A DNA stretch of 64,000 bases from Plasmodium relictum (taxonomy: Eukaryota > Apicomplexa > Aconoidasida > Haemosporida > Plasmodiidae): the NCBI RefSeq assembly GCF_900005765.1, contig NC_041691.1, positions 1,798,001 through 1,862,000 on the forward strand, written 5' to 3'. A program made the translations under genes and the position numbers. Below, one piece after another: positions 1 to 64,000 of the stretch (position 1 is its first letter; each line of letters opens with the position of its first letter). The notes below the pieces were generated by a model that was not told the origin of the DNA, made no database searches, and saw only the letters and a list, made by a program, of their open reading frames with translations.

Positions 1-1
1 A

Positions 2-1454
2 ATTGAGGATGAGAATAGCAATAATAATAATATAAACAATAGGGGGAATAATAAAATTGAAATTAATTCTTATGAAAGTAATACCGATGATAATAATAAC
101 GAAAAAAATAATATTAAAAATGATAATAATAATAATAATAATAATGAGAATAATAATAACAGAAACAACAATAAAGATATATCTAATTCTAATATAAGAT
201 TATTTCAAAGTCTTTCTGTTGAAAAATTTTTTTATCAAATATTAATCGATTTAGATAGAACAACTTACATAATAAAAAAAAATCAGGAATATTTTAAAAA
301 ATATAATATTACTATATATAATTTTATACTTACTGTTAACTTATCAGATATGAAAAAAAAATTAAATACATTATTACAGATGTACGTACTTTTCAAACCA
401 GAATTAGGGTAATATGAAAATAAAATAAAAAATAAAAATATAAATGTAAATGTAAATTTAAATATAAAAAAAAAGTTAAATTTTTTGTAGAAAATTATAT
501 ATATTCTCAGAATTCTTTCTATATATATAACTTTTATTTATATATAATTTAATTAATATTGTAAATTATAATACTTTAGTTATGTTCAGGGAATGTCATA
601 CATTGCACTAGTCTTTTTGTTATATTGTGATTTGGAAACAGCTTTTGTACATTTTGCAAATTTCATGGTAATTTAAAAAAAAAAATTTTAAACCTTTATT
701 TTTCTTTAATTTTTTTTTTTTTTTTTTTTATTATACAGGATAAAAAAGATATTTATAATTTATATAGTTTTAATAAGGAAGAAATAAAAGTTTATATTTA
801 TACTATAAGGGAAATTTTATTAAAAAGAAATATAGAAATATATAAAGAAATTATTAAACATTATAATATAGATAATATTTTTATTCAATGGATTTTCACT
901 ATTTTTTTTATGTAATTTTGTCTTTTTTTTTCATAATTGCACAGATAAATAAATATTATATATATATATTTTATTTTAAAATTATTTTTTATTATTATCC
1001 TTTATATTATTTTTTTTTTTCTTTTTCAGATGCTTACCTTTTCACATATTTATACGTTTATTTGATATATATACGTTATATGACAAAATAATATATGAGG
1101 TAGTATAACATTTTTTTTTTATAAAATAAATTTTTCTTAAAAAAATTTCATTTTCATTTTTTTTTTTTTTTCAAGATAATTATATGTATATTCACTTACC
1201 TTGATAAATTCTGCCATTTTGAAAATGTTGATGTTGTTGTAAAAAATCTGTCTACCTTTTCTTTTAATATAAATATTCAGGTGAATAAATGATAAAAAAC
1301 TTTTTACTTATTCTTTTTTATCTTATTTTAATTATTATTTATTTCTTAGGAAGATAGGTTTTGGGATTTGTTAAAAACAATAAAAATTAAGAAAAGTAAA
1401 ATTCTGTATTATAGAAAGAAATACTTTGATAAAATTAACAATGAGAAACTTTAG
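2..1454 (+). CDS. TBC-domain Rab GTPase-activating protein, C-terminal part (5' end outside window)
   Basis: The reading frame enters from the left edge and continues through six exons: 2-408, 580-667, 739-911, 1030-1099, 1176-1280 and 1350-1454. All junctions have GT..AG ends and keep frame. The first exon holds a long Asn/Asp-rich stretch and then the TBC domain. Both catalytic fingers are visible: the arginine-finger motif as IDLDR (about 250) and the glutamine-finger motif as ELGYVQGM, which is reconstituted only across the 408/580 junction. Further family-like segments follow, such as LVFLLYCDLETAFVHFANFM and CLPFHIFIRLFD. TBC proteins speed GTP hydrolysis by Rab GTPases and so control vesicle traffic; with both fingers present it should be active. 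The next gene is convergent. The N terminus and the Rab partner cannot be seen. Confidence 0.85.
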
Positions 1455-2164
1455 TTTATATATATATTTTTTTTTAATTATAAATAAATAATATTTTTTA
1501 TTCCTATGATATGAACTTGCTTACAATGTTAATTTAATAATATTACATTTTATATAACATTCTGTATAAATGTAAAATATTTTGGATAAAAATGGAATAA
1601 ATTTATGAAACTGCATCTTAAAAAGAAATATATAACTTAAGAAAATTATTAAGTTTTTTATGAAATTTTACAAAAAAAGTATTTATCTTTATTTTAATAT
1701 AGATTTTTTTTTTTTTTTTATATAAAGTTTTATCTTTTTATTTTTTTTTCCTTTATAAAATTTTAAAGTTATTTTTATTCAAAAAATTATAAAACAAAAC
1801 TAAAAATATATATAAAAATTAGTATTTTTTTTTAATACTTTTCATTAACAATTTGTTAAATAGAAATATTCAATTTTTATGAGACGAATAAATATATATA
1901 TATATATATATATATAGAAAATCACGAAACACATCTTAAAAATTAAAAAAATTAAAAAATGTTAACTCGAAAATTTAAAAAAACTGAAAAATGTATAAAT
2001 AACAGAAAAATAAAACGAAATAAAATGAAAAAATTTAAATAAAAAATAGTTTTTATCAAAGTAAATAGACTTCAATGTAATTAATAAAAGTATTAATAAA
2101 ATAAACAAAAAATTCAATTAATGAGTAATAAAAAAAAAATATTAAAAAAAAAAATACAAAAGTA
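1455..2164. other. Convergent intergenic region
   Basis: This is the spacer between the 3' ends of the TBC gene (+) and the next gene (-). It contains poly-A/T tracts and a short (TA)n run near 1891-1915. I see no open frame, RNA gene or strong hairpin here. Both 3' UTRs must lie in it. Confidence 0.6.
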
Positions 2165-4954
2165 TTATTCTTTCTTTACATGTTCATTTACATATGAACT
2201 TAAAAAAAAAGATAAATCAAAATAATTTTTTTCATTATTTTCTTCATTTTTAACTATATTAGAAGAATTAACATATTTTTGAATAAAATTCACAAATGAT
2301 ATTAAATTACCATAGAATTTTATATATTCACAAACCTATAAAAAAAAAAAAAGTTTATGAAAATATATTTTCCCATTTTTTAAATTAATTTTGTCTTGAA
2401 ATAAATAACTTTATGTATTTTTAACGCAACGCTTTTTATTTTTTTAATTTGTTTATAAGTTTATTATATTTTATTTTTATTTTTTTAATATTCATAATAA
2501 AGATGGTTACATAAACACACACCTTTTTAACTTCTTTTTGAAGATCAAGATAAATAGGTATTAAATGGCTATATTCAAAATCATTTTCATTACTTTCACT
2601 CTTTAAATAATTTTCTATTTCATCAAATTCCTCTTTTATAGTTTTGTATATATGATCAATGTTAGCGTTCTCTTTAAATTCTTCTAAATAATATTTGAAT
2701 CGAACAATTAAGAAAACAGAGAAACAATCAAATTTTTGAAATTTTAAATTACTACTTTAAAAAAAAAAAAAAAAAAAAATAGAATTACATTAATATATTT
2801 AAAAATGCGAATAAATGTGGACATAATATTAGATAATGTGTTATATAAAATATTTAAATTGCTTTTATGTGATTAAATTTTTTTTTATTTTATTTTGAAA
2901 TAATTCACTGATTTAAAATTTTTTTTTTTTTTATATTTTTATATATTTTTTTTTTTAAAATAATGTCTTACTTATTTTGAAGTAATACAAAATTCGTGAA
3001 TGCCTTCCAGTGATCAACACTTTTATTTTTATCATATTGAATTATTTCATAAATGTTTGAATCATTAATACAAGAAGTTATATCAATTTTTATTAACTTT
3101 TCAAAAGTTATCTTATTCTTTATCTTAAAATAATGAATATCTATATTATAAATTAAATCTATTGATAAAAAAAAATTCTTAAAATTTTCTTTTATAATAC
3201 TATAATAAATATCATTGAAATTATCAGAATTTTTGTAATTTATGAATTGATTATCAATGTTTGTATTTTTTTCAATATCATCTAATTTATTTGGATAAGA
3301 GTTTTCTATATTTGTAATATAATTTAAAATATTATCAAAATTATGAAATTCATCTAAATGCTCTAGAAAAACTTCATAGGAATTTATGTATTTGCAATAA
3401 TTCAATCGAATATATGTTTCTATTATTAAATATAATCTATCTAAAAATAAAAATATAAAAAAATTAACTATGTATAAATCTAATGAATTTATATTAGTAA
3501 ATTTAGCAATCCATTTAATAAAATTCTTTTTTTTATATTTAAATAATTTTTCTCTTTGATCACAGAATTTCTTATATTCAGAATGACTTAAATTTTGTGA
3601 AATTATACTTCTAAAACGAATGCGATACTCAAATCTTTGTTCGTCAAATATATTTGATATAATTTTTTTTATATCTTTATTTTTAAAAATTTCTTGATTA
3701 AATTCTTTTTTTACATAATTATCTAAATTGTTCAAAATATGTTCATTACTAATTCTATCATATGTGTCATCATCTTTTTCAGTTTTTATTAATAATTCCA
3801 AATTATTTTTTTTAGTTGTATTCAAATTTTTATGTTTTGTCAAAATTTCCTTTTTATGTTCTAATGAGTTCACCTCATTTACTTTATTATCAATATTTTC
3901 TTTATTATTTGAATTATCTAAATTTGAATCTATTATATTTGTTTTTTTAAGATTATTAATAATATTACATTGATCTGAATTTTGTTCATTTAAATGATTA
4001 TGTTTATATTCTTTTTCATAATCATTTTTATTTTTTTTATCAACCATTAAATCTATTTCTTTTTTAATTTTCACATTTTCCGTAGAAATTTTTTCTTTAT
4101 TTATATTTTCAGATGAAATAAAATCCTTACTCCATCTCATATTATATTTTTCTTCAAATTTTTGAAACTCAAATGGAAATAATTTCTTTAAAAATATTAA
4201 TAGATTTTTATTTTTTTCATCATTTTTGCATTCATATGAAAATTTTTTAAATATAATATAGCTTAATATATTCATATACAAATGTAAAGCCTTTATAAAA
4301 TCATAATTATCTTCTAATTTATATATACGTAATATTCTAGCTATGTAATTTTTTAAGTTTAAGTTATAATTAACCTAAGTAAAAAAAAAAAAAAAGATTT
4401 TAAATTATAAAAAGTAAAGGTATTTTTTTTTATTAAAAAAGTATATATTTCTTAAAGAATTTTAATTATCTATAATAAGTTTAATAGTTACAAAAATAAA
4501 TGGTATCAATAATTATTTAAAAAAATACTAACATTTGAGTAATCAACTAAGATGTGATAATTGTTGCTAGTCTTTGTCTTAATCTTTTCACTATTTTTCT
4601 CAATTTTAATATTTTTTATTTTATGTACTAAAAAAAAAAAAAAAAAAGGAGAAGAAACTCTATTAAAACAAGTATATACTGAAGGCATATGAATTAAAAA
4701 TGTATTAATATTATTTGAATTATAGTGAATAATAATTTGTGTAATTACAATATTATTTATATAAAACATTTTAGAAGAAATTTAATACTAATATATATGG
4801 AAATATCCAACTTACATGAATTTTTATTTTTCTTTTTTATAAAAAATATTAATTTTCGTTTTTGATCTTTTGTTAATTGCTCCATCAATTCTGCCCATTC
4901 CTTTTTATTTTTTTTTTTTAAACTTAAATAAATGTCTTTAATTTTTTCTTCCAT
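2165..4954 (-). CDS. Conserved-looking protein of unknown function, five exons
   Basis: I do not recognise the family. Splicing complement(2165-2335, 2523-2754, 2972-4374, 4533-4627, 4816-4954) gives one uninterrupted frame of 679 residues; every junction has GT..AG ends and the phases match. The ATG at 4954 opens a Lys-rich helical start (MEEKIKDIYLSLKKKNKKEW). The large third exon has an Asn/Lys/Asp-rich middle of low complexity, typical of Plasmodium. It is flanked by more ordered, hydrophobic and aromatic segments (WIAKFTNINSLDLYIVNFF; the end of that exon around DHWKAFTNFVLLQN). The C terminus is acidic and then Lys-rich, ending EHVKKE. There is no signal peptide and no clear membrane span. 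A cytosolic or nuclear helical protein is likely, with no specific role inferable. Confidence 0.75.
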
Positions 4955-6163
4955 TTTTATTACTTTTTATAAATTCAAATTAGCAAGGAGAAAAATTTAT
5001 TAATAACATTTTGATATAAGATTACAAAAAAAAAAAAAAAATTTGTATTTAATATAGTCTTCAATGAAACTAATATATTAATTATGTAATGTTAAAAAAG
5101 AAAAAAAAAATAAATTTATAACAATGCTTTGATAAGTTACTATAATTAAGAAATAAAAAAAAATATTTTATATTACTTTTATTAAAGGTGTTTGGTAATC
5201 TATAAAAAAAAAGTTTGTAATTTTTTTTTATAAAATAAAAACTTGCACTATTTCGTTTATTTCACTTTATATGTTTTATATACAAGTACAATTAAGTATA
5301 ATATTTTTATAATATTTTTTTTTTTTTCTACATAATATGTCTCTAATAATTTTTATGTTAAAAGTTTTGCCAAATAAATTTTTTCATTTCATTACATTAA
5401 AAATTGATTCTTCATTTTTGTAATTTAAAAAATTTTTTTATTAAATTTTGAGTAACACGAACATATTTTTTTCTATATATAACAAACGAATAAATACTTT
5501 TTCTTTAATAGAAAAATAATTTTAATTAAAAACTTTTATTTTTTTTAATATAAATTTCTTTATTTTTTTACTTATTTTTAGGTTTTTTTTTTCAATATTT
5601 ATACTATTATTTTTTTTTTTTTTTACTTTTAATATTTTATTTATTCTTTAATATAAAATTTAACTAAAATTTGCTTTGCAATTACAAATAGTTTACAGTA
5701 AATTTGAATAATCAATATTTTTATTTGTATTTTTATTTATTTTTTTTTATATACTATTATTAAATAAAGAATCTTCTGTAAGTTAATGTAAAATAAATCA
5801 TTGACAAATATATATATCATATTATTATTCTGTTTTTTTCTTTTTCTCAAAAAAAAAAAAAAAAGAAAAAATGCTTCAATATTAAAATAATATATACTAT
5901 GAATTTACATAAAAAAAAAAAATTAATTTCTTATAATATGCATTAAAATTTTTTTTTTTAATATTATATAGTTAAGAATTTTAGAAAAATATATATAAAG
6001 TAAAAAAAATATAAATGATACATTAAAAGCATTATAAAACTATAATAAATATATGCCTATATATATATATATATTTATTACTTTATGTTGATAAATTTGT
6101 TTTAAAAAAAATAAAATACAAAATACTATATAATTATTAATATTTTGATATTCACTTATTTTT
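4955..6163. other. Intergenic region between two minus-strand genes
   Basis: This spacer has very AT-rich sequence with poly-A/T tracts and a short (TA)n run (about 6058-6075). It holds the promoter of the 2165-4954 gene on its left and the 3' UTR of the secreted-protein gene on its right. No coding frame is supported. Confidence 0.55.
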
Positions 6164-7039
6164 TTAAAGTTCATCTGAACTATTCAAAATATTATTTAGA
6201 AAATTTTCATACCAACTATTATTAGAAGTTAATCTTTCTAAGTCTTCTTGATTAATTTGTAATCCCATGAAATTTGAAGCTTTTTGTAACATTTCCAAAT
6301 GTGTCTTACTATTATTAATATTAACTTGTAATTTGGGTTTTGATACACCATCTTCCGATTCTACTTCTTTTATTTCTATTTCATCCATTAATGAATTTAT
6401 CATTTCACTATTATTTGTATAGTCAATAAATTTAAGCATCCCAATTAATATTTGATTTAATTTATTTTTAATTTCTTCCTCCTTTAATTTTTCTTTATCT
6501 ATTTTCATTAGATCAGCTAATTTTTCTAACATTTCCTTATGTCCTTCTGTATCTTTTATAATATCATCTATTGATTTTTTTTCTTGATTTTTTTCATTAT
6601 CCTTCATTTTTTGAATAGATTTTCTTAAAAATGTTTTAACCATTTTTTTTTCAGATGTCTCATTTTTTGAATTTAATATATTTTGTAAATACATATAAAA
6701 TTTCATCATTTCATGAAGATCATTAGGATTAATTAAATTTTCAAACATCTTTTGCTTTTCATCTTTTGAAGGACTATTTTCATCTGTTCCTTCTTTCTTT
6801 AATGCTTTATTCATTTCCTGGAATAATTTATTTGCTTCTTCAATTTTATTTTCAGATAATAATTTTTTTATCTTTTCAATATCCTCTGAGCCTACTACAT
6901 GCTCAGGATTTGCATTATTTTTATTATCATTTTTCATAGAATTCAAAATATTGTTTTCACCCTTTCCATTTACAAAAATAGCCACGAAAAAATAAAAAAA
7001 ATTAAATAAAAAAAAAAGCAAAACTTTATTTTTGAACAT
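6164..7039 (-). CDS. Secreted helical protein of unknown function (291 aa)
   Basis: Single-exon gene. The ATG at 7039 starts a clear signal peptide, with Lys followed by a Phe/Leu-rich core (VLLFFLFNFFYFFVAIFVNG). The mature protein is highly charged, rich in Lys, Glu and Asn and predicted mostly helical, with several repeated helix-like blocks (EDIEKIKKLLSENKIEEANK; HEMLEKLADLMKIDKEK style). There are no cysteines, no second membrane span, no GPI tail and no PEXEL motif that I can see. It is divergent from the 789-residue secreted protein at 8376 and shares its 1.3-kb upstream region, which carries a cluster of TGCATG motifs; joint regulation is plausible. The family is not recognised. A surface or vacuole-lumen protein is one possibility. 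Confidence 0.75.
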   Translation of the reverse strand: MFKNKVLLFFLFNFFYFFVAIFVNGKGENNILNSMKNDNKNNANPEHVVGSEDIEKIKKLLSENKIEEANKLFQEMNKALKKEGTDENSPSKDEKQKMFENLINPNDLHEMMKFYMYLQNILNSKNETSEKKMVKTFLRKSIQKMKDNEKNQEKKSIDDIIKDTEGHKEMLEKLADLMKIDKEKLKEEEIKNKLNQILIGMLKFIDYTNNSEMINSLMDEIEIKEVESEDGVSKPKLQVNINNSKTHLEMLQKASNFMGLQINQEDLERLTSNNSWYENFLNNILNSSDEL

Positions 7040-8375
7040 CTTTAATTACCCTATTTTAAAATTATAAATTAATTAAAAAAACAAAAAAAAAGTTTAAAAT
7101 GTAGTTGAATTAATATTGAAAAAAATTAAATATTAAATATATTTAAAAAATTAGGATAAAAAAATTTTTTATAAATAGGTATCTAGATATTATTTTTTGC
7201 CCTTGAATTTTATTCAATATCTTCTATTGTCTTATATATTTATATATATATAACTGTAACAATATTTTGAAAAAAAAGAAAAAATTCTTTAATAAGTTCC
7301 GAATATTTTTTTTTTTTTATTTGCATGCTAGTTTTTACTTAATTTTTTTTTTTTTTTTTTTAAAATAAGAAAGATAAAAAAAAAACTCTAAAATATTCAA
7401 ACGAACAGTTAATAATAATGCATGTTCAATATTTCAGGTGCATGCATTTATTGAACTAGATAAAATAAATTGAAAAAGATATCTAAATTAAATTGACAAC
7501 TAAAAATTTAAAGCTTTTTATATCTTTTTAAATAACTTTTCTTTTTAACAACATAATTAAAAAGATATATAATTTTAAAATTTAATGGACTTTCTTGTAT
7601 TAGATGCAATTATCTTTTTATAATTTATGATATCAATATTCTAAGATTTTATTTTAGAAACTTAAATTTTTTTTTTTTTACTATGAATATATAATTTAAT
7701 TTTTTAATATACTTAAAAATACATATATAAAAAAAATAAAAGTTAAATATTTTATTTTATTTTTTATATGACAATACATAATTTCAATAATACATAAAAG
7801 TATTTCTTCTCTTTTTCTCTCTATATTCGAAATTAATTTTTTTTTAATTTTATTCTATATAAGGCTTTTATTACATTTAAAATCATACGAACCAAAAAAA
7901 TAGAAATAAAGAAAATATATGTATGCAGTAGGTTATTTTCTTTTATATAAATTTTAATTCATTTACTTTTGATTATTATTTTTTATTATTATCTTTGTTA
8001 TTTTTGAAATTTTTAAAATAATAAAAATAGAAATAACAGAAAAGATAGCTTTTATATAGATTTTATTTTTTTAAATTTTTGTTTTTATAGATTTTTTTTT
8101 TTTATTACTATTATTTTATTTTATTTATTTTTTTTTTTCTAATAAAAGACCAATTAAGTTTTATAGCTATAATAAAAAAAATAATATATGAGCTATTTTA
8201 TAATTTAAATATACTAGTGCAGTAAGATAAAAATAGAAGTACATTAAAAAAAAAAAAAAATATATATATAATTATAAAAAATTTTATTTTATGAATTAGA
8301 CTCTTTTTATATAGAAAAGATAAATCTAAAAAAGAAAGTTTTTTTTTTTTAATTTTTAAATTTTAATTATTATCA
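7040..8375. promoter_or_regulatory. Divergent promoter region of two secreted-protein genes with TGCATG cluster
   Basis: Bidirectional 1.3-kb spacer. It contains TGCATG at 7322-7327 and 7419-7424, and TGCATGCA at 7439-7446, all within about 125 bp and 283-407 bp upstream of the minus-strand start. TGCATG is the known core recognised by the sporozoite regulator AP2-Sp and by related AP2 factors (established knowledge). A palindromic TAGCTA lies at 8164-8169, about 210 bp upstream of the plus-strand start; it resembles the AP2-O site but is common in AT-rich DNA. The functional assignment is inference. Confidence 0.4.
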
Positions 8376-10743
8376 ATGAGGAAGCTACATTTGTATATAT
8401 TTCAATTTTTCATTCTTTTTTTTGCTTTATTAAGCAAAAATTTGGCGCATACATCATTCACGCTTAGCATTGGTAAAAACTTATATTGGGATATTTTAAA
8501 AGGATTCAAGATTAACGTAGAATTTTCAAATATATTACGTGATAGCAGTGTGCGTTTTTTTATTGACAGTTATATAACATCAGAACTTTTTAAATGCTAT
8601 TTAAATAATAGAAGTTATAATAAATATGATTTAATTGATCATCTTGAGAGAAAGATTATAAATGATTATTTTGCGAAAATAAATAGAGAGTATACTGATA
8701 GATATGAATTACGTAGGTTTTTAGAAAGACTTATTTTAGATAAAGAGCGTAGTGTTATAGATTTTATGGAACATTTTTCTTATAATACATATAATATAAA
8801 AGAAAAATATAATAGTTTGTTGAAAAAAATTTATAATGAATCTTCAGAAATTGAAAAATTATATATGGATGCTTTATCTGCTTCTAAAGAAATAAATTCA
8901 TCATTATATAAGTATGATGAATTAGAATCAGAATCAGATTACAATTATTATACAGAAAAAAATAAATCTAAATTTTATTCCCTTAAAAACTTATTAAGTG
9001 AATTAAGAAATAAGATCACTACCTTGAATAATTTAAATTATAAAGTTAAGCAATTACAAGGAGATATAAAAAGTAATATTTTTAAATATGAAAGTTCAAG
9101 TTATGATTCAATGGATACAAGAATATTGGATCAATTAAAAGATATATCTTTTATGTCAGTTTTCGATTTAGAAAATAAAATTACTGAAGCAAAATATGAT
9201 CTTAAAAAAAAAATAGGTATTTTAGATAATAAAGTAAGTAAAATATCGAATGGAATTGGAATTGAAGAAAGAAATGTAAAATTATACGATTTTTCAGATG
9301 TAAAAGATACTATTTTAACTGAGGAAGAAGTTAGAAAAGAATATGAGGAATATATAAAATCAATTGAAAGTAATTCAGAATCTGATTCAGGAAGAATGTA
9401 CGATAATTTTGAAAAATTATTAATGTTATTAGAAAAACATAAATATTGGTTAGAGCATCAAAATCCTTTTTCTTATTGCCAACGAAAAGATATTCTCCAA
9501 GTTTTAAATGTTAGTTTGCAAATCTCAGAAAAATTGTTAAATTATTTTAATCAAGCTAGTGATCATTTAGTAAAATTATATGAAAACTTATTTGATGAAA
9601 TAAATAAATATTTATACAAAGAAGATTATGATACTAATGCCAACGTTTATAATCTTTGTTGGGACGAAATCCAAAATTTTAGAACAAGTGATTTTTTAAT
9701 GGCTTCTAATAGATTTTCACATGCAATTTTTATTTTGCAAAAAAGAATAAGACTTTTTAAAAGTAAGAATAATCATTTAGAGGGAGAACAAATCTCCAAT
9801 TTAGATAGAATAATCAATAGTTTACAAAATATTAAAACATCTTTAAAATTACGTAAATCTGAGTTTGTTAAATTAGTTCATAGTCCTGAAAATATGAGCA
9901 CACTAAGAAGTAATATAGGATATAGGATTGATCTATTTAGAGAGAAGTTTTTAAATTTGAAATCAAATATGAATTCTTTTGAAGCAGCTACTGGGCAATT
10001 ACATTCTGAAGTGGATAATGTACTTAATGTAGTTAGTAACATAATTTATCATGATAATTTAGTAGATGATTTTGAAAATATGAGAAAATTATGGAAGGCT
10101 TACGTTAAGAATAACTATGGATATTATAATAATGATAACAGACTTACTAAAGCATATGAAGAAAATAAAAATATTATCTTTCCTCCTGATTTTGATTTAA
10201 CAAAATCGTCTGAAGTGAGTGAGAATATTAATAAGAATGTTTTATCTTCTTCTTATTTTAATATTTTATATAATAATGTTATAAGTAGATTTGATTCTTT
10301 AAAATCTCAAAGTGAAAGGATAAAGTTATTTTCAACAGTATATAGATCAGTAGATTCAATAATAGATTTAATTAAAGAAAATAGAAAAGTATTAAGATCA
10401 AAATATAAAAAAATACGTAAAGATATATTAGAGATGATAGAAATTAGAAATTATTCTAAAAAAAATGGTCAATCATATCATAGAGATTTAATTGAACATG
10501 AAAAAAGTCTTGTAAATAATTTGCAAAAATTATTCTTGAATAAAATTAATTTACATAAACATTTAGAAAATTCCGTAGAACTTGTTAAGAATAATTTATA
10601 TAAAAATAATTTACCTTCTTATTGTAATGCAGTTGAAGAGTTTATTACTAAATATTTTATTACAATATCAAAATGGAAAGAGTTCATTAATGAAAATAAA
10701 AGAATAATTCCATCTAATATAATATACAAAATTGAAAGTGTGT

Positions 10744-10745
<2 letters not shown>
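8376..10745 (+). CDS. Secreted, largely helical coiled-coil protein of unknown function (789 aa)
   Basis: Single-exon gene. The ATG at 8376 starts a signal peptide (LYIFQFFILFFALLSKNLAH). The mature protein is long, charged and mostly alpha-helical, rich in Lys, Glu, Asn, Ser and Tyr. It has only four spaced Cys (FKCYL, SYCQRKD, NLCWDE, SYCNAVEE) and several Trp-containing segments. There is no transmembrane span or GPI signal at the C terminus (ends YKIESV), so it is probably released or held by a partner. Unlike most neighbours it has little low-complexity sequence, which suggests a folded, constrained domain. The architecture is vaguely like the helical invasion ligands of the RH/RBP type, but I cannot show homology. 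It is divergent from the 291-residue secreted protein and followed by a convergent PP2C-like gene. Confidence 0.75.
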
Positions 10746-10780
<35 letters not shown>

Positions 10781-11142
10781 TAAAAATAAAAAAAGCTAAA
10801 AAAATGATAAAAATGGAATGAGTTTTATAAAAGGGAAAAAATAATAATTTTAATAATTAAAAAGGAAAAATCTACAGTACTTAAGGGAATTAGAAGAAAA
10901 AGTGTTCGTTATAAAAATATCCAAATGAATTCACTTTTAAATTTGGGTTTTTTTTTTTCGAACACTAAATCCAAATATTTTTTTTTATATTTTTTTAATA
11001 CTTCACCAAGCTTTATTTTTTTTTTTAATTTTGATTTAAATAATGTATATTTGTACTTTTACATTAATGTAGGAAAAATGAATATATTTTAGTTTAAAGC
11101 TAATGCATAAAAAAAATTTTGGAATTTTATATTTTTTTTTTT
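10746..11142. other. Convergent intergenic region with interleaved complementary arms
   Basis: Short spacer between the 789-residue gene (+) and the PP2C-like gene (-), starting with a (TA)n tract. Two complementary pairs interleave: AGTGTTCG (10901-10908) with CGAACACT (10959-10966), and ATTTGGGTTT (10941-10950) with AAATCCAAAT (10967-10976, one G-U pair). The topology is that of a pseudoknot. Nothing else is seen. Confidence 0.45.
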
Positions 11143-14100
11143 TTATAATATAGAACGTTTTTGGTGTTTCAAATTAAGTAATATTATTGTTATGTTATCT
11201 TTACATTTTTTCACCTTAACAGCATATTTTACAATATTTTTAACAATCTTCTTGAACTTAATTTTTTTTAGTTGTGATGATTTAATATAATTTATAATTT
11301 TTTGTGCATTTAACACATCAAACAATCCATCACTAGACAAAAAAAAGAAATCATCATTCTTAGTTAATTTTAATTTTTTTATATCAGGGAAACATATAAC
11401 TAATTGCTTTTTATAAAAATTATAATCAATAAAATTATCTATCATTGAATTTAATTTAGAATAATTTACATTGTTCACTAGCTCTAATAATTGAACATTT
11501 TTTATATTTAAAAAAGTTTCTTTTTTATTTTTATATTTATTTTGTAAAGTTTTTGAACTATTTTTTCTTTTTTTCAGTGAATTATTTTTCTTAAAAATAT
11601 TTTTAATACTCTTGTAAGTTTCTTTTGAAACACTCAAATAATTAAATATATTGAAATTTTCATTTTCAGGCATTTCATTTATATAAATAAAATGTGAATT
11701 TTCTTTTAAAGAATTAATTTTTTTTTTAAAAAAAGGAAAAAATTTATTAATCACATTATTGTGGCTCATTGATAATTCTTTTCTCTTGAATACTTCATGC
11801 TTTTTATTCTGATAAGAAAAATATAAGTTGTTCCTATGTTCTGCATTTAATTTATTTGATGATTTACTGATGATATCATTTTTAATCAATTTTCTTTCTT
11901 CATTTTTTTGCATATTACTAAAATCTCCTGTTATGAATTTATCTATAGAATATCCATGTTTCTCATTCTTATTTGATGAAATATTATTTGAATATGTTTT
12001 ATATAAATCATTTTTACTTACATTAAAGTTATTTGAACGAGTGTTATAAAGGTCACTTTTATTTGTATTAAAGAGTATAGGGTTATATAGGCTTAAAAAA
12101 AAACTGGATATACCATGATTTTTACAACCATTTAAGTTAAATTTAACGAATGCATTCCTATTACTGTCAAAATAAGAATTTTGAAACTTTTTAAAAAAAT
12201 TTCTTTTATATGTTTTATATTTATAATTACCAAATGATCTAGTAATAGATAATTTTCCTTCTATTTTATTTTTACGTACATAAGATTCACATAAAAGAAT
12301 CCGTTTATATTCTTCATGAGAATAAGGCTTATGAGACCTACTTAAGAAGAATTCTTCATTTTTTTTTATTAGTAAAGCTTTTGAGTCCCCGCAATTTATA
12401 ATATAACAAAATTGATTTAATATCAATAATATAATTGCAGTAGATCCAGAATTTTTATTGTTATCCCTTATATTATATAAAAAATCATCATCTGTCTTTT
12501 TAAAAGTTTTATATATTGACAATTTAATGTCATTGTCTATATTTTCTGATAATATTATATCTCCACATATATAAAAAACTTGCTTCTGAAAGTTTTTTAC
12601 TAACTTTTTTTTTATATATTCAACGCAATCTAAACCATTATATCCATCATAAATACCAATAAAAGAACAAATTAATTTATCGTTTTCATTTATTCTTACA
12701 TTTTCATATAAATTAAATCTATCTTCTAAATTCTTTCTTATTCCTCTTGTACAGCATTTACCTATTTCAAATCTTACTATTTTAATTATAATTTCTCCTA
12801 TTTTCATTGTGTCATTTATTTTCAATTCATAGACTTTCTTTTTTTTTAAAATAATCCATGCTTTATATACTTTTTTTTTTTTTCTAATTAAATTTGTTAT
12901 TTCCTTATGTTTATTGATTTCTGTTGTAGCAACACGTTCTATTAATTCTCTATTTCTTTTTTCTCTTTCACTTAATCTTATATTTTTATATAAATCTTTA
13001 TTTAAATCATCTAAAAATATTTTTTCCGAATTTTTTTCTACTACATTTCTCCTTTTTTTTTTTAAAGAATTTTTTATAATTTTAATTTTAAATTCTCCTT
13101 TGGAGTAAATACAAATAATATCTGGAAACTTATCTGAAATTTTTATAACTTTTTTTTTTCTAATATACTCAAGATACTTCCTAATTTTATATAATTTCTG
13201 ATTTTCAATTGCTTCAATTTTATTGTCTAGTATTAAATCAAGGGATCGAACATTTTTAATTTTCTTTAAAAATATATTTTCCTTTTTTTTTTTTAATTCA
13301 TAATAATAATTCCTTATTAAACTGAGTCCTAATAATTTTTTATTAAATTTAAACTTACTGTATATATTTTTTAATTTCGTGATAAGCTTATGTGCTTTAA
13401 TTAAATCTTCACCATTTAGTAAATTCTTCCTAAAATTAAATTTTTGCTTTTTCTTGTTTTTCATACTACAAGATTTATTTGCTTTCAAATGCATATATGG
13501 CATATTTTTTTTTTTTTTTAATAAATATATTTTTTTTAGATTTAAATTCTTCAATTTATATGATAAAGGAGAGTATGATTTTTTTTTTTTCTTTAAATTT
13601 CTATATGATAAATTATTTTCATTTTTATAACCATACTTTCTTCTATGTTCATTTGAAATTGACAAGTTATCCAAGTTTTTTTTAATTGTTTTAGTGTTTT
13701 CTAAATATTCAGAAGAAAAATTATAAAACAACTCAAAATTATCATTTTCTTTAATATTTAATAATTTATATATATTAAATGAATCACTAAAAAATAAATC
13801 CTTTTCTTTAAAATTATAGTATTCTCTATTATTTCTTTTTATATATGTATTTTTATAAGTCTTAATTCTTTTTAGTTTCGATTTTATCTGTTCATATGAA
13901 AGTTCTTTTGCTAACTTTTTTTTGTTATCAGAAATTACATATGCTCCTCTCCATCTATGTATAAAATAAAATAAAGAAATAGAAACAAAAGGGAATATAA
14001 AAATGGCATATATTTATTAAGATAAAATAAGTATTGAATATATGTATAAAGCATATAATGAGAAACAATAGATTTAATATTAATAAAAATTCATATATAT

Positions 14101-14978
14101 ATATATATATATATACTTCTTATAAAATTACGTTATAATATCAATTATTGAATAGTTTTCAAGATTAACTAATATAATTGCATGATATGTCTTTTCATTG
14201 GGAATAAAATAAAAACTTTCAATTAAACATAATTTTAGTTTATATTTTTCTAATATATTTAATTTTAAATTTTCAATAAATTCATATAACTTTAGGCATC
14301 TACTATAATAGATATTGCACAATAATTTTATGTAATCGAAATTATTTGAATACTCACTCTTATCTAAGTAACTCGATAAAAATACTAAAAATGGTTTATA
14401 TAAATTCCTTAAATCATATAAACAAAAGAAGTCATACAAACATTTTTTTGTATTTTTTATTTTTACTTTTTTCAAACCTATATATGTGTTATTTAATTTT
14501 ATACATTTTGCATATTTCAATTCTATATAATAATTTTTAACTTGTAAAAGTGTATCTGCATTAAAAAAAATATATATGTATATTTGTATATTTATTTATT
14601 TAACTTTAATTTTTTATGTTTAAAAAATTCTATTAAAAATTATATTAACAAAAAAATAAAAACTATAATAACAAAATAAAATAGATTAATAAATTGAAAA
14701 TTGTTCGTACTAAAATTCTTATTGATAACTTTTAGGAAATGTTTGTTTATATTTTCATAAAAATAAAATTTTGAATGAATATTTTCATCTATATAGAGTG
14801 CAGTACTCTTAAATTTTTTGTAATTATTATTTATTGTAAAATATTTATTCCTATTTTTTATATTTAAACAATAAAGGAGAAATTTTTTTTTATAATTTAA
14901 CAATGAATTTTTGTATTCTATAAATTCCTCTGAATCTAAATCATAATCATTCAAGTTTAATTCATTATTTAAAATCAT
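11143..14978 (-). CDS. PP2C-like protein phosphatase with large N-terminal region and altered DGxxG motif
   Basis: Splicing complement(11143-13954, 14132-14555, 14711-14978) gives 1,167 residues in one frame, starting at the ATG at 14978; the first junction is the least certain. The C-terminal half is a PPM/PP2C fold split by a low-complexity insert. Family motifs in order are IGIYDGYNGLDCVEYI (usually DGHGG), GSTAIILLILN, CGDSKALLIKK, SHKPYSHEEYKRI, LSITRSFGNYKYK, then after the insert FFFLSSDGLFDVLNAQKII and KDNITIIL. The metal-binding Asp residues (YDG, SDG, KDN) are present, but the His after the first DG, which acts as general acid, is Tyr. The protein may be a slow phosphatase or a pseudophosphatase. 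The N-terminal third is Lys/Tyr/Leu-rich with no recognised domain. Substrate and location are unknown. The gene is convergent with 8376-10745. Confidence 0.8.
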
Positions 14979-16945
14979 TTTATAATAAACTTAATATGAT
15001 TACAAATTTATATATTAAATATTCATATATATATATTTTTAATGCGTCTTATTCAAAATTTTTTAGATGAGTTTTATCTTATATAATTTTCTTCCACACT
15101 GTTATAATTCATATAAAAAAAAGTGTAAAATAAAATTTTTTCTTTTTCATCGTTTCTAATTCATACTATTTTGTCAGAATTATACTTATTTATATTCTCA
15201 GAATACTATTTAAGATATATTACATATAAGATTCACATTGATCATTTTTTTTTTTTTTTTAATAACAGCATCCTAAAGCATTATAACTTTTTATATAAAA
15301 ACATACATAGTAATTGTATGTATTAATACTTCATAAAATCTTTTTTCTTATGGTTTTTTAAAATATAAAAGATAATTTCAAATTTAATTATTCTTTTTCT
15401 TTTTTTTTTTTTTTTTATGTGAAATGCTATAAAAATGTTTTAACTGCTTTTGTTTACACAATAAAATATTATTGTAAGTTTTATATTTTTTTTTTTTTTT
15501 TTTTTTTTCTCTTTGATATTTAGCTATACGTTTAATTAATAAAGTGTAAAATATAAATGTTTTATAATTTTATGTGTACATTCTATTTAAAAATTGATTA
15601 AATATATATATACTAAATAATACAATGATTTATAATACTAAAAGTAAATAAGTAGAACAAACACTAAATACATATTTTTTAAAAGAAATAATTATAATAT
15701 ATATATATTATTAAATTTTCAACTTAAAAAAAATAAGAACGTAATCAAAGTAACTTTGTTTATAAAATTATACAATAATGTTTTATAGTAAGAAAGATAT
15801 TAAAAAAAAATAAATAAAAACAAAAGGAAATTGATTCATTTTATTTAATAGTTTTTTTTTATGATTTTTAAATTAAGTTCTCATTTAATAAATTATTTCA
15901 TTCAATGATATATTTCCTTATTATGAAATATTTACAATTTTATATTTTTAATTCATGTTAAATTTTTTTTTGTTTTTTCGTTATAAATATATATGATTTT
16001 AAAAATAAAAAAAAAAAAAAAGGAAGCATTTATATCTTTTTTTTAAGACTTGAATGCATTTTATTTTTCGCTATTTAAATGAAATTTTTATAAATAAAAA
16101 AAATAAATAAATAAATTTTTTTATTTCTAATTGTTTGATAATTTTTATATTTTTTTCATTTTAATTATGTCTCTTTAATATAAAATATATATATATATAC
16201 ATATATTTTAATATGAAGAATAATAAATATGGTTAGAATAGCTCTAAAAAATTTATAATAAATTAAAAAATATATCCACATATGTAATAAACTCGGTTAT
16301 GCTTTTCTAAAAAAAACCTGCAGAAATAAAAAAATGAATGAGAAAAAAAAAAGAAAAAAAAATTTCTATTTAAAAAAACACATATTTTTAAAATTAAAAA
16401 AAAATTTATGTAGCTATAATTTTGGAAAATCCATGATCTAAAATTGTGAACCTTATGTTCTAGAATCTACACCTTCAAAAATTTTGTATTAAAAAAATAA
16501 TCTCATTAGGGGTATATTTTTTGTTTTTTCTTCTTTCCTTCTTAATTTATATTTAATATTTTTTTCTTATGAAATTTTTTCTGTTATACATCATATTTAA
16601 ATCATATTGTTTCCTTTTTTTATTATATTTTTGTTTTTTTGTTTTCTTTTTTATTTTTTGTTGTCGTTGCATGAGTGCATGCATTGATATTTTAGAGAAA
16701 GAAAGCATTATATATTTTTAAAAGATCATTAAATGTGCGAATTTTTTTTTTTTTTTTTTTTATAAAACATAAATATAAAAATATTTCATATTTATTGAAA
16801 TAGTTTAATATAATATAAAATATATTTTATATGATCTTATATGTGCAGTATTAAATATAGGTAATAAATGTATAGTAAGATTTTGAATTATAATTTTATA
16901 TTAATTACGAAAAAGAAATAAAAACGAATAAAATAAAAAGTGAAA
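14979..16945. promoter_or_regulatory. Divergent promoter region upstream of the 6-Cys gene, with TGCATG pair
   Basis: Two-kilobase spacer between two divergent genes. TGCATG at 16668-16673 and TGCATGCA at 16676-16683 sit 263-278 bp upstream of the 6-Cys ATG. They are the same motif found in the 7040-8375 promoter and match the AP2-Sp core (established knowledge; use here inferred). A patch of less biased composition lies around 16425-16485. No coding frame is supported, and long T tracts dominate 15250-15510. Confidence 0.4.
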
Positions 16946-17806
16946 ATGTTTATATTGATATCAATAATCTTGATTATATCTAATGCAAAATTAATTAAAG
17001 GGTTAAATAATAACAGAAAAATATGTAAATGTGATTTTACCGATAGATTAAACTTTTCACCTAGTCAAAAAACAAAAATTATATGTGATCTAAAACCTAA
17101 TCATGGTGATGAAGTAAAAGTAATAGCTAATGATAGTTATGAAGTAAGTTGTTTCAACAATTCAACATTATATTGCCCTTCAAAAAATTATTACCATAGT
17201 AACTCTGATATAGCGAAATATTCTCCAAAGTTAAAATATACAAAAAAAAGAACTATTGTAAATGGAAAAAATGTTTTTGAATATCACTTAACTATTGATA
17301 AGGATGCAACCGATATACTGTTTTATTGTTATATAAAACCAAAACAAGTTTCTGAACTTTTACAAGGAGTAGTAAAAATTGATTTAAAAAGAGAAATAAG
17401 TGAAGAATATTCTCAAGTTTCGGAAAATGGAATTCATACCTGTGATTTTTCACAAGGAAATCTAAATATATATCCATCACTCGGATTTTATTATAAAAAT
17501 TCAAGATCAGTAAATTGTATTTACAAAGTTATACCAAATAATTTATTTTTAATAAAACTTCCTAAATTAGAAATAGTTACTGAACAGTTTTTGCCTGGTA
17601 TAGTAAATTGCTTATCTGAATACGCTTTCATTAATTTTACATTAAAACATATAGAAGAATTAGAAGATTCTATCATTTTTCATATCATATTTGGTGAATT
17701 TAAAAAATCTTTTAACTTATCATGCTCAATGGATTTATCAGAATATACTATAGAGCCATGTTCAATAGGAAAAAAAGGTAATGTTACTTTTTTTTTTAAT
17801 GTATAA
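16946..17806 (+). CDS. 6-cysteine (s48/45) family protein, two domains, secreted
   Basis: Starts at the ATG at 16946 with a signal peptide ([14 protein letters not shown]). Two s48/45 domains follow. The first, about residues 28-135, has Cys in [27 protein letters not shown] and ILFYCYIKP. The second, about 155-280, has [29 protein letters not shown] and IEPCSIG. This A-type/B-type pair is the hallmark of the Plasmodium 6-Cys family, used on gametes, sporozoites and merozoites for adhesion and immune evasion. At 286 residues, with no hydrophobic C-terminal tail, it lacks a GPI anchor, as in the secreted members. A GGTAATG donor-like site near 17775 means a further 3' exon cannot be excluded. 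TGCATG motifs upstream suggest sporozoite expression. I cannot match it to a named member. Confidence 0.85.
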
Positions 17807-18683
17807 TTAAAAATTAATTTTTGATGAAATTTCAAATTGGATAGTAAGCAAAAGATATTTATAATTGAATTAAAGTAGAAAAAAAAAAAGTGTGTATATG
17901 TATAAAATGAAATTATATAAAAGGGATTAAGGAAATAATTCAATTAAATAAATTATAGCTATTTATATATATATATATATATATATAAAATAACAATAAA
18001 TAATAAATTAGATAACATATAAATAATTTTGTCCAGTTTTATTTTAATTATCCCATAATTTTTTTATTAAAAGAAACTTAAAAAAAAAAAATTAAATTCT
18101 CAAAACTACATTAAAAATAAAAATTTTATAAATTTTCTTTATTTAACAAACGTAATTAAATAATTCATTTTTTTTTTTTTTTAAGTATGTTTTTAATTCT
18201 GCTTATGATTTGTTTTTATTTTTCTTATTTTTTAATATAATTTTTTTTATGTATTCCATTATTTTTTTTTTTTAAATTCTTTAAATTATAAAAATATAAA
18301 ATAATTTTTACATTGCTTTGTCTTTAAATTTAGTAACATATATTAAATTCTATTTTTTTTTTTTTTTTTTATTTTCTTAAACAATGCATATGAATATTCA
18401 TATTTTTTTTAAAGTGTTCTTTTTTTAGTTTTGTTTTTACAGATTTATGTAATTTGACTTTTTTTTTTAGTTAGAAGTAATTTAAGAATTTTATATTACC
18501 TATAATACAATTTCTAATAAAAAGAAAAAATGAATTTTTTGTATTCTACATATTTTATGTTAAATGGGATACTATATAAAACTAAAAATTAGAAAGAATA
18601 AAATTAAATATATATATATATATATATATAATAAAAATAGACTTAAATTTTAAAATTAAGAATGAATAATAAAATTTAGGAAA
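17807..18683. other. Intergenic region between 6-Cys and adenylyl cyclase genes
   Basis: Spacer between two plus-strand genes, with T-rich tracts and (TA)n runs near 17965-17986 and 18608-18630. It must hold the 3' UTR of the 6-Cys gene and the cyclase promoter. No motif or frame is convincing. Confidence 0.5.
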
Positions 18684-20624
18684 ATGATTCCTGATTTAAA
18701 ACAAATTTATGCTAAGGAAATTTTTCAAAATGAAAAGTTAAAAAATTTTTTTTTTAAATATAGATCTAAATCAAAGGTCTTGTATTCTTTTACATCTGAT
18801 AATGTAAAAATAAACAATATAAAAAAAATTTAATATATAAATAAAAAATTAAATAAGACATAATTTTAAGAGATGTAAATTTAGGAAAGTATATAATTTT
18901 ATATTAAAATTAATTTTATCCTGATTTAAACTTAGGAATTTTAAAATAATTGCTTATGTACATATACATACTCTTTTTGAATATTATTTAAAACTGTAAA
19001 ATTTTTTTTTATATAAGATAATTCTGTTTTAATTATTAAAATTATATTTTTATAGGAAACTATACTGGAAGAAAAAAAGCATAGAAATAATTTATATATT
19101 TTTAAATATAGCGTACATAAAGAATAAAGAAAAATTAACTATTTATATTAAATTAGAAGAAAAATTTAAAACATCTATAGATATAAGTTACTTTCTCCTT
19201 TTTCTTTTTTTTTTTCTTAATATAGAGCATATACTTTAAAATATTAAAAAATAAATTTTATAAAGTTTCCACTTTTCTTTACTTATTTTTTGTTATTTTT
19301 AGTAAAGATTTTTTATATATATTCTTAAATAAAGTTATAATACAAAAAAAAAAAAAAAAAAAAAAAAAGACAGTTATATTTGTTTATATTTCAATGCATT
19401 TCATTACATAGTTCTTAATTTTTTAAATTATATATATAAATATATATATATATTTGTGCATACTAATTTTTTTTACTAGAAATATGATGTAATTTCAGAT
19501 TTTTTTATTATGATACTAATTTGTTGTTGCTTCATTGAAGTAACAATTAACATCTTAATGGGCACAAATTATTTTTTTTATTTTATGTTTTTTGATATAC
19601 TATCATTAATTTTATTGTTTTTTGATCTCTCTATTTATGAAAAGTATTTATTTGATTTTTTTTGCTTTTCTATAAAAAGGTAAAGCCTAATAAAAATAAA
19701 TTTGTTATTTCATATTATTATTTAAGACAGTTATTTTTCTTTCTATATCTTAAAAATTTCCTTAGTATTTAATTTATAATTTTTTATGATTCTAAAAACT
19801 ATACGAAATTCCTAATAAATCTTTCATTTATCAATTTGTTGTTCTTAGTATATATGGAATAAAAGAAATTGATGAAGAAGAAATATTTTACTTAGTACAT
19901 TTACTAAAAGTTTTACGTGTTGTAAAAATATATCGATTAATTATTCATTTTATTAAAAAACTTACTAAAGACAAATATAAACATAGAAATAAGTGGAATG
20001 TAATAAAATTTTTTAATAATCACAAAAAATATATATAAATAAATTTTTATTTGGAAACTTTTTTTTTTTTTTTTTTTTTTTTTAGTTTGAAAAAGTTGAA
20101 AGTATGCAAAATATAAAGAATATAAAGGTATATTATAAAAGCATGCAATATTATATAGAATTAAAAATAAATAAAAATATTTATAGAATATAATTGCATT
20201 TATATATATATATATTTTTTTTTTTATTTATTTCAGAAAAGTTTAAAATTTACAAATAAAATGCATTTAGCATTAATAAAAAGATATTTCATGTCTTTAT
20301 TATTTATTATGCTATCTTATATATTCATAGAAATGGTAAAATGTTTTTTTCTTTTTTTTTTCATAATAATATATCTCTAATTAATTTTATTTTTATATCA
20401 GATTTCAGTTTCAAAGGAAAAAAAAAACTCAATGAGTTATTTCATTTATAATTTAGATCTGTTAATAAAAAGGAAAATAAATTAACAATCATATACCTAT
20501 ATCTATCTATCTATATATATTAATTTTATATGAATACAATTTTTAGAATTATCTATGATGAATACTATGAAAATGAATTCTTGAAAGCTCTATATTTTTA
20601 TAGCGTATGAAAAAAGATTAAATA

Positions 20625-20677
<53 letters not shown>

Positions 20678-22927
20678 ATAGGAAATTCAAAAAAAAAAAA
20701 GAGATGTAGAATATTTAATAAGTTTTAGATCAAAAAGAAAATTAAAAAATTTTATTAACAAAAAAGAAATTAATTTGAAAGAAAAAAATTTTATTCTATG
20801 GGATTTTACAAATCTGTCTGATGTAATAAGATAAAATATATATATATATATATATATCTTAAAAAAAAGAAATAGAATAATTAAAATATATAAATATATG
20901 CAGAATGATTTAATTAAGTTTTTAAATATGAATGATTCAAATCAAAACCAAAGTAATGAAGAATATATTATTTTAGATAACACAATTAAAGATATAAGTA
21001 TAAAAAAAAAAAATGAAATAAATATAAGAAAAATTAATTTCTATTTTTTATTGATATTAAAAAATATATAATTCATTTTATTTTATTTTTTAAAAGACGA
21101 ATTAAGATATTATGAAATGAAAGTCTATAACACTAAAGATTATACGTTTTATATAAATATTAAAAAAATTATAGAAAATAAGATAAAAAAAATAATAATT
21201 TTTAAAATATTTGTTATAATAGTATAATTTAAAAAAAATTAAAATAAATAAAATAAGATAAATTTTATTTTATTTTTAATTTTTTTTTTTTTTTCTATAA
21301 TCTTCATACTATTCAGTTTTCTCTTATTATTCTATTTTACTTCACATGTGAATTGAATATTTTACTATTCCCCATTGAAAGCATATTAAAAAAATTAAAA
21401 CTTATGAAGTATGCAATATATATAAAAGAAGTATATTATTTTTTAAATATTATTTGAACTAAAGTTTAATGTATCTATATGTTATTTTTTTTTTTCTTTT
21501 GTAGAGCTAATCCAATATTAGCACTTGAAATGCAAGAAGAACTGTTAAATCATGAGTTGCAACATATATTAAGAAACTCAAAACTAAAAAGGTAAACATT
21601 AAAATACATTTTATTTTATTTTACTTTTATAATTTAGTTCATATAATATATAAAAATATTATATTTCTTATACTTAAATAAAAAAAAGCAAGTATTTATA
21701 TTCCTTTAGTATTAAATTTTTTGAGATAACAAGAAAAAAAGACAATAATAAATTCTAATTATTTTTATATATGTACTTATATACCATTTACTTTTTTTTT
21801 GTTTTTTTTCAAAAAAACAATTTTAGAAGAAGCATAAAAGAGAATTATGAGATTTTAAAAATGGAAGAAAATTTAATGAAATTAGGTACATTAATGTTAT
21901 TAGGTATTAACATTTAAATTTAGATATAATATTTTTTTATTTTTACATGTTTTGTTTATTTCTAAAAATATTTTTATACATTGTTACTAGTTGCAATTTC
22001 ATGTTAATAAAAAGAAGGAATAAAACAAACATATATATAATTAAAATAGTTATTTTATTTTTTTTTTTCTTTTTTGCAAAAATATTCTTTTTAAGGTTTT
22101 GGAGAAGCAGGAGCAAAAATTATTTCTAAAAATATTAATGAACAAGAAAATGTGAATCTATTAATAAATGGAGAAATAGTTTATTCAGTTTTTGCGTTTT
22201 GTGATATAAGAAACTTTACTGAAATCACAGAAATATTAAAAGAAAAGGTTATTATTATTTTTTTTCTTTTTAATAAAAGATTCTTTTGTTTCATTTTAAA
22301 ATTATTCATTATATATATATTATTTACATAGATTATGATATTTATTAATTTAATTGCTGAAATTATTCATGAATGTTGTGATTTTTATGGGGGTTCAATA
22401 AATAAAAATATAGGAGATGCATTTTTATTAGTATGGAAATGTAAGAAAAATAAATTTTATAACTCAGAAAATAGTCATAGAGAATTTTCAGAAAAAGAAA
22501 ATGTAAATAGAATCTGTGATTTAGCTTTTTTTTCTACAATACAAACATTAATTAAGCTTCAGCAGGTAAAGAATAATATTTCAAATTCTCAAAAATTATA
22601 GTATATATATATATAATTAATTTTTTTAATTAATTAAGTCAGAAAAAATAAATATATTTTTGAAAAATGAAAAAATTGATGATTTAGTTAATAAAAATAT
22701 TTTAGAGCTAAGTTTTGGTTTACATTTTGGTTGGGCTGTTGAAGGAGCTATTGGAAGTAGTTATAAAATTGATTTATCATATCTGTCAGAAAATGTAAAT
22801 ATAGCTAGTAGATTACAAGATATTTCAAAAATATATAGAAATAATATTGTTATATCAGGGGATTTTTATGATAATATGTCAAATAATTTTAAAGTTAGTA
22901 ATTCTTTTATTTCATAAAACAAAGTTC

Positions 22928-22989
<62 letters not shown>

Positions 22990-23809
22990 AATACATATAT
23001 AATTTATTTTTCCTATATAATAAAGAAATCTTTGAGAAGAATTGATAGAGCTAAATTAAAAGGATGCAAAAATCCTTTAAATTTATATACTTTTGATTTA
23101 TTCTTAAATAAAGTTAAAATAAAATTGAATAAAAAAATAAAAAAAAAAAAAAAAAGTAAAAATAATAACATATATTATGTTTTAGATTAAGAAGAGAATA
23201 AATGTGGACACATTTGATAATACCTTAAATTTTGATATAAAAATGCTAAAGGTAATAAAATTTTATAAAAGTAACTTTATTTTTGTATATCAAAATTTAA
23301 AAATTTCACTAAAATCAAATTATTTCAGATATTAGATGATATTAAAAAAAAAACAGATAGAAGAAAAAGAAAAAAGGAAGTATTAAATCTTAATTATAAT
23401 GTAATTCCAATAAAAAAACTTTTTTTTTTTTTTTTTTTTTTGTTTTAAAACAACATTTCATATGCTTAAGTAATATTCTAAACATAAGATATATGAAACA
23501 GTAATTTTTTTATTTTATTTTATATAAATATTTCCACATTTTTAGCTTTATGAAGAATATGTAAAAAATAAAGATATAAAATTAATAAAAGTTGATTTTC
23601 CCAATGATTATTTAAATTTATTTAATGATGCATTAGAATTATATTTAAATGGTAATTGGCATGAATCAAAAAAAAATTTAGAAAATTTAAAAAAGAATTA
23701 TTCTTTTGAAGACAATATTGTAAATCAATTGTTGAACTTTATGGAGCTGACAAATTTTACTACACCTCATGATTGGTGCGGATACAGGACATTTTTACAA
23801 AAATCATAA
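18684..23809 (+). CDS. ACalpha: Adenylyl cyclase alpha: voltage-sensor-like channel domain fused to class III cyclase
   Basis: Many-exon gene (about 20 short exons with T-rich introns); the span is firm at the 3' end, and the ATG at 18684 is the best start. The N-terminal half carries membrane segments (about 19500-19680, FFDILSLILLFFDLS) and an S4-like helix, LLKVLRVVKIYRLIIHF (about 19900-19960), with a positive residue about every third position. Another segment lies near 20280 (YFMSLLFIMLSYIFIEM). The C-terminal half (about 22095-23100) is a class III nucleotide cyclase: metal-binding Asp in FCDIRNFTE and in NIGDAFLLVWK, and the transition-state Asn/Arg in ENVNIASRLQ. It converts ATP to cAMP. 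This fusion is the known Plasmodium ACalpha, linked to sporozoite apical exocytosis. The tail runs to HDWCGYRTFLQKS. The first one or two exon joins are unresolved. Confidence 0.85.
20629..20672. repeat. (TA)n microsatellite in an intron of the cyclase gene
   Basis: An uninterrupted TA dinucleotide array inside an intron of the adenylyl cyclase gene. Likely length-polymorphic between isolates. Confidence 0.9.
22930..22986. repeat. (TA)n microsatellite in an intron of the cyclase gene
   Basis: A long uninterrupted TA array in the intron directly after the exon with the transition-state Asn/Arg motif of the cyclase domain. It is among the longest arrays in the window. Confidence 0.9.
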
Positions 23810-23862
23810 TTATAAATTTTATTTAAAATTTAATAAAAATATTTCATATTTAAAAATGAAAG

Positions 23863-23868
<6 letters not shown>

Positions 23869-23926
<58 letters not shown>
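23869..23926. repeat. (TA)n microsatellite between convergent genes
   Basis: TA array filling much of the 237-bp spacer between the stop codon of the cyclase gene (23809) and the end of the RRP5-like gene (24047). Apart from it the spacer shows only poly-A tracts. Confidence 0.9.
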
Positions 23927-23928
<2 letters not shown>

Positions 23929-24046
23929 TAATATATCTAAAAAAATATATGTTAAAAATGAATTTATGAAAATATTTAAAAAAAAAAGAAAAAAAAAAAT
24001 TAATCAAATAATAATGATAATAATATATATTTATATGTGTATATTT

Positions 24047-25726
24047 TCAACTAATTGCATTTAAGCTTTCTACGTAATCGTATGCTTTCTGTTGAACAAC
24101 TTTTTGATTATGCAAGTTTCCATGATTTTTTTCAAATAAAAGCCATTTAGTAAAAATCATTTTCATTATTCTTGGTTTAAATTTAATTGATATAAATCTT
24201 TCAAATATATTTCTAATAAATTCGATATCATTAATATTTAATTTAATTTTTTCTTTTTTTTCATTTTTTGTTAATGAATTTATATGAATATCTAAATATG
24301 TGAACCAAATATCTGATCTTTTGGGATATTCATGAATTAATTTTTCAAAGTATGTCTTTCCTCTTTCTTTATTAGAATATTTATATTCAAAACGTGCAGC
24401 ATTTATAATCATATTCAAGTGCTTTCTTTTTTCCAAAGAATGCAATGATTTTAATAAAATAGCATGAGCATACTCCTCATCCTTAAATGTATTATGTAAA
24501 ATTTCTAAATAACAAGACCATATTTTTTTAGAATATTTAAATTTTTTGATAGCTTCTTCGCATATTTCTTTTAATTGAATTAATTTATTATTTTTTTTTA
24601 AGATATTAATCATATGCAAATAAATGAATTTTTCATTATTACATAATAATGCTCTTTTAAATACATCATATAATTTATCTCCATATGAGCATTCCATGTT
24701 TAAATAACATAAATAAATGTTCAATTTCTCTTCTACTTCTTGTATATCTATAGTCTTTAAAGCTCTTTCAGCTACTTTTCTTGCTTCATTTAAATTATTT
24801 TTTTGTAGATAATATGCTATATAACTTATCCATATTGCGCTATTATTTTTTTTTGACATTAATAATTTCTCGTAATCAAAAGGGGTAACAATATTATTAT
24901 TATCTATATTAATATTATTAGAACTATTATTATTTATTTTTTTTTTCTTTTTTTCCTTATTATATATATTATTTTCAAATGGCTCATTCCATTTTTCATA
25001 TGTTTCTTCATTATTCTTTAATTTTTTTAAAGATTTTTCATTAATATCATTTGGATACTCTTTCAGTTTTTTTACCTTATCACTATCTCTTTCTTTTTTT
25101 ATTTCTGCATATAAACTTAAATAATTTTCCTTATTAAGATCTTTTGTAATAGACATTCCTTCAATTTTTTTTTTTTTTATGAATTTATAATTTTCACTAT
25201 TCATTTCTTTGTTTTTATTTATTTCATTATTCGCGATTTCTTTTTCTTCATCTACTTCATTTGATGAGTGAATTTTTTTTTTAATAACATTTTTCTTTTC
25301 ATTGTTGTTTATATCATATTTTTTTTTTCTCTCAACATTTGCATTTATTTCCTTATTTTTATTACTATTATTATAATTTTTAATTTTAATTACATTTTTC
25401 TCTTTATTGTTGTAATCTTTTACTCGACTACCACTGTTACAATCTTTTTTTGTTCTCTTTGTTACTATGTTTCCCTTTTCAATTTTTTTTTTTTTTTTAC
25501 TTATTTCTTTATCCTTAGTATTATTTTTTTTTTTTTCCAACTTTACTTTTTTTTCTTTTTTTTTTTTTCCCTCTGTGATTTTATATTTTGAATTATTTTT
25601 TTCTAATCCACATTTTATCTCTTTTTTTTTTTGGAGTTTTACCAAGCTTATATCATTTAACTTAATATCGTTATATTTATTTATTTTATTCTTATATAAA
25701 CCTAATTTTTTTTTTTTTATATCCAT
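24047..25726 (-). CDS. RRP5: RRP5-like rRNA biogenesis protein, C-terminal HAT/TPR repeats only
   Basis: Single-exon gene, 559 residues, ATG at 25726. Residues 1-280 are Lys/Asn-rich low complexity. Residues about 283-559 are half-a-TPR (HAT) repeats closely resembling the C-terminal module of RRP5/PDCD11. They begin DYEKLLMSKKNNSAIWISYI and include NEARKVAERALKTI, EKLNIYLCYLNMECSYGDKL, YPKRSDIWFTYLDI and KQ/KAYDYVESLNA at the end. In other eukaryotes RRP5 binds pre-rRNA with about a dozen S1 domains followed by this module, and is needed for 18S and 5.8S/25S rRNA formation in the nucleolus. No S1 domain is encoded here or in the 1.7 kb upstream, so this is a stand-alone C-terminal half. The basic N-terminal region could serve nucleolar targeting (inference). 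Confidence 0.88.
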   Translation of the reverse strand: MDIKKKKLGLYKNKINKYNDIKLNDISLVKLQKKKEIKCGLEKNNSKYKITEGKKKKEKKVKLEKKKNNTKDKEISKKKKKIEKGNIVTKRTKKDCNSGSRVKDYNNKEKNVIKIKNYNNSNKNKEINANVERKKKYDINNNEKKNVIKKKIHSSNEVDEEKEIANNEINKNKEMNSENYKFIKKKKIEGMSITKDLNKENYLSLYAEIKKERDSDKVKKLKEYPNDINEKSLKKLKNNEETYEKWNEPFENNIYNKEKKKKKINNNSSNNINIDNNNIVTPFDYEKLLMSKKNNSAIWISYIAYYLQKNNLNEARKVAERALKTIDIQEVEEKLNIYLCYLNMECSYGDKLYDVFKRALLCNNEKFIYLHMINILKKNNKLIQLKEICEEAIKKFKYSKKIWSCYLEILHNTFKDEEYAHAILLKSLHSLEKRKHLNMIINAARFEYKYSNKERGKTYFEKLIHEYPKRSDIWFTYLDIHINSLTKNEKKEKIKLNINDIEFIRNIFERFISIKFKPRIMKMIFTKWLLFEKNHGNLHNQKVVQQKAYDYVESLNAIS

Positions 25727-27469
25727 CTTTCTATTTTTAAATGCAATGAAGTTTTAGCAAATTTATATGAAGATATATCATTATTATAGGGTTTTTTTTT
25801 ATTTAAATTTTTTTTTTCTTTTATAATATATTGATGATTAAATATAAAATTAAAAAAAAAAAAAAAAGTTTTTATAAAGCAGAAATAACATATGATTTTA
25901 AATGAATCACAGACTAAAATATAGTTTAAAAAAAAAAAAAAAATAAAATTATATTAAAATATTTATAATTCCATTTTTAATTTATATTATTCTGTATTAT
26001 TTATTTTATTTTATTTTTTTTTTTTATAAAAATTTTTACAAAATAACAAGAAAAATAAAAGTTATTATTTCTTGTATTTTAACTTTGTTTTATCTTTTTT
26101 AACTCTTTAAAATATAGTACAATATTTTAATAAATATTTTTTGCTACTTTTTATTTCTTTTTCTTTATTTTTCGTAGAAAAATGAAGAATAATTTTTTTT
26201 TTGATTTGCCTTATTTTAAAATAAAAATATTTATGGTTTTTTTCTATTTATAAATATAGATTGGATATGAATATATTTGATTGTAACATTTATATAGTAT
26301 CATAAATATTTCATACAATGCACAAACGTTGCTCTGACTGGAATTTTTTCTTTGAAAACATATTTCGTCATATAATATTTTTATAGATATAATAACATAT
26401 TTAAGTTAGGATTACACGGTTTTTTTTTTTAATTTTTTTAAGTTTCATATAAATATATATGAAAATTATAAATTTATGTAAACATTTAAAAAGTACTCTT
26501 AAAAAAATGAAAAAAAAATATATATATACATATCTGTACGATTATTACATAAGTTAATGTTTTACTAAAAAAAAATACTTCTAAATAAATCAAATTTTGT
26601 TTCATATTATTTAGAAAAAGAATCTTCCTACAGAAAAATTATTGCATAATATTCATTTTATACTAGTTCCTGTTTTTTTAAAATACAACTTTTTCTATGA
26701 ACAATAATTTATACATATGCGATTTTATTTTTAAAAGAAATATTTGTGTTATAATAGCATTTCCAAAAATCCTTATTAGTTTTTTTAAGATAAAATTCCA
26801 TTTATTTTCAAAAAAATACAGGAATACAAAAATAAAAATAAAAACAAAATCTTATCTTTTGAGGTTATTTACATCAACTCTTAATAATAGTACATGTTTA
26901 TTTTATTTTACTTTTAAATTATTTATGATTTGCATACAATTTAAATAAATCAAATAAAAATACTTTTCATAAATAAAAAAAGAAAAGGAATTAATACATT
27001 TTTTTAATTATTAATCAGGCAGCTTTTTCTCTCTTTTTTTTTTTTTTTTATATCATCCTTAATATATATATCTATAAAAAATGATTAATACACGATTAGC
27101 ATTGTTATCATGTTGCTTATTTATTATATAAATTAAGTTTTAATATATATAATTTAAATTTCATCTTATCTTTAATACTATTATTTCAATATTCCTCAAT
27201 TGTAATTTTCCAAAAAAATTATTTCTGTTACATTACATATCAATTAAATATATTCAAAACTTGAAGTGAAGTATTAGTTTGTCTGTTATTTTTTTTTTCT
27301 TTATTTACGTTTTTTCTATATTTCTTCATATATTTAATGTAAATTTTTAATTACCTAAGAATTATCTTCACATTTTATTTATTTTACTAGTAACATATTG
27401 ACCTTTTATTTTATTGCCAATAATGATAATAATAATAATAATAATATTTTTACTTATCTTTTTAATATG
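25727..27469. other. Intergenic region (1.7 kb), one less AT-biased patch
   Basis: Spacer between two minus-strand genes. Most is T-rich or A-rich with no supported frame; a stretch at 26697-26948 is open but its peptide looks random. A patch around 26318-26370, containing GTTGCTCTGACTGG followed by AATTTTTTC, is strikingly less biased than its surroundings and may be a small RNA or promoter core. No tRNA signature is visible. Confidence 0.45.
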
Positions 27470-28021
27470 CTATGTAGTTTTTTCAATATTTTTTTGAAAT
27501 AACTTTGATTTATAATCATTGAATTGTTTTAATTGATCATTGAGAACCTTTTTTTGAGAAATATATTTTATATTATTCACTCGAAATAAATTATTTTGTG
27601 TTCTAAATACACAAGGAATTGCAACTTTAGCTGCTGCTTTTTTTAAAACTTTATAAACTGGATCATCAAAGCCTAATGTATTAAATGGACTAATAGTAGG
27701 AATATGAAATATAGTTTTTCCAGAAGGTACTCTAGCAACAAAATGATCAATTAGTCCTTTTCCTTGTCCCATTTTGGTTCCATCTGGTTTTTTTGTTACA
27801 CTATAAGTAGCATGAACATCAACAATGTACTCTTTTTTCTTTCCTAAATATTTACGTATTATTTGTCTCATTTCTACTAATTTCTCTCCTTTTATTCTTT
27901 TTGGACAAGCACATATCAATGATTTCCCAATTTTAATATCAGGAGAATTTAATGGAATTATTCTCCCTTTTGGTGCCTTTAATCGAACAGGCAAGGGACT
28001 TTTATAAATTATAGGTGGCAT
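27470..28021 (-). CDS. Mitochondrial ribosomal protein uL16 (L16)
   Basis: Single-exon gene, 183 residues, ATG at 28021. The uL16 core is recognisable: RQIIRKYLGKKKEYIVDVHA, then TKKPDGTKMGQGKGLIDHF and VARVPSGKTIFHI, equivalent to the MGKGKG / VKPG...LFEI region that contacts the tRNA elbow and the peptidyl-transferase centre of the large subunit. Length is close to bacterial L16 plus a C-terminal extension. There is no apicoplast-style signal peptide; the short basic start (MPPIIYKSPLPVRLKAPKGR) fits mitochondrial import, and Plasmodium mitochondrial ribosomes take all proteins from nuclear genes. A very long (TA)n array begins just upstream of the start codon. An apicoplast location is the alternative but less likely. 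Confidence 0.85.
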   Translation of the reverse strand: MPPIIYKSPLPVRLKAPKGRIIPLNSPDIKIGKSLICACPKRIKGEKLVEMRQIIRKYLGKKKEYIVDVHATYSVTKKPDGTKMGQGKGLIDHFVARVPSGKTIFHIPTISPFNTLGFDDPVYKVLKKAAAKVAIPCVFRTQNNLFRVNNIKYISQKKVLNDQLKQFNDYKSKLFQKNIEKTT

Positions 28022-28040
28022 ATTTTATTAGTAAAATATA

Positions 28041-28043
<3 letters not shown>

Positions 28044-28109
<66 letters not shown>
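28044..28109. repeat. (TA)n array upstream of the uL16 gene
   Basis: The longest TA dinucleotide array in the window, starting about 22 bp upstream of the uL16 start codon. It may sit in the 5' UTR or core promoter. Confidence 0.9.
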
Positions 28110-28112
<3 letters not shown>

Positions 28113-29353
28113 TTCAAATATCAATGTAAAAATATTCAGTAATTTAAATAGTACACATATATAGATAAAAAAAAATATGTTTTATTATATATAAATTTTT
28201 TAAGAGTAAAAATTTTTTTTTTAAATATTAGTTTTTTATTTCCTTTTTTTCAGTTAAACAATAAGTAATATATTCAATATTTTTTTTATTCTTCATTGTT
28301 TTTATTGCAATACTTTCTCAAATGATACCTAATTTTTTAAACATTTTACATCTTCAAAATTAATGATACATATTGTTTTAAAATACAAAAAAAAAAGAAA
28401 AAAAAATTAGTAATAAAGTTAATCTTTTTTTTTTTTTACTAAAACACACAAAACTTTAAAATTAAATTTTTATAAAATTAATTTAAAAAATTTAATTTTT
28501 AATAATATATGTTTTTTTTATAATTTAATAATAAATATTTATATACTATTTATGTTAATATTATTTTGTTTTTTTTAATAAATTATTAATTTTAAGATGA
28601 CATCAATAATTTTGAAAATATTCATATATAAAAAAAAAACATTAACTTTTCTTTTTTCTTATTTTACATAATTATGTGCAGCTAAGGAAAATATTGCAAA
28701 CTTCTAAATATAAAAAAAATCTTTTAAGCTTTGTAAAAAAAACAAAAATATATATAAATGTTTTATAAACTTTTCTTATATATATGATAGAAACATAAAT
28801 TGTTTAAAATAAAAGCTCTTTTAAATAATTATGATTAATCTCTTTTTTTTTTTTTTTAAATAGAAATATATTGAAAATTAAAATAAAGAAAATGTTTATG
28901 GACATAATTAGACTATTCATTTACAAACAAGTAAGAATTTTAAAAGAAAATATTTTCTTTTTATGTAATTTTATAAATAGCTCTATTTTTTTTCTATTGT
29001 GAATAATAAATTTTCATTGAAGCATTTAAATTTTCCTAATAATTTTCTATTGAATATGTTTATTTTTCTATTTTTAAATTTCGATATTACTATATAAAAT
29101 TTTTTTTGTGCAAATGAATTAAAATGGACATAGATACAAATAAAGATTATATTTTTGACAAAAAAGAATAAGCATTATTTATATAATATTTAATTGCTAA
29201 AAATAAAGTAAAAGACAAAAAAATTAAACAAAAATTTAAATACTAAAAAGTTGATGATGGATTTTTCTTAAGTAAAAATGTATTCTTATAAAATATTTTA
29301 AAAATATTCACCTTTTTTTCTTCTTCATATTTTTTTTTTATAATATATTTAAA
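28110..29353. other. Intergenic region between SOAP-like and uL16 genes
   Basis: AT-rich spacer with no supported gene. A short plus-strand frame beginning ATGTTTATGG near 28891 ends at a donor-like AAGTAAGA but has no convincing partner exon. The 3' UTR of the SOAP-like gene and the promoter of the uL16 gene must lie here. Confidence 0.5.
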
Positions 29354-29953
29354 TTAACAAAAACAAGAACAGCTGCATTCCTCAGTTTGAACACCCGTGC
29401 TACTATGACATGAAGAAAAGCATTCTGTTGCACCATCCCCTGAATTTGGATCTGTTTCAGGATTTGTTTCTGGTTCTGTTTCTGGTTCTGTTTCTGGTTC
29501 TGTTTCTGGTCCTGTTTCTGGTTCTGTTTCTGGTCCTGTTTCTGGTTCTGTTTCTGGTTCTGTTTCTGGTTCTGTTTCTGGTTCTGTTTCTGGTCCTGTT
29601 CCTGAGTTATCATTTTTAATAGGCAAATCCTTACATGTTCTTGAACGAGCAGATTTTTTTGGCATATTTCTACTTTTTCTCTTAATGTTTCCTAAGCTAG
29701 CATTTCTATATTTCATTGAAAAACCTGTTTTGTTTTTACAGCTACATTCACATTCACAAAAGTTTTCTGGTAGGCATTTTATACATTCCTTTTTTGTTTT
29801 TTTTGGTGAAAAAATTTCCACAGCTGAAAAATTTTTTACATTAGATTGATCATGAGGACGTGCAATTGAACTTTTTGTTGAGACATTTCTTACTCCTTTA
29901 CTATAGGCAAATGCGCAAAAGAGAGGAACAAAAATAATTAAAATTTTTTTCAT
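29354..29953 (-). CDS. SOAP: Secreted ookinete adhesive protein (SOAP)-like, Cys-rich with PETE repeat
   Basis: Single-exon gene, 199 residues, ATG at 29953. It has a signal peptide (ILIIFVPLFCAFAYSKG), then a Cys-rich module (ECIKCLPENFCECECSCKN). A basic linker follows, then an acidic tandem repeat of Pro-Glu-Thr-Glu/Gly (nt 29446-29598, about 12-nt units). A second Cys-rich end reads ECFSSCHSS...EECSCSCFC. SOAP is a micronemal protein secreted by ookinetes that helps invasion of the mosquito midgut and binds laminin (established knowledge). The call rests on signal peptide, Cys-cluster style and position between cytochrome c and the adenylyl cyclase, which fits my recollection of the P. 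falciparum locus. The PETE repeat is not a feature I associate with SOAP. A different Cys-rich secreted protein is the alternative. Confidence 0.62.
   Translation of the reverse strand: MKKILIIFVPLFCAFAYSKGVRNVSTKSSIARPHDQSNVKNFSAVEIFSPKKTKKECIKCLPENFCECECSCKNKTGFSMKYRNASLGNIKRKSRNMPKKSARSRTCKDLPIKNDNSGTGPETEPETEPETEPETEPETGPETEPETGPETEPETEPETEPETNPETDPNSGDGATECFSSCHSSTGVQTEECSCSCFC
29446..29598 (-). repeat. 12-nt tandem repeat encoding Pro-Glu-Thr-Glu/Gly
   Basis: On the plus strand the unit reads GTTTCTGGTTCT, with the variant GTTTCTGGTCCT. Units are almost identical at nucleotide level, so the array was recently homogenised by slippage or recombination. The GGT>GGTCC variants change PETE to PETG at three or so positions. 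Confidence 0.9.
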
Positions 29954-31839
29954 TTTTATTGATATATATTAAAATATGTTATGTAAAAAAAAAAATTAAA
30001 TATAAAAAAAATTATTTCATATAGAATAAAAAGTTATTATATCTTAAGGAAGAAAATAAATAATTTAGTTAATAGATAGAATTTAAATTCTACTACATTA
30101 TAAATGAAACAAAAAAAAAAAGAAAGTAAAAGGTAAAAATTAAAAATGAAATAAGAAAGTTGAAAACAAAAAAAGTTAAAAAAAAAAATAAAAATTTAAA
30201 TAAAAATAAAATTTAAAATGAAAATAAATTTATGAGAGAGAAAGACAATGGAAAATCCAGCATTTTCATAGATCTTTTCAGCAAATTGTTTTTTTGCTTT
30301 TAAAAAGCTTTTTTTTTTTTTTTTTGAAAAAAGCTGTTTTTTTTTTTTTGAAAATAGCTTTTTTTTTTTTAAAAGCTCATTATTTTTTTTTTTTAAATAA
30401 AAAAAATTTATATCACCGTAAATATTAAATATCTTATATCTTTTTTTTATAAGTGTTTAAATAAAATATCTTAAAAATGATAAATATAAGAGTATTTTTT
30501 TATGTTTACGGATACATATGGAACCAGAAATAAAGTTTTATAAATGTATATAGGCATAAGCAAAAAATTTGAAGATTGTTAGCAGAGCTGGCTTTTCCAT
30601 GAACTCTTATAAAGAAAAAGGTGTTTACAAATAAAAAATGCTAGTACTATAATACACATAAGAGTTTTATTATCTCATAATTTTTTTTAGGGATTGCTAG
30701 CTAAATTAAAAATTATTATTATGTAATATTGATAATATATAGCATACTAATTAATACATTAATATTCATTCTCCTAAAATATTTCCAAAAAATGCATAGA
30801 TTTTTTCATTACTATGATACATCATTTTTAAAACTTTAATTCTTAAAAAAAAAATTTTAATCGTCTAATATTTTGAAAATATTCAACAATAAATATAAAT
30901 TACAAAATATTATTCCTGTTCTTTTTATAAAAATAATGATAAACGATGATGAGAATAATAATGAAAAACTCATAAAAATGCCAATAGAGTAAAAAGAAAT
31001 GATTTTCATATAAATACTTCTTTTGCTTTATGTTATAAAAAATTTTCTAATATATTAATTTTTAATTATAACATTTTAATAAATTTTTAATTCTATACAT
31101 TAAAAAAAAAAGGAATCTTAAATTAGCTGTTTTATTTTGTTAATTTTATTAGTAATTTCTTTTAATATATAATTATGTATTATATGGGTTATAAAATAAA
31201 TTTAATGTATTACAAAACTATTAACGAATAAATAATTTTTAGTGTATCTAAAAATTTTTTTTTTGATGAAAGTTCAAAGTAATCTTAAAAAAGAATTTTT
31301 GTGTAATTTATATTTAAAGTTAAAATTTGTCTTTAAAAAATCCTTTTTATTTTTAATTAAATTTAATGAAATTTATAACTTGTGCTTGTGTATATATATA
31401 TATAACATTGTGTCTTTTAATAAATATATAGTAAAAAATAAAAAAAATAATAATAATAAATATTCTCATAATTATTCATCATAGAAAGGAGAAAAAAATA
31501 TTAATAATGTATATTACAAATATTATTTTCCTAATTTATTGATGAAATATATTGGAAACAACAAAATATTGAACTTTTTTGCATTATATATATTTATATA
31601 AAATTTTCTTTAATATAGTTAACTATAAAAATATATTATTTAAAAAATAGTATCAATTTTTCAGATTATTTTTTCGTTTTTCGTACCATTTGTTCATTTA
31701 TTATAAAAATGCATGTTATTTATACTATATATATTTTCTTTAATTTCATTCTATTTAATCTTTTTCTATTTTGATTTGTTAATACTTTTACAAGATTTTT
31801 TTTTTTTTTATAATATATTTATTTGTACTTTTTATTGTT
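29954..31839. promoter_or_regulatory. Upstream region of the SOAP-like gene: TAGCTA site and separated inverted repeat
   Basis: Promoter of the SOAP-like gene (reading leftwards) and 3' flank of the CCC-tail gene. TAGCTA lies at 30698-30703, about 745 bp upstream of the ATG; it matches the ookinete factor AP2-O site TAGC(T/C)A (established knowledge). A 14-nt inverted repeat with one mismatch pairs ATGGAAAATCCAGC (about 30247-30260) with GCTGGCTTTTCCAT (about 30587-30600). A T-tract array of three AGC-T(n) units lies at 30305-30375. No coding frame is supported. Confidence 0.4.
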
Positions 31840-32264
31840 TTAGCAACAACACAAAAATGTTTTTCCTTTTGCTTTTTTTATTACAGGATCCATATATTCA
31901 ATAGTATAATTTTTCAACAGAAAATGTGGATGATACTAAAAAAAAAAAAAAAAGGTTTTTATTTATACGTATTTTATTAAATTATATTATATATATATGA
32001 ATAAAAGTTTATTTTATATACCTTTGGTGCTGAAAATAAGTTTTTATGAAAACTTGAATTAAATAAATTTTTCGTAAACTTTTTTTTAGATTCATTTGAT
32101 ATTAATATTCTTGTATTTTTGTTGGTGAAATTGTCTTGGTTTTCTTCAATTAATTCATTTGTGTTTTTTGTGTCATTATTATCATTTTTCTCTACACATT
32201 TTACAGTAACTGTTTCATTTAATTTTTCAATCGTTTCAACTTTTTTCTCTAAATTATTTTCCAT
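31840..32264 (-). CDS. Small two-exon protein with C-terminal Cys-Cys-Cys (112 aa), unknown function
   Basis: Splicing complement(31840-31935, 32022-32264) gives 112 residues. Exon 1 starts at the ATG at 32264 and is acidic and Asn/Glu-rich (MENNLEKKVETIEKLNETV). It ends in FHKNLFSAPK at an AAG|GTATAT donor. The T-rich 86-nt intron ends in TTTTAG, and exon 2 reads YHPHFLLKNYTIEYMDP then KGKTFLCCC and stops. There is no signal peptide or membrane span. The terminal CCC preceded by a basic patch would suit S-palmitoylation or, less likely, prenylation, so peripheral membrane attachment is inferred. Its position next to cytochrome c suggests a syntenic small gene in other Plasmodium species, but I do not recognise the family. 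Confidence 0.65.
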
Positions 32265-34480
32265 TTTTCCTATTTTTTTTTTAATGTATAATTTTATAAT
32301 ATATATGGTTAATATATATTTATTTTTTCTACAAATATTTCTATGATATTACTAATTTAATTACATTAATAAAATTAATTTATTTTTTCATTAGAAAAAA
32401 AAGAAAATAAGAAAAACATAAAAATTTTTATTTGTACCTAGAATTATAAAACTAAAAATGATGTAAATACTTTAATTACAGCTATCAGTATTGCAAATAT
32501 TTAATTATATAATTAAAATGATTATTATTTTTTACAGTATTTTTATGTGCATATCAAAATTAAAAAAAGACATATGTACAATTTTTTAATCTTTTTATAT
32601 TTTGAGCTATTTTTTAAAAATGATTAAAAAAAAAAAAATTGAAAATAATTAAGATGAATTTTTTGTATTGCCATATATTTGATAGCATTAAAATATTTAA
32701 AATATTAAAGAAAAGAAATTAAAATAAAAAAAAAGAAAAAAATAGGTTATTTTTGTTATAGAAAATTAATTATAATATATGAAATATTATAGATCTTGCT
32801 ATATTTGGTGAGGTATATTTAAATGTGTAAATGAAATTTTACACAATATATTTTTGGATGGATAGAAATTTAAAAAAAAAATTTTGTATAAAATTGTATT
32901 ATTATAAAGATTTTTCACTAAAAATAATTCCATTATATTTATGTACCTTTTTTAAAAATATTTTTCATTTGTTTCTTATAGATGTAAAAATACATATGAA
33001 GTTTTTGTGAGTTCACTACTTACAGTAAATAAACTTATGTTTTTTTTTTTTTTTTAAATGAGAATCAGTAGTATTATTTTAAAATAATTTGTTCATAAAA
33101 ATGAAAATACATATATGGTAAAATTTAATAATAAAATCTTCATTGGAAAAATATTTTCTTTTTTAATACTTTTAGAAAGTCGTTTTACACAACATAGAAA
33201 AAAAAAAAAATGAAAACAGTGAAGATAAAATGTGAAATGACAAAATTTTAATTTTTACTTTTTACCCTTTTATAAATATTACCAAATACTCTTAACATAT
33301 GGAATTTTTTATTATATATTTATGCACGTAATATATGTTAAGAAAAATTATTTTTTTAATTTTTTGTTCTAATATTATTAAAAAGTTTCCATAAATAGGA
33401 AAATATTTCATTGTTATATTTATATTTCATTATTTTCCTCTTTTTCTCTTTAGTATTTTTTAATTATAAAATATTAAAATTAATTAATTTTGAAGACTAG
33501 CATTTTTAATTTCATTTTTACAATTCTACTTTTTTTTCTATCAAAAAATAAAATAAAATATTTAAATGTTTTTTTTTATATAGTAAGGTTAGAAATTAAA
33601 AAATAATTTTTTTTGTATTATGTTGTATTTTTTGGATGTTGAATAATAAAATAATTTCATGAATTCAAAGAATAAATATTTTCATATGAGTTAAAAAATT
33701 CATTTTTTCTTTGTTTTCTTTATTTTTTTTTCAATTTACCCTATTATTAATTCATCATATTATAATAAATAATATATAAATATTCATATTATTTCTTTTA
33801 TCAATGGAAAGAAAATTTTACTTATAAAGAAATATTTTATTTTTTCCTAATAGATTAATACATACATAGTATATTATAGAAAAATAAAATGAACCAAAAC
33901 CATTACATTAAAAAAAATAACATTTAAATTAAATGATAAAATTTAAAATGCCACGAAAGCTTCACTTGATTTATTTTTATAAAATTTTAAATTGAATCTT
34001 TAAAATTTTTTTTTCTTTTCAGAATAAAAGCTTTTTATTTAGTTTATTTAAAAAAAAAAAAATAATAATTTTAAAAATAATATTAAAACTAAGTTAAATT
34101 TTCAACTTTATACTTTTCACATTATTTCTATAAATAAAAAAAAAAAAAAAATGATTAATATAATCTAAAATAGATATCAGAAATTGTAAAATTAAAAAAA
34201 TTTAACTTAATATGAATTTTATTTATTAAATAAATTAAATTTTTAACTCAATCATATATTTAAAATTCTTTTAATATAATAAATAATTTTTTGCTGTTAA
34301 TCAATAAAATACGTCTTTATTTTATTTTAATCTATATTTGTAGTAATTATATTTGTGAACTTTTTTCAAATTATATTTTATTTTAATTTAATTTATAATT
34401 AAAATTAGTATTATTTTTTATATAAAAATATAGTTGTGAAATAAAAAAAGAAATTTAATATTTCTTATTTTAAAAAAATA
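32265..34480. other. Divergent intergenic region upstream of cytochrome c
   Basis: 2.2-kb bidirectional spacer between the CCC-tail gene (-) and cytochrome c (+). A perfect 8-bp hairpin, TGTGTAAA (32824-32831) with TTTACACA (32838-32845), has a 6-nt loop. The rest is poly-A/T and short random frames. No gene is supported. Confidence 0.5.
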
Positions 34481-35099
34481 ATGTCGGAAATAAGAAGTGA
34501 ACCACAAATTGAAGTTCCTGCTGGCGATTATAAAAAAGGAGCAAAAATTTTTAAAGCAAAATGTGCTCAATGCCATACAATAAATAAAGGTATATAAAAA
34601 GCATTATATATATATGTATATTTCTCAAAAAATGTAGATATTAATTGTTTCCATATTTAAATTCAAATGTTATTCGTTTTTTTTTTTTTTTTCTTTCTTC
34701 CTTTTTTTGTAATAATAAATATTTTTTCTTAAAGTTATATGAAAACTATCTATTTCTTATACATATAATTTTGTTATTTTTTTACATGTATAAGAATGCA
34801 CATATGTGAACTTATATATATATAATTTTTTTTTTTTTTTTTTGTGTTTAAAAGGTGGAGCTGTTAAACAAGGCCCTAATCTACATGGATTTTATGGTCG
34901 AAAATCTGGAGAATCCGATTTTCCCTTTTCCGATGCTAATAAAAATTCAGGCATTATTTGGTCTGATAAACATTTATTTGAATATTTACTTAACCCTAAA
35001 TTATACATTCCAGGAACGAAGATGGTTTTTGCAGGCATAAAAAAGGAAAAAGAAAGAGCAGACTTAGTTGAATATCTCAAGAAGGCATCATCAGAATAA
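34481..35099 (+). CDS. Cytochrome c
   Basis: Two exons, 34481-34589 and 34855-35099, give 117 residues. The haem-binding motif is CAQCH at the end of exon 1, and the axial Met is in [10 protein letters not shown]. Other family hallmarks are [26 protein letters not shown] and [13 protein letters not shown]. The exon junction splits the Gly codon of the KGGAVKQGP segment. Cytochrome c carries electrons from complex III to complex IV in the mitochondrial intermembrane space. In Plasmodium it is nuclear-encoded with no cleaved presequence, as here. The protein ends [11 protein letters not shown]. This looks like the main respiratory isoform rather than a divergent one. Confidence 0.97.
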
Positions 35100-37506
35100 A
35101 ATAAAATACACATAATAACAAAGTATGTAGAAAAGAAAAAAAGGAACTTTTCATTTTAATATTTTTTTTTTTTATTTCTTTTCCTTTTTTATTTTATGAT
35201 ATAATACAAAAATAATTACATATAAAAATTTAACAATTAATGAAATAGACATAAGAAAAAAAAAAAAGATACATATGCAATATTATTTTAATATATTTTT
35301 AAATATCATTTAAAACGTAAAAAAATCTTTAATGTATTCCGTTTAATGTCTTATCGAAAAATTTAAAAAAAAATATCTCTTCAAATTCTTTTCAAATAAT
35401 AAAGAAACTAACATAAAAAAAAAAAAAAAAAAATTTTTTTTTCTGTAAATATATATTTTTTACTAATTAAAAAAAATATATGTACATATGAAATATATAT
35501 ATCAAACAGACACTTTATAAAAAAAATCATTTTTATTGAAATTTAATTTTTTTTTTAATGTATAATTTTAAAATTATTTGTTTTTTTTAACAAATATATT
35601 TTATATATATTTAATTTTAACCACTCATATTTGATAAAATTTAATTATTACAAACATTTTTTACTTGTCTTGAATAGTAGAGGAATATATATTTTAATAA
35701 AAAAAAGAATATCATTTGATATATAAGAATATAAAATTCAATTGTAATAAAGTGAAATACATGAAATTCAAATATATTTTTTCAATTTTTTCTTTATTTC
35801 TATAAATTCTGTATATTTAAGGTAATCTTATATAGTTTAATTTTAATTAAATATTTAAAACAAAAATGTTTTATAAAACTTTTATATTACTATTCATATA
35901 ATGTAAACAATTAATTTTTTAAAATTAAGATTATTATATTTCAAAAATTTATTAGTATATCTTCTAACTACTAATAAAGTAAAATTTATTATTTATAATA
36001 AAATTAAAAAATTGTCTACGTAGAAATATTATTTAAAATAAAATTCTATTAAGATTAACTTTTTTATATATCAAAGTGTTAGTATACCAGTGATTATTTA
36101 ATGTAGTTATTAAGGTTATTTGAAAAAAGAAAAAGTAATAAATTTTTAAATTCTATTATTTATTTGTTTGCTTTTAAAAAAAAAATAAATAAAAGTAAAA
36201 AAAAAAAAAATCTTACCTTTAATATATAAACAATTCAAATATATTATGTACTTTACATTTCTTTGTTATATCACTACTTTTTTTTAACAATCACAATATA
36301 TTTTTATTTTGTATATATATATCATCTTTATATTTTTATTTCTTTACTTATGAAATAACATCTTATGTATTTCTGTATTTTTTATTAAAAAAAATCATTA
36401 AAAATATTTTAAAATACAGTATCTTTAACTAAAATAAATATTATTTCCTTTTGTTATATATAATTTATCATATATATAAATCCTAAAGTGATATTAAAAA
36501 ATAAGGTAATAACAATATAGGAAACAATAAAAAGTATATGTATTTTCTTAAAAAAAATTTATATATATATATATATATAGTATAATAATTTTTCTAAAGA
36601 TACAGTTTTTTTCTCTAATAAGATGAGTAATAATCTATTTTGAATAGTTATTAGTATAGATATATCAAAAACATTTTAAAAATTTATATATGATAGTTAA
36701 AAAAAAATAATAGTATGTTCTTGTAATGAAAATAATCAAATTTAAAATGGTTTTAAGAAATAAGTAAAATATTATACGTAACTATATAGTAATAATAATA
36801 AAGAAAAATATGATAATTTTTCAAAAAAAATGTAATTATTTTGAGAAATTTGATGTGACACCTATATAGTATTATTTTTGAAATATTTTTTATATTTTTC
36901 TATGAATATATAGCAGTGATATATACAAGATGAATTATTGATAAAATATATGCGCAAAAATATTTAACTGATATAATAAATTTAAAAATAAGAATTCATA
37001 GAGATATTTACTTTACTTATCCAATGGAGATGAATATATAATGTTTCTATTTGCTACTATAATATATGTTTGTCTATTAGTACTATTATCTTACTAATTT
37101 AAAACTTTAACAAGATTTATTTATTCAAATTAATCCAATACATAGTATCTTTATTTAAATAATATCATTACGAAATAAATTTAATAAAATCGAACTATAT
37201 TAAGTTTAACATGTTAAAATGCATATAATAAAGTGTAATTTAAACTTCCTATTATATTTTTTTATTATCTTATAAAATGTGTATCTCTGGTATTTTAATG
37301 TTATGAATTTATTGCTCATTTTGAATTGAATTTGTAATATGCACATTTCTTAATAATTTTAAAATATGTTCAATTTTGTTTTCTTCACATCTATAAGAAA
37401 AAAAAAATATATATATATTATTCTTATGTGTATAATTGTGTCTACTAAAATATAAATTATGTATATGCTCATATAAAACATATTAAAAGTAAAATTTTTA
37501 TAAAAA
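35100..37506. other. Convergent intergenic region (2.4 kb)
   Basis: Large spacer between the 3' ends of cytochrome c (+) and the small gene at 37507 (-). It is uniformly AT-rich with no frame of coding character, no tRNA and no strong hairpin that I can see. It is long for a region flanked only by 3' ends, so an unannotated non-coding transcript is possible but unsupported. Confidence 0.5.
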
Positions 37507-37944
37507 CTACTTTTTTTCTCCATAGTTCAAAATAACATAGAGATCAACAAATTTTTCACAATTAATATCCACAATTTGAATTTTTTCTTTTTTATCAAAA
37601 TTATAAATACCTATTTCTTTAATAAAATTAACAATTTTATCAGAAATACTACTAAGTACTTCACTAGAATTATCATAATTTTTTATATTTAATTCTCTTG
37701 GAATTATATGTGGACACGTATCAATAATATATTTTTGAATACTTTTGTACAAAATTTTGTCAGAAATCAATTTCATAAAATATTTTTCATAAATATCTCT
37801 AAATACATCATCTTTTTTTAAGCAAAAGTTATTATATAAATGTTTATCTATATTTTTAGCATATTCTAATTCCTTTTTTATTACTATGAAAGTTTCAAAT
37901 TTCGTTATAAGCTCATCTTTTCCTAAAACTTTCATTTTGCTCAT
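37507..37944 (-). CDS. Small conserved-looking protein of unknown function (about 145 aa)
   Basis: I do not recognise this protein. The chosen start is the ATG at 37944 (MSKMKVLGKDELITKFETF). The frame continues upstream to another ATG at 38055, but that 37-residue extension is mostly Phe/Leu encoded by T tracts (FFFFSSTT, RFLFFFLNLF). It looks like 5' UTR or intron; if real it would act as a membrane anchor. The body is soluble and helical, with an ordered C-terminal half (YKSIQKYIIDTCPHIIPREL, then KIQIVDINCEKFVDLYVIL) and three Cys. It lies between cytochrome c and the CPPED1-like gene, and is divergent from the latter. No domain can be assigned. Confidence 0.65.
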   Translation of the reverse strand: MSKMKVLGKDELITKFETFIVIKKELEYAKNIDKHLYNNFCLKKDDVFRDIYEKYFMKLISDKILYKSIQKYIIDTCPHIIPRELNIKNYDNSSEVLSSISDKIVNFIKEIGIYNFDKKEKIQIVDINCEKFVDLYVILNYGEKK

Positions 37945-38771
37945 AAAAAGATTTAAAAAAAAAAAAAGGAATCTTAATTTTTTTAAAAAATAATCTCTTT
38001 CTCTAATTAAAATGGTCGTGCTAGAAAAAAAAAAAAAAGCAACAGAAAAAAACATTTTACTTTTAAATTTACACTTCTTAATTTACTTTACCTTGCTTCC
38101 ATATTTATTTTTTTTTTATTTTCTCTTATTTTTTTCTTTTTGTATATTTTTTCCCATGAATTTATGAGATAAATATTGAACTTAATGGCTTTTATATTTA
38201 TTATTTTTAATTTTTTTTTTTGAATTACAAAGAAAAAAATTTTTTTTTTAAATGTGGTTTACATATAGAACAGAATATTTATAAAAAATAAAGTGAACTT
38301 TCTTTTATAATAATCTTTTAATTATTTTAAATTAAAAAAAAAAAAAAAACGTAACATTCAATGTTTATGTGTAATCTAAAATTTGCTTTAATAAGTTTTT
38401 TCTTTTATTTCAAAATTAATTTTCATTTTTAAAATAAAAAATAACTTCAACATTTTATAGAAGTAACACTTTTTTTTATTATCTATCTTATAGTAAATTT
38501 ATTTTATATATTAACCTATATTTTTATTTTTGTTTATAAATATTTTATTACTAAGTGAATTTTAAATATCTTGATAAAATTGAGGTCTGGAATTAAAATT
38601 ATATATTTTGAATAATAGAGAAAATTTTTTTTTTTTTTTTGAAGGAAAATTTATGACGATCTATAAGAAAATATATTTTCTTTTTTCATTTTCTAATTTT
38701 TGTTTATTTATATATTAATCTCATATATATATACGTATACATATTTCTCATTTTTGTGTATATGAAAGAAA
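37945..38771. promoter_or_regulatory. Divergent promoter region
   Basis: Bidirectional spacer between the 37507 gene (-) and the CPPED1-like gene (+), containing long T tracts and a short (TA)n. No specific motif stands out. The left 110 bp may be coding if the upstream ATG at 38055 is used. Confidence 0.4.
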
Positions 38772-39668
38772 ATGGTTTTAATAAAAGTACAAAACAATAA
38801 AGCAAAAAATACTAATGAAAATTCTTTTTTTCCATTTTATTTTATTTTATATGGTGATATACAATATGGGATGATAAGATCAAATAAAGGATGGTATGAA
38901 GAAAGAGCTTTATTAAAAAAAGCAATAGAAAAAACAAACAAATTAAAACCGCCATTTGTAATAGCAATGGGTGATTTAGCTAATGCATATCCTTCTAATA
39001 AAGAACAGAATGAGCAGTTTAATGATCTTAAAGAAGATTTTAAACTTTTAGACAAATCAATTGATTTATATGTATTTTGCGGAAATCATGATGTTGGTAA
39101 TTCACCAACTTGTGAAACTGTTAAAGGATTTGAAGATGTATGGGGAGATTGTTATTATGATTTTATTTATAATAATTGCGGTTTCATAATTTTGAATTCA
39201 CCCGTTTTATATGACCATGCCAATGTTGAAAGTTTAAGAGATAATCAATTAAAATGGCTAGAAGGAACATTAAATAAAATGCAATCATTAAATGTAAAGT
39301 ATAAATTTATTTTCATGCATCATCCACTTATGTACAATAACATAGATGAAGATGAAAACATTGGTTTAATTTATATTGATAAAATCCGATTGTATACAGA
39401 TAAAAGCCATTTTCATATAAAAAAAGAAACAAGATTAATTATATATGAGTTAATGAAAAAATATAACGTTAGTCATATTTTCTGTGCTCATTTGCATTTT
39501 AATAAAGAAGATAAAATTGATTCAAATATAAAACAAATAGTCACTTCTGCTGTTGGTATGCAAGTAAGAAATGAAAAATCAGGAATTCTTATCGTTCAAG
39601 TTAACGAAAAAAATGTTGATTATAAATACTATCCTTTTGATTATGTTCCAAACGCAATATTTATTTGA
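38772..39668 (+). CDS. Calcineurin-like metallophosphoesterase, CPPED1-like
   Basis: Single exon, 298 residues, ATG at 38772. The metallophosphoesterase motifs occur in order: YGDIQYG (GDxQ in place of the usual DxH start, as in CPPED1), MGDLANAYPS (GD), CGNHDVGNSPT (GNHD), FMHHPLMYNN (second His) and CAHLHFNKED (GHxH-like, with Ala for Gly). These bind the two active-site metals. CPPED1 relatives dephosphorylate Ser/Thr residues in mammals, and P. falciparum has an orthologue formerly called acid phosphatase at this locus by my recollection. There is no signal peptide, so it is cytosolic. Length fits the family (about 300). Physiological substrates in the parasite are unknown. Confidence 0.88.
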   Translation: MVLIKVQNNKAKNTNENSFFPFYFILYGDIQYGMIRSNKGWYEERALLKKAIEKTNKLKPPFVIAMGDLANAYPSNKEQNEQFNDLKEDFKLLDKSIDLYVFCGNHDVGNSPTCETVKGFEDVWGDCYYDFIYNNCGFIILNSPVLYDHANVESLRDNQLKWLEGTLNKMQSLNVKYKFIFMHHPLMYNNIDEDENIGLIYIDKIRLYTDKSHFHIKKETRLIIYELMKKYNVSHIFCAHLHFNKEDKIDSNIKQIVTSAVGMQVRNEKSGILIVQVNEKNVDYKYYPFDYVPNAIFI

Positions 39669-40257
39669 TGAAATATTTAAAATTTATATATTTATTTTTT
39701 TTTTTTTTGTACTTTTCTATAGCATAAACAAATTTTTAATACAATACAAATATATTTTTGTTTTTTCACTTTTATTTCACATTTTAATTTTATATATATT
39801 TATTATCAAATAAATAAATATATATATATACGTATGCATATAGATAATTAAGTTTCTGATTTTTTTAAAAAATATACATATTATTATATTCTATTTAACA
39901 TATGAAATTCATTTTAAATAAAATTTATCAAAAATTAATTGTATTTTTAAGGAAAAAATTTATATATGATATACATGAATTTGAGAAAGTTATTTTTTTT
40001 TTTAAAACGTCACTTGAATATTTCGTGTGTGCACTGTATGACGTTTTACAAATATAAAATAGCATACTCTTATAAAAAAATTTAAGTATCATAAAAAAAG
40101 GAAAAGAAAAAAAAGGAAAAAAAATACATACAAACTATTGAAATTCAAAATATGTAGAACAAATATCGTAATTTTTTATTAATTTATTTATGATACATCT
40201 GCTAGGATTAGAAAAAAAAAAAAAAAAACATACACATTTATATGCATATATTTATGT
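39669..40257. promoter_or_regulatory. Probable MISFIT upstream region with perfect 10-bp inverted repeat
   Basis: Spacer between two plus-strand genes. TAAAACGTCA (40003-40012) is perfectly repeated in inverse as TGACGTTTTA (40039-40048), 26 nt apart. The loop contains the palindrome GTGCAC (40029-40034). The patch is much less AT-biased than its surroundings. It may be a paired transcription-factor site or the stem of an RNA. Confidence 0.45.
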
Positions 40258-40379
40258 GTGTACTTGGAATATGCTATTTATAATTCGTTTGTATACTTAT
40301 TTTTTTATTTATTAATTCATTATTTTTTTTTATTAAATTTGCAAATAATATTATTCATAAATAAAAAGAAGTTTTCATT

Positions 40380-43300
40380 AAATATATTATTTCCTCATGG
40401 CTATCGATACTTTTTTAGAAAATGTAATGATAAAAAAGGAAAAGAAGGAGAATTAATATATGTATAATAAAATATAGAAGAATAATTTATATATAAATTA
40501 TACATATTTTTTTTTTTTTTTTTTTGTACATGTTATTATCATTTTTTTAGGAAAATAAAAGATTTAAAAAAATAAATGAAAAGCTTTTATATTTATTGAA
40601 CAAATATAGATATGCATATTTGAAATCTCTTGAACTTATAAATTTTTATGAAGAAATAATAAGAAATAATTATGATGATAAAGAAGATAAAGATTTGCTT
40701 AATAACTACAAAAAAAAAAGGCAGTGTGAACATATTTTTGAGGAGGAAATATTTTTAAGAAAAAGATTTAAAAATAATTTATTTCATAATAAAATATCTA
40801 TTGACATTATACCATATAAAAATACAACAAATTATGCAAAAGAAAAAGATATAATCAATAAAAATGAGATAGATATTTTAGATAGAGGTAAAGATACTAG
40901 TTGTGTAACGTCATTTTTAAATGATGATATCAATGAAAAAAATAAATCTGATTATATAAATTTAGGTGCTTTAGATTTTAGTGCATATAAGGAAGATTCA
41001 GAAGGATATATTAAATACTATGAAAAAGAAAAGAGCAAAATAATTAATGATAAAATAAACAAAGAAAGCATTAATAATGCATCAAAATCTGTCTATAACT
41101 TTGAATTAAAAAGGAAACCATTATTTAATCAATCGATATATTTGAAGCATAATAATATAAAACATTCCCAAATAACAACTTTATCTTCTTCCAATAAAAG
41201 TATATATATAGATAAATATTCTAAAGTAAATAATAATAAAAAAATAAATGTGTTAAATAAAAGTGTGTATCAAAATACATTAAATAAAAAAAGTTTAAAA
41301 AGTGATCTTAACAGAAGTATATTTGTTTCTAATAATAAACATCTACCCAATTTAAATAAGAGTATTTATATTGATTCTAAAAACATTTATAATAAACATA
41401 CTAATATAGTTGAAAAACCCTTTTCGACGAATAAAAATACTCTAATAAATAAAAATAAAAACAGTGAAAATGTTGTTAATAAAAAAGTAAATATAAACAA
41501 ATCAAATAATTTACAGAATAGTATTTATATAAGAAAATTAAATACCTCTTATATCTCAAATAATAGCATTTACGTAAATAAAAATACATTAAATAAAAGT
41601 TTTTACCGAAGCAATACCCATATGAATAATAAAAAAAAGGAGTGTAAAGAAAATTTAACAGATAATAGAGACTGTACTATGAATGTGAAATGTAAATTTG
41701 GTGAAAATAAAATTAAAAATGAAATTAAAAATATTTCTACGGAAGAAAAAACAAATATAGAAATTAAAAAAGAGGGATGCAATGAATTTCCTATGAAAAA
41801 TTCAAGTGGAATTGATTCATATGTCCCTTTAACATTAAAAAATATAGACGATTTAATAGAAAATGATAGCAAGAATAAAAATTCTAAAATAGGAATAAAT
41901 CCTTGCAATGTTATTGAATTAAAAAATAATGAAAATTTATCTGATGTATTATCTTTAAACGAGGAGGGAAAAAATACAATAAATTGTTATTTAAAAGAAA
42001 AAAATAAATTTAATGAACCAAAAAATAATTTATCAGATATCTGTTCCCATATAAGAAAAAAGAAGATAACAGTAGACAATTTGTGTGATGAATTACAAAA
42101 TGAAGACAACGTAAACGAAGAAAGAATATGTGAAAAATTAAATCATAATAGTTCCACTTACAATTTAAATAATAAAGAAAATTATTTATCTTATGAAGAT
42201 AAAGTACAAACAAATAAATTAGATCATATAAATATTAAAAGCGAATCACTTGAATACATTGATAAAGAAAACAAAAGTTTAATTAAATGTTCTGTTCTTA
42301 CATATGGAGATGAAAATAATTATTCAGTTAATAATAAAAATGATTCCAAAGAAACTTTTGAAGATACAAAAAAGGCAGATATTAAGAACAAATCCCAAAT
42401 TTGTTTTAAGAAAGAGGAGAGTATTAAAGAAGGTAATCACATATTAAATATGGAAAAAGAAAAAGAATCATATAAAGTATCAAATAATTTTGATGTATTA
42501 CTAAATATTAACAATTGTAACAGTGTTATTAGCACTGAAAAAAATGCTTCAAAGAATAATTATATAATGAATAATGATAATTTAATATTGAAAAATAAAA
42601 TAGATGCTAATTTTAATAAAGAAAAAGAAGATAATAAAGATGATATTATTTCTATAAATGAAAATGAGATAAATACAAAAGCTGACATAAGTATAAATGA
42701 TAATATCGATGATACAAAAAAGTGTAATAACAAGATCCCAGTAAATTTTAAAAATATTATTTTAAATATAAATGATGAAATTAAAAATAGATTACATAAT
42801 TCAAAAGAAGATGATAATTTATTAGCAAAAAAAATTAACAGTAAGCAACCAATTTTAAAAAAGTTTCCTTTTCCTTCATCTCTTCGAAAAAATTTATTAT
42901 TTACTATAGATAAAGAAGAAGTAAAAAATTTAAATAATAACAGAGTTAATCTGCATATAGAAATGAATATAAACTTAGAATATATTACACTTGATTCAAT
43001 AGACTTAGATAAAGCTATCAATGAAGGTATATATAATTATAAAAAAATAGAAGAAAGTTATATTGAATCTGGACATTATATAAAGGATATAATTATATAC
43101 AATGATATAATGAAAAAGGAAGAAAAGACATTATCTTTTTGCGATGTAAATGATGGAGAAAGAGCATGTGAAAAAAATAAAATAATTCTTTTTAAATCAT
43201 CTAATCAAATAAAAAGTGAAATAACAAAAAATATAGGAATTTCTATATTCCATTGTATAAATACTTCTATACATCCATCAAAATCCTTAGTAAACGATGA

Positions 43301-45044
43301 AAAGTTAGGAATATGGTTTACAAGAAAGAAAAAAGAGAAAAATGATAGTAAAAATTTCAAAGAATCTGATCCATCACAATCATTATTATTTAAAAAAAAT
43401 AAAAGGAGAATAAGTATGATGGGTTCATTTTGCCAACCATTAACTATAATGTTAAGTTCATTAAAAAGACAAAGTGAATATAACAGTTTAAAAAAAATCA
43501 TTACATCATTGATATTATGTACATGTGATTCTTCTTCTTTAGAAAAAATTCTACACACATTACCTGATGAAAATAGTAAAAATTATATGTTTTGGAAAGA
43601 AGCATTAAATAAATTATATGTACATGTAGGAGAAAGAAAAAATGAGATTATTAATAAATTTTTAGAAATAAAAGAAGAAGATTCAGATGAGAATAATGAG
43701 GATGATACTTGTGAATTGAATGAAAAAAATAAATATGAAAATTTTAATATAAAAACATACGATTTTATGAAAGGAATAAATAATTATGATAACTGTTTAA
43801 ATACTTCTTATTCTTCAACGAATACTACTTCTACCTATGATAATTCAAATAAAAAAAGTGTTTCAGATGATTCTAATATATACGAAGATGAAGAATTTTG
43901 TTTATTTATGTGCACCATAAACAACGTTCATAAAAGACTTAGATATTTATTACTTGTGGATAACTTTGATTATATATATGAAGATCTTTTAACACATATA
44001 ATAAATAAGTTAAATAGTATTGAAATAATAGTAAATAAACATTTATTACTAAAACAATTATTCTGCAATATTTTATATTTGTGCAATTGGTTGAATGAAC
44101 CAAAGATATACAAATGGTTTCAATGGAATACTGTTGTAAAAAAATTAGAAAAACTTTATGGATATTCAGATAATGGAAAGATATCAAGAGATAGGTGTAT
44201 AATGTTTCTTTTAGCTGAACATACTGGTGAGATATTTACTGAGAAAGAATTAAATAACCTAAAAAAAATAAGCAAGTTTCATATAAAAGATCTTTATGAT
44301 AAATCTGTTGATTTTATCAATTCTTATTTAGAATTAAAAAATCAAATGAATACTGAGGAATTTAAAAAAAGTTGTTGTATTAGTTTAGATGGAGAAAATA
44401 TTTTTTCCGAGGATAAGTTTTTAGAAAAGACAAAAGTATTTGTGGAAAAAAATTATAAAAAAATGCTTTTTATTATATGGAATATAGTTCTTTTAATAAA
44501 ACAATATTTAATACTTATTATATGGCTAGGAGATGTTAAACCTTTTTATCCTCTTTTTAGTTATATAGATGAAAATAAAAAAATTAAGTATTCTCACGAT
44601 TTATTTATAGATATTGCTCTTTTTTTTGAATCATACAACAAGTACATAAGTGTTATAAAAAAAAAAAAGGAAACTAATATAAACAAGAATAATGCATTAA
44701 CAAAAAATAATGGTGATTGCTTTTTACCGTCAGATTTTCTTTCAACTAATGCTGAAAAACCTATTTTAAATGTAGAAAACAATTTAAATAATAATTTTTA
44801 TAACTATACGGATAATAATAATATAATTAATAACAATAATAGCAAAAAGAACTTCGATGAGGAGGAGATGAAAAATGCTTTTAAACTGATAAACACTGAA
44901 CCTAAAAAAAGAAAGTCATTAACAAATACAGTTGATTATGCATGTGAAATAAAAAGAAAAAGCTTGGAAAAAAAAGAAAAGAAATTTATTAAAGAGGCAA
45001 GTTTGGAGAGTATTTGTGAAGTAGAATTTGAATTATCTGATTAA
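40380..45044 (+). CDS. MISFIT: Formin-like protein, MISFIT candidate (5' end unresolved)
   Basis: The main exon is 40551-45044, about 1,497 residues, preceded by an exon ending at 40461 (KKGKEGELIY|ENKRFKKINEKL, phase 0). No in-frame ATG is visible, so at least one more 5' exon exists and the start given is approximate. Residues about 170-345 contain nine copies of an Asn-Lys-Ser-Ile-Tyr-like motif. The middle is Asn/Lys/Glu-rich. An FH2-like domain spans about nt 43400-44670, with family-like segments RRISMMGSFCQPLTIMLSSL, VHKRLRYLLLVDNF, LFCNILYLCNWLNEPK (compare GNYLN), FQWNTVVKKLEKLYGYSD and the late FFESYNKYISVIKK helix. FH2 domains nucleate or cap actin filaments. MISFIT is the nuclear formin-like protein needed for zygote/oocyst development in P. 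berghei; the identity rests on FH2 divergence and remembered position. Confidence 0.72.
41085..41610 (+). repeat. Nine short NKSIY-like motifs within the formin-like protein
   Basis: Degenerate peptide repeat with variable spacing: KSVYN, NQSIYL, NKSIYI, NKSVYQ, NRSIFV, NKSIYI, QNSIYI, NNSIYV and NKSFYR. Consensus is Asn-[KQRN]-Ser-[Ile/Val/Phe]-Tyr. DNA between copies is diverged, so the motif, not the nucleotide sequence, is conserved. Confidence 0.8.
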
Positions 45045-46463
45045 TAGAATTATTTTGATTTTTGTTTCAATATTATTAATAATACTTTTATTTTAACTTT
45101 TCAAAATAATTCTGTTATTCGCTTTTTTTTTTTTTTCGAAAAACGATATTTTAAAATCATTCTATATTATAATTACTTTAAAATTCAATGAATTATTATT
45201 TTAAAAATATTTAATACATTGTTCGTATATTAATTTATGTGCACTATAAGTTTGCATATACATATATATATGAATATTTTTTAAAATATTACATAAAAAT
45301 GCCTATTATTGTGCTCTTTTTTGAACTACCCTTATATAGTTCCTATTATTTTTTGAATATATTAAGTATTTTAGTTAATTTATATAAATATATATATTTT
45401 ACTAATAAATAATTATTATGAAAAAGTAATGGTTTATGTATTCTTTTTTTAATCTCTAGAGAAATATATGTTATAAACAAAAAAAAAGGATAATGAAAAA
45501 GTATTTCTCTAAAATAAAACTTTTTTTGTAATTTTTAATTAACAGTACGTTTAATAAGTGTAAATTACTAAAAATATGAAAATTAACATTTTAAAATTAA
45601 TTTGTGTAATACTAAATATTTAGGTTGCATTAAATATTAAAAATATAAACAATTAAATAATTTTTACAATTATTTTCATACTGTTCAAAAATGTATCTTT
45701 ATTTTTTCTTATATAAATATTCCACTTTTATTACTGACTATTTTTTCTCAGTAAAGCAATGATTATTATGGAATTTAAAAAAAAAAGAAAAAGAATTACA
45801 CAAACTGACTTTATTTTCCATTAGCTTTAGACTTATTTTTTTAGTATTACATAATTGATACTTTTATTAAAATAATAAAATTATTATTATTATAATTTTT
45901 TTTATATATTATTTTTTAATTTTATTTAATGTATATATATATTCATTATCGTAATTTTTTTTTTTTTTTGAATACCTCATAATTTTTTTCCTTGAATATA
46001 TCATAATTTTTTTTTTTTTTTGTTATTATTTCGTCTTATATCATTTTACTTTTATCTCTTTTCACTTTATTTTTATATTTTTTTATTTTATTTCATTTTA
46101 ATTTATTGCTATTTTATCTTATTTTGAGCTACCTCCCTTTTAATTTTTGATTTAATTTTATTTTGATAAATTTATGTTTATTTTTTATTATATTTTTTTT
46201 TTTTTCAATATATTTTACTTTTATTTCATTGTATCCTCATCATATTTTTAAAAATTATTTTCTTAAAATATGTTATGTACATATTTTCTTATAATATTCT
46301 AATACTTAAGTTTAGAATAAAAATAATTATATATTAATATGAAATTTTTTTTTTAATTTTTGTTCTTTGAATAAATTTATATATATAAATTTTTTTTTTT
46401 CAATTTTTTTCTGTCTTTGTTTTAAGGTTAATTATATTAGATATTCCTTTTTTTTTTTCTTCA
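45045..46463. other. Intergenic region between MISFIT-like and LAG1 genes
   Basis: Spacer between two plus-strand genes. It contains a small hairpin, GAACTA/TAGTTC, at 45323-45342 about 280 bp past the formin-like stop, and a strongly T-rich block from 45900 to 46460 that is probably the LAG1 promoter and 5' UTR. No frame is supported. Confidence 0.5.
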
Positions 46464-47730
46464 ATGGCAACTGAATATTTGCATACACTAGAAGAATATT
46501 TTTTGAGTATCAAAAATAAGAGTTATATTGAAGCATATTTAATTAATCCGAAATTATCAAAATGGGATTTTTTAATATTCTTATTGATTTTTATGTTTGT
46601 AACTTTATTAAGATTGCTATTTTCAGGAATTAATAAGGTTATAGTAAGAAATAATAGTATTTTATATAGACTAGCTAGCAATTCTTTATTAGATAAAATT
46701 AATAAGAAATGGAATATTTCGAAAAAAGGTCAATTATATAAGTGGAAAGAAAATTTTTGGTTTGCAATTTGGCACACCTTTTCATTTTTGTATAATTTTG
46801 TTTTATTGTTATGCATGTCGGGATATTTAAATAATAAAAATGGATGGATAAAAATGTGTATAAAAGAGCCAACAGGAAAATGGCTTTTTTTAGTGACAGA
46901 AGAAGAGTTTAGTGAAAATAAAAGAGGATGGCCATTTATGTATACAAACAATTATGTGTATTATTTTTATATTTTACAAATATCTTATTGGTCATCTTGT
47001 CTCTTTTATTTAAATTACGAAATAAAAAGAAAAGATTTCTACATTTTTATTTTGCATCATATTTCTACTATAATTTTATTAGCTTATTCTCATGTACTTA
47101 ATTTCTGGAGAGTTGGATTACTAATTCTTTTTATTCATGATATAGTTGATATAGTTCTTTATTTTTCAAAGTTATTGAATTACTCAAATATAAGAAGTCA
47201 AATTCTTCTTTCAATATTTTATGTATTATTTGTCTTATCTTATTTTTTTTTTCGTATCTTTTTATATTTTTATTATATTGTTCTTCCTTTAAGCAATACG
47301 AAAATTATTCGATCTTATACTGATGGTTTTATATCAACACACTTTGATGTTCCTGGTGGAATAGTTTTAATTATTTTTTTATGGGCATTAATGGTATTAT
47401 AACTGCACAAAAACTTGAAATGTTTTATTTTTATTTATTCTATTCTTCATTTTTTCCTTTTTGTTATATTCAATTTTTTTTTTTTTTTCAGTTTATGCAC
47501 TGTTACTGGTTTTTCTTAATTTTAAAGATGAGTCGTATTTTTATTATCAAAACAAGTAATAGAAAAAAATAAAAATATATATATATATATATATAAATAC
47601 TTATATCTCTAAAATTTTTTACATTTTTTTTTTTTTTATTAAAGTGAGAAATGAAAAAATCACTGATATAAGAAGTGATGATGAAGATGATAATGCATCA
47701 ACTACAGAGAGTATAAAAAAGGAAAATTAA
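46464..47730 (+). CDS. LAG1: LAG1/TLC-domain ceramide synthase
   Basis: Three exons, 46464-47393, 47492-47555 and 47645-47730, give 359 residues. This is a multi-pass membrane protein with a TLC domain. The catalytic Lag1p motif is clear: FYIFILHHISTIILLAYSH, then LNFWRVGLLILFIHDIVDIV, including the paired His and the HDIxD segment needed for ceramide synthesis. Ceramide synthases N-acylate sphinganine with fatty acyl-CoA in the ER membrane. The short third exon adds a hydrophilic acidic tail (RSDDEDDNASTTESIKKEN), a likely cytosolic regulatory end. There is no Hox-like domain, as in fungi and plants. The gene is convergent with the selenoprotein gene and carries no overlap with its SECIS. 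Earlier literature calls it longevity-assurance protein. Confidence 0.92.
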
Positions 47731-48112
47731 TGTTAATACTATTTAGTTAAAATTATATACATTTAAATATGGGCATCCCTTCCTTCATAATACTTCTTTT
47801 TTTTTTTTTTAAATAAATATCTATATATAAATTATGATATAAATTCATTAAATAAATACTTTTCACATATATAGAAATAAAAAATTATATATATATACTT
47901 TTCATAATTTCATTTTTTAATTTTTTTTTGTAATTCAATAATGTTCATATGATAATAAACAATATATTACATAAAAAAGAAAAAGTTAAATTTCTAAAAT
48001 GAATAATCTTCTAAAATATAAATTGATATTCCTATAAGTTTTTTTTTTTTTTTATCATACTTGATATATTACTATAAACTAAGTACATATATAAATAAAT
48101 ATGATATCATTT
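47731..48112. other. Convergent 3' region between LAG1 and the selenoprotein gene
   Basis: Spacer to the right of the LAG1 stop. Its left part is LAG1 3' UTR; its right part probably belongs to the 3' UTR of the selenoprotein mRNA (minus strand), beyond the SECIS hairpin. Nothing else is recognisable. Confidence 0.5.
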
Positions 48113-48160
48113 GTCATTGCTAATTTATACATTATTCGTATTTTCAAATTAGCAAATCAT
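48113..48160 (-). promoter_or_regulatory. SECIS element (selenocysteine insertion) in the selenoprotein 3' UTR
   Basis: On the minus strand, 5' to 3': the core ATGA (48160-48157), a helix strand TTGCTAATTT, a loop beginning GAAAATAC and closing GTAT, the exact complement AAATTAGCAA, and the core TGAC (48116-48113). The 10-bp helix is perfect. The AA platform starts about 12 nt after the quartet, as SECIS geometry requires. ATAC/GTAT can form a small extra stem on top, as in form II SECIS elements. The flanks can pair weakly to make helix I. It lies about 107 nt past the in-frame TGA. Confidence 0.82.
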
Positions 48161-48260
48161 TTATGAACATATTTATTTAAAACTCATTTTTCTTATTATT
48201 GCATAGTTTATTTTATTTTATTTTTTTTTTCCCCTATTAAAGAAAAAAAAAAAAGAAAAA

Positions 48261-48869
48261 TTAACCTCAAGTACTACCTAAGCACGTACCTAAATTTTTC
48301 AATTCCATTATTTTATTTTTTCGAAGGTCTCCATATTTTTTTTTTTTGTGAAAATTGTCATCACTATCATAGTTGTTTCTATTAGATACCTATAATCAAG
48401 ACAAGCATATATATATTAATCTAAAAAAATATTTATACAATCATTTTGTAAATAAAAATTTTTTTTTATAATAAAAATAAAAAAAAAAGGAGAAAAAATT
48501 TACATTATCGTTATTAGATAATCCAAGTAAAGTTTTAAAAAATATATTTATCTAAAAAAAAAAAAAAAAAGTTCATTCGTAATAATATAATTTTTATATT
48601 ACTTAAGCTTAAATATATTAATTTCAATAATTAACATATAATATATAATTTTTTTTTTAATCTCAATTTTTTTAATCTCAATTTTTTCATTTTACTATAT
48701 TAAAAGCTGTTTTAAGAAAATTGATAATATTATTTATTAAGTTAATTAAAGGTAATATAAATTTATTATGCTTATAATTCTTTCTTCTTAATTGTTCATG
48801 CTTAAGTTTTCTATCTTTTAAAATCTTATCATATTCATTATCATACTTTTTTTCTTTTTCATAATTCAT
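48261..48869 (-). CDS. SelK-like selenoprotein with penultimate Sec (116 aa)
   Basis: Splicing complement(48261-48389, 48504-48551, 48696-48869) gives 116 residues if the TGA at 48269-48267 is read as selenocysteine; the end is then Ser-Thr-Sec-Gly-stop (ACT TGA GGT TAA). The ATG is at 48869. A Lys/Asp-rich N terminus is followed by a hydrophobic segment (FILPLINLINNIINFLKTAF) and INIFFKTLLGL, matching the FFKTLL of mammalian SelK. A hydrophilic tail follows (NNYDSDDNF, KIMELKNLG). SelK and SelS are ER-membrane selenoproteins with Sec near the C terminus, linked to ER-associated degradation and palmitoylation. Plasmodium is known to have a small set of selenoproteins and Sec machinery. A SECIS hairpin stands in the 3' UTR. 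If TGA were a plain stop, only two residues would be lost. Confidence 0.8.
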
Positions 48870-49323
48870 TTTTCATTATTTCATTTATTAAGAAAAAAAA
48901 AAAATTTTTTTGTTAGACAATAAAATGTTTTATACAAAGAAATAAAAAATATATATTTTTTTCATAAAAAATATAAGATATTTTTTATCAAAGAAAGATA
49001 AAAAGTTAAAAAAAAATAAAAATACAAATAAATTATGTTAGATTAATTTAAAATTAAATCAAATAAAAAAAAAAAAAAAAGTATAAAAAAGATAAAAATA
49101 AAGCTATATATGTGTCAGATCAAATTTTTTTTAAAATTTAGCCAATTAAACATGAATAATTTATATGCAGCTAAAATGAAAAATATTAAATAAAATTTTT
49201 TTTATGTATATTAGGGAATGTTATTTAATTATTTTTAAAGGTTTTTATTTTTAATTTAAAAGGAATTTTTATGATTAGTTCTTCCTTTAAAAGATATATT
49301 TTTTATAAAAAAAAATTTTAAAA
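48870..49323. promoter_or_regulatory. Short bidirectional promoter: selenoprotein and dynein light chain p28
   Basis: 454-bp divergent spacer, rich in poly-A tracts. No motif stands out. It must drive both the selenoprotein gene (-) and the axonemal p28 gene (+). Confidence 0.45.
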
Positions 49324-51134
49324 ATGGAAAAAAATCACAATATCGTAAAAAAAAAAAAAAAATTAAAAAAATTAAATCATTAATTATAGATATAGTAATA
49401 AAAATAAGAAATTTTATAAAAATTAAAGGCTTCTATTTGTAAATAAAATATTTATTCATTTTTTGTTAATGTTTTTTTTTTTTTTTTTTTATATTTATTT
49501 TTTATTTTTCTTACTTAGCTTAAGTATGGTAATGGCTTTAATGTGAGCAAAGAATTGAAGTCTTATATGTTGAAAGTGATGAATGAATATAAAAATCATT
49601 TTGAAAAGGCATTAATTAAAAACAGAAATTTAGAAGATAATATAAATTTAGTTAAGGATATAATAATAGATGAAGAGTAAATTTATTTTTTCTATTTTTG
49701 CTTAAATTAAAGCATATATTCTTTACTGCTTTTTTTTTGTTTTAATTAGAAGTAGTTATAATGAAGATATCTTCTTAAAAATACAAAAAAAGTTTTATTT
49801 ATACGATATTTTCAATTTGTCATTTTTATTTCCTATGAAAATTTTGAATAAAAATGGAAAAACATTAATTCAGGTATTTTAATTTTTATTTCTTAAAAAA
49901 AGAAGAGTAGATTAAAAATAAAAGCGCTGTATACTTGTTTAATTATATAGTTATTATGAAAGATCAAATTATTTTAAATTAATCTATTATTTTTTTTTTT
50001 TTTCTAATTTAGTTAATATTAGAAGATACCAACCAAAATGAATTAGAAGTTATAAATGCTATTCTAAAGAATATAGAACAAAATGAATTAGATAAATTAA
50101 ATTTTTTCTATATAGAAAATATAATATTTGAATTATTAGGTTATTTTATATATTATTTAAAAGAAAAAAAAAAAAATTATCTACAAATATTCCATAAAAT
50201 TTTTAATAGATGAAATAATTAGACAAATAACTGTTGAATGCCCCCAACGCGGTTTTGCCTTAATTTTGTTAAAATAATAAAATAAATATATGAATAAAAT
50301 ACAAAAAATTAGAAATATAAAAATTTATAAATATTATAATAATAAAAGAAAGAAAAATATATATAGGCAAAGAGAAAAAAAAATTATAATTAAAATTAAA
50401 AAAGCACTAATGAAATTTTTATTAGAATTACTAATATAATACATTTGAAAAATATCAAAATGTATAATACATTCATAAATATTTGTTTTTTTTTCTTCTT
50501 TATATATATAAAAGAATTAACAACGAATTAAAAAAAAATATTAATTACTACAAAAATTTAATAAAAATTATTGAGCATAATAATGATATGAATAATGAGA
50601 AATTTAAAGAAATGCAAAATCAGCATAAATCATTAGTAATTTTTTATAATAAAATTTTTTTTTCTTAACATTATATCGTTTTTTATTTACCCAAATTATA
50701 TAAAAATATATGAATATATATTTAGTTGGAGCATTTATCTAAAGAAGAAAAAATATTAAAAGAAAAATTAATAGATTTACAGGATGAGCTTGAAATTTTA
50801 AAAAAGTAAAAAAAAAAAAAAAATAGAAAATATGACTATTTTTAAATTATCAAAAATAGTTGTAAATTTTGTGTGTATATATAATACTTGAATTTTTTTC
50901 TTAAATTTTCCTAATATAGTGAAAATAAAAAGAAATTGCAAGAGAATAAGAATAAAAAGGAAATACAGGTTTTAGCTTTTCTAAAAAATATATATTTTTT
51001 TTTTTATTAGAAATAATATAAATATATATATATATATATAAATTTATTTTTTTTGTAAGTATGATTTGTTAAAGCATAATGAATCATTATTAGAGAAAAT
51101 TAAGGAAATATACGATAAAAATGGAGAAATATGA
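49324..51134 (+). CDS. Axonemal inner-arm dynein light chain p28 (DNALI1-like)
   Basis: Nine exons fit: 49324-49344, about 49520-49677, 49753-49873, 50013-50139, 50210-50267, 50515-50635, 50726-50805, 50920-50968 and 51060-51134. The joined frame reads LKYGNGF near the N terminus (compare SLLKYD in p28), then DEIIRQITVECPQRGFALIL, which continues across a 247-nt intron as INNELKKNINYYKNL. This is the signature DE(L/I)IRQVT..C.ERGLLL..VRDEIRMTIAAYQ of p28. A charged coiled coil follows to the end (KLIDLQDELEILKK, SLLEKIKEIYDK). p28 is a light chain of inner dynein arms, binding actin-containing complexes on the axoneme. In Plasmodium only the male gamete has a flagellum, so expression should be male-gametocyte specific (inference). 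The DRC1 gene is convergent 147 bp away. Confidence 0.82.
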
Positions 51135-51281
51135 ATGTTTATTTAAAAAAGTCTAACTAAAAGAAAAGAAAAAAAAAATCTTTGACAAATATATTATTAT
51201 TTTTTTTTTTATTCCATTCTTTATTTTCCTTCATTAAGACAGGATTTATTTATTCGAAAATCCATTAAGCTCTTTTTCTTT

Positions 51282-54200
51282 TTATAATTTGTTTATAGTT
51301 TCATTCATTTCTTTGATTTTATTTAGATTTTCTTTAATAATTTTTTCTTCAATAAAAATATTTTCTATAATATCTGCTCTTTCTTTTAATATGTAGTAAT
51401 ACTTTTCAACAAAAATTAAAAAAGTCTAAATATAAACACAGAGAAAGATTCCAAAAGAAAAAAAAATATAAATTTTATTCTTACAATTCAATAGTATATT
51501 TCTATAATGAAAAAAAAAAAAAAATGAAATAATTTTTTTTTTTTGTAATTTAACCTTCCATGATTCTATCATATCATCAGGTATTATATGAGACAATTTA
51601 TTCCAATATTCTTTTTCTTGTTTTTTTCTTTCAATTACTAATTTTAAAGAAATATCTAATCTCTAAACAAAATTATATATATATATATATGTATAACTTT
51701 TTAAGAATTATTATCATTTAAATTATTTATTTTAATAAATTATAAAAAAAAATTATTCAGATTTTTTTTTTTTTTTAAATTTACATTTTTATATTTTTGT
51801 TTATTTTTAGTTATTCTACATAAATTTTCTTTTTCTTTCTCTTGATAATATTTAAAAATTATATCTAATGTATATTCTTTGTTATTGAATAAAATTTCTT
51901 CTTTTTTTTTATAATCATCCTTTTCTTCATTTTCTTCGTCATCTTTATTTTGGGTTTTACAAAAAATAAATTTGGTCAAAAAAATATATAGTTAAAATTT
52001 TATAATTTAAAATTATTTCTTATTTTATTACCAATATAAAATAATTGAGCTAATAATTCTAGATCATTTTGATTGTGAATTCCAATGCATTTTAAAATTA
52101 TTTTCATTTTCTCTTCTTCGTCCTTTATATTCTTTAAAAATAAACATTTATATAAAATACAATATTATATTTCTTTATTAATTTTAATAATTTTTTTTTT
52201 CATTCCTACATTATCCACAAGAAAACTACATTCTTGCATAAGTAACTTTTTGACATTTTCAATTTCATAGTCTGAAATTTTCTTATTAGTCACACCTATT
52301 TTTAACTTTTCATTATCTAAAAAAAATAAAATAAAATAATAAAATAGAATGATGCCAATAATAAGCATGATAAAAATAAATTAAATGCTTAATATGAATT
52401 AGCTGAATGTGCATATACCTTTGGCAGTAGAAACTGAGTTGTTATTTTCTTCTACTAAGTATTTATAATTTGTTTCGTAAAATTCTTTTAAAAAAATTTG
52501 TTCATGTATAATTTTGTTTGCATTTATTAATTTTTCAATATATTTGTTAGCCTTTAATATATATAAATTTCATAAAGTAATATTTCATAATTATTATAAA
52601 AAAAATAGTTGAAAGATATATATATATATTTTTTCAGTACTTCATTTTTTTGTAATTCCCATGCTTTAATATACTTTTTTTGAAAATTGTTCTCATAGTT
52701 TTTTTGCCTTTTTTGCAATTCAATAAATTGAAATTTTATTCTTTCGTATTGATTAATTAATTCATTTATATTTTTTCTAAAAATTGTTAAAAATTTCTGT
52801 ACAATATATTTTTTGTGTGAGGAGAATTTATTATTTTCGCTAAATTGTTTTTTATTTCTACTTTATTTTATTTATATAATTTTTGTTTATTATCTATTTT
52901 ATTTTTTTTTTATTATATATGTTCATATATATATTTCTTTTAATAAAAAAAATTGAATTACTTAGATTTAATCTTGTAATTGTAATAATAAGTTTTGACA
53001 GATAATAAAGCTTCTCTTAGTTTATTTATTTCTAGTTTATAAAAGTTTATCATTTTTAAATTATGATTGTCTTTTTGCTGTAGCAATTTTCTATTATATA
53101 AATTTTTTTCCTTTTCCATTATTATATTATTAATATCTTTTGCATAATCTATATTCATTTTCTTTATACAAATAATAAAAAAAAAATTGGAAATTTTTTA
53201 ATATAGTTATTCAATATAATTTGACAGTTTATATATATATATATATTTTTTTTTTTACTAAATTTTTTTCTAGTAATTCATTTTTTATGTTTAAATTTAG
53301 ATGATTTTGTTCATAATTTTCCTTGATTTTCTCATTAAGTATCTTTTCTTTTTTTATTTCTTCAGCAAAATTATAAGAATTCTTCATATAAAATAATAGG
53401 AATATATATTAAAATATAGTATAGTTTTCAATATGTGAATTATTATAATAGAAAAAAAATAATAAAATAACCATATTTCTCATTCTTATGAAATCTTCAA
53501 GAATTTGTTTATTATTATTCTAATAAATATGAAATTTAAAAAAATATAATTTTAAATATATGCTAATATGTATATTTAATTTTCTTAAATAATAATTATT
53601 ATTTTTTTTATTCAATTACATATATTTTTCATCTATTTTCATACCAATAAATATTTTCTTTTTGAATTTAAATTATCTCTTGTCTTATTAAAAATGTCTA
53701 AAGGAAAAAAAAAAAAAGAAGAATTTTCTATAAATAAGATTTTAAAATTTTAATATTTAAGACAAAAAAAATAAAAATTAACAAAGATTGTACCTTCTAA
53801 ATATATTTTATATCCTTCCATCTGATCTCTCATCAGACTAATAAACGATGATAAATTTTTTGAATTAATTTGGCATACTAATAAAAAAAAAATTAAAAAA
53901 AAATATAATTATTAATAAAAGATACAATAGAACAAAAAAAAAAAAAAAAAGAAAAAGTCTAATATAATTATTACATTTTTTAATTTTCTCATCTTTATAA
54001 TTTAATAAACAAAAATATTTTTCTATTTTCTTTTTATAATTGTCCTTTTCTTTTAAGCTTAAATTGCTAATTTCCACAATATTATTTTGAAAATCGGATT
54101 GATATGTACTATTTAATGTTTCACTTAATTCTTCTATTTTTTTATTGGGATTTACCATAAAATGATTATCTGATACCTCAACTACATATTTCTTTATATT

Positions 54201-55071
54201 TTCTAAAAAAGGCTATATAAAAAGATAAAATTTATATATATAAATGCATTATTCACTTAATATTATCATGTAGACAGAAACAAATTAAAATAATAACATA
54301 TAAATACATTATTCAATATAATAATAATCTAATAAAGAGAAAAATCAAGTAAATAATGAAAAATGATAAAATAATTATAGGAATATATTTAATAATTATA
54401 CACAAAAAAAAAAAAAATACAAAACATTATTATAAGAATAAAATATATTAGAATAAAATTAATTTCTATATAGAAAAGTAGATATTCTGATAGTAGATAA
54501 ATTCATTTTTCTATTATAAATATTTTTTTTATTTTTAATCTACTTTTTCTTCCTTATTAATTTCATTAGATAATTCTTTTAAAAAATAATTTTTTTTTTC
54601 ATCAAAATCTTTAGTAATTTCTTCTCTTAGATAATCATAATTTATATTACATTCAAGATTTTCATATTCAAACTTATATATTATTTGATTTTCATCTTTA
54701 TTTATCATTTGATTTTCATCTTTATTTATCATTTGATTTTCATCTTTATTTATCATTTGATTTTCATCTTTATTTATCATTTGATTTTCATCTTTATTTA
54801 TCATTCGATTTCCATTATTATCTTCTATTTCATTTTTATTTTCTATATTATTTTTACTTTTATCTAATGTTTTATTTGTTCTGTTTACTAAAAATTGGCA
54901 TTAGAATAAAAAAAAAATATATTTTTTTTCGAAATTTGATATGAAAAGAGAGGTATCATTATATTTAATGATTTTAATATTTTTTTATTGAATTTTTTTA
55001 CGTTTTTCTCTAATTCTATTTCTCCTTTTTTCTATTCTTCCTTCTTTTGACATGCTTAATACATTATCCAT
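51282..55071 (-). CDS. DRC1: Dynein regulatory complex subunit 1 (DRC1-like), many exons
   Basis: About 13 or more short exons. The ATG at 55071 begins MDNVLSMSKEGRIEKRRNRI; exon 1 is 55002-55071, exon 2 is 54544-54887, and the next starts near 54208. The N-terminal RIEKRRNRIREK resembles RIQARRLRI of DRC1. A central segment, SFISLMRDQMEGYKIYLE, fits the ERMEEQVKNVMKTF region, followed by long coiled coil. The C terminus is diagnostic: EYWNKLSHIIPDDMIESWK, then FVEKYYYILKERA, equivalent to the EYWQALTTVI..LWDAL..ALEKYHLVLTQRAKLL end of human DRC1. DRC1 is a structural core of the nexin-DRC that links outer doublets and regulates dynein; here it should act in the male gamete axoneme. Exon 2 holds a tandem MINKDENQ repeat. 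Internal exon limits are only approximate. Confidence 0.75.
54686..54812 (-). repeat. 24-nt tandem repeat encoding MINKDENQ in the DRC1-like gene
   Basis: Five to six nearly identical 24-nt units (plus strand TTGATTTTCATCTTTATTTATCA-type, slightly diverged at the ends) encode Met-Ile-Asn-Lys-Asp-Glu-Asn-Gln. The flanking copies drift to NRMINKDENQ and NQIIYK. Likely to vary in number between strains. Confidence 0.9.
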
Positions 55072-55434
55072 TTCTTTTTATCTATTATATTTCATAATTA
55101 ATATTATAAATTATAATTTATTTGAAAACACTAAATAGTTTTCGCTTTCTAAAGAATATGTTAAAATTAACCAAAAAAATTAATTATACACTTTTTTTTA
55201 ACTATATATATGTATTTATTAGGAATATATTCATATATAAAAATAATTATTATTTCATAAATAGATATATTTATGAATAAAGACAATATTGATACCCTAT
55301 ATTTTAGTAGAAACATTAAATAACATATGTCTTTTAAAAAGTAAAGATTAAATAAATACTTTTAACTTATTGGAAAAAAAAAAAAAAAATTATAATAATG
55401 TTTAATTTGAAAATTATATAATAATTGCAATTTG

Positions 55435-55472
<38 letters not shown>

Positions 55473-55547
55473 AAGAAAAAATTAATTCATCTTGTAATAT
55501 TTTTAATATATTTTTATTCTCATTTATTTCTTTTTTTTTTCCTTTAT
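55072..55547. promoter_or_regulatory. Short bidirectional promoter: DRC1-like and CDC23-like genes
   Basis: 476-bp divergent spacer with a (TA)n tract at about 55436-55462. No specific motif seen. A flagellar gene and an anaphase-promoting-complex gene share it; both are needed in male gametogenesis. Confidence 0.45.
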
Positions 55548-58500
55548 ATGTCTTTATTCTTGATTAATAAAAAAAAAAAAAAATACATCTATAGCAATAT
55601 GGGTGATCTAAGAAGCTGCAGTACTATTTCCTCAGGAACTAAAAGAAAATGCGAACATTCAAATTTTATAAAAAAACAAAAATTATTAAACAATAATGTA
55701 AAAATTAATAATATTATAGATATAAAAAATTTTATTAATAAAGCTAAAAGGAGATCAATTAGTTTATCAACTAATTTTCCTAGCATGAATGATTTTTCTA
55801 CATGTGAGAATTATTTGAACTTAAAAAATGAGAATAAAATAGATGAAAATTTAAGAGATCAGGAAAATAATTTGAAAGAAAAGAAATATTTTTCTAATAT
55901 TCAAAAAAGATATAACAAAAGAACTAGCAAATATTTAACTAAGAATTATTTTAATTTAAAAACTTTTAAAAAATTTTTATTTAAAAAATCATTATTATAC
56001 AAAATAAGATGTCTTAATCATAATTCCATATGGTTATCAGAATTATCAAAAAGTAAGATGGGAAATATAAATAATGAATTATTTTGTAATACAGAATTTA
56101 TTCAACCTTTTCCTTTTTATAAAAAGGCTATTGATTTATTTTATGAAAAAAAGTATAAAGATGCATATGTCTTGTTGAGTGGAGTATCTACATATTGCTC
56201 TAGTTCGTTTAGTGAACACAAAATATTGAATGATAATTTTTTTGAAAAGAAAAGTTACAATTTACAATATATGTTAAATACATTATACATTGACAAGCAT
56301 AATAAATTATATGAAAAAAATTATATGAAAAAAAATTTAAAAACAAAGATTTTAATGAAAAATGTAAATGATTTTTCCGTTATAAATACAGACAAAAATA
56401 AAAAGTTTTTATTTAATAGTATAATTGAAGAAAAGAATGAAGTAATAAATAATAGTATTTTTAAAAGCAATAGTACTTTTAAATATATTAAGAGTAAATG
56501 TTGCAACAATATAAAAAAAAAAAAAAAAAAGGTTATCAATTATAAATTTGTTAATTATGAAAATTATATTAATAATATATGCAATATTTTTCTACAAAAT
56601 AATTATTTACCTAATTTTTCAAAAAAAAAGAAAAAAAAAATTCAATATGTTAAGTATATAAACTATTCACATAACAGAGATAAAAAGCTGATAAAAAAAG
56701 ATAGTAACAATGTAAAATATAACTCTAATATGAACTCAAAAGAAAAAACATCTAGTAATAAAGAGTTAATTTTTGATATAATAAAAGAAAAAAATATGAA
56801 TCATAGAAAAAGGAGCATCAATTATAATTCTGAAGAAAATAAGAAAAAATATGAAGTAGAGTATTATTTACAAGATTGTGATGATAAATATTCTCAAAAA
56901 AAAAATAAAAATGTGTCAATTAACGATAGGAATTATATTCAGAAGCTAGAAAGGGAATATAATGAAAAAATTGATAGTTGTCATAATAACATGACTAGCA
57001 AAAAAAAACGAATGAATATTATGCACAATGAAAAAAATATACATAAAAAGGAGATAAAGAACGAAACGGAAGAAGATATTAGGTTATTTATTTTTATTAA
57101 AATATTATGTTTATATTTATATAGTAACACATTCTATCAAAACAATAAAAAAAAAAAAGACATTACTCATGACTTTAATAGTGAAAATAGCTATGACGAA
57201 AAAAACATGAATTATCTTAATGGGAACTTTAATATAGGAAATATGAAAAGAAAAGAAATATTGATATATATTGCCAAACATTTAAGAAAGATAAAAAAGA
57301 AAATTGAATTTGATACATATCTATATTTATTGTTAAGTGTAGTTTGTTATGACTTAAAAAAGTTCAATAAAAGTTTATTATATGTCAAAAAAAGTATAAA
57401 AAAGGATTACTTTAATTTTGTTTCTTGGGTATTTTTCAATAATTTGATTTCAATAGAAATTTTTGTATTTGATAATTCAAATATTACAACCAAATTTGAC
57501 AGTAAAAATAAATTGAAATTTACAAAAAATTATAAAAATAAGAATAGTAAAAAAAAAATATCATTAAAAAAAAATATATTTATAAAGAATTCCAAAAAAT
57601 TAAAAAAGTTATACCTGTACCTATTTGAAAATGAATTTTTTTTTAATACTAAAAGTAATTATACAAATGTAATGCGAAATTACAACAGTTACATATACAT
57701 TAATCCTTTAAAAAATTTAAAGGAATCTTTTTTTTTTAAAAATAATTATTTCAAAAGTAATATTTTTAATAAGAAAACCGTTAAAAAGAAGAAGAAAAAA
57801 GTAAATCACAGTTTTTTTAGCAAATATAAAAATTATATAAAAAGATATAATTTTAAAAATAATTTTATGACTTTATTTGGTTATGCACATTTTTGTTCTT
57901 TGAACACTATCCTCTATAAAAATGCTATTGATGCTTATAAATTTTTAAACAAAATGTTAAAAAATAATTTATATATATCAAGTGAGCTAGCTAAATTGTA
58001 TTATTATTGTGGTAATTATTATAAGAGTATAAAATACTTTAATCAAATACAAAAAATTAGTAGGAAGAATAAAATTTTAAAAAAAGATGTGTTTCATAAA
58101 TATTGTATTTCTTATTTTTTAAAAAAAAATAAAAACGAAGTACATATAGAAAAAAAAAAAGATCAAGATATCTTTCAATACATGATGAACTGTAATGATA
58201 AAAATATAATGGTTATAAACCAAAAAGATTATAAAAATGTTAAAAATTTATTATTACCAATGTATTTTTCTAAGAAATTTATTTACTTAGAAATTTTAGT
58301 AAATATATATTTTCTTCAAAAAAAAATTCCTGATTTGCTTATTCTTATCTACAATTATCCAAAAAAAAAAAAGAAAAAAAATTATGACGAGAAATATTTT
58401 TATATGTTAGGTAAATATTTTTCATTAAACAATAATCATCATAAATCAATTTATTATTTTAAAAAATCAATTAAAATAGATAAATTTCATTTATATTCAT

Positions 58501-59399
58501 ACGTGAGCTTAGCACAAGAATATTTATTATTTAATAACATTAATAGTTCCGTTTATATATTAATAAGAGTAATTATTTTGTATTTTAATAATTCTAATGC
58601 ATGGTTTAGCTTAGCTAAATGCTTAGAATATAAAAAGAATTATCCTTTTTCTATATTTTCTTATAAAAATGCTATTTATTTTCAGAGAAATATTGCTTTA
58701 TATTACTTTTTAGCTAATATATATTTAAAAAAAGGAGATATAAAAAATTATATAGAAACATTAAAAAATGGATGGATGTTTAAGAGAAGTATTCTTTTTT
58801 CTTCTAAGTTATTTCTTATATATTTAAAGATATTAAAAAAAGAAAAAAGACAAATATCATATTCTTTTAATGAGAAAAAAAATATGTATCATTTAAGGAA
58901 AAACATAAAACAAAAATATTATAAAAAATACAACGATTGTTTTATTTGGTGTATTAAATATTTAAAAAGTTATTTCAAAAAATTTAATAAAAATAGAATT
59001 TATTATCCTAAAGTTAATTTAAGGAATTCAATAGAATATAATTATTCTAATAATTCTATAATAGAAGATTTTATATTATTTGGTTATTTGAAAAATGAAG
59101 AACAAATAGTACATTTAAATAAACTTTTTTTAAAATCTTTTAATTCACTTCATAATAAGAACACAAGTTACTTGTATTTTATTTGTCTATTAAGAAATTC
59201 AAATAAAACTTTACTTAATGCAATTTTTTATTTAGCTAATTATTTTTTTTTCAACAGATCTTTTCATAATTCTCTTAAGTTATATAAAATTTTGTGGGAT
59301 GTAGGAGGAATTTATTCGGAAGAATCATTTAAATTATTTAGATTCACAAAACAAATATTACAAAGAAAAAAAGAAAAAAAAAGAATACATAATAAATGA
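55548..59399 (+). CDS. Anaphase-promoting complex subunit CDC23/APC8-like TPR protein
   Basis: Single exon, 1,283 residues, about twice the usual CDC23 length because of Lys/Asn-rich inserts. An in-frame ATG at 55548 is used; MGDLRSCS at 55599 is an alternative start. TPR-type segments match CDC23 in order. Examples are FIQPFPFYKKAIDLFYEKKY, the FDTYLYLLLSVVCYDLKKF / SWVFFNNLI block (compare LYLYGVVLRKLDL...WLELCNLI), and LFGYAHFCSLNTILYKNAID. The core is YFYMLGKYFSLNNNHHKSIY, YFKKSIKIDKFHLYSYVSLA, then NSNAWFSLAKCLEYKKNYPF and a Tyr/Phe-rich helix pair. CDC23 is a scaffold TPR subunit of the APC/C ubiquitin ligase that triggers anaphase and mitotic exit. In Plasmodium APC/C acts in schizogony and male gamete mitosis. 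CDC27/APC3 or CDC16/APC6 are the alternatives, but CDC23 fits best. Confidence 0.72.
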   Translation: MSLFLINKKKKKYIYSNMGDLRSCSTISSGTKRKCEHSNFIKKQKLLNNNVKINNIIDIKNFINKAKRRSISLSTNFPSMNDFSTCENYLNLKNENKIDENLRDQENNLKEKKYFSNIQKRYNKRTSKYLTKNYFNLKTFKKFLFKKSLLYKIRCLNHNSIWLSELSKSKMGNINNELFCNTEFIQPFPFYKKAIDLFYEKKYKDAYVLLSGVSTYCSSSFSEHKILNDNFFEKKSYNLQYMLNTLYIDKHNKLYEKNYMKKNLKTKILMKNVNDFSVINTDKNKKFLFNSIIEEKNEVINNSIFKSNSTFKYIKSKCCNNIKKKKKKVINYKFVNYENYINNICNIFLQNNYLPNFSKKKKKKIQYVKYINYSHNRDKKLIKKDSNNVKYNSNMNSKEKTSSNKELIFDIIKEKNMNHRKRSINYNSEENKKKYEVEYYLQDCDDKYSQKKNKNVSINDRNYIQKLEREYNEKIDSCHNNMTSKKKRMNIMHNEKNIHKKEIKNETEEDIRLFIFIKILCLYLYSNTFYQNNKKKKDITHDFNSENSYDEKNMNYLNGNFNIGNMKRKEILIYIAKHLRKIKKKIEFDTYLYLLLSVVCYDLKKFNKSLLYVKKSIKKDYFNFVSWVFFNNLISIEIFVFDNSNITTKFDSKNKLKFTKNYKNKNSKKKISLKKNIFIKNSKKLKKLYLYLFENEFFFNTKSNYTNVMRNYNSYIYINPLKNLKESFFFKNNYFKSNIFNKKTVKKKKKKVNHSFFSKYKNYIKRYNFKNNFMTLFGYAHFCSLNTILYKNAIDAYKFLNKMLKNNLYISSELAKLYYYCGNYYKSIKYFNQIQKISRKNKILKKDVFHKYCISYFLKKNKNEVHIEKKKDQDIFQYMMNCNDKNIMVINQKDYKNVKNLLLPMYFSKKFIYLEILVNIYFLQKKIPDLLILIYNYPKKKKKKNYDEKYFYMLGKYFSLNNNHHKSIYYFKKSIKIDKFHLYSYVSLAQEYLLFNNINSSVYILIRVIILYFNNSNAWFSLAKCLEYKKNYPFSIFSYKNAIYFQRNIALYYFLANIYLKKGDIKNYIETLKNGWMFKRSILFSSKLFLIYLKILKKEKRQISYSFNEKKNMYHLRKNIKQKYYKKYNDCFIWCIKYLKSYFKKFNKNRIYYPKVNLRNSIEYNYSNNSIIEDFILFGYLKNEEQIVHLNKLFLKSFNSLHNKNTSYLYFICLLRNSNKTLLNAIFYLANYFFFNRSFHNSLKLYKILWDVGGIYSEESFKLFRFTKQILQRKKEKKRIHNK

Positions 59400-60707
59400 T
59401 ATTTTTTGATTAAATATATATATATAATATTTTTCCTAATATATATTTTTTTAATTATTATTTATTTATCTTGTATATTTTTTAGAGGTTCCCTAATTAA
59501 TATATACACATTCATATAATATTTTTATGTATTTTGTATTATGAATTTTTATATTGACATAAAAAATATATAAAATATGTATTTTTATTTTTATAATAAT
59601 AACATTTCTTATGGTAAGTTTTATTTTTCATTTATTTTAATTCATTATTTTATTTTATTTAATTTAATTTTTTTTGTTTCCTTTTTTTTTTTTTTTGGCA
59701 TATAATTTTTAATAAAGTTATTTATTATTTTTTTCTTCAAGTTTTAATTTGTATTAAAATATAATTATATATTGTTAAATTTTGAGATATAATTAAAATT
59801 TATAATAATATATAAAATATATTTTTTTTTTTACACATTTAATAATTTAAGATGTGTCTTAAAAAGAGAAAATGTTTAATTTACAATGTTAAATGTAAAT
59901 TTTTTTGTAGAAAAATGGGAAATAAACATATTTTGTTCTAAAAACGAAAAAATCAACAGTTGAAAAAATTATCGAAAAATTATTAAGGCTTTTGTAAAAT
60001 ATAATTATATGATGATTATTGTAACAATAAAAAAAAACTTAGAGTTTGTATTTCATTGAAAAAAAAAGAAAAAAAAAAAAAATATATTCTGCTATACGTG
60101 TCTATTTTTTAAGAAGCGTACAAAAAAAAAAAAAAAAAAAAATAGAACAAGAGCAACAATTTTTTTTATGTTAATGATCTTAAAAAAAAAAAAAAAGATT
60201 AATAAATATATATAATTGTCTTTAATACTATTATTTTTTGTATTAAAAAAAGGTCTATAAGTAAAAAAATAAATAAATGTTTAAATATATTCTTTGTTTG
60301 GAATTTCATATTTTTCATAGTATTTCAAGTTTTTTCTTAGAAGTATATTTGAATTACTTTTAATTATATAATGTTTTTTATTTTATAGTTTCTTTTTTTT
60401 TTTTTATGTTATTATTAATTAAATCACAACAAAGGGGAAATAAAATATAACAGTGTTTCTTATCTTTCGTACTTTTTTTTTTTTTTTCTTATACTTAAGA
60501 ACATTAAATCTTAAATATATTTTACGAGTTAAAATGTTTTATTATTAAATTTTAAAAGATTTTGCTTTATTATTATTTATTATTTCAATTTATTCTAAGA
60601 ATTAAAAAATTATATGAATACAACTGCTTAAATATTCATTTACACTACTAAATGTTTATGTAATTAAACAAGTTCATTTTAGTGAATTTAATTTTTGTTG
60701 ATATTGT

Positions 60708-60747
<40 letters not shown>

Positions 60748-60758
60748 TACAAATTTAG
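59400..60758. promoter_or_regulatory. Intergenic region upstream of the EGF-domain gene
   Basis: Spacer between two plus-strand genes, ending in a (TA)n tract at 60715-60743 just before the ATG. Several poly-A runs occur at 60060-60200. I find no AP2-type motif of note and no supported frame. Confidence 0.5.
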
Positions 60759-61937
60759 ATGGAAAAAATGTTGAATTTCAAATTAATTAATTTTTTAATT
60801 GTATATATATTTTATGTTCGTATATATCAATCTCTAAATGAAATAATTGATGCTCAGAAAGAGCTGGATAATTTCTATTTGTGTGATTATAAATGTGATG
60901 AAGGAGAAATTTGTATATATACTAATAAACAAAATAACGTGTACAAATGCATTAAAAAAGAAGAAAACGAAGTAGCATTAAGAATAGGTAAGAACAATTC
61001 TGCAAAAAAAAAAAATAGTGATAAGGATAAAAATGAAAAAAATCGCGAAATATATAATATGGATAGAATAAAAATTCCTAAATCATTTTTATGTAATTCT
61101 GAAGAATCAAAGAAATGTAAAAATCAAGTGTGCTTAAAAAATAAAAATAAAGCTATGTGCTTATGCCCAAGCGGTAAAAAATTTATGAATAATGAATGTA
61201 AGGATATAATTGTTTTAAATAAAAAATGCCCTGAACATTTATGTGATAGTAATGCTACATGTTTTTTAAATGAAACAAAAATGAAATTTAAATGTATATG
61301 TAATGATGGATACTGGGGATTTGGAAATGTATGTTTTCCTTTGAAAAATTTATTATCTAATAAAGGGAAAATATATAAAAATAAAAAAAAAAGAAATGAT
61401 AAAAATTCTTTCCCAAAAAATAAAAAATATAAAGAGAAAAGGAAGAAAAGTGATGAAACAGAAAATAAGAAGAAAGAAGGAGAAAGAAAAGAAAAAAAAG
61501 AAAAATTGGAAAATATAGGAACTACTAATGATTCTTTCCACTTGGATAAGAATGCGAAAATACAAAATTATTCTAGAAAAGGAAGAATTTTAAATGATGC
61601 TGGTTGCAAATTAGATTGTGGAGAACATGGGAAATGTGTAAAAGAAAACAATTATGAATATTGTGTTTGCAATCCTGGATATTCTAGTAATATAGAGAAT
61701 AATTTTAAATGTGAAGAACACTGTAAAGTAAATAACGGGGGATGTGATCCTAATGCATCATGTGAACCTGTAGAACCAGCAGATGAAGAAAAAAATAACG
61801 TTATAAAAGGGGTTGGAGTTATTTGTAAATGCAAAAATGAAGATACAAAGTATAATGGTTATTACTGTAGTTCTAGTTATTTAATAAGTTTTAATTTTTT
61901 CTTCCTTATTTTATTTTTTTTATATTTATTTCACTGA
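60759..61937 (+). CDS. GPI-anchored surface protein with five EGF-like modules, MSP1-like C terminus
   Basis: Single exon, 392 residues, ATG at 60759. A signal peptide (LINFLIVYIFYVRIYQS) is followed by three EGF-like modules, about residues 40-70, 111-150 and 158-194 (Cys patterns CDYKCDEGEICIYT, KCKNQVCLKN..MCLCPSG and CPEHLCDSNATCF..KCICNDGYWG). A Lys/Glu-rich spacer of about 90 residues follows. Then comes a double EGF (CKLDCGEHGKCVKE..CVCNPGY and CKVNNGGCDPNASCEP..ICKCKN) closing in YYCSSS and a hydrophobic tail (YLISFNFFFLILFFLYLFH). NNGGCDPxAxC and CSSS before a GPI signal are typical of the C-terminal double EGF of MSP1, MSP8 and MSP10. A parasite-surface GPI protein is therefore clear; the stage and named orthologue are not. 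The extra N-terminal EGFs set it apart from MSP1/8/10. Confidence 0.82.
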   Translation: MEKMLNFKLINFLIVYIFYVRIYQSLNEIIDAQKELDNFYLCDYKCDEGEICIYTNKQNNVYKCIKKEENEVALRIGKNNSAKKKNSDKDKNEKNREIYNMDRIKIPKSFLCNSEESKKCKNQVCLKNKNKAMCLCPSGKKFMNNECKDIIVLNKKCPEHLCDSNATCFLNETKMKFKCICNDGYWGFGNVCFPLKNLLSNKGKIYKNKKKRNDKNSFPKNKKYKEKRKKSDETENKKKEGERKEKKEKLENIGTTNDSFHLDKNAKIQNYSRKGRILNDAGCKLDCGEHGKCVKENNYEYCVCNPGYSSNIENNFKCEEHCKVNNGGCDPNASCEPVEPADEEKNNVIKGVGVICKCKNEDTKYNGYYCSSSYLISFNFFFLILFFLYLFH

Positions 61938-62024
61938 ATTATACAATTATTTTATTTAATTATTTTAATTTTTTTTTTTTTTTGTTTATTATAACAGTAA
62001 ATATGCTTAATTATAATTCAAAAA

Positions 62025-62084
<60 letters not shown>

Positions 62085-64000
62085 TAATATAAAATTATTT
62101 GAATATATATTTTTTTTTTATTTTTCGTAAGCTTCAATTAGCCTTTTTTTTTCCCCTTTTTTCGTTTATAAGGTTATGTATATATTTTCTCATATATTAA
62201 AAATTTTTGATTATACCCTTATTCATATAGGAAGAAATTTCTTTTTTTATATATAACTGATATTTCAGAACACTTTTCATCGTTATTATTTTTGAGAAAC
62301 TTTTTATATATCTAATCTATGATATATATTTATTTCATATTTAAAAAGATATTTGATTATTCTAAGGATTTGTTCTCGATATTAAAAAAAAAAAAAAAAG
62401 CATGCACCTCTCATAAAGTATTTTTGTAATTGTCTAATAAAAATATATATTATTTTTTTTATTATTCTCGTATATGAATTTACATAAAATTATGATTTCT
62501 TCTATTGAATACTATATTTTATTTTTTAATATAATTTATTTTTAAATATATTAACGAAAATACATATAATTTAAAGTAAAGAACAAAATGGGCTTATTAA
62601 GATAAGAAAATTAAATTACAAATAATGGTATTCATAAAATTATTTTTTATTTTCTTATCAGAATTTTATAAAGGTATAGTTTTGTTAAAACGAAAAAAGA
62701 AAAAAAAGGAAAATTTTATAAGATAAACTATTTATTTTTTAATTTAGACATCTTTATATATTATAAATTTTAGATTACCAAAAAAAAAAAAAAAAATAAT
62801 AAAAAATAAGGCATCTGATTTTTACAAGCATATTTATTTATTTTGATATTTTTTATATTGTTATCTTTATATTTTTTTTTAATTTGATATATCAGAAAGT
62901 ATATTTTTCTAATTTTTGGTTACTGAAATAAATTTTAAATAAATATTAACTTATATTTTTCTTATAAGCTATTAAAAATATGTGAATTAAAAATTCTTGA
63001 GTATATATAGTAGCAAATAATAACAAAAAATATGTTAACTCATGTTTTTTAAAATCTGCCATTATTTTACTCAAGAAATAACACATTAATATTCACATTT
63101 TTGTTTTACTTTATTTTTTTCCTCTAAAATATTTCTAAATAAATTATAAATGTAACTTAAAATTTTAATTTTTTTCTTTTTTTTTTCAATAAAATTATTT
63201 TAAAAATACTTTATTAAACTATTTTTCATACTTTAAAGTTTATTTTTATTTTTTCCTAGTATCATAAATATTTTATCAAAGATGCATATGATTTCATTTT
63301 ATTTAAAAATATTTAAGTATATAGAGTCATTTAATTATTTTACTTCTTTTTATATAAGAATGTAAGTATTATATGAATACTTAATAATCCTACTAGCTTC
63401 AGTTTAATAATATATATATTTTTGTCTTTTTTTACCTTTTTTAAATTCAATATAAATACGAATAACAAATTTGTTGATTTTTTAAAATATATTTTTTTTT
63501 TTTAAATTGAAAATAAAAGGAAAAAAAATAAAAAATCATATAATACTAAAAAGAGGAAAAATGAAAAAATATTAATTTCCAAATTAAATTAAATAAAAAA
63601 AAAAAAATTATTATATATTTCCTTTTAATTTATTTTGAAAATTATAGTTTATTTTGACTATTTATTTAAAGGAAAATTAAATGAAATAATTTTTTCTTTT
63701 TTTTTCTTTTTTTCTTTTTTTTTTTTAGAACATTTTTAAAAATATAAAACATTTTTTATATTTATAATAATAATAATAATTAAATTTGATTATGTTTTTG
63801 GTTTTATAAAATGAAAGTTGATACAAATATAATTCTAAGTATATATATATTTGTAAGATATATATATATTTTTTTTTTTTTTTTTGAATAAGTATTATTA
63901 AAATTTTTATTTTTTATACCGCTTTAAAAATGCAGAAAAGATTGAAATATAACAATTTAACAGAATAAGTAAATGGTTTGAAATTTTTTTAAATATATAC
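61938..64000. other. Terminal intergenic sequence
   Basis: No supported gene in the last 2 kb. A long (TA)n array occupies 62027-62081 just past the EGF gene. TGCATG in inverse orientation (GCATGCACC) occurs at about 62401. Composition then stays uniformly AT-rich to the window edge. The next gene probably begins beyond it. Confidence 0.5.
62027..62081. repeat. (TA)n array downstream of the EGF-domain gene
   Basis: Uninterrupted AT dinucleotide array about 90 bp past the EGF gene stop, probably inside its 3' UTR. Confidence 0.9.

What the first reader, a model, noticed from the sequence alone, without database searches (positions are those of the whole stretch)
48113..48869. SelK-like selenoprotein gene with complete SECIS, hidden by a stop-codon TGA and two introns
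Seen: three short exons join in one frame to ...Ser-Thr-TGA-Gly-TAA, and 107 nt later the same strand carries ATGA, a perfect 10-bp helix, an AA-containing loop with an ATAC/GTAT mini-stem, and TGA. Known: SelK and SelS carry Sec in the penultimate or near-terminal position, and Plasmodium has Sec machinery with a handful of selenoproteins. A standard gene finder would truncate it or miss the tail. FFKTLL and the acidic-Tyr tail point to the SelK side rather than SelS. The form-II-like loop is a nice structural detail.
Basis: partly seen in the sequence, partly recalled or inferred. Interest (0 to 1): 0.85.

Follow-up and report, generated by a model that had tools for sequence, protein, structure and literature searches.

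The report
Malaria-parasite SelK-like selenoprotein gene
This is a small membrane-protein gene of a probable bird-malaria parasite whose apparent stop codon is most likely read as the selenium amino acid selenocysteine; it looks real, but it belongs to a family already annotated in several malaria parasites.

Summary
On the minus strand three exons (48869-48696, 48551-48504, 48389-48261) with GT..AG introns join to a 114-residue frame followed by TGA-Gly-TAA. An AUGA/UGA hairpin with a perfect 10-bp stem, an A-rich bulge, a mini-stem and a lower helix starts 100 nt after the TAA. A descriptor written after seeing it matched 2 places in the window and 0 in 200 kb of the same genome. The genome has tRNA-Sec, SepSecS, SelD and an eEFSec-like frame. 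Of 16 related protein clusters, 15 are named as Plasmodium (nine species), 9 carry 'selenoprotein' in a displayed name, and 14 end exactly before the Sec position. SelK_SelG is the best Pfam family but below its cut-off: SelK-like, membership unproven. Orthologous 3' UTR DNA was not found, so covariation is untested. The assembly fits P. relictum. Verdict: real, well read, an ordinary member of a known Plasmodium selenoprotein family.

The parts
48696..48869 (-). exon 1 (ATG 48869-48867): N-terminal charged part and start of the hydrophobic stretch
   Evidence: aligned with orthologues
48552..48695 (-). intron 1 (GTAAAA..TTTTAG, 144 nt)
   Evidence: a P. malariae model (P0006) lacks about the exon-2 residues and a P. 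falciparum model (P0007) joins foreign residues near this boundary, which hints at the same boundaries there
48504..48551 (-). exon 2: INIFFKTLLGLSNNDN, with the SelK-like FFKTLL motif
   Evidence: the SelK_SelG match covers residues 46-82
48390..48503 (-). intron 2 (GTAAAT..ATTATAG, 114 nt)
48261..48389 (-). exon 3: polar tail, ELKNLGTCLGST, Sec codon, Gly, TAA
48267..48269 (-). TGA read as selenocysteine (residue 115, penultimate)
   Evidence: the recoding is inferred
48095..48175 (-). SECIS element: lower helix, AUGA/UGA core, 10-bp helix II, GAAA bulge, 4-bp mini-stem (form II)

Best explanation
The locus is the avian-Plasmodium orthologue of a small Plasmodium selenoprotein of SelK-like build: a charged N-terminus, one hydrophobic segment ending in FFKTLL, and a polar tail ending Cys-Leu-Gly-Ser-Thr-Sec-Gly. 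The spliced mRNA carries a form-II SECIS 109 nt after the UGA; eEFSec with Sec-tRNA reads the UGA as selenocysteine instead of stopping. The penultimate Sec probably pairs with the invariant Cys five residues before it as a redox centre on the tail of an ER membrane protein. Shown: the open frame with GT..AG introns, the hairpin anatomy, Sec machinery genes, conservation up to the TGA. Inferred: splicing, Sec insertion, ER location, the Cys-Sec pair and a SelK-type role. The confidence is for 'selenoprotein decoded through this SECIS'; SelK kinship and the redox role are less sure.
For: Open three-exon frame to TGA-Gly-TAA. Complete SECIS-like hairpin on the same strand, rare in this genome by descriptor. 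tRNA-Sec at 69.3 bits (cut-off 47) with anticodon TCA, SepSecS E 9.3e-85, SelD 176.8 bits with its neighbours in the frame, and a 690-aa frame with solved eEFSec as best matches, E 3.6e-62 and 4.9e-62. Orthologue clusters: 16 found, 9 with 'selenoprotein' in a displayed name, 14 ending at the residue before the Sec position. In 13 aligned rows E103, L104, K105, N106, C110, L111 and G112 are invariant. SelK_SelG is the top Pfam family for this protein and four orthologues and matches 10 of 13.
Against: No transcript, peptide or selenium-labelling data. No orthologous DNA. Rfam SECIS_1 does not match. The SelK score (19.1 bits) is below the 23.3 cut-off, and a low-complexity stretch of this genome reaches 20.9 bits, which I judge chance (L012). 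None of the 25 matches of the SelB family model passes its cut-off; the eEFSec candidate was picked by its solved-structure match. The SepSecS match has one TAA inside. Hydropathy of the membrane segment is modest (KD-19 maximum 1.32; 1.43-1.88 in eight orthologues). The AlphaFold model, made for the P. falciparum orthologue P0002, is of low confidence (pLDDT 63.7, pTM 0.27). One paper says that most Plasmodium have no selenoproteins (PMC7539508, passage).
Confidence: 0.93

Rival explanations
1. The gene is real but the TGA is an ordinary stop, and the hairpin is a chance AT-rich inverted repeat.
For: Records of 14 of 16 clusters end at this point, which a true stop would also give; 9 of 1598 tiles of the window fold as well; a second descriptor match without known meaning lies in the window at 36810; no Rfam SECIS match.
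Against: The hairpin has the SECIS parts in the right order and strand and is rare by descriptor (0 in 200 kb); the genome keeps Sec machinery; 9 of 16 clusters are already named selenoprotein by a source; the stretch before the TGA is strongly conserved.
Confidence: 0.04
2. It is a selenoprotein but not a SelK homologue: a SelS-type or Plasmodium-specific protein with a similar plan. (A sub-question of the best explanation; the odds do not exclude each other.)
For: The SelK match is below the cut-off in every one of 13 members (best E 0.00024, 22.1 bits), and 3 of 13 members do not match at all; with my first, faulty sequence SelK_SelG was only third of three (E 0.12); hhalign probability 14% and 23%; SelS also has a penultimate Sec with an upstream Cys (PMC3628699, passages).
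Against: SelK_SelG is matched by 10 of 13 members and SelS by none at E up to 10; no SelS match in the genome, searched exon by exon; the FFKTL-type motif right after the hydrophobic stretch fits SelK.
Confidence: 0.35
3. Chance open frames, no gene.
For: The DNA is very AT-rich (GC 15-20% in 4-kb steps) and the exons are short.
Against: 59-62% identity over the whole length to four other Plasmodium proteins.
Confidence: 0.01

Closest known systems
Plasmodium 'selenoprotein, putative' (names shown for P. knowlesi, P. malariae and P. chabaudi; 'Selenoprotein' in UniRef for P. fragile and others; by recall one of Sel1-Sel4 of Lobanov et al. 2006, which of the four not established)
   Same: 52-62% identity over 91-100% of the length for seven of the eight apparently full-length named or unnamed models, 56% over 97% for the unnamed P0010; same C-terminal stretch up to the Sec position
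   Different: Species-level sequence differences; the records end before the TGA position and lack Sec-Gly
Selenoprotein K (Pfam SelK_SelG)
   Same: Small protein with one hydrophobic segment followed by an FFKTLL-type motif and a polar tail with a near-terminal Sec (position in SelK recalled); best Pfam family
   Different: Longer charged N-terminus (about 37 residues before the hydrophobic segment), no proline/glycine-rich tail like that of vertebrate SelK, a conserved Cys five residues before Sec; score below cut-off
Selenoprotein S
   Same: Penultimate Sec with an upstream Cys for a proposed selenosulfide (Cys174-Sec188; PMC3628699, abstract and passages)
   Different: No Pfam SelS match; the Cys-Sec spacing is 5 here against 14

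Membership tests
Eukaryotic selenoprotein gene | In-frame TGA in a conserved coding frame followed by a true stop | tested here: met
[quoted passage not shown]
   Anatomy by folding and descriptor; Rfam SECIS_1 does not match; that it lies in the mRNA is inferred
Eukaryotic selenoprotein gene | Sec machinery in the genome | tested here: met
   tRNA-Sec, SepSecS, SelD, eEFSec-like frame; SBP2 not established, PSTK not sought
Eukaryotic selenoprotein gene | TGA and SECIS conserved in orthologues at DNA level | not testable with these tools
   No orthologous DNA found; proteins only
Eukaryotic selenoprotein gene | Selenium in the protein | not testable with these tools
   Needs 75Se labelling or mass spectrometry
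Selenoprotein K | Score over the curated Pfam SelK_SelG cut-off (23.3 bits) | tested here: not met
   19.1 bits for this protein, 13.9, 22.1, 20.2 and 11.5 for four orthologues
Selenoprotein K | Hydrophobic segment followed by FFKTLL-type motif | tested here: met
   Residues 46-82 match profile positions 19-54
Selenoprotein K | Profile-profile similarity to vertebrate SelK | tested here: inconclusive
   hhalign probability 14% (17 columns, E 0.002) and 23% (29 columns, E 0.0009)
Selenoprotein S | Pfam Selenoprotein_S match | tested here: not met
   Not among the 11 families matched at E up to 10 by 13 members; none in the genome

The most novel reading that the evidence does not exclude
The Plasmodium family has its own short Cys-x4-Sec redox switch (CLGSTU) at the tip of a SelK-like membrane protein, so that Sec-containing and truncated forms act as on and off states tuned by selenium supply.
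Probability: 0.25. Interest if true: 0.5.

Novelty: already known. Interest (0 to 1): 0.2.

Why it matters
It adds a clean, probably avian-malaria example, with a full form-II-like SECIS, to a selenoprotein family whose retrieved records end before the Sec codon. It suggests that the family and its Sec machinery persist in the bird-infecting branch, and it points at a conserved Cys near the Sec that a redox assay could test. It does not change the picture of Plasmodium selenoproteins.

Tried and rejected
A second SelK candidate in the genome, L012 (20.9 bits), lies antisense to an acidic low-complexity reading frame and I judged it spurious. Two overlapping DNA matches to the 3' flank at C12:150890-150986 lie in T/A-rich sequence; I looked at one of the two loci. 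A first pattern search for the SECIS used a wrongly written pattern and is not used. No solved structure matched below E 0.68. The structure model of the P. falciparum orthologue is too weak to search with. Of the 25 SelB-model matches, L040 reads as a mitochondrial-type EF-Tu and L043 as an IF2 (judged by eye); L047 is the eEFSec candidate; the rest were not examined. The primary papers (Lobanov 2006, Mourier 2005) are not held; I know them only from reference lists and recall.

Rows dropped: of the 16 clusters, P0006, P0007, P0015 and P0016 (exon-skipped, fused or truncated gene models) were left out of alignment A3, which has the window protein plus 12; of these 12, P0005, P0012, P0013 and P0014 still carry apparent modelling faults around exon 2.

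Full report
What is there. On the minus strand, an ATG at 48869 opens a 174-nt exon; a 144-nt GT..AG intron, a 48-nt exon, a 114-nt GT..AG intron and a 129-nt exon follow. All three exons are multiples of three and join to a 351-nt frame: 114 residues, TGA (48269-48267), Gly, TAA (exon 3 with the TGA read as U).

The hairpin. The 81 nt from 48175 to 48095 fold as a lower helix of 8 and 4 bp, an internal loop holding AUGA (48160-48157) and UGA (48116-48114), a perfect 10-bp helix, a GAAA bulge and a 4-bp mini-stem with a 7-nt loop. That is the plan of a form-II SECIS (recalled). The energy is -16.3 kcal/mol, z -3.0, 2 of 200 shuffles as good; energy alone does not single it out (9 of 1598 minus-strand tiles fold as well). 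A descriptor with ATGA, a 10-13 bp stem without mismatches (G-T allowed), AA near the start of the loop and TGA matched 2 places in the window (this one and 36810 plus), none in twenty 10-kb stretches of the same genome on both strands, and 5 places in 1 Mb of simulated sequence on one strand. I wrote the descriptor after seeing the hairpin, and the second window match was not followed up. Rfam's SECIS_1 model matched nothing near here or in the genome, so this rests on anatomy, not on a family model.

Source. The window lies in an assembly of 22,602,028 bases in 514 contigs. The avian malaria genome paper reports 22.6 Mb in 498 scaffolds for P. relictum and 23.8 Mb in 152 for P. gallinaceum (PMC5880244, passages). 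P. relictum is therefore the likely source; this is an inference.

Sec machinery. The genome has a tRNA-Sec (69.3 bits over a cut-off of 47, anticodon TCA), SepSecS (E 9.3e-85, with one TAA inside the match), SelD (three pieces in one 1137-aa frame; 176.8 bits for the best piece with its neighbours) and a 690-aa frame whose best solved relatives are eEFSec (E 3.6e-62 and 4.9e-62). The SelB family model itself has 25 matches, none over its cut-off. Six L7Ae matches were found, one of them in a 548-aa frame at C8:986201-986479; whether it is SBP2 was not tested. One paper states that P. falciparum has no SBP2 homologue (PMC4086275, passage), another names P. vivax among organisms with a poorly conserved SBP2 SID (PMC2746813, passage).

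Orthologues. Two searches gave 16 protein clusters: 15 with a Plasmodium name, covering nine species (P. fragile, falciparum, ovale curtisi, knowlesi, malariae, inui, yoelii, chabaudi, vinckei), and one without a name. A displayed name contains 'selenoprotein' in 9 of 16 (names are cut in the table). In 14 of 16 the sequence ends at CLG(S/N)(S/T), the residue before the Sec codon here; the other two are gene models that leave the family during or after exon 1. In the 13-row alignment (four of the 16 dropped, the window protein added) E103, L104, K105, N106, C110, L111 and G112 are invariant. A strongly conserved coding end, with the records stopping at the same place, is expected for a penultimate Sec; it could also be seen for a plain stop, so it is supportive only. 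No P. relictum name was among the displayed hits, so its annotation status is unknown to me.

SelK or not. SelK_SelG is the top Pfam family for the protein and four orthologues (11.5 to 22.1 bits, cut-off 23.3), and 10 of 13 members match it against at most 2 for any other family. With my first, faulty sequence (one Ile missing at an exon joint) it was third of three at E 0.12. The matched part is the hydrophobic segment with FFKTLL. A match in a low-complexity stretch of the genome, which I judge chance, reaches 20.9 bits, and hhalign against ten vertebrate SelK sequences gives 14% and 23% probability. SelS is not matched. I call it SelK-like and leave membership open. SelK is described as among the most widespread selenoproteins (PMC2375036, passage).

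How it most likely works. Sec insertion by the standard eukaryotic route (inferred). AlphaFold, for the P. falciparum orthologue P0002 and at low confidence, gives one long helix 3-66, a stretch 73-97 under pLDDT 50 and a short helix 98-112. The invariant Cys-110 and Sec-115 are five residues apart; SelS offers a precedent for a Cys-Sec pair in the best conserved part of a tail (Cys174-Sec188; PMC3628699, passages). A redox centre on a membrane-anchored tail is the most likely function, probably at the ER (recalled for SelK; stated for SelS in PMC3628699).

Novelty. At least four selenoproteins, or putative selenoprotein genes, are cited for P. falciparum or Plasmodium with a 2006 reference (PMC12486841, passages; PMC6155587, passages). 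Against this, one paper says fewer than four, and none in most Plasmodium (PMC7539508, passage); the nine species do not fit that remark if the names are right. The primary paper is not held. By recall it reports Sel1-Sel4 with two of them distantly related to SelK and SelS; which one this is I could not establish. A library search for 'Plasmodium relictum' with 'selenoprotein' listed 2 papers, neither with a title on parasite selenoproteins (listing only). The finding is correct and carefully read, but ordinary.

Noticed in passing
window 46464-47402 (+): A 312-aa frame with a TLC domain (TRAM_LAG1_CLN8, E 7.4e-28), a ceramide-synthase-like membrane protein, neighbour of the selenoprotein gene.
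   Followed up: partly
window 36810 (+): Second match to the SECIS-like descriptor, a 12-bp stem with one G-T pair and a 12-nt loop; no gene context examined.
   Followed up: no
G000 C8:986201-986479 (+): L7Ae domain in a 548-aa frame, a possible SBP2-like protein; two papers read in passages differ on whether Plasmodium has SBP2.
   Followed up: no
P0010 (source code lgn, contig of 4205 bases): A 113-aa relative, 56% identical over 97%, without a species name; possibly another haemosporidian.
   Followed up: no
window 20680-28520 and 62080-62120 (-): Nine 81-nt tiles fold at least as stably as the SECIS (down to -33.9 kcal/mol at 28120); nature not examined.
   Followed up: no
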